A DNA stretch of 34,546 bases from a virus. Within the stretch, counting starts at the first letter, position 1. Every line of letters begins with the position of its first letter. The stretch is from IMG/VR virus record IMGVR_UViG_3300029267_002091, positions 1-34,546 of that record; one strand, written 5' to 3'. The position numbers were made by a program, and so were the translations under genes. A model generated the notes under the pieces. The model was not told the DNA's origin and ran no database searches. It saw only the letters and a list, made by a program, of their open reading frames with translations. Of the stretch, positions 1-34,546 are shown one piece after another.

Positions 1-762
1 CTTGGTGGTGCAATCGCTACGGCATCTGCCAATCAGTTCACGCTTTCTGAAAAACCACAATTTATCGTGACTTCGATGGTTGGTGCAAATGCTTCACAGG
101 TGTTTGGTGTTGATACTACAGAAATTGGCCTTGGTGGTACGCTGCTTTCAGCAACTGTAACATCTCCCGGTTCTGGTTATAGTGCCAATGCTGCTGTTAC
201 CGTTTCTGGCGATGGCTCATCTGGCGCTGCAAACGCACAAGCCAACTCGATTGGTCGCATTGCAGCCATTAATATCAGCAACGCTGGTAGTGATTATGGG
301 TGGGCTGAATTGGCAATTGCTGCCCCTCCTGGTCAAACAGTTAACGCTGGTGCTGTTGAAGCAAATGGCTTCATTCCGATTGCTTCAAACGTTTTGCAGG
401 TGAACGATTTCGTCACTTATGATGTCGCTGCTGGCAATACAGCCATTGCAGAATTGACGGATGGCAATCAGTATTATGTACAAGCAGCAAATTCAACTGG
501 TGTCTACTTGGCAGAAACTCTTGGTGGTGCAGCCATCACACTGACTGCTGGTGATAATGAAAGTGGTCACACGCTTACTGGTGAAACCGCCACTGGCGAA
601 TTTACGCTTGGCGGCGCAAAGGCGGCTGGTGTGGCGCATGCTGGATGGGTTTTGCGGACTGTTGGAACGGGAAACAAAGCTGGTCGTGTATCAACTGAAG
701 TTCTGGTCGCAAGCCGTCTTACTGGCGATGCTGCCGACGATGACGAATTCCCTGATAGCTAA
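1..762 (+). CDS. Virion structural protein, 5'-truncated
   Basis: The frame is open from base 1 to a TAA at 760-762, so the gene begins upstream and about 253 residues are visible. The sequence is rich in G, S, A and T and contains two copies of a beta-rich repeat (SPGSGYSANAAVTVSGDG and a second near ISNAGSDYGWAELAI), a type common in tail and neck proteins of T4-like phages. The C-terminus has GWVLRTVGTGNKAGRVSTEV, which I associate from memory with a structural protein of T4-like cyanophages, and ends in an acidic DDDEFPDS tail. The exact virion role is not resolved. An internal ATG at 67 is not needed as a start because coding-like sequence precedes it. Confidence 0.75.
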   Translation, partial: LGGAIATASANQFTLSEKPQFIVTSMVGANASQVFGVDTTEIGLGGTLLSATVTSPGSGYSANAAVTVSGDGSSGAANAQANSIGRIAAINISNAGSDYGWAELAIAAPPGQTVNAGAVEANGFIPIASNVLQVNDFVTYDVAAGNTAIAELTDGNQYYVQAANSTGVYLAETLGGAAITLTAGDNESGHTLTGETATGEFTLGGAKAAGVAHAGWVLRTVGTGNKAGRVSTEVLVASRLTGDAADDDEFPDS

Positions 763-766
763 TGGT

Positions 767-810
767 TAAGTCCTCTTTGTCGTGATAACATTGGGGACTT
801 ATTTTGTTTT
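767..810 (+). terminator. Weak candidate terminator hairpin
   Basis: TAAGTCC (767-773) pairs with GGACTTA (795-801) around a 21-nt loop and is followed by TTTTGTTTT. The long loop makes it weak. It also sits directly before the ribosome-binding site of the endonuclease gene, so it could instead influence that gene's translation. Confidence 0.3.
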
Positions 811-821
811 GGAGGCTGGCC

Positions 822-1328
822 TTGTTTTACATCTATGCATATTTGCGTGAAGACGGAAGTCCTTATTATGTTGGAAAGGGTTCTGGTTCGCGTGCGTATT
901 CCAAGAATGGTCGAAAAACACAACCACCAAATGATAAAGAGAGAATTGTTTTTTGGCATGAGATGTTGGAAGAAAGTGAAGCATTTGCGTTGGAGATTTT
1001 TTATATCAAGCTGTTTGGTCGTAAGGACAACGGCACTGGCATCTTACGAAATTTGACAGACGGTGGTGAAGGCGCGTCTGGTGTAAGTGAAAGTGTCAGG
1101 AAATTGCGTTCGCAAAATGCGGATAGATGTTGGGAAAACCCTGAGTATGTAAAAAAATTGACATCATTCAAAAGTCGTTCAAGGTGGAAGGTAACAAAAC
1201 CGGATGGGATGGTCATCTATTTAAAGGGGCTGAAATGGTTTTGCAAGCGACATGGTTTACATTCAAGCCATTTGGCAACACATGGTTGTTATAAAGGTTG
1301 GAGAGCGGAGAAAATAATTGGCAAATAA
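822..1328 (+). CDS. GIY-YIG homing endonuclease-like protein
   Basis: The N-terminus FYIYAYLREDGSPYYVGKG is a clear GIY-YIG nuclease start, followed by an arginine in SGSRAYS. The middle (FWHEMLEESEAFALEIFYIKLFG) fits the helical part of the fold, and NLTDGGEGASG is typical of phage Seg-type and NUMOD-containing enzymes. The C-terminal third (KVTKPDGMVIYLKGLKWFC and a later HLATHG) looks like a NUMOD-type DNA-binding tail. I chose the TTG at 822 because GGAGG (811-815) lies just before it and the domain begins immediately; a TTG at 804 would add six residues. About 168 residues. It lies between virion genes, the usual position for a free-standing mobile homing endonuclease. Confidence 0.8.
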   Translation: MFYIYAYLREDGSPYYVGKGSGSRAYSKNGRKTQPPNDKERIVFWHEMLEESEAFALEIFYIKLFGRKDNGTGILRNLTDGGEGASGVSESVRKLRSQNADRCWENPEYVKKLTSFKSRSRWKVTKPDGMVIYLKGLKWFCKRHGLHSSHLATHGCYKGWRAEKIIGK

Positions 1329-1638
1329 CGCAAAAACAATAACGCAATTGAATGCCTGCACGGCTCCACAGAGTACCGATTTTGTTGTAATCGTTTCGAA
1401 CACTTCGGGCGAAGCCGAGACGATGTATGCAACAACAAACAATTTGTTCAACAATGCTTCGGCTAATGTTACGGTGAATGTCGTCACTGGTGCAACTTTA
1501 GTTATCACCGGCAACAGCACACCTGCAAACAATACTGATAACAGCAATCGTCCAAACAATGCAATTTGGACAGATGGTGATTTTATCTATATGTGGAATG
1601 GCACGGAGATAAAGAGAGCCGCATTGTCAACATTTTAA
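1318..1638 (+). CDS. Small virion or tail-fibre-associated protein
   Basis: 106 residues, starting at a TTG (1318) that overlaps the last 11 bases of the endonuclease gene, with GCGGAGA upstream as ribosome-binding site. The N-terminus (ANNAKTITQLNACTAPQSTD) resembles short T4-like structural proteins and fibre attachment domains with a KTIxQL opening. The middle is T- and N-rich (VTVNVVTGATLVITGN) and the C-terminus (IWTDGDFIYMWNGTEIKRA) resembles a small beta domain common in phage fibre proteins. Function is inferred from composition and from the virion-gene neighbour. Confidence 0.65.
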   Translation: MANNAKTITQLNACTAPQSTDFVVIVSNTSGEAETMYATTNNLFNNASANVTVNVVTGATLVITGNSTPANNTDNSNRPNNAIWTDGDFIYMWNGTEIKRAALSTF

Positions 1639-1648
1639 GTGAAGGCCC

Positions 1649-2041
1649 ATGAACGATTTTCCGTTAAACAAGGATACGTTCATTCTTTATTGTTCAAAGA
1701 ATTATGATGGTGGTTTCGTCTCTGGTATGGATGAAATGTATGAAGATTTGAATCGCATCAAGTATATCAAAAAACTGGTGACACGGTATGAACAGAACAA
1801 TGATTTGAAAGAACGATTGATCCTGAATCACATCATCATACTGAATAATGTGTTTGGCGCAGATGCTACTGCCAGAATTTTGTATTTCAAGCTCAAGTCA
1901 TGTTTTCATGTGATCAAACCGTTTCTGGTGTTGTTGAATATTCTTCCAGAGTATTACTTCAATATCGGTGATGAGAAAGTGGTTGATACAAATATGATAC
2001 CAATGGATCAAAATATAGTCGAGGTATTACGCAAGATATGA
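1649..2041 (+). CDS. Conserved T4-like phage protein of unknown function
   Basis: 130 residues from the ATG at 1649. It is mostly helical by composition, with DLNRIKYIKKLVTRY, LKERLILNHIIILNNVFG and a hydrophobic stretch near IKPFLVLLNILPEYYF. I recall closely similar small proteins next to structural genes in T4-like cyanophages; no function is known to me. The stop codon overlaps the ATG of the next small gene at 2038-2041, suggesting translational coupling. Confidence 0.75.
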   Translation: MNDFPLNKDTFILYCSKNYDGGFVSGMDEMYEDLNRIKYIKKLVTRYEQNNDLKERLILNHIIILNNVFGADATARILYFKLKSCFHVIKPFLVLLNILPEYYFNIGDEKVVDTNMIPMDQNIVEVLRKI

Positions 2042-2214
2042 AAGAAAGCGCAATTCCAGTTAATGCAGTCGGTGGTGTCGCACCAATCCGTCCAGGCGAT
2101 ACGCCACCCGGAATAACTGCATTGCAACGTGTGCAGCGAGCCGCTAAGCGAGTTCGTTGTCTTCGAAAAAAAACGCAAACGGCAAAAGGAAGAATAATGT
2201 GTCTACAGAACTAA
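2038..2214 (+). CDS. Small basic protein of unknown function
   Basis: 58 residues starting at the ATG at 2038, overlapping the preceding stop as ATGA. The N-terminal half is proline- and glycine-rich (IPVNAVGGVAPIRPGDTPPG) and the C-terminal half is strongly basic (RVQRAAKRVRCLRKKTQTAK). Small proteins with an N-terminal A-N-x-x-G-x-V and P-P-G-I pattern occur beside structural genes in T4-like cyanophages (from memory). Its 3' end overlaps the next gene by 16 nt in another frame. Coupling and composition support it, but its size limits certainty. Confidence 0.5.
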   Translation: MKESAIPVNAVGGVAPIRPGDTPPGITALQRVQRAAKRVRCLRKKTQTAKGRIMCLQN

Positions 2215-2420
2215 CTGCACTGATCGGAAATATCATTTCACAGGTGCCGTTGGTTGCTCTTACAGTTTATCTTTGGATGATGGATAGACGGGATAAACAA
2301 AAAACGATTGATTATTTGAGACATGAAAATGCAATGAAAAAAGAAGTGGTCAAGCAATTTACCGAATCGTTGGACAAATTGGCTTTATCACTCGAACTTA
2401 TAAAGGATCGGTTAAGATGA
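2199..2420 (+). CDS. Single-span membrane protein with cytoplasmic helix
   Basis: 73 residues. The GTG at 2199 is preceded by AAAGGAAGA, a strong ribosome-binding site; a TTG at 2157 in the same frame has none. One transmembrane segment (about residues 5-25, LIGNIISQVPLVALTVYLWM) is followed by a charged helix (DRRDKQKTIDYLRHENAMKK and on to KDRLR). The stop overlaps the next ATG as ATGA. Size, topology and position after structural genes would suit a holin-like or lysis-regulating protein, but no lysin is nearby, so this is only a possibility. Confidence 0.6.
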   Translation: MSTELTALIGNIISQVPLVALTVYLWMMDRRDKQKTIDYLRHENAMKKEVVKQFTESLDKLALSLELIKDRLR

Positions 2421-2629
2421 AATTGTGGAAGGCGATTGTGCCAGTTGAATTTGATCAAGAACACCAAAATGAAATTGATAAAGAAGAACGCGAGTCTGTT
2501 GAAGTTGACGAAAAAGCGAAGCAAACAATATCTCGGTTTGAGCTATCTTTGTTGGAATTAGAACGCTTGTTGAAAGATTGCAATAAAGGCAAGGAAATCG
2601 ATGATAGTAATTTACGAAGCAATAAATGA
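2417..2629 (+). CDS. Small acidic coiled-coil protein
   Basis: 70 residues from the ATG at 2417, overlapping the preceding stop by ATGA. It is highly charged and helical (EKAKQTISRFELSLLELERL), with no membrane segment or cysteine cluster. Its 3' end overlaps the next gene by 29 nt. I do not recognise a family. Being wedged between two membrane-protein genes suggests it acts with one of them. Confidence 0.55.
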   Translation: MKLWKAIVPVEFDQEHQNEIDKEERESVEVDEKAKQTISRFELSLLELERLLKDCNKGKEIDDSNLRSNK

Positions 2630-3050
2630 TCCAATAACACAGCTTTCCGTTGTTGGTAATATAACAGCAGCGTTACTTCTCTTCCTCGTAGCAACCGTAA
2701 TTTTGATATTCACAGCCAAAATCAAATTTCATCTCAAAACAGACATCGTGTTTATTATGGTTGGTACTGCGTTGCAGACTTTTGGTTGGATGATTATGGC
2801 AATTCTTTTGTCTCTTGAGGGTTTGTTCAAGATACACGAAAATATTGAAATGGTTCAATGGCTGAAAGAAAATCAATACCTAACAATCATACCAAGCATC
2901 TTCGTTTTGCCGGGTCTTGTTTTGGTTATTGGTCCAATGATCAGTATACTGTTATCTTGTAGCCGATTTGTCTCATATGTAATCACGACAGCCTTCGTTT
3001 TTAGTGTTGGTTGGTTCATATTTTGGAAACTTGTCGAATCGTTACCATAA
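2601..3050 (+). CDS. Four-span integral membrane protein
   Basis: 149 residues from the ATG at 2601, with AAGGAA (2591-2596) as ribosome-binding site inside the previous gene. Four hydrophobic segments are visible: NITAALLLFLVATVILIF, IVFIMVGTALQTFGWMIMAI, a segment around IPSIFVLPGLVLVIGPMISI, and SYVITTAFVFSVGWFIFW. No enzyme motif is seen. It is the last gene before the terminator at 3081-3112. Possible roles include membrane remodelling, superinfection exclusion or lysis; the sequence does not decide among them. Confidence 0.65.
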   Translation: MIVIYEAINDPITQLSVVGNITAALLLFLVATVILIFTAKIKFHLKTDIVFIMVGTALQTFGWMIMAILLSLEGLFKIHENIEMVQWLKENQYLTIIPSIFVLPGLVLVIGPMISILLSCSRFVSYVITTAFVFSVGWFIFWKLVESLP

Positions 3051-3080
3051 GAGCAATCAATTACAGTTGACAACACCAAT

Positions 3081-3112
3081 CCCACGTGTTAGTTTACGTG
3101 GGGTTTTTTTTT
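3081..3112 (+). terminator. Rho-independent terminator
   Basis: CCCACGT (3081-3087) pairs with ACGTGGG (3096-3102) across an 8-nt loop and is followed by nine T residues. It ends the 2038-3050 operon before the primase gene. Confidence 0.85.
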
Positions 3113-3126
3113 GTTAGGATTTTGAC

Positions 3127-4131
3127 ATGCTGAATGAATGGCTAGAACGGAAATATATCATGCTGCTGAGCAGTTCACTGCCGCTGTTTGTCGAAAAGGG
3201 TGATAATGTCTACAATTTTCGATGTGTGTTGTGCGGAGATTCCGAAAAAAATACAGCAAAGGCCAGAGGCTATTTGATCGAGAAGCAGGGCAAGTTCTAC
3301 TCATATTGTCACAATTGTCACGCTTCCATGCCATTCGACAAATTCCTTGAACACGTCAATCCAATCCTCTACAAGCAATATCTCGAAGAAAGGTTCATAG
3401 ACACGCCAAGGCGCAATGTGAGCAAATCACAACCATTGCGTGTGGAGAAGGAGATTGACAGTCTCGGTATACCTAGTGTAATGTGGTTGGATGTGAACCA
3501 TCCAGCCAGACAGTATATCGCAAAGCGCGGGATACCTGTTCGTTGGTATTCGCGCCTTTTTTATGCTGAGAACTTCAACGAATTCGCGAACACACATGTG
3601 AAGGAGAAATATGATCCGAGCCGAGCAGAACCACGAATTGTGATACCGTTCAGATCGCGTTCTGGAAAATTGTTGGGTTTTCAAGGAAGATCGCTCGATC
3701 CAAATGCCAGTATGCGATACATAACAGCATTGTTATCACCGGATAATCCTAAATTGTTCAACATGGATTTGGTCGATTTGAACATCAGGAATTATGCATT
3801 GGAAGGTCCGTTTGATGCTATGATGTTAAAGAATGCGTTTGCTGCGTGTGGAAGTTCGATCTTGTCTGAAATTCGAAAGGCCGAATTGAATACGTCGAAC
3901 ACTGTCATTGTGTATGACAATGAACCAAGAAATCGCGACATTGTGCGTTCACTGCATGCAGCAATCAAGGCTGATTTCTCTGTTGTTATTTGGCCAAAAA
4001 GAATTGAACAGAAGGATGTCAATGACATGGTGTTGAGCGGCGTTGTTGACATCGAAGCTGTGTTATCACAGCATACATATAAAGGCTTGGAAGCCGAGTC
4101 AGAGTTTGGGTTGTGGAAGAAAATAGCTTGA
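3127..4131 (+). CDS. DNA primase, T4 gp61 type
   Basis: 334 residues, near the length of T4 gp61 (about 340). An N-terminal zinc-binding domain has CVLC (33-36) and CHNC (61-64). The catalytic TOPRIM part follows: IVIPFRSRSGKLLGFQGRSL (about 171-190), the acidic EGPFD at 226-230 and the metal-binding VYDNEPRNRD at 262-271, then KDVNDM at 296-301. It would make RNA primers for lagging-strand synthesis with the phage helicase, which is not in this window. It starts a new transcription unit after the terminator and is followed 12 nt later by mazG. Confidence 0.88.
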   Translation: MLNEWLERKYIMLLSSSLPLFVEKGDNVYNFRCVLCGDSEKNTAKARGYLIEKQGKFYSYCHNCHASMPFDKFLEHVNPILYKQYLEERFIDTPRRNVSKSQPLRVEKEIDSLGIPSVMWLDVNHPARQYIAKRGIPVRWYSRLFYAENFNEFANTHVKEKYDPSRAEPRIVIPFRSRSGKLLGFQGRSLDPNASMRYITALLSPDNPKLFNMDLVDLNIRNYALEGPFDAMMLKNAFAACGSSILSEIRKAELNTSNTVIVYDNEPRNRDIVRSLHAAIKADFSVVIWPKRIEQKDVNDMVLSGVVDIEAVLSQHTYKGLEAESEFGLWKKIA

Positions 4132-4143
4132 AAGGAAAACGTA

Positions 4144-4515
4144 ATGACCAATTTTCAGAAAGTGCGAGAATTCATGCTGGCGTTTGGACATGGTGCGCCG
4201 GAAAAATATACTGAGTTGACAATGGAACAATTGGACTTGCGATTGCGTCTCATTGAAGAAGAATTGAACGAAGTAGAAGAAGCCATGCTTGAAAATGAGC
4301 CAGTCAATATAGCAAAGGAATTGACTGATCTGTTGTATGTGGTCTATGGAACTGCTGCTGCATATGGAATAGAAATCGACGAGTGTTTCGATGCGGTACA
4401 CAAGTCAAACATGAGCAAATTGAATGCAGACGGAAAGCCTTCTTATCGTGAAGACGGTAAAATCCTAAAGGGCGATCTGTACAAACCAGCCGATTTGACA
4501 GACATCGTGAAATGA
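4144..4515 (+). CDS. mazG: MazG-like nucleotide pyrophosphohydrolase
   Basis: 123 residues. The all-alpha NTP-pyrophosphatase signature is present: RLIEEELNEVEEAML carries the first E-x-x-E pair and IAKELTDLLYVVYGTAAAYG the second E/D pair, followed by the family's VHKSNMSKLNADGKP segment with K, N and S. Such enzymes hydrolyse (d)NTPs to monophosphates; in phages they are thought to tune nucleotide or alarmone pools. The ribosome-binding site AAGGAAAA precedes the ATG. It opens the nucleotide-metabolism theme continued by thyX, RNR and glutaredoxin. The first member of the tiny-gene array begins 12 bases after its stop. Confidence 0.88.
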   Translation: MTNFQKVREFMLAFGHGAPEKYTELTMEQLDLRLRLIEEELNEVEEAMLENEPVNIAKELTDLLYVVYGTAAAYGIEIDECFDAVHKSNMSKLNADGKPSYREDGKILKGDLYKPADLTDIVK

Positions 4516-4526
4516 GGAAATTTGCA

Positions 4527-4709
4527 ATGGTCGATGCATTGTTGGATGAACATGTCAGATGGGCAACGCATAAGGAATGTATTGATTGTTGTTCTGTAAG
4601 CACACGATTGTTGGTCGGGAGGTCTGTTAGATGGGAAGTTGAGTGGGCTGTCACGTTTAGCGTTTGGCGAAAGGCCAGGATGCAATTGAAGGAAGATCAT
4701 TATGATTGA
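4527..4709 (+). CDS. Array A member 1, divergent
   Basis: 60 residues from the ATG at 4527, chosen because GAGGAAAT lies just upstream; an in-frame ATG at 4512 overlaps the mazG stop but lacks a site. It has no clean tetrads. The last third is W/V-rich (SVRWEVEWAVTFSVWRKARM) and ends in the family motif QLKEDHYD, whose bases contain GAAGGAAG and the next start codon. Three cysteines (ECIDCC) are unusual for the family. It overlaps the next gene by 8 nt. Confidence 0.65.
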   Translation: MVDALLDEHVRWATHKECIDCCSVSTRLLVGRSVRWEVEWAVTFSVWRKARMQLKEDHYD

Positions 4710-4860
4710 AATGAATATCTGGCGGACATTCACGTGGCAAGTCTGGGGCCAAATAGGACGGCAAATTGGCGGTAAAGTCAGGCGGAAAACCAGCAAGAGA
4801 ATAGGACATCAAACTGTACGGCAAATACAGGGGCAATTGATGGAAGATTGCAATGAATAA
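4702..4860 (+). CDS. Array A member 2
   Basis: 52 residues, the shortest member. Tetrads are recognisable but degraded (TWQVWGQIGRQIGGKV, then GHQTVRQIQGQL). It ends in MEDCNE encoded by the junction element, and overlaps the next gene by 8 nt. Too short for many ORF callers; support comes from the ribosome-binding site GAAGGAAG 8 nt upstream, the conserved junctions on both sides and the shared phase. Confidence 0.65.
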   Translation: MIEMNIWRTFTWQVWGQIGRQIGGKVRRKTSKRIGHQTVRQIQGQLMEDCNE

Positions 4861-5056
4861 CGAAAGAGTTGAAGACGTTTGGTTGCAAGTTGATTTACAA
4901 ATCTTGCAGCAAATCAAGCGACAAGCGTGGGATCAAACCGAAGAGCAATCCTGGGATCAAGTATGGGATCAAGTCGAGAATCAAGTATGGGATCAAGTCT
5001 ATCAGCATCGGTTTCATTTTAAAGAGCAATTGAGAGGTGATTTTGATGAACAGTAA
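4853..5056 (+). CDS. Array A member 3, tetrad-repeat peptide
   Basis: 67 residues. After a variable head (MNNERVEDVW) come about ten x-x-Q-V/I/A tetrads, for example WDQVWDQVENQVWDQV, then HFKEQLRGDFDEQ. The pattern predicts one long helix with a hydrophobic residue every four positions. It overlaps the next gene by 11 nt, and the junction AATTGAGAGGTGATTTTGATG gives its C-terminus. Confidence 0.72.
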   Translation: MNNERVEDVWLQVDLQILQQIKRQAWDQTEEQSWDQVWDQVENQVWDQVYQHRFHFKEQLRGDFDEQ

Positions 5057-5261
5057 AAGAATTGAAAATATTTGGTTGCAAGTTGATCTACAAATCTGGC
5101 AGCAAGTCAGGACGCAAGTATGGGATCAAGCCGAAGAGCAAGTCGAGAAGCAAGTATGGGATCAAGCCGAAGATCAAGTCTGGCGGCAAGCTGATCGGCA
5201 AATCTGGCGGCACGTTTTGAGGCAATTGAGGTATGATTGCAATGAACGGCAAAAGAATTGA
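5046..5261 (+). CDS. Array A member 4, tetrad-repeat peptide
   Basis: 71 residues from the ATG at 5046 (ribosome-binding site GAGAGGTG); an in-frame GTG at 5037 lies inside that site and is less likely. About a dozen uninterrupted tetrads run from LQV to LRQL (for example WRQADRQIWRHVLRQL). It ends RYDCNERQKN and overlaps the next gene by 20 nt. Its last 70 bases belong to a 93-nt block repeated exactly 196 nt downstream. Confidence 0.72.
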   Translation: MNSKRIENIWLQVDLQIWQQVRTQVWDQAEEQVEKQVWDQAEDQVWRQADRQIWRHVLRQLRYDCNERQKN

Positions 5262-5480
5262 AAATGTTTGGTTTCGAATTGATCAACAAATCTACCGAGA
5301 AGGCAGGACGCAAATCTGGCAGCAAGTCGAAGAGCAAGTCAGGTGTCAAGTTTGGGATCAAGTCGAGAAGCAAGTATGGGATCAAGTTGATCGGCAAATC
5401 TGGCGGCACGTTTTGAGGCAATTGAGGTATGATTGCAATGAACGGCAAAAGAATTGAAAATGTTTGGTTTCGAATTGATC
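5192..5480 (+). repeat. 93-nt exact direct repeat in array A
   Basis: Bases 5192-5284 and 5388-5480 are identical and 196 nt apart. Each block spans the end of one array gene, the junction and the head of the next, so the repeated unit is one whole gene step. It indicates a recent unequal-recombination or slippage event. Confidence 0.9.
5242..5457 (+). CDS. Array A member 5, near copy of member 4
   Basis: 71 residues; head MNGKRIENVWFRID, about twelve tetrads (WQQVEEQVRCQVWDQV), and a C-terminus identical to member 4 from DRQIWRHVLRQL onward. The ATG at 5242 keeps the same spacing to the ribosome-binding site as other members; the in-frame ATG at 5233 lies within the junction element. It overlaps the next gene by 20 nt. 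Confidence 0.72.
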   Translation: MNGKRIENVWFRIDQQIYREGRTQIWQQVEEQVRCQVWDQVEKQVWDQVDRQIWRHVLRQLRYDCNERQKN

Positions 5481-5644
5481 GACGAATCTTGCAGCAAATC
5501 AAGCGACAAGCGTGGGATCAAACCGAAGAGCAAGTCAGGTGTCAAGTTTGGGATCAAGTCGAGAAGCAAGTATGGATGCAAGTTGATCGACAAGTCAGGT
5601 TTCACGCTAGACAGCAATTGAGAGGTGATTTTGATGAAAATTGA
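5438..5644 (+). CDS. Array A member 6, tetrad-repeat peptide
   Basis: 68 residues. Its head is identical to member 5 (MNGKRIENVWFRID), then ILQQIKRQAWDQTEEQV matches member 3, so it looks like a mosaic of neighbours. It ends RQQLRGDFDEN. It overlaps the next gene by 11 nt. The mosaic structure suggests recombination within the array. Confidence 0.72.
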   Translation: MNGKRIENVWFRIDRRILQQIKRQAWDQTEEQVRCQVWDQVEKQVWMQVDRQVRFHARQQLRGDFDEN

Positions 5645-5819
5645 TCATCTAGTTCAGCAGATAATTATGTGGCAAGTTGTGCGAGAAGTCGAGCAGCACG
5701 TCGAGCGACAAGTCGAAGAGCAAGTCGAGAAGCAAGTGTGGGATCAAGCCGGGGAGCAAGTCTGGCTGCAATTCAGGTTTCACGTTAGGCAGCAATTGAG
5801 AGGTGCTTTTGATGCATGA
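5634..5819 (+). CDS. Array A member 7, tetrad-repeat peptide
   Basis: 61 residues; tetrads WQVVREVEQHVERQVEEQV then EKQVWDQAGEQVWLQ, ending RQQLRGAFDA. Charged E/R tetrads replace most W tetrads here. Ribosome-binding site GAGAGGTG; it overlaps the next gene by 8 nt. Confidence 0.7.
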   Translation: MKIDHLVQQIIMWQVVREVEQHVERQVEEQVEKQVWDQAGEQVWLQFRFHVRQQLRGAFDA

Positions 5820-6000
5820 AGATCAATGTTGGCAAATTAAGCAAGTTGGGACGCAAGTTCTTATGGAAATTTTTTCTCGAACCGTGCGGCATGTTGAATG
5901 GCAACTCTGGCAGCAAATCAAACAGAAGCTTGATGATCGATTGTGGGCGCAACAGGGAGGGGGTGCAGAGATGCAATTGAAGGATGATTGGCGTGATTAG
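5812..6000 (+). CDS. Array A member 8, divergent
   Basis: 62 residues. It opens MHEDQCWQIKQVGTQVLM, has a few tetrads (VEWQLWQQIKQKL) and a GGG insertion near the end before MQLKDDWRD. The junction element is AATTGAAGGATGATTGGCGTG, so the next start is probably GTG. 8-nt overlap. Confidence 0.65.
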   Translation: MHEDQCWQIKQVGTQVLMEIFSRTVRHVEWQLWQQIKQKLDDRLWAQQGGGAEMQLKDDWRD

Positions 6001-6187
6001 GCATCAAGTCTGGCGGCAAGTCAGGGATCAAATCGAATACCAAAGCTGGAATCAAAGTTCGGATCAAACCAGAATGCAAATTAGGATGCAAATCTTGGAG
6101 CAAATCAATTGGAAATTCTGGGATCAAAACGATCAGCAAGTTTGGGATCAAAATTGGTCGCAACTGAAAGATGATTATCATGAATGA
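5993..6187 (+). CDS. Array A member 9, GTG start
   Basis: 64 residues. The GTG at 5993 keeps the usual spacing to AAGGA; an in-frame ATG at 5984 lies inside the junction element. Tetrads HQVWRQVRDQIEYQSW, then TRMQIRMQILEQIN, ending NWSQLKDDYHE. If ATG were used the product would gain three residues. 8-nt overlap. Confidence 0.68.
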   Translation: MIRHQVWRQVRDQIEYQSWNQSSDQTRMQIRMQILEQINWKFWDQNDQQVWDQNWSQLKDDYHE

Positions 6188-6347
6188 ACAACGGATCGAA
6201 CAACAGATTGATTGGCAAGTCTTTGGATCAATCCTGAAAATCGAGCATCAAGTCAAACAGTTCGTTTGGTGGCATGTCAGAAATGAAGTCTGGTGGCAAG
6301 TCAAGTGTCAAAATTGGTCGCAACTGAAAGATGATTATCATGAATGA
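6180..6347 (+). CDS. Array A member 10
   Basis: 55 residues; MNEQRIEQQIDWQVFGSILK then WWHVRNEVWWQVKCQ, ending NWSQLKDDYHE. The last 12 residues and the junction bases are nearly identical to those of member 9, indicating a recent copy. 8-nt overlap with the next gene (ATGAATGA). Confidence 0.65.
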   Translation: MNEQRIEQQIDWQVFGSILKIEHQVKQFVWWHVRNEVWWQVKCQNWSQLKDDYHE

Positions 6348-6528
6348 ACGACAATGCAATGAGCAAGTTTGGTGGCAGGTAATGATGTGCGTAGATCGGT
6401 GCGTCGGGGATCAGACCTTGCGGCAAGTCAATCAACAAGTCTGGGGTCAAGTTTGGGATCAAGTCTGGATGCAACTCAAGTGGCAAGTTGATGGGCAACT
6501 GAAAGACGATTATCATGAAGATTACTGA
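6340..6528 (+). CDS. Array A member 11, tetrad-repeat peptide
   Basis: 62 residues; head MNERQCNEQVWWQVMMCVDR and about six clean tetrads RQVNQQVWGQVWDQVWMQL, ending DGQLKDDYHEDY. The ATG at 6340 is preferred over an in-frame ATG at 6331 because of ribosome-binding-site spacing. 14-nt overlap. Confidence 0.7.
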   Translation: MNERQCNEQVWWQVMMCVDRCVGDQTLRQVNQQVWGQVWDQVWMQLKWQVDGQLKDDYHEDY

Positions 6529-6703
6529 TATAAACAAAACGTTTTGGGCGAATGCATGCGCAAAAACCTGGGAGTATATTGATAGAGATATTCGATATCT
6601 TGTTGGCGAAGTTGTCTGGTTGAGAGCGGATGGACGTGTTTGGTGGCGGCAAGTTGGGCGGCATGAAGTGGATCAATTGAAAGAGGATTATCATGAGGAT
6701 TGA
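6515..6703 (+). CDS. Array A member 12, non-tetrad subtype
   Basis: 62 residues. Few Q tetrads; the core is YIDRDIRYLVGEVVWLRADG then RVWWRQVGRHEVDQL, ending KEDYHED. It is clearly paralogous to member 14 (6859-7038) with member 13 between them, which implies duplication of a two-gene unit. 11-nt overlap. Confidence 0.68.
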   Translation: MKITDINKTFWANACAKTWEYIDRDIRYLVGEVVWLRADGRVWWRQVGRHEVDQLKEDYHED

Positions 6704-6869
6704 TATTGAAGTTGAGAAGAAAGTTGAAACTCCAATATGGAATATGATGGTGGACAATATTAATAGCGCAGTTTATGTGCCGGTTTGGTGGGACATTTTA
6801 GAAAACACGAGACTACAAGCCGACAAACAAGCGCGTCAACAAGCGAGAGAAGATTTTCATGCATCTTGA
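6693..6869 (+). CDS. Array A member 13, non-tetrad subtype
   Basis: 58 residues: MRIDIEVEKKVETPIWNMM, then VYVPVWWDILENTR and QADKQARQQAREDFHAS. The C-terminal QAREDF is shared with the last array member (7580-7747). The junction element is AAGCGAGAGAAGATTTTCATG. 11-nt overlap. Confidence 0.62.
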   Translation: MRIDIEVEKKVETPIWNMMVDNINSAVYVPVWWDILENTRLQADKQARQQAREDFHAS

Positions 6870-7038
6870 TATCGACAGAACATTTTTGGTTGTGTTCAAC
6901 GCAAAAGTCTGGAAGTGTATTGATAAAGATATTCGATATATTGTTAGAGAATTTGTCTGGTGGAGAGCGGATGGGCGTGTTTGGTGGCATGTCGGGCGGC
7001 AAGAAGTGGATCAATTGAAAGAGGATTATCATGAATGA
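6859..7038 (+). CDS. Array A member 14, paralogue of member 12
   Basis: 59 residues; CIDKDIRYIVREFVWWRADG and RVWWHVGRQEVDQLKEDYHE match member 12 closely, while the first 15 residues differ. 8-nt overlap with the next gene. Confidence 0.66.
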   Translation: MHLDIDRTFLVVFNAKVWKCIDKDIRYIVREFVWWRADGRVWWHVGRQEVDQLKEDYHE

Positions 7039-7225
7039 AGAGCAAATCTACGATCCGGTTTATGAGCAATTCTGGCTGTATGTCGGACATCATATCAATC
7101 GGCAAATCGGGCAGCAACTATGGCAACAAGCCCAAGTGCAAGTCTGGCGGCAAGTCTATCGGCAAGTCGAAGAGCAATGCAATTTGAAAGTTGTTCATCA
7201 AGTTATGGATGATTATCATGATTAA
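7031..7225 (+). CDS. Array A member 15, tetrad-repeat peptide
   Basis: 64 residues; MNEEQIYDPVYEQFWLYVGH then NRQIGQQLWQQAQVQVWRQV, ending HQVMDDYHD. Paralogous to member 17 (shared MNEEQ, FWLYV and WxQVYRQVxEQ). The junction changes here to GTTATGGATGATTATCATG. 8-nt overlap. Confidence 0.7.
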   Translation: MNEEQIYDPVYEQFWLYVGHHINRQIGQQLWQQAQVQVWRQVYRQVEEQCNLKVVHQVMDDYHD

Positions 7226-7400
7226 ACACCGAATCCACTATCGAATCTATGAGCAAGTCTATGAGACATCCAGAAACCAATTAAGTATACAACTCAAGCG
7301 GCAAGTATGGAATATAGTAGAATGGGAACAGGTGCAGGATGTTTATTTGCGTGTTGGGTGGCAAACTAAGCAGCAAGTTATGGATGATTATCATGAATGA
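7218..7400 (+). CDS. Array A member 16
   Basis: 60 residues; MIKHRIHYRIYEQVYETSRN, QLKRQVWNIVEWEQV and a C-terminal VGWQTKQQVMDDYHE. Only scattered tetrads. The ATG at 7218 matches the junction element; longer in-frame starts would run through the preceding gene. 8-nt overlap. Confidence 0.66.
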   Translation: MIKHRIHYRIYEQVYETSRNQLSIQLKRQVWNIVEWEQVQDVYLRVGWQTKQQVMDDYHE

Positions 7401-7593
7401 AGAGCAAATGAATAATCAAGTCGGGCGGAAAATTGATCAGCAACTCTGGGATCAACTCAATGATCAATTCTGGCTGTATGTCGAACGTCATATCAATTGG
7501 CAAGTCTGGTGGCAAGTCTATCGACAAGTCGATGAGCAAGTCTGGCGGGATGCCAGGAAGCAAGTTATGGATGATTATCATGACAATATGTAG
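7393..7593 (+). CDS. Array A member 17, tetrad-repeat peptide
   Basis: 66 residues; DQQLWDQLNDQFWLYVERHI then NWQVWWQVYRQVDEQVWRD, ending RKQVMDDYHDNM. Paralogue of member 15. 14-nt overlap with the last member. Confidence 0.7.
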   Translation: MNEEQMNNQVGRKIDQQLWDQLNDQFWLYVERHINWQVWWQVYRQVDEQVWRDARKQVMDDYHDNM

Positions 7594-7747
7594 CAAAGTT
7601 GGGTCGATTAGATTCCTGTCTGCATTGCAAGCCGTACGTATCAACATAGCAGTCAGATGGCAACTCAGGAAAGCTATAAACGCTAATATGAATTTCGAAA
7701 AACACTTCATAAGTCAGGCGAGGGAAGATTTTAAAAAAGGTGCTTGA
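7580..7747 (+). CDS. Array A member 18, terminal member
   Basis: 55 residues: MTICSKVGSIRFLSALQAVR, NIAVRWQLRKAINANMNFEK and a tail FISQAREDFKKGA. It retains the REDF motif, but no start codon follows (GAAGATTTTAAAAAAGG), so the coupled series ends here. A promoter and a new transcription unit follow. Confidence 0.62.
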   Translation: MTICSKVGSIRFLSALQAVRINIAVRWQLRKAINANMNFEKHFISQAREDFKKGA

Positions 7748-7832
7748 CGACACCACACAACTTTGCTAGGGTGTGTTCATCTTGAAGAGGTTAAGACATT
7801 GAACAGAGGGAGCAGAAAAATGTAAAAGGTTG

Positions 7833-7861
7833 TTGACAGTAAATAGAACTTGTGGTAGACA
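7833..7861 (+). promoter_or_regulatory. Promoter of the DUF6745-like operon
   Basis: TTGACA (7833-7838), a 17-nt spacer and TAGACA (7856-7861), with AAAAGGTTG upstream as in the other promoters of this phage. It lies in the 148-nt gap between the end of array A and the gene at 7896; I see no gene in that gap. Confidence 0.65.
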
Positions 7862-7895
7862 ATTTGAGTGACGGCAGAAACAATAGGATTTTTAT

Positions 7896-8786
7896 ATGCC
7901 TGAGAAAATCGAGAGCATGACACCTGAACAGGAAGCACAAATTCCTGGTTGGACTGAGAAATGGGTGAAGATTGGTCTTTCCACTGAACCCGTGGATTTC
8001 GAGTACGCAAAAGAGCGTGTTCTGAAAATTTACGACATCATCGAGCGTCCGCGCCCAACTGTGCTTTTTGCAGACTCCCCGTTTGCAGCAATCAAGATGG
8101 GCCTGGAACATCAGCTTGGCCGTGAGCCAACAAAACAAGAATGTTACGATGGGATTTCGAAGCTGTATTGCGGTTCTTCGCAAGTTTCTTCGTGCGCTTA
8201 TATCACCTTCTTCCGTGACGTTCTCAATTGGGAGAACGAAACGCTCGCAAACTTCAAGGTTTTTGAAGAACTCTGTTCTGCCTGTGACAACGTGTGGTGG
8301 GAAGAGGATGTTGCTGTGATTGTCAATCGTCCCGAATTCATCAAACTCGATGACGAAGGGCGGCAACACAGTGAAGAAGGACCTTCGCTGCGTTATCGCG
8401 ATGGTTGGACTGTTTGTTGTTGGCATGGCACGCGTGTACCGCGTGAATGGCTGATGACGCCGAAAAGCCAACTCGATCCGCGTATCGCGTTGACGTGGGA
8501 AGACATCGAACAGCGCCGGTGTTTTTCTGAAATCGTTGGGTGGGAAAGCGTTCTCAACCAACTTGATGCCAAGGTCATCCATCAGGATGATGATCCTGAG
8601 ATCGGCACTCTGCTTGAAGTCGATCTCCCTGACGTTGGAACCGAAAGGTTCTTGCGTGTGAAGTGTGGGACTGGACGATTTTTTGCCATTCCCGTGCCGC
8701 CTGATGTCAATACTGCCATGGAAGCGCAAGCGAGCACATGGGGTATCGATGTCAACGAGTTTGTCAAACCAGAAGTGAGGACGTAA
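7896..8786 (+). CDS. DUF6745-like protein
   Basis: 296 residues. The C-terminal half matches what I recall of DUF6745: EGPSLRYRDGWTVCCWHGTR (161-180) then VP, an I-x-Q-R-R segment (204-208) before FSEIVGW, and a C-terminal region with VDLPDVGTERFLRVKCGTGR. The N-terminal part has RPRPTVLFADSPFAA (51-65), corresponding to the family's DSP motif. Function is unknown. Members from other bacteria often carry, as I recall, a low-complexity four-residue repeat after the DSP motif; here that place (about 70-128) holds ordinary sequence, while free-standing four-residue-repeat peptides are encoded in arrays on both sides. Codon use looks more GC-rich and regular than the arrays, suggesting strong expression from its own promoter. 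Confidence 0.75.
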   Translation: MPEKIESMTPEQEAQIPGWTEKWVKIGLSTEPVDFEYAKERVLKIYDIIERPRPTVLFADSPFAAIKMGLEHQLGREPTKQECYDGISKLYCGSSQVSSCAYITFFRDVLNWENETLANFKVFEELCSACDNVWWEEDVAVIVNRPEFIKLDDEGRQHSEEGPSLRYRDGWTVCCWHGTRVPREWLMTPKSQLDPRIALTWEDIEQRRCFSEIVGWESVLNQLDAKVIHQDDDPEIGTLLEVDLPDVGTERFLRVKCGTGRFFAIPVPPDVNTAMEAQASTWGIDVNEFVKPEVRT

Positions 8787-8787
8787 T

Positions 8788-9129
8788 ATGAGAACTTTCA
8801 AGAAAATCGCTGCTCAGGGTGATGTGATGATCATGCGTGTGGACAGCTTCGACCGAAGCAATCTGAAAGAGGTTGCGCCGGAAGGGAACCACCTGATTGT
8901 CACGCACTCTGAAACCGGGCACCACCACGTGCTGGATCGTAATGATGCAAGCATGTTCGAAAACCCGGACAACGAACTTGAAGCGTTTCTGACGCTTCAT
9001 CGCGCGAGTGAGCTTACTCACCTTCGCGACTATGATACACACGAATCTCTGCTCCTTGAGCCGGGTGACTACAGAATCATCCGTCAGCGCGAGTACACGC
9101 CAGAAGGCTATCGTCGCGTTCAGGACTAG
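8788..9129 (+). CDS. Small partner protein of the DUF6745-like gene
   Basis: 113 residues, starting 1 nt after the preceding stop. It opens FKKIAAQGDVMIMRVDSFDR, then LIVTHSETGHHHVLDR with a histidine cluster, and ends GDYRIIRQREYTPEGYRRVQD without its last residues here. This QGDVxxxRV...SETGHxHxL...GxYxxxRQREYTP pattern belongs to a short protein I recall next to DUF6745 genes in other genomes. A small beta-barrel is likely, and the histidines (about 45-47) could bind metal. Function is unknown. The operon ends at the strong terminator at 9159. Confidence 0.75.
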   Translation: MRTFKKIAAQGDVMIMRVDSFDRSNLKEVAPEGNHLIVTHSETGHHHVLDRNDASMFENPDNELEAFLTLHRASELTHLRDYDTHESLLLEPGDYRIIRQREYTPEGYRRVQD

Positions 9130-9158
9130 TAGTGCGTATTGTTTGAGTTGGTAGGAGT

Positions 9159-9192
9159 AACCGGCGTGGGGAAACCTACGCCGGTTTTTTTT
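9159..9192 (+). terminator. Strong rho-independent terminator
   Basis: A stem of about 12 bp (AACCGGCGT with ACGCCGGTT, extended by GG/CC) is closed by a GAAA tetraloop and followed by eight T. It ends the DUF6745 operon, so array B is presumably transcribed by readthrough or from a promoter not recognised here. Confidence 0.92.
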
Positions 9193-9211
9193 ATCAGATG
9201 GGTGTTTGGTT

Positions 9212-9397
9212 ATGGTCGGTGCTAAGGATTCTGCATTGCATCATATTGATGCGTCGAGATTGAATGTTTCGTGTCATGTATCTCGTAATATTTACATGGA
9301 AGTGTTTGTGAGAATACAAAGCAAGGGTAGGAGACGAATAGAAGAAATAAAGCAGTGGCAATATTGGCGTCAATTGGTGGATGATTTTGATGAATAA
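9212..9397 (+). CDS. Array B member 1, divergent
   Basis: 61 residues from the ATG at 9212; no clear ribosome-binding site, so the start is uncertain (TTG at 9206 and an internal ATG are alternatives). No tetrads in the first 45 residues; it ends IKQWQYWRQLVDDFDE. Like member 1 of array A, it is the most divergent, with the family motif only at the C-terminus. 8-nt overlap. Confidence 0.55.
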   Translation: MVGAKDSALHHIDASRLNVSCHVSRNIYMEVFVRIQSKGRRRIEEIKQWQYWRQLVDDFDE

Positions 9398-9584
9398 AAT
9401 AAAAATCGTTGATCAAGTCGGGCAGCAAGGGTTTTCTTCTATCGATGCGCAATGTCTGGAAAACGTTCGTCAGAAAGTCTTGGGGCAAGTATATGATCAA
9501 GTTGTGTGGCAACTCTGGCAGAAAGTTAATCGGCAACGCTGGCAGCAAGGCTATTTTCAACTTTGGAAGGATTTTGATGGATAA
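9390..9584 (+). CDS. Array B member 2, tetrad-repeat peptide
   Basis: 64 residues; NVRQKVLGQVYDQVVWQLWQ then KVNRQRWQQGYFQLWKDFDG. Preceded by GGTGGATGATTTTGATG. 8-nt overlap with the next gene. Confidence 0.68.
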   Translation: MNKIKIVDQVGQQGFSSIDAQCLENVRQKVLGQVYDQVVWQLWQKVNRQRWQQGYFQLWKDFDG

Positions 9585-9768
9585 CGCGAGAATTGATATA
9601 CAAATCGGATGGCAAGTCAGAGAGAAAGTCTTGCGGCAAGTCAGGCGGAAATTCGATCAGCAAGTCTGGCGGCAAATTGATCAGCAAGTATGGTGGCAAG
9701 TTGGGGATCGAGTTTGGTTGAAAGCCAAGCGGCAAGCTATGGATGATTATGATGGAATTGATATATAA
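9577..9768 (+). CDS. Array B member 3, tetrad-repeat peptide
   Basis: 63 residues; about ten tetrads from WQVREKVLRQVRRKFDQQVW through RQIDQQVWWQVGDRVW, ending KRQAMDDYDGIDI. Ribosome-binding site GGAAGGAT. The 17-nt overlap with the next gene is the longest in array B. Confidence 0.7.
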   Translation: MDNARIDIQIGWQVREKVLRQVRRKFDQQVWRQIDQQVWWQVGDRVWLKAKRQAMDDYDGIDI

Positions 9769-9925
9769 AACATTCGGATGCGGCGCACATCAAGTCTGGA
9801 ATAAAGTTGCTTGGTTAGTCAATCTGAAAGTAGATCAGGAAGTTAATCAGAAAGTCTGGCGGCAAGTCAATAAGCAAGCCAATCAGCAAGTCTTCTGGCA
9901 AATCATGGATGATTATGATGTATAA
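9752..9925 (+). CDS. Array B member 4, tetrad-repeat peptide
   Basis: 57 residues; head MELIYKTFGCGAHQVW, then NLKVDQEVNQKVWRQVNKQA and NQQVFWQIMDDYDV. 8-nt overlap with the next gene (ATGTATAA). Confidence 0.68.
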   Translation: MELIYKTFGCGAHQVWNKVAWLVNLKVDQEVNQKVWRQVNKQANQQVFWQIMDDYDV

Positions 9926-10097
9926 CGTAAAATCATTCTTGGTTCAAATCGATCAGCAAGTCGATCAGAAAGTTTTGGAGCAAGTATATGATCAAGTTGT
10001 GTGGCAAGTCTGGCGGCAAATCTGGCGGCAAGTCAATCAGCAAATCTTATGGCAAGTTATGGAGGATTGTGATGGATGGGATGAAAATTGTCGGTGA
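9918..10097 (+). CDS. Array B member 5, terminal member
   Basis: 59 residues; MYNVKSFLVQIDQQVDQKVL, EQVYDQVVWQVWRQIWRQV and an extended C-terminus after MEDCDG (WDENCR). The segment LEQVYDQVVWQ recurs in member 2. The following gene lies in a different relative phase, so the array pattern stops here. Confidence 0.68.
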   Translation: MYNVKSFLVQIDQQVDQKVLEQVYDQVVWQVWRQIWRQVNQQILWQVMEDCDGWDENCR

Positions 10098-10306
10098 TCG
10101 AAGATCGTTTTTATGGTTACGTTCATTTCATAGAGAACGGGCAACTGTTGACACATTTTCGATGGTTTGAAAATTTCACTGTCGGGGATGTGAAAAAATT
10201 TTCCACTTTGGGTCAAAATAGACAATGGGAAATTCTAGATATCGTTAGAAAAAACACTGTTTTTAGTGAAATACCAGTGTATGAGGTACACATTAAAGAA
10301 GTGTGA
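10088..10306 (+). CDS. Small protein of unknown function
   Basis: 72 residues from TTG 10088 (GTG at 10094 is an alternative); GGATGGGATG upstream may act as ribosome-binding site. The sequence (YGYVHFIENGQLLTHFRWFE and EILDIVRKNTVFSEIPVYEV) is a plausible small globular alpha/beta protein without the QVxx pattern. It overlaps array B by 10 nt and sits before thyX. Family not recognised. Confidence 0.5.
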   Translation: MSVIEDRFYGYVHFIENGQLLTHFRWFENFTVGDVKKFSTLGQNRQWEILDIVRKNTVFSEIPVYEVHIKEV

Positions 10307-10327
10307 TTAGTAAATAAGGAGCTATTC

Positions 10328-11011
10328 ATGGATACAGTAAAGTTGATTGCACACACACAGGCAGAAAATGATTATGAATCTCCACCGCATGAATTGATGG
10401 CATATTGTGCCAGAGTTTCCAATCCTTCCAATCAGAATAATAATCAGACAGCAGAAAAACTTCTCAACTATTGCATCAAACATAAACACTGGTCAGTTTT
10501 CGAAATGGCCAATGTGATTTTGGAAATCAATACAACGCGAGATATTGCGAGACAAATTTTGCGGCACAGATCATTCAGTTTTCAGGAATTCTCACAACGC
10601 TATGCTGACCCAAATGAACTTGGTTATAGCGTTCGAGAATCAAGACTTCAAGATAGCAAAAATCGACAGAATAGCATTGAAGTGAATGATGAAGAATTGC
10701 ATCGTGCCTGGGTTTTGAAACAAGAGCAGATAATGCACGAATGTAAACTGGCATACAAATGGGCCATTGAAAATGGAATAGCCAAAGAACAAGCCAGAGC
10801 AGTTCTTCCAGAAGGAATGGTCATGAGCCGTATGTACATGAATGGAAACCTCAGATCATGGATCACATACGTTGCATTGAGAGAAGGACCAGAAACACAA
10901 AAAGAACACCGGCTAATTGCCAAGGAGTGTAAAGCAATACTTCTATCGCTGTATCCATTTCTAGAAACCAGTCTGGGTGGAATTGATGTTATGTGGAAGG
11001 ATGTTGTGTGA
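10328..11011 (+). CDS. thyX: FAD-dependent thymidylate synthase ThyX
   Basis: 227 residues, normal for the family. The ThyX signature RHRSFSFQEFSQRY is at 79-92, and the C-terminal EGMVMSRMYMNGNLRSWITY matches the substrate and FAD-binding LPxxxxTxxxxTxNLR region. It methylates dUMP to dTMP using methylene-THF with FADH2 as reductant. An AAGGAG ribosome-binding site precedes the ATG at 10328. Its stop overlaps the next gene as TGATG, and the RNR follows, making a dNTP-synthesis operon. Confidence 0.93.
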   Translation: MDTVKLIAHTQAENDYESPPHELMAYCARVSNPSNQNNNQTAEKLLNYCIKHKHWSVFEMANVILEINTTRDIARQILRHRSFSFQEFSQRYADPNELGYSVRESRLQDSKNRQNSIEVNDEELHRAWVLKQEQIMHECKLAYKWAIENGIAKEQARAVLPEGMVMSRMYMNGNLRSWITYVALREGPETQKEHRLIAKECKAILLSLYPFLETSLGGIDVMWKDVV

Positions 11012-11199
11012 TGGACAATAGTGTGCTTGATGCTCTCAAAGAAAAACGAGACGGCTATCAACTTCAGATTGATCGTATAGAGAAAGAAATTCAACAATCA
11101 GAAACACAAATACAGGAGGCAAAACGACTATTATTACGTGTCAAGAAACTAAAAGCTGATTTTGTTTCAGCGATAAAAACCCTAGAGCCACAAACTTAA
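11011..11199 (+). CDS. Small coiled-coil protein
   Basis: 62 residues from the ATG at 11011, overlapping the thyX stop by one base, with AAGGA nine bases upstream. It is almost wholly a charged coiled coil (LKEKRDGYQLQIDRIEKEI and EAKRLLLRVKKLK). No family recognised. Its position between thyX and RNR suggests co-expression rather than a specific role. Confidence 0.6.
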   Translation: MDNSVLDALKEKRDGYQLQIDRIEKEIQQSETQIQEAKRLLLRVKKLKADFVSAIKTLEPQT

Positions 11200-11219
11200 G
11201 TTCCACGGAGTGCCACCAC

Positions 11220-13109
11220 ATGAAACTATACGAATCCTTTATTCATAAAAGCCGCTATGCTAGATTTTTGCCAGAGAAATCGCGTCGAGAACATTGGGAA
11301 GAAACGGTTGATCGATATATCAATTTCATGAAGTCTCATGTTGATGAAAAACATAATGCGGCAATCAAGCCAAAAGAATGGGAGGAAATACGTAACGCGA
11401 TTGTGGCTCATGAAATAATGCCATCCATGCGTGGAATGATGACTGCTGGTCCTGCATTGGCTCGTGATAATACTTGTCTCTATAATTGCTCATTCATTGC
11501 TGTTGACGATCCCAAAGCCTTCGATGAGGCTATGTTTGTTTTGATGTGTGGAACTGGTGTTGGTTTTTCAGTAGAGCGTCAATACATCAACAAACTGCCA
11601 GAAGTCCCAGAAAAAATGTTCGATAGCGATAGTACAATTATCGTAAAGGATTCCAAGGAAGGTTGGGCAAAGGCTTTTCGAGTTCTCATCTCAATGCTCT
11701 ATGCTGGTGAAATTCCAAATCGAGATTTTTCAAAGGTGCGTGTTGCTGGTACGCCGCTCAAAACGTTTGGTGGTCGAGCTTCTGGACCAGAGCCTCTTGA
11801 AGACCTATTCAATTTCACTATTGCAACGTTTCGGAATGCGCGTGGTCGCAAACTAACTTCAATTGAGTGCCACGATATTATGTGCAAGGTTGGTGAAGTT
11901 GTTGTTGTTGGTGGCGTGCGAAGATCAGCTTTGATTTCTCTGTCAAACCTATCAGATGATCGTATGCGACATGCTAAATCAGGAGCATGGTGGGAACATG
12001 ATGTGCAGCGAGCATTGGCAAACAACAGTGCTGTGTATAACGAAAAACCAGATATTGGAATGTTCATGCAGGAATGGTTGGCGTTATATGAATCCAAAAG
12101 TGGCGAACGAGGAATATTCAATCGAGAGGCAGCAATAAAACAAGCCAATCGAAATGGAAGGCGAGACGGAAGTCTGATTCAGGGTGTTAATCCATGTGGA
12201 GAAATTTTGCTTCGTTCAAATAGCTTTTGCAATCTGACTGAGATTGTTGCTCGTGCTGATGATATTGATGAAACACTGAAACGTAAAATTCGACTGGCAA
12301 CAATAATAGGAACTGTTCAAGCGTCGTTTACGCATTTTCCATATCTCAGGAAGATTTGGCAGAAAAACGCTGAGGAAGAGCGGCTGCTTGGTGTTTCAAT
12401 GACTGGAATCATGGATTGTCCATTGTTGAACAAACCAACCGATGATGTCAAAAAGCGGTTGTCTGCATTGCGACAATATACAATTGAGGTAAACAAAAAA
12501 TACGCAAGTGCTATGGGAATTGCTCAATCTGCTGCCATCACAACAGTGAAACCCTCTGGAACTGTCAGTCAACTTACAGATAGCTCGTCAGGAATTCATC
12601 AGCGTCATGATCCGTACTATATTCGTCGAGTTCGCGGCGATATCAAAGACCCACTTACTCAATTCATGATAACACAAAAAATTCCCAATGAGCCTGATGT
12701 TACGAAGCCAACCAGCACTGTTGTTTTCTCATTTCCCAAAAAAGCGCCAAAGGATGCCATTTGCAGAAATGATATCAGTGCAATTCAGCACCTGGAAATG
12801 TGGCTGATGTATAAACAGAATTGGTGTGAGCACAATCCATCTGTTACAATCTCTGTGAAAGAACATGAATGGATGGAAGTTGGGGCGTGGGTTTACAAAA
12901 ATTTCGACGAAGTTTCTGGTATCTCATTCTTGCCATATGACGGCGGCAGTTATCGACAAGCACCATATGAAACCATTACCAAGGATAAGTATGAAGAGTT
13001 GGTCAAGGATTTCCCAACAGAAATTAATTGGGGCGAATTCCACGAAGAGCTTGATATGGTAGAAGGGTTGCAGGCACTGGCTTGTTCTGCTGGTCAGTGT
13101 GAAATATAG
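11220..13109 (+). CDS. nrdJ: Ribonucleotide reductase, class II (B12-dependent)
   Basis: 629 residues. DNTCLYNCSF (83-92) carries the N-terminal redox cysteine region, NPCGEI (324-329) the catalytic Cys and Glu, and FCNLTE (336-341) follows. The C-terminal CSAGQCEI supplies the cysteine pair that re-reduces the active site. The absence of a class I small subunit or class III activase nearby, the length and the sequence style fit the monomeric adenosylcobalamin-dependent class (Lactobacillus RTPR type, about 740 residues). It reduces ribonucleotides to deoxyribonucleotides, with the glutaredoxin at 16190 as a possible electron donor. The cofactor would have to come from the host. Confidence 0.9.
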   Translation: MKLYESFIHKSRYARFLPEKSRREHWEETVDRYINFMKSHVDEKHNAAIKPKEWEEIRNAIVAHEIMPSMRGMMTAGPALARDNTCLYNCSFIAVDDPKAFDEAMFVLMCGTGVGFSVERQYINKLPEVPEKMFDSDSTIIVKDSKEGWAKAFRVLISMLYAGEIPNRDFSKVRVAGTPLKTFGGRASGPEPLEDLFNFTIATFRNARGRKLTSIECHDIMCKVGEVVVVGGVRRSALISLSNLSDDRMRHAKSGAWWEHDVQRALANNSAVYNEKPDIGMFMQEWLALYESKSGERGIFNREAAIKQANRNGRRDGSLIQGVNPCGEILLRSNSFCNLTEIVARADDIDETLKRKIRLATIIGTVQASFTHFPYLRKIWQKNAEEERLLGVSMTGIMDCPLLNKPTDDVKKRLSALRQYTIEVNKKYASAMGIAQSAAITTVKPSGTVSQLTDSSSGIHQRHDPYYIRRVRGDIKDPLTQFMITQKIPNEPDVTKPTSTVVFSFPKKAPKDAICRNDISAIQHLEMWLMYKQNWCEHNPSVTISVKEHEWMEVGAWVYKNFDEVSGISFLPYDGGSYRQAPYETITKDKYEELVKDFPTEINWGEFHEELDMVEGLQALACSAGQCEI

Positions 13110-13118
13110 GAGGGATAC

Positions 13119-13328
13119 ATGCAAGAAGTTGTTCTAGAATTCTTGAAATCAATCGAAGAGCACGTCAGTTCGAGATATACGCGCGTAACAATTTATCATG
13201 AAATGATTCCACATATTCAGTGGTACGATTTGGATTTTGCTGAATCGTTGCGTGAAGAATCTGATGCATATGATGAAGCGTATGATTTGCTCAATGAAGA
13301 ATCGGATGCTTTTGAAGAAGACGAATAA
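13119..13328 (+). CDS. Small acidic protein
   Basis: 69 residues from the ATG at 13119 with AGGAGGGA upstream, a near-perfect ribosome-binding site. The last third is strongly acidic (REESDAYDEAYDLLNEESDA). An acidic surface could mimic DNA or bind a partner, but nothing specific is recognised. Last gene of the thyX-RNR operon. Confidence 0.65.
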   Translation: MQEVVLEFLKSIEEHVSSRYTRVTIYHEMIPHIQWYDLDFAESLREESDAYDEAYDLLNEESDAFEEDE

Positions 13329-13333
13329 TGATG

Positions 13334-13367
13334 AAGGTGGCGTTAGCAATAGAGTTAACGCCACCTT
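13334..13367. terminator. Bidirectional hairpin between convergent genes
   Basis: AAGGTGGCGTTA (13334-13345) pairs perfectly with TAACGCCACCTT (13356-13367), loop 10 nt. T-runs are poor on both sides, but it sits exactly between plus-strand and minus-strand gene ends. Confidence 0.7.
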
Positions 13368-13375
13368 ACTTTGCG

Positions 13376-13498
13376 TTATTCTTCGAGAAGTTGTTCACTC
13401 TCTTTGAGTTGTTTGGAACACTTCTTGCACATCTTAACTGTTGGTGCAAAAACTTTGTGGCAAACCGGGCAAACCCAACCATTGTTGTCATCAGGCAT
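13376..13498 (-). CDS. Small zinc-ribbon protein
   Basis: 40 residues on the minus strand, ATG at 13498. Two CxxC pairs (CPVC at 10-13 and CKKC at 24-27) form a likely zinc ribbon; the tail is charged (SKQLKESEQLLEE). AGGAGAG lies upstream on the coding strand. It overlaps the 3' end of the FkbM gene by 8 nt and is the last gene of the minus-strand operon. Confidence 0.65.
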   Translation of the reverse strand: MPDDNNGWVCPVCHKVFAPTVKMCKKCSKQLKESEQLLEE

Positions 13499-14144
13499 TC
13501 TGTACTCTCCTGTAAATGAAATCTGCTTTTGAGGCACCAGTCATTTGATATCCCATAGAACCAAGCATTTTGGTAATATCAGCGTTGTTTCCTTCTGTAA
13601 CAACAACTGGTGAATGCTCTTCAATAGTATTTAGAGCACCGGAAATGATCTGTGGCTCGTAGCCTTCGGTATCAAGCTGAATGAGATTGCATTCAGGAAG
13701 ATTGAGAGAATCGATGGTCATTACTGGTATGATGCCACCATGTCTTTCGGTGACTTTGTGCATGCCAGCGTTTTCTATGTCATTGCTTGGATCGATAGTA
13801 CACCATCCAGAAGTGGCACCAAGAGCAGCCCGAAAAAAGAAAACGTTGTGTGCTAAATTGTTGCGAACCAACGCATGAAAATTGATATGGTCTGGTTCGA
13901 ATACATACACTCTTTTGAAGAGGGTTGAATATGCTCTGGTATACAAACCCATGTTTCCACCAGCAGTAACAACAACATTTTTCTGCTCGATTGGTTCTAC
14001 GTATTTTTCATAGTGAGATGTATTCCAATCTTTCAACGGACCTTCCCAAGCACCAGTATCCTGTCGCAACCAACACCATTTATCGCCATTGGAACCTTTC
14101 AATTCTGCGATGCGTTCTTCATACATGTTTTCTTCATTGATCAT
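13491..14144 (-). CDS. FkbM family methyltransferase
   Basis: 217 residues. The SAM-binding motif is VVVTAGGNMGLYTRAY followed by VYVFEPDHINFHALVRNN, and the family's later motif is LIQLDTEGYEPQIISGALNT. FkbM-type enzymes O-methylate sugars or small molecules. In a phage it could modify virion glycans or a host surface polysaccharide, possibly together with the GT4 glycosyltransferase at 16426. It is on the minus strand, opposite to nearly all other genes of the window. Confidence 0.85.
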   Translation of the reverse strand: MINEENMYEERIAELKGSNGDKWCWLRQDTGAWEGPLKDWNTSHYEKYVEPIEQKNVVVTAGGNMGLYTRAYSTLFKRVYVFEPDHINFHALVRNNLAHNVFFFRAALGATSGWCTIDPSNDIENAGMHKVTERHGGIIPVMTIDSLNLPECNLIQLDTEGYEPQIISGALNTIEEHSPVVVTEGNNADITKMLGSMGYQMTGASKADFIYRRVQNA

Positions 14145-14156
14145 TTCATAACCTTT

Positions 14157-14543
14157 CTATGTTAGATGTCTCGCCTGAATTTTGCAGGAAACCCATTGGT
14201 TGTAATATTTATCGTCTTGCAATGCATTTCTCTGTAGAATTTCGAGCGTTTCGTAATACGATGCCCAACCTTTACTCTTGCAGAGATGCAGAATTTCCTT
14301 CTCGATTTCATCACCCTGTTTAATGTCTTCATTGAGTAATGCGTTCGAGCCAGTATAAATTTCCCAATCAGACTTCACGCGTGTTCTTCGTTTGCGATTA
14401 TTCTTCTGGTAAGTTTTTGCTTTGCTGAATAGCTTCTTACCGATGTATTTTTTTCCATTTGTCTTGTTGGTGATCAAGTACACAAACCCAACAAATCCCT
14501 CTGCCATGTCTTCGATGAACGGCTTCTCTTGATATGTCCACAT
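14157..14543 (-). CDS. GIY-YIG / Seg-like endonuclease
   Basis: 128 residues from the minus-strand ATG at 14543 with GAGGATC upstream; a longer frame to 14630 lacks a site. GFVYLITNKTNGKKYIGKKL is a GIY-YIG start, followed by a basic stretch (NNRKRRTRVKSDWEIYTGSN) and an E-rich helix. Short proteins of this kind in T4-like phages are annotated Seg-like, and many are probably single-domain nucleases. It leads the minus-strand island, which may have been brought in by such an element. Confidence 0.72.
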   Translation of the reverse strand: MWTYQEKPFIEDMAEGFVGFVYLITNKTNGKKYIGKKLFSKAKTYQKNNRKRRTRVKSDWEIYTGSNALLNEDIKQGDEIEKEILHLCKSKGWASYYETLEILQRNALQDDKYYNQWVSCKIQARHLT

Positions 14544-14563
14544 GTTGATCCTCAAATTACCTC

Positions 14564-14592
14564 TTGACACGAGTATGTATGTGTGCAAGATT
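14564..14592 (+). promoter_or_regulatory. Candidate promoter in divergent gap
   Basis: TTGACA (14564-14569), 17 nt, then AAGATT (14587-14592), with TGTGC just before the -10 as in the other promoters of this phage. It would drive the plus-strand run from 14630. The -10 is weak. Confidence 0.45.
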
Positions 14593-14629
14593 GCAGCATC
14601 GATAGGACACACTATGTGGAGAAATAGCA

Positions 14630-14854
14630 ATGTCAGCCGAATACGATCAAGTCACGGCAAGTCTGATGATCAGTGTCATGAAACACGATCCGACTGCACA
14701 AGCAACCAAATCGAAACTTACTGAGCGACAGCTTGCTATGTATCTGTTTCAGCAAGCGCACATCATTGAGTTGAAGGCTCTCATGCAGTCGGGCATGGCT
14801 GCGGCCAATCGACAAACTCAATTTGAGTTGGACGATGACGAGGTTGGTGCATGA
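14630..14854 (+). CDS. Small helical protein of unknown function
   Basis: 74 residues from the ATG at 14630, preceded by GGAGAAA. Helical and polar (TERQLAMYLFQQAHIIELKA) with an acidic end (FELDDDEVGA). Not recognised. Its stop overlaps the next ATG as ATGA, so it is coupled to the P-loop kinase gene. Confidence 0.6.
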   Translation: MSAEYDQVTASLMISVMKHDPTAQATKSKLTERQLAMYLFQQAHIIELKALMQSGMAAANRQTQFELDDDEVGA

Positions 14855-15267
14855 AAATTCTGATTTGCGGAAGACCAAACTCAGGAAAAACGGTTCTGGC
14901 AAAACCGTTTTCAGAGTTGATTGGTGGTGTGTATCTTGGCGAAGAAGAAGTCAATGAGCACTACCAGAAGTATTCTGGTTGTCACGATTTTGTCTCTTGT
15001 GGCATAGGATACAAAATGCTTCTGCTTTCAGATGGCATAGTAAGAGCAGGAAAAATTGCAGTCATCGACTGCGTTTGTGAATATCAATTCGAGAGAGACA
15101 GAATCGATCCTGACTTTGTTGTTTGGATGGACACTTTGAAGGGCGATGATCTGCCCTTTTACACAGAACCGACCAAGTATAACTATCATGTTAGTGCATG
15201 GTTTGATGACACGCACAAGCAGCTAATGGATGTTGTGACTGTTTGGATGCAGAGAAATCGAGAATGA
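14851..15267 (+). CDS. P-loop kinase, adenylylsulfate kinase-like
   Basis: 138 residues with the Walker A motif GRPNSGKT at 7-14 directly after the first strand (MKILIC). The later DFVVWMDTLKGDD followed by FYTEPTKYNYHV resembles the DTI...F..P..YD.xV segment of short APS-kinase-like proteins that I recall in T4-like cyanophages. It is shorter than true CysC (about 200), so the substrate may not be adenylylsulfate. Phosphotransfer to a small molecule is the likely chemistry. Confidence 0.7.
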   Translation: MKILICGRPNSGKTVLAKPFSELIGGVYLGEEEVNEHYQKYSGCHDFVSCGIGYKMLLLSDGIVRAGKIAVIDCVCEYQFERDRIDPDFVVWMDTLKGDDLPFYTEPTKYNYHVSAWFDDTHKQLMDVVTVWMQRNRE

Positions 15268-15268
15268 G

Positions 15269-15454
15269 ATGAAGGACAAAATACATCGCGAAATAATGCA
15301 ACGCCTTGAAGCACAAGAAGACATCAAGTGGAGTGTTTCTTGGGCTGTGTTTTTCAAAATATACACGAAGGCACATGCATATGTAGGAGAGCCAATTCAC
15401 TATTTGGCTGATGAACAAATGGAAGCCGACTTTGTAAGAGGATACACACAATGA
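15269..15454 (+). CDS. Small protein, possible array-family relative
   Basis: 61 residues from the ATG at 15269, directly after the kinase gene. DIKWSVSWAVFFKIYTKAHA then DEQMEADFVRGYTQ resembles array A member 1 (WEVEWAVTFSVWRKAR then QLKEDHYD) in spacing of W, V and the final D-[FY] motif. The similarity is short and judged by eye. It overlaps the next gene by 4 nt. Confidence 0.5.
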   Translation: MKDKIHREIMQRLEAQEDIKWSVSWAVFFKIYTKAHAYVGEPIHYLADEQMEADFVRGYTQ

Positions 15455-15780
15455 GCGATAACAGACGAGTTTTCGTGATCCAATATTTCGATCCATACAA
15501 CATAGCACATCCGAATTCTTTTCGGGTTTCTGAATGCTCGATTGACAGCACAGAAGCACAGATCATTGCTGCTTCCAATGATCGAGTATACATTGATATG
15601 CGGGATGCTCTGTATGATGCTATTCTGATACAAAACAGAACGAAGTCAGAATATGGTGTTGGTCTCATTGACGTTGGGACATTGACACCAAAGCAGCTTG
15701 CTGTTATTCGAGAGGAAGAAAAACTTCGGTTGGAAAATTCATTGTCGGAGCAGCCAACAGAAGCTGGAGATGGGGAATGA
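15451..15780 (+). CDS. Protein of unknown function
   Basis: 109 residues; an alpha/beta N-terminus (RVFVIQYFDPYNIAHPNSFR) and an acidic C-terminal helix (REEEKLRLENSLSEQPTEAG). Coupled on both sides by ATGA overlaps. No family recognised. Confidence 0.6.
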   Translation: MSDNRRVFVIQYFDPYNIAHPNSFRVSECSIDSTEAQIIAASNDRVYIDMRDALYDAILIQNRTKSEYGVGLIDVGTLTPKQLAVIREEEKLRLENSLSEQPTEAGDGE

Positions 15781-15980
15781 AAAAATTTCTGTGGAACGCA
15801 TTTGTGTACACACCCATCTTCATTTTCATTCTGCTGGTCATAACATTTGTTGGCCATGCTTTGGTTGGCATGATAGAGGCAAGTGAACATCCTGTGATGG
15901 TTGCAGCAGCATGTGTTTTTGGAGTGTGGTTTGTTGCAGCATTGCTGGCTCTGTTTTATGGAAAGGATTCGCGTCAATGA
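15777..15980 (+). CDS. Two-span membrane protein, tandem paralogue 1
   Basis: 67 residues with a charged start MKKFLWNAFVYTPI and two hydrophobic spans (IFIFILLVITFVGHALVGMI and VMVAAACVFGVWFVAALLAL). It shares the opening MK-x-FLWNAF-x-x-TPI and topology with the next gene, so the two are tandem duplicates. No known family. Confidence 0.62.
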   Translation: MKKFLWNAFVYTPIFIFILLVITFVGHALVGMIEASEHPVMVAAACVFGVWFVAALLALFYGKDSRQ

Positions 15981-16174
15981 AAGATTTTCTGTGGAATGCG
16001 TTTCTCCACACACCAATCATTGTCGTGTCTGCGCTAATTGGGTTTCTCATAATCAGTGATACGGTTCAAGCCTTAAAAAAACTATCTTTGACAGACATAC
16101 TTCTAGTCATTTTCATAATCTGGTTTTTTGTATCGTTGGTGTTGTTGTTCATATATAATGAAGGAGTGGCATGA
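15977..16174 (+). CDS. Two-span membrane protein, tandem paralogue 2
   Basis: 65 residues from the ATG at 15977, overlapping the previous stop as ATGA. MKDFLWNAFLHTPI followed by IVVSALIGFLIISDT and ILLVIFIIWFFVSLVLLFIY. A pair of related two-span proteins could form a hetero-oligomer in the inner membrane. Confidence 0.62.
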   Translation: MKDFLWNAFLHTPIIVVSALIGFLIISDTVQALKKLSLTDILLVIFIIWFFVSLVLLFIYNEGVA

Positions 16175-16189
16175 AATAAGGAGTTTTGC

Positions 16190-16426
16190 ATGATTACACT
16201 GATTACTCGTGAAGGCTGTTCGTATTGCGATCAAGCGAAAAAACTGCTCAAAGATAATGACAAAGAATTTGAAGAGCGGCATATAGGTCTGGACATCACT
16301 CGCGAAGATGTTCTAGAAAAGTATCCCGATTGTAAGGTGCTGCCAATTGTGCTTGTCGAAGGCGAGTGCATTGGTGGCTATCTTGATTTGTTGGATTACA
16401 TGTTTCCGTCGATGGGAGATCAATAA
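16190..16426 (+). CDS. Glutaredoxin-like protein
   Basis: 78 residues with the active site CSYC at 10-13 (REGCSYCDQAKKLL), the cis-proline segment VLPIVLVEGECIGGYLDLLD and the usual GG. The length fits NrdH-type redoxins and small glutaredoxins. It could reduce the class II RNR encoded at 11220. AAGGAG precedes the ATG. It is followed by the glycosyltransferase with a one-base overlap. Confidence 0.88.
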   Translation: MITLITREGCSYCDQAKKLLKDNDKEFEERHIGLDITREDVLEKYPDCKVLPIVLVEGECIGGYLDLLDYMFPSMGDQ

Positions 16427-17457
16427 TGGAAAAGTGGCGAAATGAGTTAAACCAGAATGCAATGTCTGGTTCTGAATTGATGATGACTGAATTGCACCGA
16501 CGCGTCGATGAAAAGCTTCTGGATAATTTTCAGATCATACTTTCGCGACCAGAGTTGCATGAATTGGATGAAACCAAATTTCGAATTCTGTGGTGCCATG
16601 ATTTGCCAGAAGACCCGCAGGTTGCAAATTTTCTGAAAGATGGCGGCTGGTCTAGATTTCACCAGTTCGTCTTTGTGTCTGTGTGGCAGTGTCAGCGGTT
16701 TATCGAGCGATACAACATACCGTGGGGCCGGTGCATGGTTTTGCGAAATGCAATCGATCCTATCGAAGTTGATATGGAAAAAAAGTGGGACTTCTCCGAT
16801 CCAGAGAAGGAAATTCGTCTAGTGTATCACACGACACCACACCGAGGATTGCATTTGCTGGTTCCGGCATTTGAGCACTTGGTGAGTCAGTACAAAAACC
16901 TGCATCTTGACGTTTTCTCGTCGTTTCAGATTTATGGCTGGAAGCAGCAGGATGAACGCTTTAAGGAACTCTTTGATCGCATCGAAGCGCATGATTCCAT
17001 GACATACCATGGCACAGTTCCAAACAATGAAGTGAGACAGTTTCTTGCAGAGACGGCACACATATTTGCATATCCTAATATTTGGCCAGAAACATCATGC
17101 CGATCATTGATCGAGTCGATGGCATCTGGTTTGATGTGTTTGCATCCGAATTACGGTGCTTTGTTTGAAACATCTGGACAATTCACGTTCATGTATCATT
17201 ATTCAGAAGATCAACAAACGCACGCTGGTCTCATTCATCAAGTAATGATGAATTCTATTGATCTCATTCGAGAGAATGATCCTGCGTTGATTTCCAAATT
17301 GATTGGTCAGCAGATATATGCAAATGTCAATTATTCCTGGGATGTTCGTGCGAAAGAATGGGAAGGGTTTTTGCAAAACATTATTGCTTCCAATCCGCCA
17401 AAAGAGATCGAACACAAAAAACCAGAAAGCACATTCAGCTATCAGGTGGATTATTAA
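16426..17457 (+). CDS. Glycosyltransferase, GT4-like
   Basis: 343 residues. The N-terminal SGSELMMTELHRRV is the donor-side loop seen in GT4 enzymes; RLVYHTTPHRGLHLLVPAFE begins the C-terminal Rossmann domain, and the sugar-nucleotide region contains YHGTVPNNEVRQFLAET, AYPNIWPETSCRSLIESMAS and the E-x7-E pair within it. It would transfer a sugar to phage DNA, virion or a host glycan; the acceptor is unknown. T4-like phages often carry such enzymes. The FkbM methyltransferase nearby may act on the same glycan. Confidence 0.85.
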   Translation: MEKWRNELNQNAMSGSELMMTELHRRVDEKLLDNFQIILSRPELHELDETKFRILWCHDLPEDPQVANFLKDGGWSRFHQFVFVSVWQCQRFIERYNIPWGRCMVLRNAIDPIEVDMEKKWDFSDPEKEIRLVYHTTPHRGLHLLVPAFEHLVSQYKNLHLDVFSSFQIYGWKQQDERFKELFDRIEAHDSMTYHGTVPNNEVRQFLAETAHIFAYPNIWPETSCRSLIESMASGLMCLHPNYGALFETSGQFTFMYHYSEDQQTHAGLIHQVMMNSIDLIRENDPALISKLIGQQIYANVNYSWDVRAKEWEGFLQNIIASNPPKEIEHKKPESTFSYQVDY

Positions 17458-18488
17458 TGGCCAGAAAGGCAACCATAGAAAAAAGCATGCTTGGCGAAGA
17501 ACCGTCTTTTGACGGCATCGCCAAGCGATACCAAATAATCAATGCGCTGAATTACTATGCGTATCTGTATGCTGTGCGTGATACAAAGAAGTGGATCATT
17601 CAATGGATGCAGAAAAATGAGTATGATGCAGAAACCATCACTGCATACAACGCATCCAATCATGCATCAATAACACAAACAATGGCATCTATTGCCAGAA
17701 TGTTGACGCGTGGTTTGCACGATGATGATTTGAGAAACATGCTTGTGCAAAATATCGAAAATGTTGTTCAAGACGCAAAAAAAGAGATACAACCTAAAGT
17801 TGCAAAGACGCCAAGACGACAACTTAACATGGTGGTGTGTGAAATCGATGATCACTTAGATGCTTTCTATCGCTCCGGCTACAAAACTTTGCCAGAAATT
17901 GATTTGTCTCTTTCGTCGGAAACAAAAGTCGCTGATATCAATGCTGCTCGAAAATTGTACGCTGGATTGCTCGATGAATTGCGCGATGGTGAAGGATATG
18001 AGCATCTGAAAAAGGCGCAACTCAAGCGATATATAGAATTGGTCGAGGCCATAGTTTCTCAACTTACACTTGGAGAAACTGTTACCAAAAGACGGCAGAC
18101 AAAACCGCGTGAGAAGAAACCAGTCAGCGCAGATAAAATTGTCAGTAAAATGAATTATCTAAAGGACCATGGCACGTATTCGAGCATCGACCCGGCTTCT
18201 ATTGTATCAGCAAAAATTCTCTGGACGTTTAATGTGAAGACACGAAAGCTCACTAAATACGTCGCTGCTGATGAAACAACTTTGTCAGTCAACAGAACTA
18301 CGATCATCAATTTTAATCCAGAACTGTCATACCACTTGACACTGCGAAAGCCCGATGATATTGTGCCCTGTGTTATGACAGATGGTAAGAGAAAGGTGGA
18401 ACAGCGTATAAAACAAATCAATGCAAAACGCACGCCTCCAAATGGGCGCATGAATGTGGATACTTTGATACTGAGAACCTTCAAGTAA
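17457..18488 (+). CDS. Conserved T4-like phage protein, unknown function
   Basis: 343 residues from the ATG at 17457, overlapping the preceding TAA by one base. The N-terminal half is helical (YQIINALNYYAYLYAVRDTK), the linker is basic (TKRRQTKPREKKPVSADKIV), and the C-terminal domain contains ILWTFNVKTRKLTKYVA and a later TIINFNPELSYHLTLRKP. I recall the same C-terminal style in a T4-like cyanophage protein of unknown function near replication genes. No enzymatic motif is visible. Confidence 0.7.
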   Translation: MARKATIEKSMLGEEPSFDGIAKRYQIINALNYYAYLYAVRDTKKWIIQWMQKNEYDAETITAYNASNHASITQTMASIARMLTRGLHDDDLRNMLVQNIENVVQDAKKEIQPKVAKTPRRQLNMVVCEIDDHLDAFYRSGYKTLPEIDLSLSSETKVADINAARKLYAGLLDELRDGEGYEHLKKAQLKRYIELVEAIVSQLTLGETVTKRRQTKPREKKPVSADKIVSKMNYLKDHGTYSSIDPASIVSAKILWTFNVKTRKLTKYVAADETTLSVNRTTIINFNPELSYHLTLRKPDDIVPCVMTDGKRKVEQRIKQINAKRTPPNGRMNVDTLILRTFK

Positions 18489-18497
18489 GGAAGTGAT

Positions 18498-18926
18498 ATG
18501 ACCGATAAAAAAGACAACATCTATAAGCTGTTTCCAAACGAACCGAGCGCAATAGAACTGTTCGACGCGCACGAAGACAGCGAAGAGGAAGATCAGTCGA
18601 TAAGGGATATCGAAGCGATCAACAAAATTCGTGAAGATAGCCAAATTCAGACGCTGGCAATGGTTCTGATATCAGAAATTGGTACACGCCTTGCCGAACT
18701 TGGAATGGAGCCAAATGACACGCCAGAGGATTTTTCCTTTGCGGCAGAGGCCATCATTTCATACATATCTGCTCACTATGAGCGTGAACACCCCTTGCAG
18801 CAAATTGCTGCCGCCACCATCAGTTTGGTTTCGGATGAAGATGAGAAAATGGTTTATCGTTTTCACCCGCCATCAATGAGCTTTTTGCGTTCAGACAAGA
18901 AAGAAATACCCGATGATACTTGTTGA
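18498..18926 (+). CDS. Protein of unknown function
   Basis: 142 residues, acidic N-terminus (ELFDAHEDSEEEDQSIRDIE), then a helical body (LAMVLISEIGTRLAELGMEP). It overlaps the RNase H gene by 14 nt and is therefore probably coupled to it. From memory similar small proteins precede rnh in T4-like phages; function unknown. Confidence 0.6.
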   Translation: MTDKKDNIYKLFPNEPSAIELFDAHEDSEEEDQSIRDIEAINKIREDSQIQTLAMVLISEIGTRLAELGMEPNDTPEDFSFAAEAIISYISAHYEREHPLQQIAAATISLVSDEDEKMVYRFHPPSMSFLRSDKKEIPDDTC

Positions 18927-19770
18927 TTTCAATCAAGTGTTGTTTGCAACATTTTTCAGTGCAGTGAAATCGCACACAAATCTTGCAATCGAAGAACCTA
19001 TGGTTCGACACATGACACTAAACATGTTGCGCAACATTCGCACAAAATTTCGAGACGATACGAATTTCGTTATCTGCTCCGATAGTGTGCATAACTGGCG
19101 CAAGGATTATTTTCCGTTCTATAAGGCGCGACGTGCGAATAATCGCAGCCAATCTGATGTTGATTGGAATGCGATATATCAAAGCATGGATCGCATTCGA
19201 GCAGAAATTCGTGACAATTTTCCGTATACTTACATTCAGATTGATGGGTGTGAGGCGGATGATATCATAGGCGTGCTTTGTTCTGAATTCGATCCATCAA
19301 CATCAAAAGATGGTGTTGTGATTGTGTCAGGCGACAAGGACTTCAAGCAGCTACAGCGTTTTTCTTTTGTTCAGCAATATGATCCTGTCAAAAAGCGCAT
19401 GTTGCGTCCCGATTGCGATCCCGCTGAATTTCTTCGAGAGCACATTTTGCGCGGTGATGCTGATGACGATATACCAAATATTTTGTCTGATGGTGATACG
19501 TTTATGGTTGATGGAAAGCGACAAGTTCCAATGACCAAAAAGCGGCTCGAAGCATTGAAGGATATTCAAAACGACGAAAACCATAAGTATTATCAGAATT
19601 GGGTACGCAATAAGACGCTGATTGATCTTACCATGACGCCTGAGCATCTACGTGAGCAAATACTTGAAGCGTTGCGTCAAGGACCAAAAGTGCCCGATAG
19701 ATCAAATTTGATAGAATACATGAAGAAGCACAACCTGAGCAATCTGCTCGAAAACCTGAATGATTTTTAA
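18913..19770 (+). CDS. rnh: RNase H / 5'-3' flap exonuclease, T4 Rnh type
   Basis: 285 residues (T4 RNase H is 305). FEN-family acidic motifs are in order: ILVDFNQV (2-9), CSDS (55-58), YKARR (70-74), GCEADD (112-117), SGDKDF (139-144) and GDADDDIPN (181-189), the helix-hairpin region. It removes RNA primers from lagging-strand fragments, working with the primase at 3127 and the phage polymerase machinery. Confidence 0.92.
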   Translation: MILVDFNQVLFATFFSAVKSHTNLAIEEPMVRHMTLNMLRNIRTKFRDDTNFVICSDSVHNWRKDYFPFYKARRANNRSQSDVDWNAIYQSMDRIRAEIRDNFPYTYIQIDGCEADDIIGVLCSEFDPSTSKDGVVIVSGDKDFKQLQRFSFVQQYDPVKKRMLRPDCDPAEFLREHILRGDADDDIPNILSDGDTFMVDGKRQVPMTKKRLEALKDIQNDENHKYYQNWVRNKTLIDLTMTPEHLREQILEALRQGPKVPDRSNLIEYMKKHNLSNLLENLNDF

Positions 19771-19780
19771 TGGAGATACC

Positions 19781-20212
19781 ATGGAACCCGAAAAACAACT
19801 AAGCATGCACGAAATTTTGGCTGAGACGGAAAAGTTATCTGCCCGAAAAGATAAGGTAGCTTTTTTGAAAAAGCATTACAGCAAACACATGCATGAGGCA
19901 CTGGCCTTTGCATATGATCCACGCGTTAAATGGTTGCTTCCGAGCGGTTCGCCACCTTACAAGCCGCTGGAAAGTCAAGATGCAAAAACGAACTTGCATC
20001 GTGAATGTCGTTTGGGAAAGTTATATTATTTTGTGCAAGGAGGTAAAGGACAGAACATAAATGGCATCAGGTTAGAAAGCATGTTCGTAGACTTATTGGA
20101 ATCTGTTGATCCAGAGGATGCAAAGTTGTTGCTTGCACTGAAAGACAAGCAGATTCCATATCGAGGCGTAACACAGAAACTTATCGAAGAAGCATGGGGT
20201 GAACTGAACTAA
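19781..20212 (+). CDS. Conserved T4-like protein (DUF6433-like)
   Basis: 143 residues from the ATG at 19781 (TGGAGAT upstream). AFAYDPRVKWLLPSGSPPYK, then RLGKLYYFVQGGKGQNING, and a later DLLESVDPEDAKLLLALKDK and YRGVTQKLIEEAW match a family I recall in T4-like cyanophages as DUF6433. Function unknown. Its last base is shared with the next ATG. Confidence 0.75.
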   Translation: MEPEKQLSMHEILAETEKLSARKDKVAFLKKHYSKHMHEALAFAYDPRVKWLLPSGSPPYKPLESQDAKTNLHRECRLGKLYYFVQGGKGQNINGIRLESMFVDLLESVDPEDAKLLLALKDKQIPYRGVTQKLIEEAWGELN

Positions 20213-20379
20213 TGGGAAAGACACGAAAGTATGATCGCTATTATGATGACGATAGCGAGTTGAAGCGCAACAAGCAGGCAATCAAACGTGATATGATGCG
20301 GCGCAAAGAAAAGCAAATTCGACGTGCTTTGCGACATCGAAATATCGACGAATTGAGTGAAGAACAGGATATGCGTTAA
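20212..20379 (+). CDS. Small basic protein
   Basis: 55 residues, very basic (KRNKQAIKRDMMRRKEKQIR) with an acidic D-rich head (YDRYYDDDSE). It overlaps its neighbours by one base on each side (TAATG), typical of this operon. A DNA- or RNA-binding role is possible from charge only. Confidence 0.6.
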   Translation: MGKTRKYDRYYDDDSELKRNKQAIKRDMMRRKEKQIRRALRHRNIDELSEEQDMR

Positions 20380-20612
20380 TGCCATATTACAAGTTTCGCA
20401 AAGGCGAGCGAACGTGGCGTGAGTTTATGACTATCTCAGAGAGAACCAACTTCCTCGCTGAAAATCCAGATGTGGAACAGTTGATCGATGGTTTCCCCGC
20501 TGATGCTGATAGTGTAAAACTCGGTCGTACAAAACCGGCTGACGGTTTCAGAGATTTGCTAAAGCAGATCAAGAAAAGCAACATCGGAAGTAAGATCAAC
20601 ACATTCAAGTAA
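20379..20612 (+). CDS. Conserved small T4-like protein
   Basis: 77 residues: YYKFRKGERTWREFMTISER, then a P-rich middle and PADGFRDLLKQIKKSN near the end, finishing NTFK. I recall the pattern F-x-F...GFRDxLKxIKKxN in small FmdB-like proteins of T4-like phages; the zinc cysteines of FmdB are absent here. Last gene before the terminator at 20620. Confidence 0.68.
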   Translation: MPYYKFRKGERTWREFMTISERTNFLAENPDVEQLIDGFPADADSVKLGRTKPADGFRDLLKQIKKSNIGSKINTFK

Positions 20613-20619
20613 CCAGAGG

Positions 20620-20647
20620 GCCGCGCAATTGCGCGGCTTTCGCTTTT
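20620..20647 (+). terminator. Rho-independent terminator
   Basis: GCCGCGC (20620-20626), loop AATT, GCGCGGC (20631-20637), then TTTCGCTTTT. It ends the 14630-20612 run. Confidence 0.8.
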
Positions 20648-20710
20648 CAGGAGAAAGGATAGAAACCGACGCTGAGTATGAAATCAAGAACACACAGGAG
20701 AAAACGTAAA

Positions 20711-21430
20711 ATGCAAATCGCACAACAACTGACAAAAAAAGCGAAACGGCAGTTACGAAAGGAAAAGGTCACACTGAATACAATGCCATTGATAGATATT
20801 CAGCCTCTTACAGAAAATCAGAGACGAGCATTTGAAGCGTGGTATCATGGCAAAGATTTATTTTTGCATGGCTGTGCAGGAACTGGAAAAACATTGATGG
20901 CTTTCTATTTCGCCTTGCGTGAAGTTGTATTGGAAAATTGTGATAAGGTTCTTGTGGTCCGTTCTGTTGTTCCGTCGCGAGATATGGGGTTTCTGCCTGG
21001 ATCAGAAAATGAGAAAATGAGGAATTATGAACTGCCTTACTATAGCATCACGGAGCAGTTGTTTAATCGTTCTGATGCATACGAAATTCTCAAGCAGAAA
21101 GAGGCAATCGAATTCACGTCAACCAGTTTTCTTAGAGGGTTGACATTTGACAACACAACGATCATAGTTGATGAGTGTCAAAATTTATCATGGATGGAAT
21201 TGCACACGATCATGTCTCGCGTCGGTGAGGGATCGCGAATCATTTTCTGTGGTGATACGGCACAATCCGATCTCGATGAAAGAAAAGGTAAGTATGATCT
21301 GAACAGAATGATCGAAATTTGTAAGCAGATGGAGTGTTTCGAATTCGTGAACATGACAGCATTGGATGTTGTGCGTTCTGGTAAGGCGAGGCAGTACATC
21401 ATAGCGTGCAATGCACTAGGGTATCATTGA
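20711..21430 (+). CDS. phoH: PhoH-like ATPase
   Basis: 239 residues from the ATG at 20711, chosen for AGGAGAAAA ten bases upstream; an in-frame ATG at 20678 would add 11 residues with a poorly spaced site. Walker A is GCAGTGKT (54-61), Walker B TTIIVDECQN, and sensor I is IIFCGDTAQSDL. PhoH is a P-loop ATPase related to helicase domains, very common in T4-like phages, with an unsettled role in RNA or phosphate-stress metabolism. Confidence 0.92.
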   Translation: MQIAQQLTKKAKRQLRKEKVTLNTMPLIDIQPLTENQRRAFEAWYHGKDLFLHGCAGTGKTLMAFYFALREVVLENCDKVLVVRSVVPSRDMGFLPGSENEKMRNYELPYYSITEQLFNRSDAYEILKQKEAIEFTSTSFLRGLTFDNTTIIVDECQNLSWMELHTIMSRVGEGSRIIFCGDTAQSDLDERKGKYDLNRMIEICKQMECFEFVNMTALDVVRSGKARQYIIACNALGYH

Positions 21431-21434
21431 GGGG

Positions 21435-21463
21435 TTGACAGCAACCAAAAAATGTGATGAAAT
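21435..21463 (+). promoter_or_regulatory. Candidate promoter
   Basis: TTGACA (21435-21440), 17 nt, TGAAAT (21458-21463), with ATGTGA before the -10 as in other promoters of this phage. It would serve the membrane protein at 21474 and the downstream nuclease gene. Confidence 0.4.
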
Positions 21464-21473
21464 GGAGAGTTTG

Positions 21474-21821
21474 ATGAACATCATGCAGTGGCTTAGGCGG
21501 CCAAACGAGACTATAAACTATCACAGTTCGCGTGGTTTTTCCTTATCTGCCACGGTGCCAATTTTACTATTGGCTATTTATATCGGATTGATGTTTGGCA
21601 AGGATGGTTTGTTGCCAATGATCAAGATTGCGTCGCTTGCTTTGCTTTTCAACGTCTGTGGTTATCTTCAAGCAATCATTGGAAAACGACATGATACTGT
21701 TCTTGGTCTCGAATTCTTTCAATCACAACAGCGAGCAACGGTACACGTCTCATTGGCAGTGCTGTTTGTTATGGCAATCTTCGCTGTTGTGCACACTCTT
21801 GTTTATGGATCGGCAACATGA
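21474..21821 (+). CDS. Three-span membrane protein
   Basis: 115 residues from the ATG at 21474 with GGAG six bases upstream; an ATG at 21462 is possible. Hydrophobic spans: ATVPILLLAIYIGLMFG, MIKIASLALLFNVCGYLQAI and VSLAVLFVMAIFAVVHTLVY. No family recognised. Its stop overlaps the nuclease start as ATGA. Confidence 0.6.
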   Translation: MNIMQWLRRPNETINYHSSRGFSLSATVPILLLAIYIGLMFGKDGLLPMIKIASLALLFNVCGYLQAIIGKRHDTVLGLEFFQSQQRATVHVSLAVLFVMAIFAVVHTLVYGSAT

Positions 21822-22501
21822 TTAAGCTGGAATTGGACGAATATCAACACGAAGTGAAACGTGTTGATATCAATGGAACGCGGTTCTATACAAAGGATGG
21901 CAACACACCATTGCCATCCGTCACTTCGTTGTTGGATACGCCCGAGAAACAGAAGAGCCTTGCAAGCTGGCGAAAAAACACCCCAGATTGGTCGTTTATC
22001 AGCCAGAAGGCGTTGGAGCGAGGAACTGCTGTTCATGAAGCAATCGAGCATTTTCTTTTATCTGGGCAGAGTGAAATCAACATTGATGCTAAATACAAAC
22101 ATCTGATGCCGCCTCTCATTGAGAAGATGCAAAAGCGCATCAAAGCTGTGCATGCAATTGAGTTGATGATGCATAACGAAGACATTGGTGCTGCTGGCAC
22201 TGTGGATTTAGTCTGTACACTGCATGATGGTAAAACTGTCATTGCCGATTACAAAACCAGCGAAACGAAAAAGAGCACCAAATACATGAAAGATTACTTC
22301 GTACAGACTCTCACCTACGCGAGAATGTACGAAGAAGAGATTGGTCGCAACATTGATGGCTGCATGATTTTGAACGTATATGAAAAACCGAAGCCGAGTT
22401 GCAGCGTGGTGGTTGCCAATATTAGCGATGATGCTCTGCATTCAGCACTATTTTTCATTGAAAAACAGTCGAGGCTTCTCATTGAAAAAACACTGGCGTA
22501 G
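21818..22501 (+). CDS. PD-(D/E)XK exonuclease (RecB/Cas4-like fold)
   Basis: 227 residues. GTAVHEAIE (69-77) precedes the core, AAGTVDL (125-131) supplies the metal-binding Asp and ADYKTS (143-148) the D-x-K pair, followed by a Q-T-L-T-Y-A helix (motif QxxxY) typical of RecB-family nucleases. Similar single-domain nucleases are common in T4-like cyanophages. It probably acts in recombination or host DNA degradation. Confidence 0.85.
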   Translation: MIKLELDEYQHEVKRVDINGTRFYTKDGNTPLPSVTSLLDTPEKQKSLASWRKNTPDWSFISQKALERGTAVHEAIEHFLLSGQSEINIDAKYKHLMPPLIEKMQKRIKAVHAIELMMHNEDIGAAGTVDLVCTLHDGKTVIADYKTSETKKSTKYMKDYFVQTLTYARMYEEEIGRNIDGCMILNVYEKPKPSCSVVVANISDDALHSALFFIEKQSRLLIEKTLA

Positions 22502-22520
22502 CTAAACAGGAGGTAATGTC

Positions 22521-22979
22521 ATGAGATGTATATTTCGTGGTACGAACAAAAAAATCACAGATGATGTGTTTCGTGACATGGCAAAGTATATGCTTGGGCT
22601 GTTGATGACGCCAGAGGAAATGAATACGCTCGAATTGAAAATAGGGTTCGATCATAACGGTAGAGAGTATGCAGGTTACAAGGGCTTTACGCATCATGAC
22701 TATGGAAATTCCTATGTCATTTGGATAAGACCAAGTATGTCGCGACACGAGCAGAAATTGGCATTTGCTCACGAACTAGTACACGTAAAACAATTTGTGC
22801 GTGGTGAGTTGTGCAAAAACAGTGGGCGAGTGCTGTCGAAATCTCTTCAACGATTGAACCCGACAAAATCAAAGCACTATTTTGATGACCCGGCTGAGAT
22901 TGAAGCGCATGGCAGAGCAATTGGATTGGTTTGTCGCTGGGATGAATGCACGAGACAAAAATCAACCAAAAGGATTTGA
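22521..22979 (+). CDS. Zinc metallopeptidase-like protein
   Basis: 152 residues. AFAHELVHVKQFVRGEL contains HExxH (84-88) and the later PAEIEAHGRA (125-133) provides a third acidic or histidine ligand, as in SprT- or IrrE-like gluzincins. The first part is a small beta region (YAGYKGFTHHDYGNSYVIWI). An AGGAGG site precedes the ATG. Substrate unknown; phage enzymes of this type may cleave host proteins. Confidence 0.75.
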   Translation: MRCIFRGTNKKITDDVFRDMAKYMLGLLMTPEEMNTLELKIGFDHNGREYAGYKGFTHHDYGNSYVIWIRPSMSRHEQKLAFAHELVHVKQFVRGELCKNSGRVLSKSLQRLNPTKSKHYFDDPAEIEAHGRAIGLVCRWDECTRQKSTKRI

Positions 22980-22982
22980 ACA

Positions 22983-23474
22983 ATGGCCTATCTTCTCTCT
23001 TTTCTGATTTCTGTGTTTATTGCGGCAAGCGCACTTGCCAGCGAAGTTCCGCCAATCGTTCCAAACGGAACAACACTGCTTCAAGCAGATGGAACTGTAT
23101 GTGCTCAAAAGAAATCTGTCGAGAGAGTGAAGGCTACTGCCAAGCACATGATCATTTCGCCCTGGCGCAATCAATACATGAAAACAAAGAACATGCGAGA
23201 TTTTCAAACAGCCAACGAAGTATCGGCATGGCTAGAAGCGTCAACGATTGTTGTCATTCCGCGCATTTACTATCGCAACACATCGTCTAAAACAGTCAGC
23301 TTTTGTTCAGCACGCATACTAGTCAATGGTATGCCGCTGATCATGAGTGGCAACGAGGGGCGCAACGTGTTTCGTTATATCGTGACTGACGATGATACAT
23401 ACATGATTGACTATGACATCGAACTTGTGTCTCCCTGGAACTATCCGGCTCCATTGCGATCCGAGAGATCGTAG
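22983..23474 (+). CDS. Secreted protein with signal peptide
   Basis: 163 residues. MAYLLSFLISVFIAASALA followed by SEV is a signal peptide with an AxA cleavage site. The mature part has single cysteines (TVCAQKK and VSFCSAR) that could form one disulfide, and beta-like sequence (ASTIVVIPRIYYRNTSSKTV). A periplasmic or envelope role is inferred. It begins 3 nt after the metallopeptidase stop. Confidence 0.65.
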   Translation: MAYLLSFLISVFIAASALASEVPPIVPNGTTLLQADGTVCAQKKSVERVKATAKHMIISPWRNQYMKTKNMRDFQTANEVSAWLEASTIVVIPRIYYRNTSSKTVSFCSARILVNGMPLIMSGNEGRNVFRYIVTDDDTYMIDYDIELVSPWNYPAPLRSERS

Positions 23475-23508
23475 CCGTGTGTAGCCACAAATGGCTGCAA
23501 AAAAGTTG

Positions 23509-23537
23509 TTGACACCCATCCGCTGATGTGCGATAAC
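23509..23537 (+). promoter_or_regulatory. Promoter of the VWA/metallopeptidase gene
   Basis: TTGACA (23509-23514), 17 nt, GATAAC (23532-23537), with AAAAAAGTTG upstream and TGTGC before the -10. One of the clearest members of the phage's promoter class. A short CATC/GATG repeat lies between the boxes. Confidence 0.8.
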
Positions 23538-23562
23538 AGATGCACAACAACGGAGATGACCA

Positions 23563-25662
23563 ATGATACTCACCCACAAAGAAGTCTTTGCTAGGCTGCT
23601 TGCCAACGAGAACATTGATGTGCAGCACGGCAACTACAAGACTGCTTTCTTCGACATCAAAACGCGCACTCTGGGTCTTCCGGCTTGGAACAACGAAGAA
23701 ACGTACGACATGCTGGTCGGCCACGAGGTTTCGCACGCACTCTACACCCCGCTGGAAGAGTGGATTTCTTATGTCAAAGAAAATCCGAAGTTTCAAGATT
23801 TGGTCAACATCGTCGAGGATGTTCGCATTGAGCGACTGATCCTTCGTCGGTATCCTGGCTTGGTCAAGGATTTCCGCCGTGGCTACAAGCACATAATGGA
23901 TATGGACTTTTTCAGTGTCGGTAAGAAGCGCGATTTCTCCGTGTTTGACATGGGATTTCTGGATCGCATCAACCTGAAAGCCAAGGCTCGTGATCTGGTG
24001 ACTGTGGAATTCACGCCAGAAGAGCAAGTTCTGTTTGATCGGTGCTACACCACCGAGACCTTTGCCGAGGTTATTCAGTTGTCAAAGGACATCGTTGCCC
24101 ATCTCGGCAAAAAGTTCGACGAAGCCGAAAAGAGCATGCAGGATGTCATGATGGACAATGGCATCTCTCAAGAAAAGGATGGGATGGACAGAAAAGAAGG
24201 CGAAGAAGACGCTGCTGCTGGTGAAGGCAACGGTGAAGGTGAAGGCGATACCAGTGCCGAAGCTGGTGATGATGGCGTCGGCAAAGATAGCGGCGAGACG
24301 GATGGTGATGGTTCTAGTAACGGTGACGGTGAAGAAACCGATGCTGGTGATGATGCCAAAACCGTAGGTCTCAACAGCAAAAACGCTGACAGTGAGTTGG
24401 GGTCTGGTGCTGGTAAGATGCGTCCAGAAGAAACCATCACTGATGAAGAATTGGCAGACAAGCTGATCTCGAAAACGTTGCGTTCAATGGAGAAAAACGT
24501 CGAACAACAATTTTCCGGCGACGGTTCTCCTGTTGCGCAGCCTGTCTCTGATAAAGCACGCAAGGGTTGCATCAGAAAGTTGACTCTGGGTAATGCTAAT
24601 ACCTTTGGTGCATATGATGAATTTGCCAAGGATAATAGTGCGGCTGTGAACGCCTTGGTCAAAGAATTCACGATGAAGCGCAAAGCGGCGCAGTACAAAA
24701 TGGCCAAAGTCGTCAAGACGGGTTCGCTCAATATGTCTCGCTTGCACGAGTATCGCTACAACGATGAGATTTTCCTGCGTGGTATGAAACTGCCAACTGG
24801 AAAATCGCATGGAATGGTTATGCTCATCGACTCATCGGGCTCAATGAGCAGCGTGATACATAAAGTCATTCGTCAGGCGATTATTTTGGCGATGTTCTGT
24901 AGGAAGGCGAATATTCCGTTCGCGGTTTATTCTTTCACTTCAGGGGGAGCTTTTTCCCCTTCACGAAGTCTTTCGGACGACAAAGCAATAGCAACTCTCG
25001 ATATGCGTTCTGTGAATGTGTTGGAGTTGTTGTCCAGCGAAATGAGCAAGAACGAATTCAAGGCTGCTTGTAATCATCTGATTGGCGCTAGAATGTCTAT
25101 GGGCGGTACTCCAATGTTTGAGGCACTGATCGCACTACAACCGGCTGTTAAGGAACTCAAAATTCGTCACAATCTTGATAAGATGAATATGGTTGTTTTA
25201 ACAGATGGTGCGCCTCAGTGGATGTCTCAATACAGTGCAACTGGAAGACGCGAACGCGCGGATCGTGTCATGCTCGATAAGCGCACGATGCTGTGCGTTG
25301 ATAGCAATACGGATTTTAGAAATGCTATCAGCAAATTCACCAAGGGCATCTATGATTGGTATCGTAAAAGTGGTGCTGTCGATACAGTCACGCATTTCTT
25401 CCTGGCTGAAAGAAGTCAAGCCATGATGATGGGACTGGAATGGAAAGCTGATGCAGAGCCGATGGTTGAAGACGATGTTGATGGTTATGATCGTCGCTTC
25501 AACATTCCTGTCAAGTCGGCATCGCTGAATGCTTTCACGGAAGAACTGGAATTCGATCCAACTGCGACAAAAGGCAGGATTATCAATGCCTTCAAGAAGC
25601 ACGCTGGTTCTAAGCGTGGCACTCGGATCATTGTGAACAAATTCATTGATCTGATTGCATAA
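23563..25662 (+). CDS. VWA-domain protein with HExxH domain (CobT-like)
   Basis: 699 residues. The N-terminal domain has GHEVSHALYTP (HExxH at 54-58) and NIVEDVRIERLILRR (82-96), an arrangement of phage VWA-linked metallopeptidase-like proteins. About residues 200-300 are a low-complexity acidic and glycine linker. The C-terminal VWA domain contains the MIDAS motif DSSGSMSS from residue 423, with LTDGAP later. It resembles CobT and other VWA partners of MoxR/CobS AAA+ ATPases; its presumed partner is encoded immediately downstream. Such pairs remodel or load metal into target proteins. Whether the HExxH is catalytic is unknown. Confidence 0.82.
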   Translation: MILTHKEVFARLLANENIDVQHGNYKTAFFDIKTRTLGLPAWNNEETYDMLVGHEVSHALYTPLEEWISYVKENPKFQDLVNIVEDVRIERLILRRYPGLVKDFRRGYKHIMDMDFFSVGKKRDFSVFDMGFLDRINLKAKARDLVTVEFTPEEQVLFDRCYTTETFAEVIQLSKDIVAHLGKKFDEAEKSMQDVMMDNGISQEKDGMDRKEGEEDAAAGEGNGEGEGDTSAEAGDDGVGKDSGETDGDGSSNGDGEETDAGDDAKTVGLNSKNADSELGSGAGKMRPEETITDEELADKLISKTLRSMEKNVEQQFSGDGSPVAQPVSDKARKGCIRKLTLGNANTFGAYDEFAKDNSAAVNALVKEFTMKRKAAQYKMAKVVKTGSLNMSRLHEYRYNDEIFLRGMKLPTGKSHGMVMLIDSSGSMSSVIHKVIRQAIILAMFCRKANIPFAVYSFTSGGAFSPSRSLSDDKAIATLDMRSVNVLELLSSEMSKNEFKAACNHLIGARMSMGGTPMFEALIALQPAVKELKIRHNLDKMNMVVLTDGAPQWMSQYSATGRRERADRVMLDKRTMLCVDSNTDFRNAISKFTKGIYDWYRKSGAVDTVTHFFLAERSQAMMMGLEWKADAEPMVEDDVDGYDRRFNIPVKSASLNAFTEELEFDPTATKGRIINAFKKHAGSKRGTRIIVNKFIDLIA

Positions 25663-25663
25663 G

Positions 25664-25691
25664 AAAGTTGGGCTTCGGCCCAACTTTTTTC
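25664..25691 (+). terminator. Rho-independent terminator
   Basis: AAAGTTGGGC pairs with GCCCAACTTT around TTCG, followed by T residues. The next promoter's -35 begins at 25692, so terminator and promoter abut. Confidence 0.9.
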
Positions 25692-25720
25692 TTGACTTCC
25701 TCTCCCAGACATGCGATAAC
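25692..25720 (+). promoter_or_regulatory. Promoter of the CobS-like gene
   Basis: TTGACT (25692-25697), 17 nt, GATAAC (25715-25720), with ATGC before the -10. No inverted repeat encloses this one. Confidence 0.75.
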
Positions 25721-25762
25721 TAATCATCAACAACGGACAACACGAGACTTAAGGAACATCAA

Positions 25763-26905
25763 ATGACCACTTTGACTCAAACCGAAAGCACCATTCTCGA
25801 CACACTCGCCAACGAATACCCGCTTGGTGATGTTCGCACTCGCGACATCAATGAGATGTGTGCCCGTCTCGGCGCGCACCCAACTGTGGCAAAGTCGCTG
25901 CAAAACAAGATGCAGAAAATTCACAAAGGCTTCTACAATTTCAACGCTCTGATCGTTCCCATCGAACGGAAGCCACAAACCGAGGTCGATGAAGTTTCCA
26001 AGGCTGACGTGTTTCAGAACACCCCGCAAATTCGCGAAGAGATTTTCGTGCCAAATAAGAACAACCTCTACGTCAAGTGGGGACATGCCAAGGACGTTGA
26101 AAAGATCATTGCATCTGGCACGTTCTATCCGATCTGGATTGCTGGTCTCTCTGGCAACGGCAAAACCTTCATGGTCGAGCAGGCATGTGCACGGCTTGGT
26201 CGTGAAATGCTCCGTGTTCAGATCAGCGAAGATACTGATGAAGACAGCTTGATTGGTGGCTTCCGTCTCGAAAATGGCGCTACCGTATTCTCAGAAGGCC
26301 CTGTGGTACGTGCGATGAAACGAGGCGCGGTTCTGCTCATTGACGAGATGGATCGGCCTGAGCGCCCTTTGATGTGCCTTCAAGGCGTTCTGGAAGGCAA
26401 GCCGATCCTGATCAAGAAGACTGGCGAACTGGTACACCCTGCCCCTGGCTTCACGGTGATCGCAACTGGCAACACGTTGGGCCGTGGTTCTGACGATGGC
26501 AAGTTCATCTCTGCGCGAATTCTCGACGAGGCTCTGATGGAGCGTTTTATCCTGACGTTCTGCCAGCCTTATCCGACGCCTGCTGTCGAAAAGCGCATCA
26601 TCATGAAGCACATGGATCATGTTGGTAAAGTTGACGAGGAATTCGCGGACAAGCTGGTTCTTTGGGCCGATGCAATTCGCAAGACATACGAAGATGACGG
26701 TGTTGAAGATGTCATCACAACGCGTCGTCTCTGTCACATCGTTCAGACGTATGCTATCTTCGGTGATCGTATGAAGGCAATCGAACTGTGTGTATCTCGC
26801 TTCGAGGCGGACAGCAAGACGGCATTCAAGGACTTGTATTCGAAGATCGATGTCAATGCCAGCAGCGACGTGCCGCAGCAAGATGACGATGAAATCCCAT
26901 TCTAG
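25763..26905 (+). CDS. cobS: CobS/MoxR-like AAA+ ATPase
   Basis: 380 residues. Walker A GLSGNGKT (128-135), Walker B AVLLIDEMDR (189-198), and PGFTVIATGNTLGRG as the sensor region. An N-terminal winged-helix-like segment precedes the ATPase. Phage proteins of this type are commonly annotated CobS. Together with the VWA protein upstream it forms a typical MoxR-VWA chaperone pair, although each gene has its own promoter. Codon use is even and GC-richer than in the small genes around, consistent with strong expression. Confidence 0.85.
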   Translation: MTTLTQTESTILDTLANEYPLGDVRTRDINEMCARLGAHPTVAKSLQNKMQKIHKGFYNFNALIVPIERKPQTEVDEVSKADVFQNTPQIREEIFVPNKNNLYVKWGHAKDVEKIIASGTFYPIWIAGLSGNGKTFMVEQACARLGREMLRVQISEDTDEDSLIGGFRLENGATVFSEGPVVRAMKRGAVLLIDEMDRPERPLMCLQGVLEGKPILIKKTGELVHPAPGFTVIATGNTLGRGSDDGKFISARILDEALMERFILTFCQPYPTPAVEKRIIMKHMDHVGKVDEEFADKLVLWADAIRKTYEDDGVEDVITTRRLCHIVQTYAIFGDRMKAIELCVSRFEADSKTAFKDLYSKIDVNASSDVPQQDDDEIPF

Positions 26906-26915
26906 AAACGAGATG

Positions 26916-26943
26916 GTCGGTTTGGTCAAAGGACCAAACCGAC
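26916..26943 (+). terminator. Perfect hairpin after the CobS-like gene
   Basis: GTCGGTTTGGTC (26916-26927) pairs perfectly with GACCAAACCGAC (26932-26943), loop AAAG. No T-run follows (TAACGGAG), so it may be a processing or stability element or a weak terminator, just before the next ribosome-binding site. Confidence 0.6.
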
Positions 26944-26959
26944 TAACGGAGAACATGAC

Positions 26960-27157
26960 ATGGATACTATGAAAACGGCCCTTGAGGCCGAATTGCAGTG
27001 TGTCAGAGAAGAAAGACAACAAGCATGTGAGCAGATGCGAAACGAGATCACTGAATTGCGTGCTTCAATCAAAGAAATTCTGCTGGAACTTCTTCTGAAA
27101 GAGGAACCAGACCTTGATACAATACACGATATCTGCCACAAAATTTTGCGCAAATGA
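26960..27157 (+). CDS. Small coiled-coil protein
   Basis: 65 residues from the ATG at 26960 with GGAG eight bases upstream. A charged helix throughout (EAELQCVREERQQACEQMRN and ELRASIKEILLELLLKEE). Not recognised. Confidence 0.6.
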   Translation: MDTMKTALEAELQCVREERQQACEQMRNEITELRASIKEILLELLLKEEPDLDTIHDICHKILRK

Positions 27158-27168
27158 GAGGATTGAAT

Positions 27169-27264
27169 ATGGATGTTGATTTCGTAGTAGCATCGCTGAA
27201 AATGGTTGTTCTGGTGATGCTTATGGTTGCTCTATTATCAACAGGAGTTGTGTTATGGTTGTGA
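27169..27264 (+). CDS. 31-residue membrane peptide
   Basis: Starts at the ATG at 27169 with GAGAGGA upstream. One hydrophobic span (LKMVVLVMLMVALLSTGVVL) fills most of the peptide. It overlaps the next gene by 10 nt. Small single-span peptides often modulate a membrane partner; no family known. Confidence 0.5.
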   Translation: MDVDFVVASLKMVVLVMLMVALLSTGVVLWL

Positions 27265-27587
27265 GATATGGAATGTTGCTTGCTGCTGTTCTGTTCGTCG
27301 TCTTTCTTACGATACCAGCACAGAGCCACGAATGGTACGATGCTGATTGTTGCAACAAACAAGATTGTGCGCCAGTGTTGAAAGCAAAGCGTGTTCGTAT
27401 ATCACAGCATGGCCAAGAGCCGGTTTCTGGTTGGGAAGTTACCACAAAACACGGCACAGGAGTTTTCTTTGATACGCAACCGGCAGGCGATTTGCGAGTT
27501 TCAAAGGATAATCAAATGCACGCATGCATTCTAAATGTTGAGGGATATCAATACGTTAGGTGTCTCTACATTCCAAACACACTTTGA
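27255..27587 (+). CDS. Secreted cysteine-rich protein, alphaproteobacterial type
   Basis: 110 residues. A signal peptide (MLLAAVLFVVFLTIPAQS) is followed by HEWYDADCCNKQDCAPV, a motif I recall from small periplasmic proteins widespread in Rhizobiales (HxWYPxxCCxxxDCAPV). Four cysteines cluster near the mature N-terminus or end (CC, C, and ACILN/RCLY later). Function unknown. It is the best pointer in the window to the likely host group. Confidence 0.72.
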   Translation: MVVRYGMLLAAVLFVVFLTIPAQSHEWYDADCCNKQDCAPVLKAKRVRISQHGQEPVSGWEVTTKHGTGVFFDTQPAGDLRVSKDNQMHACILNVEGYQYVRCLYIPNTL

Positions 27588-27598
27588 ACGGAGTTGTC

Positions 27599-27772
27599 AT
27601 GCAGGATAGATATTATTCAGAAACGTATCGTGGAAAGCACATAGCGTTGTTATGGGTGAGCGGCGCATATAACGTCTTCATCGATAAGGAATACATTCCT
27701 GGGTGGCGTATGACGGATATAAATACAGCAATGAAATTGTGCCGTTCCTGGGTTGATGATTTGCTGAGATGA
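27599..27772 (+). CDS. Small protein of unknown function
   Basis: 57 residues from the ATG at 27599 (ACGGAG upstream): YRGKHIALLWVSGAYNVFID and later MTDINTAMKLCRSWVDDLLR. A beta hairpin plus helix is likely. Last gene before a terminator. Confidence 0.55.
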   Translation: MQDRYYSETYRGKHIALLWVSGAYNVFIDKEYIPGWRMTDINTAMKLCRSWVDDLLR

Positions 27773-27775
27773 TTT

Positions 27776-27830
27776 AGGCGCTGGTCGGGTTCCGTTGTTG
27801 GTGTTCCTGCCTGACTGGCGTCTCTTTTTT
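27776..27830 (+). terminator. Terminator with a wobble-rich stem
   Basis: AGGCGCTGGTCGGG (27776-27789) can pair along all 14 positions with CCTGACTGGCGTCT (27810-27823), five of them G-U or U-G, followed by CTTTTTT. It separates the secreted-protein operon from speD. Confidence 0.65.
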
Positions 27831-27844
27831 GAAAGGTTCTCGAA

Positions 27845-28249
27845 ATGAAAGCGATGCCATACGTTGGAAAGCACGCAATGTTGGATTTGCGATGGGAGCC
27901 TGATTTGAATGCGGTATGCTTTGCTAACAACTCATCAATTCTCATGAATGCTATGGAACGCGCTGTTCTTGATGAAGGCGCTACGATCCTGGCGAGATCG
28001 GTGAACGATTTTCCCGGCGAGAATTCTGATTTTGGTGGGTTTACTGGAATGTTGGTGCTGTCTGAAAGCCATGCATCAGTCCATACGTGGCCAGAATACA
28101 GTTTAGCAACTCTGGATGTATATATGTGCGGATCGTGTGATGCGTTTGAATGCATTCAGAAAATTGTCAACTATCTAGGAGAAGCAGGTTATGCCCCGAC
28201 GCACAAGTTTCAAACGAAAATATATCGAGGATTTCACCACGCAATATAA
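27845..28249 (+). CDS. speD: S-adenosylmethionine decarboxylase
   Basis: 134 residues, in the range of bacterial class 1b SpeD. SESHASVHTWPEY (73-85) contains the autocleavage site between Glu74 and Ser75, where the serine becomes the pyruvoyl group; His80 and Cys95 (DVYMCG) are the other catalytic positions. It makes decarboxylated SAM for spermidine synthesis. No spermidine synthase is visible here, so it may feed the host pathway. AAGG lies upstream. A different-frame gene starts within its 3' end. Confidence 0.88.
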   Translation: MKAMPYVGKHAMLDLRWEPDLNAVCFANNSSILMNAMERAVLDEGATILARSVNDFPGENSDFGGFTGMLVLSESHASVHTWPEYSLATLDVYMCGSCDAFECIQKIVNYLGEAGYAPTHKFQTKIYRGFHHAI

Positions 28250-28457
28250 AGATGATTTGAATATCGTCAAAGAAAATGGTATAAGTGTTGATGATGATGG
28301 CACATCGTTGATGTTCTGGCGCGAAGGTCCAGAACTGATGAACGAAATGTCAAAGGATCAAATTGCGCTGTTGGTTAATATGTTTGGCCAACCATCGCTT
28401 TATGAAACGGACGGCAACAGAATTATTGGCCTGACATATAACAGGGGTTCAGAATGA
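28191..28457 (+). CDS. Protein overlapping the speD 3' end
   Basis: 88 residues from the ATG at 28191, which has TAGGAGAAGCAGGTT upstream, a good ribosome-binding site. The first 59 bases lie inside speD in another frame. The body (DLNIVKENGISVDDDGTSLM) is acidic and polar; not recognised. A later start is possible but has no comparable site. Confidence 0.55.
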   Translation: MPRRTSFKRKYIEDFTTQYKDDLNIVKENGISVDDDGTSLMFWREGPELMNEMSKDQIALLVNMFGQPSLYETDGNRIIGLTYNRGSE

Positions 28458-28759
28458 GCAGGACGAATGACGAATGTTTGCTGGAAATGATGTATGCATT
28501 GCAGCAAAAATCGCTTTATGTTCAACGGGTTACAGCACCGCCTGGAAGCAGGGAAACCTTTTATTATCAGGTTATTGACTCTAACCAACCGTTCGAATAT
28601 TCGATGCATGCTGCTGAGTTTCTATCGCAATTTTGCCATGGCTGTGAGGCTACAGAGGAAGAATTGTGCGAAAACGAGGCAGTCATTCGTACCTACAGAA
28701 AATTCAACCATATGCAATATGATGTTGATTGCGCAGTCAGAGGATTGGGATACAAATAA
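28454..28759 (+). CDS. Protein of unknown function
   Basis: 101 residues; LLEMMYALQQKSLYVQRVTA, then ETFYYQVIDSNQPFEYSMHA and three cysteines (CHGC and LCEN). Coupled to both neighbours by short overlaps. Not recognised. Confidence 0.58.
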   Translation: MSRTNDECLLEMMYALQQKSLYVQRVTAPPGSRETFYYQVIDSNQPFEYSMHAAEFLSQFCHGCEATEEELCENEAVIRTYRKFNHMQYDVDCAVRGLGYK

Positions 28760-29790
28760 TGTTCACACATGATAGTTATGCAAACCACGAAAAAGTCTTT
28801 ATGTTCAATGGGTTGGGCGGACGACTGCAAGGCATGATTGCCATTCATGATACGACGCTAGGACCAGCGGTTGGCGGTTGTCGTTTCATGCATTATGAGC
28901 ATCCAAACGATGCATTGCGAGACGTTCTACGGCTGTCACATGGCATGACATACAAATGTGCTGCTGCTGATCTTCCATTGGGAGGCGGAAAAAGTGTAAT
29001 ACTTTCAAACACTTGGGACGGAAAGGATCGAAAGGAACTTTTCGAGTGTTTTGGTGAACATGTTAATCAGTTGGCTGGGCAATATTACACTGCTGTTGAT
29101 TTTGGCACAACGCTTGGTGACATGCGTGCTGTGTCTCGAACTAGCGAATATGTTTGCGGTGTTGCTACTCCAATTCTGGAAAGCACTGCACGCGGTGCAT
29201 TCAATGCAATTCTTGCGGTTGCTGAATTTAATGGCTGGGATTTGACACAAAAAAGTATTGCAATTCAAGGACTTGGTAAAACTGGCTATGCTTTGGCGAG
29301 AATGCTTCGCAAGGCTGGTATTGGCGAAATGTTCATTTCTGATATTACGTTTGATGACGATATGCCTAATCTCGGACAGACAATGGCCGTTGAGTTGGAT
29401 GCAACCGTTGTTCATTCATCTGAAATTCTCTCAACGGAATGTGATGTTTTGGCTCCTTGTGCCATTGGTGGAGTGCTGACAAATTTCGCAGTATCGAAGT
29501 TGCATTGCAAGGCAGTATGCGGAATAGCAAATAATCAACTCGTTGACGACGAATTGGCTAACATATTGAAAAGAAAGGATATTTTGTATATTCCAGATTT
29601 CATTGCAAACGCTGGTGGCGTCATTGCAGCAGCCAATTATGTCACGAAGCAGGATCATACGCGCGAGATTGACAATATCAAACATCGCGTGCTATCGATA
29701 CTTGAAGCAAGCGCAGTGACCGATAAAACGCCATTGCATGTTGCTAAGAGCCGCGTCGAGGCAAAGCTGAATTTAGCAAAGGCGACATAG
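28759..29790 (+). CDS. Leucine-dehydrogenase-like amino-acid dehydrogenase
   Basis: 343 residues from the ATG at 28759. Motifs of Glu/Leu/Phe/Val dehydrogenases: GPAVGGCRF (35-43), MTYKCAAADLPLGGGKSVI with Lys66 and catalytic Lys78, DFGTTLGDM with Asp121, the NAD-binding IQGLGKTG (169-176), and the late APCAIGGVL and FIANAGGVI. Length and motifs fit leucine/valine dehydrogenase (about 360) rather than glutamate dehydrogenase (about 420). It would deaminate branched-chain or related amino acids with NAD+. It is complete and not obviously degraded, which is unusual for a phage. Its TAG shares its last base with tRNA-Thr. Confidence 0.88.
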   Translation: MFTHDSYANHEKVFMFNGLGGRLQGMIAIHDTTLGPAVGGCRFMHYEHPNDALRDVLRLSHGMTYKCAAADLPLGGGKSVILSNTWDGKDRKELFECFGEHVNQLAGQYYTAVDFGTTLGDMRAVSRTSEYVCGVATPILESTARGAFNAILAVAEFNGWDLTQKSIAIQGLGKTGYALARMLRKAGIGEMFISDITFDDDMPNLGQTMAVELDATVVHSSEILSTECDVLAPCAIGGVLTNFAVSKLHCKAVCGIANNQLVDDELANILKRKDILYIPDFIANAGGVIAAANYVTKQDHTREIDNIKHRVLSILEASAVTDKTPLHVAKSRVEAKLNLAKAT

Positions 29791-29865
29791 CCGAGTTAGC
29801 ACAATTGGTAGTGCACCCGATTTGTAATCGGGAGGTTAGGGGTTCGAATCCCTTACTCGGCACCA
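29790..29865 (+). tRNA. tRNA-Thr (anticodon TGT)
   Basis: Acceptor stem GCCGAGT/ACTCGGC, anticodon stem CCCGA/TCGGG with loop TTTGTAA, TTCGAAT T-loop and encoded CCA (29863-29865). Its first base is the last base of the upstream stop codon. Confidence 0.93.
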
Positions 29866-29868
29866 AAT

Positions 29869-29943
29869 ACGCGTGTAGCTCAATGGTAGAGCCAGCGGCT
29901 CATAACCGCTAGGTTGTTGGTTCGAATCCAGCCACGCGTACCA
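29869..29943 (+). tRNA. tRNA with CAT anticodon (Met or Ile2)
   Basis: Acceptor ACGCGTG/CACGCGT, D-stem GCTC/GAGC, anticodon stem AGCGG/CCGCT with loop CTCATAA, T-arm GTTGG-TTCGAAT-CCAGC, encoded CCA. A1-U72 pairing argues against an initiator; elongator Met or lysidine-modified Ile cannot be separated here. Three bases separate it from tRNA-Thr. Confidence 0.92.
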
Positions 29944-29972
29944 ACTCATTGAAATATAAGGAAAAAATTGAT

Positions 29973-30176
29973 ATGCTTTGGTCGTGTATCATCAGAAAAA
30001 TAATAACCATTCCCGACAACAGGGCTATGCGCTCTTCGAGTAAGGTTGTTAATAGAAAGCTTGGTGTGGACATGTGGCGAACAGTGATGTTTGCGGTGCA
30101 TTGGCAAGGTAAGGTGTGTGCTGAACATCAGTTGGAAGACGATTTCTCTTTGCCGCTGGACGAAAAAAGTTGTTGA
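29973..30176 (+). CDS. Small protein, possible array-family relative
   Basis: 67 residues from the ATG at 29973 (AAGGAAA upstream). RKLGVDMWRTVMFAVHWQGK then AEHQLEDDFSLPLDEKSC resembles the W/V-rich segment plus QLxDD-[YF] motif that ends array members. No further small gene is coupled to it; a promoter -35 box overlaps its stop codon. Confidence 0.5.
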   Translation: MLWSCIIRKIITIPDNRAMRSSSKVVNRKLGVDMWRTVMFAVHWQGKVCAEHQLEDDFSLPLDEKSC

Positions 30177-30208
30177 CATGATCCTCTGGATGTGCGATAA
30201 AGGATCAT
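30173..30208 (+). promoter_or_regulatory. Promoter enclosed by an inverted repeat
   Basis: TTGACA (30173-30178), 17 nt, GATAAA (30196-30201). ATGATCCT (30178-30185) and AGGATCAT (30201-30208) form perfect 8-bp arms around the -10. The upstream A-tract AAAAAAGTTG is shared with the promoters at 23509 and 30976. Confidence 0.82.
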
Positions 30209-30245
30209 CAACGGCGCGACCCAAACCAGAAAAGTGAACCCGACG

Positions 30246-30476
30246 ATGACCACACGCAAGCCACGCATCAGCAATATCGGACACACCGAAGATAACTCGG
30301 TTGTTGTTGAGTACGCGGGCATGAGTCTCGCCGTTCTTGACACGGGCGGCGACTACCGCGTCACGAAGTGGTGCCCGCTACGATCCCAATGGGAAGGTGA
30401 TTGCTATGGCATATTTGCTGATCGTCAGCCAGCCATAGATCACGCATCTAGGCTGGTGCAAACGCTACCGCGCTAA
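30246..30476 (+). CDS. Small protein of unknown function
   Basis: 76 residues from the ATG at 30246 (an in-frame GTG at 30234 is an alternative; neither has a good ribosome-binding site). NSVVVEYAGMSLAVLDTGGD and YRVTKWCPLRSQWEGDCYG suggest a small beta-rich domain. The first gene after the palindromic promoter. Confidence 0.52.
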   Translation: MTTRKPRISNIGHTEDNSVVVEYAGMSLAVLDTGGDYRVTKWCPLRSQWEGDCYGIFADRQPAIDHASRLVQTLPR

Positions 30477-30498
30477 CTTTCCAAGGAGCCCACGAACA

Positions 30499-30594
30499 AT
30501 GCCTAGCGGAATTGTACCAGCAAACATCTCAACCGATGCTCTCAGACGCAAATATGGCGTCATCATTCCATCGCAACCAAAACCAGAAAAGTGA
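30499..30594 (+). CDS. 31-residue peptide
   Basis: Starts at the ATG at 30499, with CCAAGGAGCC upstream. The sequence (PSGIVPANISTDALRRKYGV then IIPSQPKPEK) is not recognised. It ends just before the DUF551-like gene, within the 20-nt direct repeat, and may be a leader peptide or simply a small gene. Confidence 0.42.
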   Translation: MPSGIVPANISTDALRRKYGVIIPSQPKPEK

Positions 30595-30601
30595 ACCCGT
30601 C

Positions 30602-30826
30602 ATGTGGCAACCGATAGAGACAGCGCCAACAGATGTCGAAATTCAGGTCTACACCGTGTGCGGCTGGGAACCGCGAGCGCGGTTGATCGAGAACCACAGC
30701 GGCGAGAAATTTTGGCAAGTCTGGGCGATGGATGATTTCGACGGAATGGATTGGATTAGGCTCGACGAGCGCGTTACTCACTGGATGCCAATTCCTCAAC
30801 CGCCGCCGTCCGAGACGGAAGAATAG
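30602..30826 (+). CDS. DUF551-like small protein
   Basis: 74 residues from the ATG at 30602. MWQPIETAPTDVEIQVYTV at the start and VTHWMPIPQPP at the end are the two hallmarks of DUF551-type phage proteins (WxPIETAPxDG...HWMPLPxPP). Function unknown; frequent in phage accessory regions. Confidence 0.75.
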   Translation: MWQPIETAPTDVEIQVYTVCGWEPRARLIENHSGEKFWQVWAMDDFDGMDWIRLDERVTHWMPIPQPPPSETEE

Positions 30827-30859
30827 ACCCGTATTTGAATAGGCTAGACGGTGCGAGCG

Positions 30860-30932
30860 GTAGGCGCGCACTGCTGCTACCGAGACAAGCCCCGCTTCGG
30901 CGGGGTGCCTACAACAAACTTGAAGGGCACCC
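30860..30932 (+). ncRNA. Structured intergenic region with alternative hairpins
   Basis: CCCCGC-TTCG-GCGGGG (30890-30905) is a very stable hairpin. Its right arm overlaps GGGGTGCC (30902-30909), which can instead pair with GGCACCCC (30925-30932). An upstream GGTAG/CTACC pair adds a further stem. No T-run follows. The 200-nt gap has no convincing gene, so an RNA element or attenuator is plausible. Confidence 0.4.
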
Positions 30933-30975
30933 CAACAATGTAAGAACGCCCCGGACAGATTGATGAAAAAAGTTG

Positions 30976-31011
30976 TTGACATGATCCTCTGAATGTGCGA
31001 TAAAGGATCAT
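30976..31011 (+). promoter_or_regulatory. Promoter enclosed by an inverted repeat
   Basis: TTGACA (30976-30981), 17 nt, GATAAA (30999-31004), with 8-bp arms ATGATCCT (30981-30988) and AGGATCAT (31004-31011). Nearly identical to the element at 30173 over about 45 nt. Confidence 0.82.
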
Positions 31012-31032
31012 CGAATGACGAAAGGGAACACA

Positions 31033-31413
31033 ATGAGCAAGACAATCGAACAACTCTTCGCCGAACTTCAGAACAGCAGCACCATTTTCTCTGTCACCGC
31101 ACGTCGCAAAAACGACAAGGTTGTTGACGGTACGGTGGTGGAGCCACGCGGTGCCATCTACACCAGCACCTATCGTTTCGGTGTGCCTGCCACCAAGAAG
31201 GCTGCTGCGCGACGACTCGCAGAAGGCGTTCGTGCCGAAAGCGATGCTGCAAACAATGTCATTACGGTATATGACATGCAGAAGAAAGATCGTGATGGCA
31301 ACAAAGGTGCGTTTCGTCGCATCAATCTGAACGGTGTGGAAAGCATCAAAGCCGGTGGCGTCGAATATGTCATCGAGTACGATGGCACCAATTGGATTGC
31401 TGTTGAAGCATAG
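31033..31413 (+). CDS. Small basic protein of unknown function
   Basis: 126 residues from the ATG at 31033 (AAGGGAACACA upstream; an in-frame ATG at 31015 is less well placed). A helical start (SKTIEQLFAELQNSSTIFSV), a basic middle (ATKKAAARRLAEGVRAES) and a beta-like end (GGVEYVIEYDGTNWIAVEA). Not recognised. Its strong palindromic promoter and regular codon use suggest high early expression. Confidence 0.62.
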   Translation: MSKTIEQLFAELQNSSTIFSVTARRKNDKVVDGTVVEPRGAIYTSTYRFGVPATKKAAARRLAEGVRAESDAANNVITVYDMQKKDRDGNKGAFRRINLNGVESIKAGGVEYVIEYDGTNWIAVEA

Positions 31414-31420
31414 GACAAAT

Positions 31421-31498
31421 CGGGGTATAGCTCAGTTTGCGTAGAGCACCTGCTTTGGGAGCAGGGGGTCCGGGGTTCAAATCCTCGTACCCCGACCA
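31421..31498 (+). tRNA. tRNA-Pro (anticodon TGG)
   Basis: Acceptor CGGGGTA/TACCCCG, D-stem GCTC/GAGC, anticodon stem CCTGC/GCAGG with loop TTTGGGA, T-loop TTCAAAT, encoded CCA at 31496-31498. Confidence 0.93.
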
Positions 31499-31506
31499 GA
31501 AAATTG

Positions 31507-31680
31507 CCCGGTATCTTTTCCGGGGCAGATAGTGTAATTTAAAGCACGCCGGGAAAGTGCATAAGCAAGCATGGTAACTGCTTATGTAACACCCGGAGGA
31601 AAGAGGTTCATTAGTACCAGCGGTAAAACCACCATGCTACTGCGAAGTACTGGACGGAACGTAAAAGTTATCTGCCTGCC
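31507..31680 (+). ncRNA. Probable structured RNA downstream of tRNA-Pro
   Basis: The gap between tRNA-Pro and the next gene has no good ORF but extensive pairing. A closing helix GGCAGATA (31524-31531) with TATCTGCC (31669-31676); a long hairpin 31549-31596 built from CCGG, GTG and CATAAGCA against TGCTTATG, CAC and CCGG; and a three-way junction in which CCAG/CTGG (31617-31620/31650-31653) encloses a GGT/ACC stem and TACT-GCGA-AGTA with a GNRA loop. No known RNA class is recognised. A hairpin CCCGG/CCGGG (31507-31524) precedes it. Confidence 0.5.
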
Positions 31681-31698
31681 CTGGAAAGGATATCGGTA

Positions 31699-31851
31699 AT
31701 GGATGCTGAGGTGACACAAGAAACGCTTAATGACTTAAAAGTCGCGTGGAAGTTCAAACGTGACTTTGAGCGGCGCAAACGATGGGTCGCCTGGAAAGTC
31801 TGGATGATGCGCCCATGGTGGCGCATCTTAGATTGGATAGAACCTAGATGA
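31699..31851 (+). CDS. Small tryptophan-rich basic protein
   Basis: 50 residues from the ATG at 31699 with GGAAAGGA upstream. KRDFERRKRWVAWKVWMMRP then WWRILDWIEPR is rich in W and R. The amphipathic basic character suggests nucleic-acid or membrane contact. A distant link to the W/V-rich array peptides is possible but weak. Confidence 0.5.
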   Translation: MDAEVTQETLNDLKVAWKFKRDFERRKRWVAWKVWMMRPWWRILDWIEPR

Positions 31852-31864
31852 TCAACACGGAAAG

Positions 31865-32041
31865 ATGACAACGAACATGAGAATGTTTAGAACGGCAGAC
31901 GAGGAAAACGCCTTTTGGGAAGGCTACTCTTGTTATCAGAACAACGGTTCTGTCGATGATTGTCCATATACCTCCGTCGAAGAGGAAAATCTTTGGGAAG
32001 CTTGGAAAGAAGGCTTTTACGCCGCAGCTTGGGATGATTGA
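31865..32041 (+). CDS. RMF-like small protein
   Basis: 58 residues (start 31865; the ATG at 31877 has better spacing to GGAAAG). NAFWEGYSCYQNNGSVDDCP then Y, and LWEAWKEGFYAAAWDD reproduce the ribosome modulation factor pattern: GY...G......CPY.......W..GW..A. RMF dimerises ribosomes during starvation. This copy is acidic rather than basic, so it may not bind rRNA in the same way. Similar RMF-domain proteins occur in phages of alphaproteobacteria, as I recall. Confidence 0.6.
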   Translation: MTTNMRMFRTADEENAFWEGYSCYQNNGSVDDCPYTSVEEENLWEAWKEGFYAAAWDD

Positions 32042-32042
32042 C

Positions 32043-32279
32043 ATGAAAGCGAAACCTGGAGAAATCAAAGCCGGTTGGCACAAAAAACACAACGACTGTG
32101 GCTGGGCTTGGGGTGAAGGGACGAGCAAAGCAGATGCCAATCTCATTGGATGGTTGTTGTTTTCTCGCGACTTGTCGCTGAAACCAACCAATGAACACGT
32201 TACTCTGATCTCGGAGTTGGAGAAGCGTGGTTATGATCCAAAAACGCTCAAGTTCTCAATACAGAAGAAAGTTCCGTGA
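32043..32279 (+). CDS. Small protein of unknown function
   Basis: 78 residues from the ATG at 32043, two bases after the RMF-like stop. EIKAGWHKKHNDCGWAWGEG then ADANLIGWLLFSRDLSLKPT and a basic end. Not recognised. A longer in-frame start at 31956 would run through the RMF-like gene and is rejected. Confidence 0.55.
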   Translation: MKAKPGEIKAGWHKKHNDCGWAWGEGTSKADANLIGWLLFSRDLSLKPTNEHVTLISELEKRGYDPKTLKFSIQKKVP

Positions 32280-32280
32280 T

Positions 32281-32490
32281 ATGAAACCCGATGATGTTTG
32301 TGGGCATCTGTTTAGAAGGTTTTTCATGGACATACACCAAGCATCATATGCCAAAATAGTTCCCTGGCGCGTTGTTGATGATTGTGTTTTGGATGTTGTT
32401 GAGAAGGATTCTGATCAATATCTTTTTTGGAGACAAGAAGAACAACTTGCTGACGATTTCACTGAAAAACCGCTTGACGTGATCGGCTGA
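32281..32490 (+). CDS. Small protein, possible array-family relative
   Basis: 69 residues from the ATG at 32281. DSDQYLFWRQEEQLADDFTE near the end resembles YWRQLVDDFDE of array B member 1. The rest (VCGHLFRRFFMDIHQASYAK) is unrelated. The promoter at 32474 lies inside its 3' end. Confidence 0.48.
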   Translation: MKPDDVCGHLFRRFFMDIHQASYAKIVPWRVVDDCVLDVVEKDSDQYLFWRQEEQLADDFTEKPLDVIG

Positions 32491-32509
32491 ATATGCGATA
32501 AAGGATCAT
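32474..32509 (+). promoter_or_regulatory. Promoter with a partial inverted repeat
   Basis: TTGACG (32474-32479), 17 nt, GATAAA (32497-32502), with TGATC (32480-32484) and GATCA (32504-32508) as short arms. It overlaps the 3' end of the preceding gene. Confidence 0.72.
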
Positions 32510-32535
32510 CAAACAACGCAGCAAGGAACGACACA

Positions 32536-32709
32536 ATGACCACGCAAGAGAAGCAAAATGCAGTCGCAACGGTTCTCTTCGAGACGCAAAAGCAAGGTGT
32601 CAAGTTATTCGCCAAGCAAGCAACCTTTGAAGAGGTTCTTGAATTTATCGTATCACAATGGCCGCAGATCGAGGATGCGGTTGATGAGGCTGACAAACTC
32701 AGAAATTAG
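32536..32709 (+). CDS. Small helical protein
   Basis: 57 residues from the ATG at 32536 (GCAAGGAACG upstream): QEKQNAVATVLFETQKQGVK then FEEVLEFIVSQWPQIEDAVD. Two or three helices are likely; not recognised. It is a single-gene unit between a promoter and a terminator. Confidence 0.58.
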   Translation: MTTQEKQNAVATVLFETQKQGVKLFAKQATFEEVLEFIVSQWPQIEDAVDEADKLRN

Positions 32710-32717
32710 TTCTCCCT

Positions 32718-32774
32718 CCACACGCGCATGAGCGCGTGTGGCAACTGAGGCTCCATCGGGAGCCTTTTTTTTTT
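32718..32774 (+). terminator. Double hairpin terminator
   Basis: CCACACGCGC/GCGCGTGTGG (32718-32741, loop ATGA) is followed by AGGCTCC/GGAGCCT (32748-32765, loop ATCG) and a run of ten T. The next -35 box begins at 32776. Confidence 0.9.
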
Positions 32775-32775
32775 A

Positions 32776-32809
32776 TTGACACGATCCTCTGAATATGCGA
32801 TAAAGGATC
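32776..32809 (+). promoter_or_regulatory. Promoter enclosed by an inverted repeat
   Basis: TTGACA (32776-32781), 17 nt, GATAAA (32799-32804), with arms GATCCT (32783-32788) and AGGATC (32804-32809). Confidence 0.8.
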
Positions 32810-32830
32810 ATCAACGCGGAGATAGAAGAC

Positions 32831-33196
32831 ATGATAGATCAATCCAAACATCTCAGGCTCGGTGATATCATCGATGCGTTGGAAGGGGCAAACGAAGGTC
32901 TTTCAGTTGAATTTGATTTCGGCGGTTTTGCACCGCAAGAAATCGACAGCTATCGGGGATATTATTCAGACCTCGCTCTATCATTTTCTGAGAAAGGCAC
33001 GAAAGTTGGTGATCTTCTGAGAGAATTGAGAGACGCGGATCGAGCGGTTTTCACGGGCTACAAGGGCGGCGAATATCGAATGGATCGCAGCACGCCAGTA
33101 TGGGTTGCAAACTATGGTAGATGCCATGGCGTTGCTGTGGTGGGTGTTGAAATTCTGCCGCATGTTGTAGTTCTTCACACCGCTAAGATTGAGTGA
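32831..33196 (+). CDS. Conserved phage/bacterial protein, unknown function
   Basis: 121 residues from the ATG at 32831. RLGDIIDALEGANEGLSVEF, SYRGYYSDLALSF, FTGYKGGEYRMDRSTPVWVA and a C-terminal GVEILPHVVVLHT match a family I recall in many phages and some bacteria, annotated only as hypothetical. A compact beta-rich protein is likely. The 150 nt downstream hold no convincing gene, only the next promoter. Confidence 0.72.
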   Translation: MIDQSKHLRLGDIIDALEGANEGLSVEFDFGGFAPQEIDSYRGYYSDLALSFSEKGTKVGDLLRELRDADRAVFTGYKGGEYRMDRSTPVWVANYGRCHGVAVVGVEILPHVVVLHTAKIE

Positions 33197-33288
33197 AAGA
33201 AAGTTGCTGGTGGTGAAGACTTACACAAAAAGAGTGGAATGGACAAGAAGCAGGCTGGAAAGGCAATGAAGACCATGTAAGAAAGTTC

Positions 33289-33334
33289 TTGACTTCATCC
33301 GATGGATCGACTATTGTCTTTCTATCGGATGAAG
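33289..33334 (+). promoter_or_regulatory. Promoter enclosed by an 11-bp inverted repeat
   Basis: TTGACT (33289-33294), 17 nt, TATTGT (33312-33317). CTTCATCCGAT (33293-33303) and ATCGGATGAAG (33324-33334) are perfect arms. The arm sequence differs from the GATCCT group. Confidence 0.78.
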
Positions 33335-33347
33335 AAAGGAACACGAC

Positions 33348-34124
33348 ATGACCAACCATCTTACCGACGCGGTTTACATCAGCACCGGAGACAACAACGG
33401 GTTTTACACCATCCGTGTCAAGAAATTCTTTCGTGTGCCAAACACCAACACATTCTTTTGGAGAGACAGGTTTCTCAAAAATTCATCGCGCACATGGAAA
33501 GCTGCGATGGCAGAAGCGCTGACAGTCGCCAAATCTCGCAATGGTCGTTTGTTGACTCGTGTCGAGGATAAGTGGGAGTTGAACGATTGGGGTTCTGGTA
33601 AGACGGCAACTCGTCGTATCTCTCACTACTACACTTGGATGTTGCTGCTCGAAGCTGGCGTGATGCCATTTGGAAAGCACAAGGACGAAAAGCTTTCTGA
33701 TCTGCCATGTGGATATCGCACGTGGCTTCGCACTCAGAATGACGGATCGGCAATGTGGAAACTGATGATCAACGCATTGGAGCCTTATGAAGCGGAAGAC
33801 AAGAAAGCGGCTGAGCGTGTAGCAGAAGAGCGAGCAATCAAGCAAGCCAAGATCGAAGAGATCAAGCGGCAGTCGCGCTGGATCGGTTATCCTGGCAAGC
33901 GCATCGCAACCAAAGTCACATGCGAGCATAAGCATCAATTCGAAAGCCGCTATGGTAGCGGTACGATTTCCACGCTTCGCGACGAAAATGGCAACTGCAT
34001 CAAGACGTTTGGTGTTTGTCGTCTGGCAGTCGGTGACACGGCAGATGTGGTATTCACCATCAAGGAACACAGCGAATGGCGGGATGAGAAGCAGACAATC
34101 GTGACGCGTGTACAGGTCAAGTAA
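33348..34124 (+). CDS. Protein with DUF3820-like motif
   Basis: 258 residues from the ATG at 33348 (AAAGGAACACGAC upstream). After an N-terminal region (FYTIRVKKFFRVPNTNTFFW) comes MPFGKHKDEKLSDLPCGYRT followed by WL, the short MxFGKxKGxxLxDLPxxYxxWL motif of DUF3820 and of some exonuclease C-termini. A long charged helix follows (KKAAERVAEERAIKQAKIEE), and the C-terminal domain ends VVFTIKEHSEWRDEKQTIVT before RVQVK. Function unknown; a nucleic-acid role is possible. Confidence 0.62.
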   Translation: MTNHLTDAVYISTGDNNGFYTIRVKKFFRVPNTNTFFWRDRFLKNSSRTWKAAMAEALTVAKSRNGRLLTRVEDKWELNDWGSGKTATRRISHYYTWMLLLEAGVMPFGKHKDEKLSDLPCGYRTWLRTQNDGSAMWKLMINALEPYEAEDKKAAERVAEERAIKQAKIEEIKRQSRWIGYPGKRIATKVTCEHKHQFESRYGSGTISTLRDENGNCIKTFGVCRLAVGDTADVVFTIKEHSEWRDEKQTIVTRVQVK

Positions 34125-34131
34125 AAACTGA

Positions 34132-34177
34132 TCGACTTCATCCGATGATTGGCGTATAGTCTAATCATCGGATGAAG
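34132..34177 (+). promoter_or_regulatory. Promoter within a perfect 15-bp palindrome
   Basis: TCGACT (34132-34137), 17 nt, TATAGT (34155-34160). CTTCATCCGATGATT (34136-34150) and AATCATCGGATGAAG (34163-34177) are perfect arms with the -10 in the 12-nt centre. A strong operator candidate. Confidence 0.8.
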
Positions 34178-34190
34178 AAAGGAACACGAC

Positions 34191-34546
34191 ATGATTGACA
34201 TGTATTCATACGTAGCGCTCCTGACGAGCGCATCGGCACTTGCTCTCAGTGCCGCCATGTGGCGCAAGAGCAGCAAGAAGAAGAACGAAACCGAAAGCCC
34301 CATCGAGGGTTATTATGATGCGGTAGATGCAAAACCATCCAACCGCAACGAACTGATCAGCAGAACGGCACCAACCGCATTCGAAGGCGAGCCGCGTCTG
34401 ACTGACGAAGAAGTCGATAAGAACATTCGCGAGAGTTTTGAAATTCTCTCGTATCTGATCGATGATGCACTCAAGGGTGGGCTTCGCAGCATGATCGTTG
34501 CTGGTCCTCCTGGTCTTGGAAAGTCGTTCAGCGTCGAAGAGGCGCT
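34191..34546 (+). CDS. AAA+ ATPase with N-terminal membrane anchor, 3'-truncated
   Basis: The frame from the ATG at 34191 is open to the window end (118 full codons). AAAGGAACACGAC is the ribosome-binding region, identical to that at 33348. An N-terminal hydrophobic segment (YVALLTSASALALSAAMW) is followed by a basic linker (RKSSKKKN), an acidic region and Walker A GPPGLGKS (105-112). The style is close to MoxR/CobS-type ATPases, so a second one beside the gene at 25763. The anchor would place it at the inner membrane. Confidence 0.7.
   Translation, partial: MIDMYSYVALLTSASALALSAAMWRKSSKKKNETESPIEGYYDAVDAKPSNRNELISRTAPTAFEGEPRLTDEEVDKNIRESFEILSYLIDDALKGGLRSMIVAGPPGLGKSFSVEEA

Follow-up and report, generated by a model that had tools for sequence, protein, structure and literature searches.

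Tandem tiny genes of a phage carry a variable four-residue repeat: a candidate free-standing form of the DUF6745 repeat domain

Introduction

Several described systems resemble in part the locus that is reported here. The closest are proteins with the Pfam domain DUF6745 (PF20530) that contain internal runs of four-residue repeats, or tetrads, of the types QVxx, QLxx, SSLx and AATx. They are like the present locus in the tetrad repeat and in the gene neighbourhood, including a partner gene similar to PHROG 27831, but there the tetrads form one domain of one protein, whereas here a tetrad-less DUF6745 protein is accompanied by 23 separate tiny genes that carry them. Catalogues give no function for the named domain DUF6745 or for the PHROG families. 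No open-access paper naming DUF6745, PF20530 or the tetrad repeat was found in the literature, which agrees with the original prediction that the family is undescribed.

Three other systems share single features with the locus. Pentapeptide-repeat proteins of the MfpA/Qnr type have a short period of five, A(D/N)LXX, in which the core residue is constant and the outward positions vary, and form a beta-helix. The tetrad proteins are alike in their short-period repeat, constant core and variable positions, but with a period of four residues (12 nt in the window DNA), a predicted alpha-helix and no Pfam match to that family they fall outside it. Diversity-generating retroelements restrict the variation of a phage protein to particular codon positions and use a reverse transcriptase. 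The restriction to certain codon positions is shared, but variation in the tetrad arrays spans dozens of repeat units, and such a retroelement was rejected because no reverse transcriptase was found in 21 of 22 contigs tested (the one exception is a 369-kb record), nor in the window or its close relative L035. Phage clusters such as the SPO1 host-takeover module consist of many small early genes in tandem, which are mutually unrelated; the number of small tandem genes is similar, but the window holds one repeat family with coupled starts.

Layout of the arrays and their junctions

The window, meaning the whole stretch of DNA analysed, is a 34.5-kb virus record with a gene set typical of tailed phages (PhoH, ThyX, class II ribonucleotide reductase, Toprim primase, a MazG-like protein and an AAA ATPase). 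The features of the array region are the following.

4144-4515, + strand: MazG/PRA-PH-like pyrophosphohydrolase gene, directly upstream of array A; its stop overlaps the A1 ribosome-binding site
4527-4709, + strand: ORF A1, array A
4702-4860, + strand: ORF A2, array A
4853-5056, + strand: ORF A3, array A
5046-5261, + strand: ORF A4, array A
5242-5457, + strand: ORF A5, array A; a single helix in the AlphaFold2 model
5438-5644, + strand: ORF A6, array A
5634-5819, + strand: ORF A7, array A
5812-6000, + strand: ORF A8, array A
5993-6187, + strand: ORF A9, array A; GTG start
6180-6347, + strand: ORF A10, array A
6340-6528, + strand: ORF A11, array A
6515-6703, + strand: ORF A12, array A
6693-6869, + strand: ORF A13, array A
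6859-7038, + strand: ORF A14, array A
7016-7038, + strand: example of a junction element, where the C-terminal codons of A14 are the A15 ribosome-binding site (aaaGAGGAttatc) and ATG; 8-nt stop/start overlap
7031-7225, + strand: ORF A15, array A
7218-7400, + strand: ORF A16, array A
7393-7593, + strand: ORF A17, array A
7580-7747, + strand: ORF A18, array A
7896-8786, + strand: DUF6745 (PF20530) protein gene, 296 aa, Pfam E 1.6e-22, 80.3 bits against a cut-off of 27, no internal tetrads
8788-9129, + strand: partner protein gene, 113 aa, PHROG 27831-like, ...HSETGHHHV...RQREYTPEGYRRVQD
9159-9186, + strand: intrinsic terminator, a 12-pair stem followed by a T-run, between partner gene and array B
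9212-9397, + strand: ORF B1, array B; start uncertain
9390-9584, + strand: ORF B2, array B
9577-9768, + strand: ORF B3, array B
9752-9925, + strand: ORF B4, array B
9918-10097, + strand: ORF B5, array B

Array A (4527-7747, + strand) is a chain of 18 ORFs of 52-71 codons each, and array B (9212-10097, + strand) adds five further chained ORFs, giving 23 members in all. Successive ORFs of array A always overlap, by 8-20 nt, and their summed length is 3405 nt against a span of 3221 nt. The 18 overlapping ORFs had been predicted with lengths that all proved exact. A chain of 18 occurs on the + strand only, with a maximum of two on the - strand, and the longest chain in randomised controls was four (200 dinucleotide shuffles) or three (200 shuffles of 12-nt blocks). 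ORF length alone is little proof, because 12-nt repeats keep several frames open on both strands; the weight of the case is judged to lie in the chain of start/stop junctions and in the comparative data. Both arrays are present and complete in L035, a virus record of 99.8% identity. The shared four-residue repeat that had been claimed holds for most members and is weak or absent in A1, A12, A14, A18 and B1; heads differ among the members, and tetrads are lost in some.

The C-terminal motif that members have in common (QLKEDYHE and similar) exists as predicted, but it is mainly a nucleic-acid element of translation initiation: its residues are what the ribosome-binding site and start of the following gene encode, e.g., caattgaaaGAGGAttatcATGaatga. 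The 17 later starts of array A (16 ATG and one GTG) are all preceded by a purine-rich, mostly Shine-Dalgarno-like stretch at normal distance, which is weaker at A10, A11, A12 and A14. C-termini in other phages (DDIQ, DDRL, REQTK, EDLENE, NDLTK) are unlike those of the window, yet likewise encode the next start. Other viral loci supplied 110 close junctions, of which 61 have the classical 4-nt ATGA overlap and 21 belong to the 8-nt type seen in the window. With coupling visible in the sequence, the tiny genes would form a single polycistronic series with coupled translation, where the last codons of each gene would act as ribosome-binding site and start for the following one.

The DUF6745 gene and its partner

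The DUF6745 gene and the partner gene lie between arrays A and B. The former is the only match in the window to PF20530 above the Pfam cut-off; none of the 10 tiny-ORF members scanned matched this profile, and their likeness is limited to the internal repeat of DUF6745. The original prediction recognised a variable protein set, but missed its kinship with the tetrad segment of DUF6745, whose gene stands between the arrays. The same pair is found side by side in the Mycobacterium prophage prophiGD102-1 and in phage MW202476, where the DUF6745 homologs have a long tetrad run (QLxx, 45; SSLx, 27) in the place where the window protein has none. Bacterial genome contigs also contain QVxx runs within DUF6745 proteins, several of which adjoin the partner gene or phage-type genes.

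The partner gene adjoins DUF6745 in 47 of the 65 non-redundant loci. Among array contigs it was present in 15 of 15 tested with DUF6745 and in 0 of 11 without, and it was found in 0 of 10 controls. DUF6745 itself was present in 16 of the 33 array contigs and in none of the 33 controls (p 2.7e-6), 19 of these controls being contigs with chance matches to a tetrad search pattern. Neither gene was found in 11 of the 26 array contigs tested, one of them 102 kb long, in records that may be incomplete, so the arrays may not always need these genes.

Fused and free tetrads

Viral DUF6745 loci were fetched through a motif conserved in the domain, regardless of tetrads, because tetrad-selected loci would bias the association. 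An association with free ORFs in 16 of 17 loci was dropped as evidence for this reason, as those loci had been tetrad-selected, and the unbiased set of 80 loci was used instead. Within flanks of about 6 kb, in records of which many are fragments and with "fused" meaning that the stretch covered holds no free ORF, 35 of the 80 loci have fused tetrads, 29 combine a tetrad-less protein with free ORFs nearby, 16 have neither and none has both. The non-redundant set (n=65) gives 33 fused, 19 free, 13 neither and 0 both (Fisher p 2.8e-8). The DUF6745 ORFs of array phages contain 0-2 chance tetrad matches in 15 of 16 cases, and five divergent tetrads in one. For the 16 loci without tetrads, the roughly 6 kb of flank contain no free tetrad ORF, and at least one such contig carries free ORFs farther off (L374 belongs to the contig of L233). 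The wider pattern, present in many phages, is a hypervariable four-residue repeat that is either placed within one protein or spread over a series of tiny coupled genes; none of the 80 loci combines the two. At the level of sequence, comparison shows the tiny ORFs to correspond to a free-standing, in-trans version of the repeat domain that is built into DUF6745 elsewhere.

The array proteins might, on the other hand, be independent small early effectors, e.g., inhibitors of host defence, having merely common ancestry with the DUF6745 repeat and a shared accessory region. Effectors of this kind would suit the 11 of 26 array contigs without DUF6745, the differing heads and lost tetrads among members, and the fact that DUF6745 can occur without tetrads. 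Yet the fused/free exclusivity is strict (both forms in 0 of 80 loci), and free ORFs often directly adjoin a tetrad-less DUF6745 in many unrelated phages, and we consider independent effectors unlikely.

Free tetrad ORFs across viruses

A pattern scan of IMG/VR gave at least 120 stretches with QV tetrads, which fall into two classes: in one the tetrads lie inside a single large DUF6745 protein, in the other they make up several small ORFs that stand free. Among the loci fetched, 197 distinct free-standing ORFs (median 68 aa, mostly in overlapping chains) were found in 81 viral loci, with two or more in 59 and four or more in 29; since the 81 loci include overlapping pieces of single contigs and near-identical strains, the independent phages are fewer. 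The tetrad repeat takes the form QVxx, and inside DUF6745 proteins also QLxx, SSLx and AATx, and alignments and codon tables give a period of four with a constant two-residue core and variable other positions. The free-peptide form is, judging from these records, widespread among environmental phages, and its ORFs are short enough for routine gene callers to miss. Arrays of the same kind in related phages had been named as a test of a real system, and their presence in many other phages upholds the claim of a real, variable small-protein family.

Coding evidence and variation of the repeats

Coding constraint, which was to be sought in substitution patterns, is supported between phages, where the Q-V core residues are kept through different codons, and is ambiguous inside the window, whose paralogs show no third-codon-position excess and a dN/dS near 1. 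The dN/dS argument from the paralogs was dropped, and the coding claim therefore rests on the junctions, the in-frame fused homologs, the codon-independent core and the interruption of the other frames.

Within the 12-nt unit, the fused arrays vary only at those bases of two codons whose change alters the amino acid. Across 1876 units from 64 fused arrays, nucleotide diversity averages 0.32 at the first and second bases of the variable codon pair, as against 0.039 at third bases and 0.025 at the first and second bases of the core, and the diversity at the variable-codon bases exceeds that at third bases in 64 of 64. This confinement suggests strong diversifying selection. The core words differ by locus (CAAGTC, CAGGTC, CAGGTT, CAAGTG, CAAGTA and other cores) and do not match codon use. 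With a core word that is locus-specific and independent of codon use, the units appear homogenised within a locus, while the residues persist between loci.

These data bear on the possibility that the repeats matter as DNA or RNA, as a 12-nt site for binding, recombination or RNA structure, with open frames that are incidental. Such a role would account for units that are nearly identical at synonymous positions within a locus, whatever the codon use of the genome, and for the absence of a third-position excess among the window paralogs. It is opposed by synonymous words and cores that differ across loci, so that the residue pattern is conserved and the DNA word is not; by tetrads lying in frame within a conserved protein; by the start/stop junction that each unit has; and by the other frames of the free ORFs, which contain a stop in 194 of 197 (+1 frame) and 190 of 197 (+2 frame). 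We regard a nucleic-acid role as very improbable.

The most variable residue of the tetrad is G (25%), R (25%), W (17%), D (7%), E (7%) or Y (5%). Depending on lineage, a variable codon ending in G gives W, R, E or G, and one ending in C or T gives Y, R, D, G or A; the residues of the two kinds of lineage differ, and their chemical choices are alike. Comparison of strains and loci shows that arrays change through in-frame recombination and replacement at the variable positions. Five records (L343, L345, L346, L348 and L349) have a DUF6745 domain that is 100% identical, and free ORFs that differ by in-frame gain, loss and fusion. The pair L370/L377 has a C-terminal domain of 98.9% identity and unrelated tetrad strings. 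Free ORFs that are positional counterparts beside a DUF6745 of 89% identity share 28.6% of their letters (variable residues), against 26.5% with a member from an unrelated phage.

Repeats readily expand and recombine, and the arrays could have arisen when an unstable repeat left DUF6745 and was amplified, selfishly or neutrally and without function. The differing array content of near-identical strains and the dN/dS near 1 in the window would be expected of such an amplification. However, many loci preserve the starts, the ribosome-binding sites and the frame, the fused repeat is absent where free copies are present, and neighbouring letters in fused arrays are not more alike than in shuffles (likeness 0.285 vs 0.296), which unit-by-unit slippage would not give. 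Functionless amplification is thus held to be improbable.

Structure predictions and proposed model

The products of the tiny ORFs are predicted to be short and mostly helical. AlphaFold2 models A5 as one continuous helix over residues 2-70 (pLDDT 92, pTM 0.44), which for a repetitive sequence and at this pTM supports the model weakly. Multimer formation, suggested originally beside counter-defence, is conjectural. In the model of the fused protein L216, the end domains are confident (mean pLDDT 85 overall) and the tetrads have low confidence. Sequence searches of the PDB found no relative, and neither did a fold search of the PDB with the L216 model (best E 0.27). Against profiles, the best tiny-ORF score to DUF4816 (PF16086) was 18.5 bits, below the curated cut-off of 29.4, and searches of the tiny ORFs against PHROGs, NCBIfam and PADLOC were uninformative; the 23 members together align too diversely to serve in profile scanning. 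Anti-phage defence profiles of PADLOC had no match for DUF6745 or the partner, and only weak low-complexity matches to tetrads.

The model that we consider probable is a DUF6745 module whose helical, hypervariable and interchangeable subunits are encoded by the tiny genes and supplied in trans. The peptides would assemble with the tetrad-less DUF6745 protein and the 113-aa partner as interchangeable variable subunits. The tetrad core (Q-V, Q-L, S-L or A-T) would be the constant scaffold, and one or two positions per tetrad would carry the variable letter, mainly aromatic, positive, negative or small. From the recombination and replacement at these positions, we infer that the letter string may determine what the module binds. 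Its likeliest use, put forward tentatively, would be to recognise a variable component of the host or of a rival phage in early infection, and counter-defence is one plausible candidate. A broader and doubtful extension is that of a phage combinatorial recognition system, in which a constant DUF6745 core and partner would accept any of many helical peptides with different letter strings, and recombination together with fixed-codon change would yield a repertoire of specificities without reverse transcriptase.

The confinement of variation, present in 64 of 64 fused arrays that use different nucleotide words, offers a natural series for testing what is recognised. At locus L376, 29 of 29 units read GnTCAGGTCnGG, with two variable bases only.

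Intrinsic Terminators in the Window

Strong intrinsic terminators were found at two places in the window:
3078-3105, strong intrinsic terminator
9159-9186, strong intrinsic terminator

Between the two terminators lies a segment that begins with the primase gene and takes in array A, the DUF6745 gene and the partner gene. Array B thus falls into a unit of its own.

Tetrad ORFs and Tetrad Cores on Other Records

Free-standing ORFs bearing the four-residue repeat (tetrad) are present on other records. The contig L222, with 102,602 bases, carries seven of them, and neither DUF6745 nor the partner gene is detectable on it. Another locus, L108, on a contig binned as a Flavobacteriaceae genome, carries two on opposite strands, close to a putative terminase gene:
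1720-1908, free-standing tetrad ORF
3257-3457, free-standing tetrad ORF

On the jumbo-sized, 369-kb record to which locus L269 belongs, a DUF6745 gene is surrounded by tetrad ORFs, the longest being 198 aa, and this is the only one of the 22 records tested to contain a reverse transcriptase.

The tetrads fused within DUF6745 proteins use the alternative cores SSLx, AATx, SATx, GAVG and AVxx in L180:5998-7275 (phage MW202476) and in the loci L358, L360, L370, L383, L392 and L395, with unchanged chemical choices at the variable position. Some of these cores may stem from a single DNA repeat read in a shifted frame.

Other Genes of the Window

Three further genes were recorded:
13491-14144, minus strand, FkbM-type methyltransferase
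27845-28249, S-adenosylmethionine decarboxylase
28729-29790, Glu/Leu/Phe/Val dehydrogenase

The methyltransferase gene is oriented opposite to its adjoining genes, and the decarboxylase and the dehydrogenase are metabolic genes uncommon in phage.
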